Shown: positions 1 to 6,543 of the stretch, piece after piece
Layout: every line of letters starts with the position of its first letter
Position numbering within the stretch: the stretch's first letter is position 1
From: Bauldia sp.
Lineage (GTDB): Bacteria > Pseudomonadota > Alphaproteobacteria > Rhizobiales > Kaistiaceae
Direction of reading: 5' to 3'
DNA length: 6,543 bases
NCBI GenBank assembly: GCA_020442095.1
Contig: JAGRKY010000194.1
Span: forward strand, 396 to 6,938
Made by a program: the position numbers and the translations under genes
Notes under the pieces: model-generated
The model's database searches: none
Seen by the model: only the letters and a program-made list of their open reading frames with translations
Told to the model about the DNA's origin: nothing

Positions 1-957
1 CCGCTGCCGGGCGTCACGATCGACGAGAAGCGCATTGTTTCCTCGACCGGCGCGCTGGCGCTCGACGCCGTGCCGAAGCGACTGGTCGTGGTCGGCGCCG
101 GGGTGATCGGCCTCGAGCTCGGGTCGGTCTGGCGGCGGCTTGGCAGCGAGGTGACGGTCGTCGAGTTCCTCGACCGCATCCTGCCGGGCCTCGACGGCGA
201 GGTGGCGAAGCAGTCGCAGCGCGTCCTTGCCAGGCAGGGGATGGCCTTCAAGCTCGCCAGCAAGGTCGCCGCGGTGGACGATTCCGGCGACACGCTGAAG
301 GTGACCATCGAGCCGGCCGCCGGCGGCGATGCCGAAATACTGGAGGCCGACGTCGTGCTGGTTTCGATCGGCCGGCGCCCCTTTACAGAGGGGCTCGGGC
401 TGGCCGAGGCCGGGGTCGCCATGGACGAGCGCGGCCGGGTCGCGGTCGACGCGCATTTCCGGACGAATGTCGAGGGGGTCTACGCGATCGGCGACGTGAT
501 CCGCGGCCCGATGCTCGCCCACAAGGCGGAGGACGAGGGCGTCGCGGTCGCCGAGATCGTCGCCGGACAGGCGGGGCATGTGAACTACGACGTCATCCCC
601 AACGTCGTCTACACCCATCCCGAGATCGCTTCGGTCGGCAAGACCGAGGAGGAGCTGAAGGCCGCCGGCATCGAATATCGCGCCGGCAAGTTCCCCTTCT
701 CGGCCAACGGCCGGGCGCGGGTGATGCTGGAGAAGGACGGCTTCGTGAAGGTGCTCGCGGACGCGAAGACCGACCGGGTGCTCGGCGTCCATATCGTCGG
801 CCCCTTTGCCGGCGAGCTGATCGCGGAAGGCGCGGTGCTGATGGAATTCGCCGGCGCGGCGGAGGATCTCGGCCGGGTCTGCCACGCCCATCCGACCCTG
901 TCGGAGGCGGTGAAGGAAGCGGCGCTCGCCGCGTGGTTCAAGCCGATCCACATCTAG
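1..957 (+). CDS. lpdA: Dihydrolipoamide dehydrogenase (E3), C-terminal part
   Basis: This flavoprotein reoxidises the dihydrolipoyl arm of 2-oxoacid dehydrogenase complexes (pyruvate, 2-oxoglutarate or branched-chain), passing electrons to NAD+ in the cytoplasm. The frame is open from base 1 and gives 318 residues; the family is about 465 long, so the N-terminal FAD part with the CxxxxC redox disulfide lies upstream. Visible residues 30-39 hold the NAD-binding Rossmann motif ([10 protein letters not shown]). Around 161-166 is the second FAD motif, VYAIGDV. The C-terminal interface domain carries the catalytic His-Glu pair in HAHPTLSE (His297, Glu302). The GTG at 70 is internal, because homologous sequence ([19 protein letters not shown]) continues upstream of it. 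The hairpin at 997-1026 probably ends the transcript. In this group lpdA usually closes a sucAB or pdh operon, so those genes are expected upstream (inference). No second lpd-like gene is visible to tell which complex it serves. Confidence 0.97.
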
Positions 958-996
958 GCGCACCGGCTGCCAAGCCTCGCGCTGCCCTCGAATGCA

Positions 997-1026
997 GAAA
1001 GCGCCGGCGTTTCCGTCGGCGCTTTC
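997..1026. terminator. Bidirectional intrinsic terminator between lpdA and the 79-aa gene
   Basis: A 13-base stem (GAAAGCGCCGGCG, 997-1009) pairs with CGTCGGCGCTTTC (1014-1026) across a TTTC loop, with a single G-T pair. Both ends of the stem are A/T runs (GAAA and TTTC), so each strand reads a GC-rich stem ending in a short T run. It lies 39 bases after the lpdA stop and 28 bases after the stop of the convergent minus-strand gene. The T tract is short, so termination efficiency is uncertain. Confidence 0.7.
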
Positions 1027-1054
1027 CACGTCAAACAGTGGAGTCAGGTCGTAC

Positions 1055-1294
1055 TTAGTTGGCCCCGGAGTCGGGGGCCTCTTCCGGCTTGCGCGGCACG
1101 ATCGCCTCGTCGCCGAGTTCGGCAATCACCACCGGGTCGACGCTGGAAGCGGGGAGGGTGGCCTCCTGCTCGACCGGTGTTGCGGATGCGGTGACGTGGG
1201 TCTTGTGCCATTCGCAGGCCGAGGCAGCCACACCGGCACCGGCAAGGATACCGACGGCGGCAGCCAAGGTGATGGAGGCGGATACGAGTCTCAT
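1055..1294 (-). CDS. Small exported protein of unknown function (79 aa)
   Basis: I do not recognise a named family. The protein starts MRLVSASITLAAAVGILAGAGVAASACEWHKT: a short basic n-region, an alanine/glycine-rich hydrophobic stretch (about residues 5-22) and a probable signal peptidase I site at the ASA motif just before CEWHKTHV. The mature part is only about 50 residues, polar and acidic, ending in a proline-rich tail. It has one cysteine, right after the cleavage region; the upstream residues ASA are not a good lipobox, so I favour a soluble periplasmic protein over a lipoprotein. Small proteins with an N-terminal CE(W/F)HK-type motif after the signal peptide occur in Rhizobiales (recollection, unchecked). 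The ATG at 1294 is chosen over an in-frame start at 1408 because it has a strong ribosome-binding site and gives a proper signal peptide. The gene is convergent with lpdA. Confidence 0.8.
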   Translation of the reverse strand: MRLVSASITLAAAVGILAGAGVAASACEWHKTHVTASATPVEQEATLPASSVDPVVIAELGDEAIVPRKPEEAPDSGAN

Positions 1295-1301
1295 CGGATT
1301 C

Positions 1302-1307
1302 CCTCCT
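1302..1307 (-). promoter_or_regulatory. Ribosome-binding site fixing the start of the 79-aa gene
   Basis: The minus strand reads AGGAGG, 7 bases before the ATG at 1294. This is a full Shine-Dalgarno match at ideal spacing. It decides against the in-frame start about 114 bases further upstream, whose extra N-terminal residues look like untranslated leader. Confidence 0.85.
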
Positions 1308-1444
1308 TCTGCGAGCGATCGATCAGCGACCGATCTGCGGCCAAGCCTACACCATCGGGCCGCCACTGCCGGCCTGTTCACAACGATTTGATCGGCCGCC
1401 GATAGCACCAGCCAGCGGCGTCTCGCAGCCTCTCATGAGCGGCG

Positions 1445-2410
1445 TCAGCGGCGCCTGGAGTCGGCGAGAGTGAACCAGCCGACGCCGGCAAGCACCAGGG
1501 CGGTTCCCGCGACGTCGACCAGGGTCAGCGGTTCGCCGAGGATCGCGACGGCAAGCAGGATGGTCATGACCGGAGAAAGGGTGCCGATCGTCGCGTTGGC
1601 CTGGGCCGAGATGCGATGCAGCGCCGCGTTGAGGAAGAAGGACGGGATCACTGTCGCACCAATGGCGATAAGCAGAGCGTAAGCGTTGAGGACCGGCGAC
1701 ACGATGAGGTCCCGCGCCGGGTGGGTCAGGAAGAACTGGGCGAAGGCGCCGACCGCCGCACCGCTCATGGCGATGCAGGTGAAGAGCCGCGGGCCGATTG
1801 TCGCGATAAGACCCTTGGCAAAAAGCTGGTACATCGCGAAGGAGATCGCGGCGAGGAGGATGAATCCCGCGCCGATCGCGATGTCGTGGCCGTCGCTGAC
1901 GACCTTCTCGCCGAAGATGACGGCAAGGCCGGCATAGCTGACGCCGATCGCCAGCACCGCCCGGAGCCGGATCGGCTGGCGGAAGAACATCGCGCCGAAG
2001 ACCACGACGAAGAGCGGATAGGTGAAGAGGATCAGCCGCTCGAACTGGGCGGAGATATATTCGAGGCCGAGGAAGTCGGTGTAGCTGGCGAACCAGTAGC
2101 CGAGCAGGCCGACGCCGGCCGCCATGACGACCTCCCGCAGCGCCGGCAGAGGCTTGCCGGTGCGCCGCCGGTCGCGGATCGAGAGCCAGCCGATTCCGAG
2201 GTAGAAGGGAAGGGCGAAGCCCATCCGCAGCGCGAGCAGGGTCTCGGCGTCGATGGATTCGGCATAGGCGAGCTTGATGATCACCGCCTTGGTCGAAAAG
2301 AGCAGGGCGCCCACCGCCGCGAAGACGTAGCCCATCCGGACATAGCCCGGGCCCGGCGCCGCCTCCGCGGCCGGGATCGCCGAAGTCGCTGGTTGTGTGG
2401 TCACGGCCAT
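1445..2410 (-). CDS. EamA/DMT-superfamily transporter, 10 TM
   Basis: This is an inner-membrane permease of the drug/metabolite transporter superfamily, probably exporting or importing a small metabolite; the substrate cannot be read from sequence. The 321 residues are typical of the family. After a polar, proline/alanine-rich N-tail (1-24) come two EamA repeats of about five helices each, roughly residues 25-165 and 175-315. The second repeat ends in the hallmark block ANATIGTLSPVMTILLAV followed by GEPLTLVDVAGTALVLAGV (about 271-310). The C-terminus is a basic tail (DSRRR) likely in the cytoplasm. The ATG at 2410 is preferred over an in-frame TTG at 2428, which has no Shine-Dalgarno sequence and adds only MGKRSK; ATG 2410 itself has just a weak GGGAAAG about 10 bases upstream. 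The 79-aa gene lies downstream on the same strand, 150 bases away, so co-transcription is possible but not shown. Confidence 0.93.
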   Translation of the reverse strand: MAVTTQPATSAIPAAEAAPGPGYVRMGYVFAAVGALLFSTKAVIIKLAYAESIDAETLLALRMGFALPFYLGIGWLSIRDRRRTGKPLPALREVVMAAGVGLLGYWFASYTDFLGLEYISAQFERLILFTYPLFVVVFGAMFFRQPIRLRAVLAIGVSYAGLAVIFGEKVVSDGHDIAIGAGFILLAAISFAMYQLFAKGLIATIGPRLFTCIAMSGAAVGAFAQFFLTHPARDLIVSPVLNAYALLIAIGATVIPSFFLNAALHRISAQANATIGTLSPVMTILLAVAILGEPLTLVDVAGTALVLAGVGWFTLADSRRR

Positions 2411-2470
2411 TTTCGATCGCTTTCCCAATAAGGTCGGCGGCTGAGGCGATCGCGGCGATGTCGGATGAGA

Positions 2471-2496
2471 CCGGCGCGAAGTCCTTCGCGCGCCGG
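2471..2496. other. Hairpin upstream of the DMT transporter start
   Basis: CCGGCGCGAA (2471-2480) and TTCGCG...CCGG (2485-2496) form about 10 base pairs around a GTCC loop, with a 2-base bulge. It lies 61-86 bases upstream of the transporter ATG, probably in its 5' leader. No T tract follows on either strand, so it is not an evident terminator. It could be an RNA structure, an operator or a chance GC-rich inverted repeat. Confidence 0.4.
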
Positions 2497-2618
2497 CCGG
2501 TCGTCAGTCAATCAGACGCCGTCCCCGTCGCGCGTGGCGCGAAGGCGAATAAGCCAAAGGTATTTCGGGGCCGTCGACATGGCGGACTGTCTAGCACGAT
2601 CGGCGGCGGCTGCCACAG

Positions 2619-2706
2619 AAAAAAGGGGCCCGCGAAAGCGGGCCCCAGTCTGGGTCAGGGAGGAGAGAGAATGAAGGCGGAGGGGGGAGGAGCGCCCTCA
2701 TTCGCG
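2619..2706 (-). ncRNA. Putative suhB/alpha-r14/'cuckoo'-type small RNA with two CUCCUCCC motifs
   Basis: Read on the minus strand, the region has three parts in order. First is a hairpin with an 11-base stem, GAATGAGGGCG (2703-2693) pairing with CGCCTTCATTC (2679-2669) with one G-U pair, around a 13-base loop containing CUCCUCCC. Second is a single-stranded linker (2668-2647) with another CUCCUCCC at 2665-2658. Third is a perfect 9-bp stem GGGGCCCGC/GCGGGCCCC with a UUUC loop (2646-2625) followed by six U (2624-2619), a textbook intrinsic terminator. This matches what is known of alphaproteobacterial anti-Shine-Dalgarno small RNAs (suhB motif, alpha-r14, CcsR/cuckoo family), which are usually Hfq-bound trans-acting repressors of translation. 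The exact subfamily is not resolved. The 5' end is estimated from a CTATTG hexamer at 2717-2712. It lies between xerC and the transporter gene; no DUF1127 gene, a common neighbour of CcsR RNAs, is present. Confidence 0.75.
2625..2646 (-). terminator. Intrinsic terminator of the small RNA
   Basis: A perfect 9-bp all-G/C stem with a tetraloop is followed on the minus strand by TTTTTT (2624-2619). On the plus strand the flank is not T-rich, so it acts for minus-strand transcripts only. It would stop the small RNA and any xerC read-through before the transporter gene. Confidence 0.88.
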
Positions 2707-2711
2707 GACGA

Positions 2712-2717
2712 CAATAG
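2712..2717 (-). promoter_or_regulatory. Possible -10 element of the small RNA
   Basis: CTATTG resembles the alphaproteobacterial -10 (CTATAT) and sits 9 bases before the first stem of the small RNA. No convincing -35 lies 16-18 bases upstream. That space is instead taken by the imperfect palindrome at 2724-2748. Confidence 0.35.
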
Positions 2718-2723
2718 GGGGCG

Positions 2724-2748
2724 GGCGCTGAAGCCGGCCTGAAGCGCC
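2724..2748. promoter_or_regulatory. Imperfect palindrome upstream of the small RNA
   Basis: On the plus strand GGCGCT (2724-2729) and AGCGCC (2743-2748) flank a central GCCGGC palindrome. It lies between the xerC stop and the candidate small-RNA -10 and covers the -35 position. It could be an operator or an RNA hairpin in the xerC 3' untranslated region. No T tract follows it on the minus strand. Confidence 0.35.
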
Positions 2749-2792
2749 GGTTCATCGGACATTCAGCGAAAAACGGCGGTTTCCCGGCGGTT

Positions 2793-3749
2793 TCAGGCCC
2801 GGGGATGGGCGGCGTTGAAGGCGGCCATCAGGCGGTCGGTGTCGACTTCGGTATAGACCTGGGTCGTCGACAGGCTGGCGTGGCCGAGGAGTTCCTGGAT
2901 TCCCCTGAGATCTCCGCCATTTGCGAGGAGATGCGTGGCGAAGGAATGGCGGAGCGCATGGGGGGTGGCGGTGTCCGGCAGTCCCAGGGCGGAACGGAGC
3001 TTCGCCATCGCGCGCTGGACGATACGCGGATTGAGACGGTCGCCGCGGGCGCCGAGGAACAGCGGCGAATCGGAACCGGGCGCATAGGGACAGAGCGCCT
3101 GGTAGCGCGCGATCGCCGCGGTGACCGCCGGCAGGACCGGCACGATCCGCTGCTTTCCACCCTTGCCGGTGATGCGGAGCGCGTCATGGGCGCTTCGCGG
3201 CGCTTCGCTCCGTTTCAGCGACAGCGCCTCGGAGATGCGCAAGCCACAGCCGTAGAGGAGGGCGAAGATCGCCGTGTTCCGCGCCGCGATCCACGGCTCC
3301 TCGTCGAGCGCATCATCGAGCGAGACGACCCGCGAGGCGGCCTCGGGCGGCAGCGGACGGGGCAGGGAACGCTTCTGGGCGGGGGGGCGGACGGCGCGGA
3401 ACGGCGCGCCCGTGGCCGTCCCGTCCCGCTCGAGGAACCGGATCAGCGATCGCACCCCGGCGATGCCCCGGGCGATGGTCCGCGACCCGGCGCCGGCGTT
3501 CCTGCGGGCAGCGAGGAAGGCGCGGATGTCGGTGACGCGGATGTCGGCGAGGTCGGCAAGCCGCACCGGTTCGCCGAGGTGACCGGCGAGGAAGGAGAGG
3601 AACTGCTCGACGTCGCGCGAATAGGCCTCGACGGTCTTCGCCGCCAGTCGCCGTTCGTGGGCGAGATGCCGCCGCCAGCGCTCGACCGCCTTGAGGAGGT
3701 CGGGCCGGGCAATGACCAGCGGTGCGTCGACGGGTTTCGCTTTCACCAT
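2793..3749 (-). CDS. xerC: Tyrosine recombinase XerC
   Basis: XerC acts with XerD at dif to resolve chromosome dimers before cell division. The 318 residues match the family's usual length. The N-terminal SAM-like core-binding domain covers about residues 17-110 (VERWRRHLAHERRLAAKTVEAY). The catalytic domain carries every expected residue: Arg171 in GLRISEAL, Lys196 in TGKGGKQR, His264 and Arg267 in HALRHSFATH, His290 in LLGHASLSTT, and the nucleophile Tyr299 in QVYTEVD. XerC is favoured over XerD from overall similarity as I recall it; a misassignment between these paralogues is possible. The ATG at 3749 is chosen although no Shine-Dalgarno sequence precedes it. The open frame continues far upstream, but that stretch is antisense to the amidohydrolase and encodes low-complexity Arg/Ala sequence. 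A CtrA-type box lies 23 bases upstream, and the gene diverges from the amidohydrolase. Confidence 0.94.
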   Translation of the reverse strand: MVKAKPVDAPLVIARPDLLKAVERWRRHLAHERRLAAKTVEAYSRDVEQFLSFLAGHLGEPVRLADLADIRVTDIRAFLAARRNAGAGSRTIARGIAGVRSLIRFLERDGTATGAPFRAVRPPAQKRSLPRPLPPEAASRVVSLDDALDEEPWIAARNTAIFALLYGCGLRISEALSLKRSEAPRSAHDALRITGKGGKQRIVPVLPAVTAAIARYQALCPYAPGSDSPLFLGARGDRLNPRIVQRAMAKLRSALGLPDTATPHALRHSFATHLLANGGDLRGIQELLGHASLSTTQVYTEVDTDRLMAAFNAAHPRA

Positions 3750-3772
3750 CCGACGATACCGCGCCCGGCCGG

Positions 3773-3788
3773 TTAACGGAGGGTTAAC
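3773..3788. promoter_or_regulatory. CtrA-type binding site (TTAA-N7-TTAAC)
   Basis: TTAA (3773-3776), seven bases, then TTAAC (3784-3788) is an exact match to the full alphaproteobacterial CtrA consensus. Because both halves are GTTAAC, the minus strand also reads TTAA-N7-TTAAC. The site lies 23 bases from the xerC ATG and 99 bases from the amidohydrolase ATG, in their shared divergent spacer. CtrA is the cell-cycle response regulator of this class. At this distance it would cover the -35 region of an xerC promoter, so it could activate or repress xerC (inference). Confidence 0.7.
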
Positions 3789-3887
3789 ACGCTTCCCTCC
3801 GGTGGTCGGCGCGCGACACTTCCCATCGCCGGGCGGGCGTGACAGGCTGCGGAAAACGACAGACAAACACGTCGGGGAGGAAATGAG

Positions 3888-5201
3888 ATGACGCAAATTT
3901 CGCTCACCAACGCGCGGGTGATTGACGGCTCGGGCGCCGAGCCCTTCACCGCGACGATCGACATCGCCGACGACCGCATCGTCGCGGTGCGTCGCGACGG
4001 GCAGCCCGGCAACGGCATGGGCGGGAGCGGAACCGAGGTCATCGACTGCGCCGGCCGCACGGTGATGCCCGGCCTCACCGAGGCCCACTGCCACATCTCC
4101 TTCGACAACATCGTGTCGATGGAAGCGGTGGTGGCGACCCAGCCGGAAGACCATTCGCTGATCTCGCTGAAGAACGCGCAGATGCTGATGGAGCGCGGAT
4201 TCACCAGCCTCTACAGCGCCGCCGCGGCGAAGCCCCGGCTCGACGTCGCGGTCCGCAACGCAATCGACAGCGGCATGTTTCCGGGCCCGCGAATCCGCGC
4301 CGCGAGCCAGGAGATATCGCCCTCCGGCAATCTCGGCGACATCGACAATAACTACCTGCAGCTTCCGCGCAGCCTCGCCTTCGCGATCACCGCCGACGGC
4401 GTCGACGAATTCACCAAGGCGGCGCGGCTCGCTGCCCGCGACGGCGTCGACAACATCAAGATCAACGTCTCGGGCGACCGCGACTGGGGGCATATGCATG
4501 CCGACGACACGACGACGGTGATCGCCGAGGAGGAGGTCGCCGCGGTGGTCGCGGTCGCGGGGCCGCGCAAGCTGATGGTCTCGGCTCATTGCACGAGCTC
4601 CGAGGGCGTCAAGATATGCGTCCGCCAGGGGGTGCAGGTCGTCTACCACGCGGTCCATGCCGACGAGGAGGCGCGCGACATGCTGGAGGCGGCGAAGGAC
4701 CGCGTCTTCGTCGCGCCGGCCCTCGGCCTGCCGCTGACCATGCTGCGCGAGGCGGCCGACTACGGCATCAAGTGGCCGGCCGAGCGCTACGCCAATCTCG
4801 AGAAGGAGCTCGCGACGACGCAGGCCTGCATGCGCGACCTCCACCGGCGCGGCGTGCGGGTGCTGCCCGGCGGCGACTACGGCGCCTTCGTCACCAACCC
4901 GATCGGGACCAACGCCCGCGACCTCGAACATTTCGTCGACTTCCTCGGCTTCTCGCCGATGGAGGTCCTCATCGCGGCGACGAAGCATGGCGGCGCGATG
5001 ATGCAGCGCGGCGACGAACTCGGCCAGATCCGCGAAGGGTTCCTCGCCGACCTGCTGGTCGTCGACGGCGACCCGCTCGCCGACATCCGCCTGCTGCAGG
5101 ACGCCGACCGCATCGAGGCGGTGATGATCGGCGGCCGGCTGGTCAAGGACCGGCTGGCGGAGGCGCGGCGGGGCGTGGAGCGAAGGGTGGCGGCGGAGTA
5201 G
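3888..5201 (+). CDS. Metal-dependent amidohydrolase family protein
   Basis: This is a cytoplasmic hydrolase of the amidohydrolase superfamily, in the imidazolonepropionase/prolidase-like group that cleaves amide or peptide bonds in small substrates; the true substrate is unknown. The 437 residues have no signal peptide. The order is: an N-terminal beta-sandwich part (about 1-60), the metal-binding HCH motif at 67-69, a likely carboxylated Lys191 in NIKINVSG, His234 in SAHCTS, His254 in VYHAVHADEE, and Asp330 in LPGGDYGAF. The C-terminal part returns to the beta-sandwich with FLADLLVVDGDPLADI. All metal ligands are present, so it should be active. The usual GTD around the last Asp reads GGD here. 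GGAGG sits 6 bases before the ATG at 3888, fixing the start over an out-of-frame ATG at 3883. It is divergent from xerC and appears monocistronic. Confidence 0.93.
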   Translation: MTQISLTNARVIDGSGAEPFTATIDIADDRIVAVRRDGQPGNGMGGSGTEVIDCAGRTVMPGLTEAHCHISFDNIVSMEAVVATQPEDHSLISLKNAQMLMERGFTSLYSAAAAKPRLDVAVRNAIDSGMFPGPRIRAASQEISPSGNLGDIDNNYLQLPRSLAFAITADGVDEFTKAARLAARDGVDNIKINVSGDRDWGHMHADDTTTVIAEEEVAAVVAVAGPRKLMVSAHCTSSEGVKICVRQGVQVVYHAVHADEEARDMLEAAKDRVFVAPALGLPLTMLREAADYGIKWPAERYANLEKELATTQACMRDLHRRGVRVLPGGDYGAFVTNPIGTNARDLEHFVDFLGFSPMEVLIAATKHGGAMMQRGDELGQIREGFLADLLVVDGDPLADIRLLQDADRIEAVMIGGRLVKDRLAEARRGVERRVAAE

Positions 5202-5254
5202 GGAGCGGCGTGAGTTCGCCTGGGCAGGTTTGCGCGCGACGCCCAGCGCCAATA

Positions 5255-5328
5255 CCCCTCTCCCCGTTTCTCTAGGCTCACCTTCGGCTCGCCAAGAGAA
5301 ACGGCGCTCTCCCACAAGGGGCGAGGGG
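5255..5328. repeat. Imperfect palindromic intergenic element
   Basis: Outer arms CCCCTC (5255-5260) and GAGGGG (5323-5328) enclose a perfect 10-bp stem, CCGTTTCTCT (5264-5273) with AGAGAAACGG (5295-5304). After an A-A mismatch the stem continues 3 bp (GGC/GCC) around a CACCTTCGGCTC-like apex. It starts 53 bases after the amidohydrolase stop, so it may also act as a 3' stabiliser or terminator. CCCCTCTCCCCGTTTCTCT-type elements are, from memory, dispersed in Rhizobiales genomes. Confidence 0.6.
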
Positions 5329-5338
5329 AAGCGGTGCG

Positions 5339-5383
5339 TCCTTCGAGGCTCGATCGCTTTTGCGATCGAGCACCTCAGGATGA
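5339..5383 (+). repeat. REP-like palindromic repeat, short form
   Basis: TCCTTCGAGG, then a perfect 10-bp hairpin GCTCGATCGC-TTTT-GCGATCGAGC (5348-5371), then ACCTCAGGATGA. The ends are imperfect inverted repeats (CCTTCGAGG against CCTCAGGA). It matches the dispersed CCTTCGAG...CTCAGGATGA palindromes known between genes in Rhizobiales. The downstream flank CGGGGTTAGT is shared with the copy at 6133. Confidence 0.7.
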
Positions 5384-5394
5384 CGGGGTTAGTA

Positions 5395-5449
5395 GCGCTT
5401 TGCGATCGAGCACCCTCGGGTCAAGCCCGAGGGTGGGCTCTCAGGATGA
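5395..5449 (+). repeat. REP-like palindromic repeat, long form lacking its left arm
   Basis: This copy begins in the loop of hairpin 1 (CTTTGCGATCGAGC), so the left arm is missing. It continues with a second, perfect 10-bp hairpin, CACCCTCGGG-TCAAG-CCCGAGGGTG (5411-5435), and ends GGCTCTCAGGATGA. The segment TTTGCGATCGAGCACC directly repeats that of the short form 41 bases upstream, which suggests tandem duplication followed by a deletion. Confidence 0.7.
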
Positions 5450-5695
5450 GGGGGGTGGTGATGGGCGATCGAGTGCCGGAGGACGGTGTCTCCGAGAGCG
5501 GTAGGGTCGGCGAGACCCATGCCTTTGATGGCTGCCGGCAGGGTCCGCTCCCGCACCCGCGGGCCGGAAATATTCTAGCAGGGGTGACCGTCGCCAAATA
5601 ATATCCGCGATTGTCGCGCGGCGACTGCGCACGGCCATTGTCGCAGGTGGACCCGAGGGCCGCTGGCCGGCGGCGATTGGTTTTAGGAGATCAGC

Positions 5696-6109
5696 ATGAA
5701 GTCTGTTGTTGCGGCGGTTGCGGCTTCGATCCTGGCGGTCATCGTCTCATCGCCCGTCCGGGCATCCGGCGATTGCGTTGCCGACGGGTACGACCGGGGT
5801 TCGCCCGATGTCTTCAAGTTCGTGAAATGGGAGTTCGGCAAGCCCGACGCGGATGGAGACCTCGAGCTGGACCTGACCATTCACAACATGCTCGACAAGT
5901 CGTTCACATGGCTCGAACTCGACATGCTGGTGGACGGGAAGACGATCAGCCTCAACACGGAGCAGGCCGTTCCGGCCGCCAGCGATACGGTGCTGATCGC
6001 GAAATACGGCATGCCGAAACGAGACGCCGACAGGTTCCAGCCTCTCACGCCGCTGATTTGCGTCAGCGCCACGGAGGACGAGGACGGGAACAGACAGAAT
6101 TACGAATAG
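5696..6109 (+). CDS. Small exported protein of unknown function (137 aa)
   Basis: I do not recognise the family. Residues 1-23 form a clear Sec signal peptide (MKSVVAAVAASILAVIVSSP, then VRA before SGDC) with a likely signal peptidase I cut after Ala23. The mature domain of about 114 residues alternates hydrophobic and polar residues (KFVKWEFGKPDADGDLELDL, then TIHNMLDKSFTWLELDMLVD), suggesting a beta-sandwich. It has exactly two cysteines, Cys27 and Cys122 near its two ends, placed for a periplasmic disulfide. The tail is acidic and polar. AGGAGA sits 5 bases before the ATG at 5696, fixing the start. Codon use is less G/C-biased than in the neighbours (TCT, GTT, GCT, GCA, GGA, ACA codons appear), hinting at low expression or recent acquisition. 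It stands alone, with palindromic repeats on both sides. Confidence 0.85.
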   Translation: MKSVVAAVAASILAVIVSSPVRASGDCVADGYDRGSPDVFKFVKWEFGKPDADGDLELDLTIHNMLDKSFTWLELDMLVDGKTISLNTEQAVPAASDTVLIAKYGMPKRDADRFQPLTPLICVSATEDEDGNRQNYE

Positions 6110-6132
6110 TGACGAGTCTCGGGCGCGGGGCC

Positions 6133-6204
6133 TCCTTCGAGGCCCGATCGCCCAAGGCGATCGGGCACCCTCGGGTCAAGCCTGAGGGCAGGCTCTCAGG
6201 ATGG
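6133..6204 (+). repeat. REP-like palindromic repeat, complete long form
   Basis: TCCTTCGAGG leads into an 11-bp hairpin, GCCCGATCGCC-CAA-GGCGATCGGGC (6142-6166). A second hairpin follows, CCCTCGGG-TCAAG-CCTGAGGG (6168-6188, one G-T pair), then GGCTCTCAGGATGG. It has the left half of the short copy at 5339 and the right half of the copy at 5395, in the same orientation. It lies between two convergent genes, where it may also act as a terminator. Confidence 0.72.
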
Positions 6205-6235
6205 CGGGGTTCGTGTTGCTGGGTCGGTCTGCCCC

Positions 6236-6543
6236 TCAGTCGTCGTCGCCCGCCTTGCGGCCGCGGGTGAAGGGCCAGCGGTGGCTGGCGGGTTTGGCCA
6301 GGTCGGCTTCGTGGCGGGCGCGGTCCTCGGCGGCGCGGTCTTGCGCTGTCTTGTGGTCGTGGGCGCCTTCCGGCGGATAGTCGATGCGGTTTTCCATTTC
6401 GCTTCTGACTGCCGGGTCGAAATCCGGGAAGGGCAGGCGCTTTGCGCTCCGCCATTCGTCGACCTTCGCCTCGGCCTCCTTGCCGCGCTCGGCGTCGAGG
6501 CCGCCGTCGCGCGCGTAATAGGTGGTCTGTGACGGGAAGGCGA
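6236..6543 (-). CDS. C-terminal part of an unrecognised minus-strand protein
   Basis: A minus-strand frame is open from the right edge to a TGA at 6238-6236, giving 101 residues with no start in the window. It begins AFPSQTTYYARDGGLDAERG and ends HRWPFTRGRKAGDDD. It is very hydrophilic and charged (many Asp, Glu, Arg, Lys, His), with an Ala/Glu/Arg/Asp-rich stretch likely helical (about TAQDRAAEDRARHEADLAK) and no membrane segment. Almost every codon ends in G or C, while the competing frames give Arg/Pro- or Gly/Val-rich junk, so this is the favoured coding frame. It is convergent with the 137-aa gene, with a palindromic repeat between. I do not recognise the family; the full protein must extend past the window. 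Confidence 0.65.
   Translation of the reverse strand, partial: AFPSQTTYYARDGGLDAERGKEAEAKVDEWRSAKRLPFPDFDPAVRSEMENRIDYPPEGAHDHKTAQDRAAEDRARHEADLAKPASHRWPFTRGRKAGDDD

Follow-up and report, generated by a model that had tools for sequence, protein, structure and literature searches.

A candidate anti-Shine-Dalgarno small RNA of the Bauldia lineage, encoded upstream of an EamA transporter gene

The closest described systems are small RNAs that expose C-rich anti-Shine-Dalgarno (aSD) tracts. The alpha-R8 RNAs (Rfam RF00519), namely MmgR of Sinorhizobium and SisA-D of Caulobacter, are defined by a single-stranded 10-mer, UUUCCUCCCU, that follows a weak hairpin, and SisA represses through this single-stranded sequence (PMC12559287). 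AbcR1 and AbcR2 (alpha-r15) carry CUCCUCCC in the 5' loop and an aSD tract between the stem-loops, and compensatory mutations have been reported for them (PMC8844928). NfeR1, of the alpha-r14 group, silences ntrB via aSD seeds (PMC10746234). RNAs with three and four CCUCCUCCC hairpins have been described computationally (PMC3927594), and CcsR-like RNAs often lie beside DUF1127 genes, an arrangement termed the CIN1 locus (PMC10253847). The role of Hfq differs between these relatives: NfeR1 is Hfq-independent (PMC10746234), and MmgR, reviewed in PMC7143759, is Hfq-dependent. A literature search for Bauldia together with small RNA returned a single paper, on microbiota.

Here we describe a further RNA that resembles these, encoded on the minus strand of a 6,543-nt stretch of DNA (the window, meaning the whole stretch analysed). 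The closest relatives of the window belong to Bauldia (Hyphomicrobiales): its XerC shares 96% identity with the XerC of the MAG Bauldia sp. HKST-UBA53 (L001) and 88% with that of Bauldia litoralis ATCC 35022 (L002). Judged from the sequence, the RNA gene is most likely real, conserved and restricted to this lineage, and is presumably expressed.

Structure and conservation of the RNA

The predicted parts of the RNA are as follows, R1 and R2 being the covariance models described below.

2619..2703, minus strand: small RNA of about 85 nt, with a predicted 5' end at 2703 and a 3' end in the U tract (fold, R1 and R2 models, five other genomes)
2669..2703, minus strand: 5' hairpin of 11 bp, 2703-2693 pairing with 2679-2669 (fold, six-copy alignment)
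2680..2692, minus strand: hairpin loop CUCCUCCCCCCUC, the first aSD tract, variable among copies and C-rich in all
2647..2668, minus strand: single-stranded linker UCUCUCCUCCCUGACCCAGACU, the second aSD tract, with its first 11 nt the same in every one of the six copies
2619..2646, minus strand: intrinsic terminator with a 9-bp GC stem, a UUUC loop and six U (fold)

Read on the minus strand from 2703 to 2619, the hairpin is GAAUGAGGGCG-CUCCUCCCCCCUC-CGCCUUCAUUC, followed by the linker UCUCUCCUCCCUGACCCAGACU and the terminator GGGGCCCGC-UUUC-GCGGGCCCC-UUUUUU, which places the U tail at the 3' end of the RNA. The fold of 2610-2720 has a predicted energy of -47 kcal/mol compared with a shuffled mean of -29.5 (z -6.66), a value equalled by none of 200 shuffles. 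This fold, the sequence itself and the conserved copies bear out the hairpin, linker and terminator that an earlier note on this DNA had placed on the minus strand. The same note gave the extent as 2619..2706; its 3' end stands, and 2703 is a better start than 2706. The two CUCCUCCC-type motifs it had reported, one in the loop and one unpaired, are the only occurrences of CUCCUCCC in the window and both lie on the minus strand, at 2685-2692 (loop) and 2658-2665 (linker, unpaired in the predicted fold). By count alone this is weak, with a mean of 0.56 expected per window and at least two found in 21 of 200 shuffles; the RNA stands out from chance because it is conserved in relatives, not because of the CUCCUCCC count.

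The same RNA is present in five related genomes, giving six copies with the window. The L001, L002 and L087 copies were found beside the neighbouring genes or through an Rfam RF00519 search and were combined with the window into the covariance model R1, which was run over 28 family genomes. It matched 17 of the 28 at E up to 0.01 and was strong in five, comprising the training copies in G001 (99.9 bits), G002 (92.1 bits) and G003 (85.5 bits) and newly found copies in G005 (75.1 bits) and G006 (62.6 bits). A further 17 matches, none above 38.3 bits, were set aside after reading by eye; at least two of these weak loci are BjrC1505 (L110, and a G001 locus also labelled L094). A second model, R2, built from all six copies, scores its members at 79.9-98.2 bits, with the next best match among the sources tested at 40.7 (L171, in G083). 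The window RNA scores 96.1 bits with R1 and 93.4 with R2, being part of both training sets, and the E-values of both models are rough. An order-wide model search of 397 genomes, which used stricter filters and apparently included only two of the clade's genomes, gave eight matches at E up to 1e-4, strong in G001 and G002 and at 33-41 bits in the remaining six. The best of the weak R2 matches, L171 (G083:C1:1710532-1710613), is a hairpin RNA near a LacI-type regulator gene, with the linker CCUCCCUGACCCAAACU as in L001 and L002; it is possibly a distant relative of the window RNA.

In the six-copy alignment, which was fitted to the structure and whose copies all come from one family-level sample, 95.8% of the 119 helix cells pair, compared with 90.4% in shuffles, and sliding the helix partners lowers pairing to 34-56%. 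Five pairs are changed on both sides, two in the 5' hairpin and three in the terminator, against a shuffle mean of 2.0 (as high in 6 of 500 shuffles). Further pair types are not above the shuffles (12 versus 11.0, with as many in 177 of 500), and the loop-closing pair of the 5' hairpin forms in three of the six copies.

The stems thus vary while a CCUCC-type tract, exposed in the predicted fold, is kept as sequence. The 11-nt core of the linker, UCUCUCCUCCC, is identical in all six copies, and CUCCUCCC is kept there in each. In the loop, three copies (window, L001 and L104) have an exact CUCCUCCC and five have CCUCCC, whereas G006 has no more than CUCCCC. The conservation expected by the earlier note therefore holds for the linker motif and, as an exact sequence, for half of the loops. 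Because UCUCUCCUCCC is invariant while the loop varies, the linker is the likelier seed. A simple pattern search for CCTCCC followed by a T run within 600 nt downstream of xerC, which misses variants, found the element at 2 of 76 loci (L001 and L002).

Comparison with known RNA families

It had been suggested, in the earlier note, that the RNA belongs with suhB, alpha-r14 or CcsR. No Rfam family reaches its cut-off in the window. The top score of all is that of suhB/mmgR (RF00519), at 25.4 bits against a cut-off of 41; ar14 (RF02344) reaches 23.5 against 58.8, AniS 22.0 against 50 and SorY (RF02651) 21.3 against 111, with others weaker. The CcsR, AbcR (RF02345) and BjrC1505 (RF02356) models are unlisted for 2500-2820 even at E 10. 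On these Rfam results we reject membership in suhB/mmgR, ar14, SorY, AbcR and CcsR. Matches to the ylbH leader (plus strand, 24.1 bits, cut-off 50) and to sR53 (20.4 bits, cut-off 49) are taken as chance.

The catalogued families are represented elsewhere in the sister genomes. The RF00519 search over relatives at E 1 is loose, matching 13 of 14 control genomes (one above cut-off), and only matches above cut-off were used as evidence. By this measure, better RF00519 members exist at other loci in each of G001-G004 (63.5-71.4 bits), and in G001 and G002 the better RNA sits between FGase and inositol-phosphatase genes. RF02344 exceeds its cut-off in four of six relatives (G001, G002, G003 and G006) and stays below it in G004 (53.6 bits) and G005 (only 20.2); the ar14 RNA adjoins a DUF1127 gene in five of the six (G001, G002, G003, G004 and G006). 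G001 has BjrC1505 as a gene of its own (L094, 93.4 bits), and RF02345 has no match above cut-off in the six relatives. Because better suhB/mmgR, ar14 and BjrC1505 genes lie elsewhere in the sisters, the window RNA is additional to the catalogued RNAs. It looks like an extra aSD RNA outside the catalogued families, and adds a further C-rich RNA of this type, beyond alpha-R8, alpha-r14 and BjrC1505, to a little-studied genus.

Two arrangements were seen in passing. The CIN1 layout, in which two ar14 RNAs in tandem follow a DUF1127 gene, is found at L176/L182 (G001:C35:16301-16763) and L178/L183 (G002:C16:81994-82464). Weak suhB-model matches of 22-32 bits at L085, L088 and L096 (G001:C27, G002:C10 and G003:C114) lie no more than about 300 nt from other DUF1127 genes, and have a hairpin and a terminator and no CCUCC tract.

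In its build the RNA shares elements with several families. With alpha-R8 it has in common a hairpin, a single-stranded C-rich 10-mer and a terminator, and UCUCCUCCCU in the window equals UUUCCUCCCU at 9 of 10 letters; the alpha-R8 10-mer itself is replaced by UCUCCUCCCU in five of the six copies and by UCUCCUCCCA in G006. The alpha-R8 hairpin is weak, whereas the hairpin here is a strong one of 11 bp with an aSD loop, and the usual alpha-R8 position is beside N-formylglutamate amidohydrolase (FGase), which is none of the seven window proteins. AbcR1 and AbcR2 are built likewise, the loop of their 5' hairpin carrying CUCCUCCC and their stem-loops being separated by another aSD tract, but this second tract is UUCCCCUC, unlike that of the window RNA. 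The alpha-r14/NfeR1/cuckoo RNAs, including CcsR (RF02344, RF02791), have exposed CUCCUCCC tracts and stems free to vary, as here; they carry three or four aSD hairpins, in contrast to one aSD hairpin and one linker tract here, and three hairpins each with CCUCCUCCC are not found in the window RNA. The CIN1 locus of CcsR/cuckoo has DUF1127 beside the RNA, whereas no DUF1127 gene is present among the seven window proteins, as the earlier note had observed. BjrC1505 and SorY resemble the window RNA in having a hairpin, a CCUCCCU linker and a terminator.

Promoter block, neighbouring genes and origin

Conservation extends upstream of the predicted RNA start, into a block with the following elements.

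2704..2766, minus strand: conserved promoter block (six-copy alignment)
2766-2761, minus strand: CTGAAT, part of the block
2744-2739 and 2733-2728, minus strand: direct repeat CTTCAG-N5-CTTCAG with an 11-bp step, part of the block
2717-2712, minus strand: -10-like CTATTG, part of the block

The six copies have in common CTGAA(T/C), then CTTCAG-N5-CTTCA, then CCTAGGGT or a close variant, and the CCTAGGGT-type element ends 6-7 nt ahead of the predicted RNA start. Every copy keeps the block, even that of G003, which has a gene other than xerC upstream. Genome-wide, CTTCAG-N5-CTTCA occurs at 18 sites in six genomes (4 for the backward control), and only the five at the RNA precede the -10-like element, as read by eye. 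A sigma-70 consensus scan of 2380-2900 found no promoter. Activator sites of the OmpR/PhoB response-regulator type have this layout, with an 11-bp direct repeat some 10 nt ahead of a -10 box. A literature search for CTTCAG-N5-CTTCAG found no known regulator.

Seven window proteins were scanned against Pfam. Four matched (an lpd-like pyridine nucleotide oxidoreductase, an EamA transporter, a xerC-like recombinase and an amidohydrolase) and three had no match. Two of these genes flank the RNA.

1445..2410, minus strand: EamA/DMT transporter gene (Pfam PF00892), the constant downstream neighbour
2793..3749, minus strand: xerC-like tyrosine recombinase gene (Pfam PF00589, PF02899), upstream in three of six copies

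The RNA starts 89 nt past the xerC stop, on the same strand. The earlier note had defined the setting by xerC; this describes the window, G001 and G002, and the constant neighbour is EamA, which lies downstream on the same strand in all six copies. In G003 the upstream gene is a MOSC gene with cutC (named by reading rather than by Pfam), and in G005 and G006 a loose tblastn search of the 247 and 327 nt upstream did not find the xerC end, the L001 control being positive.

Across the order, 41 of 297 genomes had an EamA match. Loci were obtained from 30 of the 41, and 28 of these lie outside G001 and G002. In 16 of the 28, xerC was located ahead of EamA in the roughly 1.5 kb examined, and none of the 16 showed the element of CCTCCC plus a T run between the two genes. 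The sole pattern match within 900 nt, at -888 in L168, falls inside xerC. In G004, locus L004 has xerC, the short frame described below and EamA, and the RNA was not found; its EamA is also the least similar to that of the window (67% identity, compared with 73-89% in the five RNA-bearing genomes). Because outgroups often keep xerC-EamA without the RNA, the RNA probably arose in the Bauldia lineage. Most simply, the RNA would have been gained in the gap once the lineage had split from G004, and the upstream region rearranged in G003; it may instead have been lost in G004. Outgroups with the same gene order and no RNA make the birth of the RNA and its promoter traceable.

Several other features of the window were noted. 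At 2580-2512 (minus strand), just past a promoter-like TGCTAGACA (2596-2588), lies a 22-codon frame, MSTAPKYLWLIRLRATRDGDGV, and between it and EamA a GC-rich hairpin. L001, L002, L004 and L104 have comparable frames, which are less clear in L087 and L105; the frame looks like an attenuator leader peptide. A conserved 79-aa protein with no Pfam match is encoded between EamA and lpd (1055-1294, minus strand); L001, L002 and L105 encode relatives of 60-80% identity at the corresponding position. Two copies of a dispersed repeat (5331-5485 and 6125-6218) share 62 nt at 85%, further blocks of 27 and 20 nt, and inverted arms, and are probably an intergenic mosaic element.

Alternative readings, mode of action and targets

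We consider it likely, though some way from certain, that this is an independently transcribed, trans-acting aSD small RNA of the Bauldia lineage, with transcription and targets predicted from its sequence and its resemblance to described RNAs. Its position just past the xerC stop, on the same strand, would also suit a reading as the xerC transcript's 3' end, whether a terminator with a pyrimidine-rich tail or an RNase E-cut 3'-UTR RNA like CcsR1-4 from the ccaF1 mRNA; in Rhodobacter, CcsR1-4 are cut from a 3' UTR, and SorX is likewise 3'-UTR-derived (PMC8625941). The MOSC gene in front of the RNA and its promoter block in G003, the missing xerC end in G005 and G006 and the conservation of the block in all six copies make this unlikely, and a mere terminator would not hold the linker invariant. 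The constancy of EamA downstream could instead point to a cis-acting leader of that gene, a default terminator overridden by some signal. Against this, in G004 both the short frame and EamA are present and the RNA is not, and in most copies a second promoter-like TGnTA element precedes the short frame, between the terminator and EamA, so that EamA may have its own start; we find such a leader quite improbable.

The C-rich tracts might also, rather than pair with mRNA, serve as a decoy that titrates another small RNA (a sponge) or a protein, either ribosomal or RNA-binding. CrfA, which is G/A-rich, acts as a sponge for the UUUCCUCCCU siblings in Caulobacter, and C-rich RNAs thus take part in RNA-RNA titration; in that pair, however, the C-rich partner is the mRNA repressor and not the sponge (PMC12559287), and we give the decoy reading very little credence. 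By likeness to NfeR1, AbcR1/2 and SisA, repression in trans is the best mechanism for the RNA. Transcription would start near 2703 from the RNA's own promoter, where the 11-bp direct repeat may be the site of a response-regulator activator, and end with the terminator, at 2619. GGAGG-type ribosome-binding sites, those with GGGAGGAG being the expected responsive type, would pair in all cases with the unpaired C-rich linker and often with the hairpin loop too. Pairing would block 30S binding, and mRNA decay may follow; by analogy, repression would act via the linker and, where intact, the loop.

Exact complements of the linker, GGGAGGAGAG, are not enriched in the six genomes (59 sites, compared with 65 for a backward control that also holds the Shine-Dalgarno core). 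We read 55 of the 59, two of which are the RNA itself, leaving 53 non-self sites; three of the four unread sites are also the RNA itself and one lies in ar14. Twelve of the 53 sit 2-8 nt ahead of a frame of at least 80 codons, and four of these twelve are ABC-transporter genes. An AbcR-like transporter regulon seemed indicated until the control pattern AAGGAGGAAA was considered: of its 44 sites, 30 were read (G001-G006, loci L265-L294) and 12 lie ahead of such frames, seven being uptake-transporter genes, six of ABC type. Because the control has an even higher share, the transporter preference is not special to this RNA, and the genes behind GGGAGGAGAG sites in the six genomes show no specificity over another strong Shine-Dalgarno pattern; we put forward none of them as a specific target.

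These numbers, which are small, suggest that transporter genes in these genomes tend toward strong Shine-Dalgarno sequences, and this is a possible general reason why aSD RNAs regulate transporters, the control being small as well. More tentatively, and with clear doubt, the RNA may be a lineage-born aSD regulator that arose in the old xerC-EamA gap under its own response-regulator promoter and through which a new signal feeds into a global brake on strong ribosome-binding sites. Since such sites in these genomes often belong to nutrient-transport genes, any RNA of this sort would then brake transport by default. If true, this would explain the reported transporter targets of different aSD RNAs (AbcR, NfeR1).

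Individual candidate targets can be named. A DJ-1/PfpI gene, present (E up to 1e-40) in the five RNA-bearing genomes and not found in G004, has a full GGGAGGAGAG site in G003 and G005, the shorter GGGGAGGAG in G002 and a weaker site in G001, with no site seen in G006; on the sequences of six genomes it is only a lead. Within the window, GGGGAGGA (3874-3890, plus strand) precedes the start of the amidohydrolase gene on the far side of xerC. It is complementary to the loop sequence UCCUCCCC and may mark a target or simply a strong Shine-Dalgarno sequence; GGGGAGGA is identical ahead of the L002 amidohydrolase gene.
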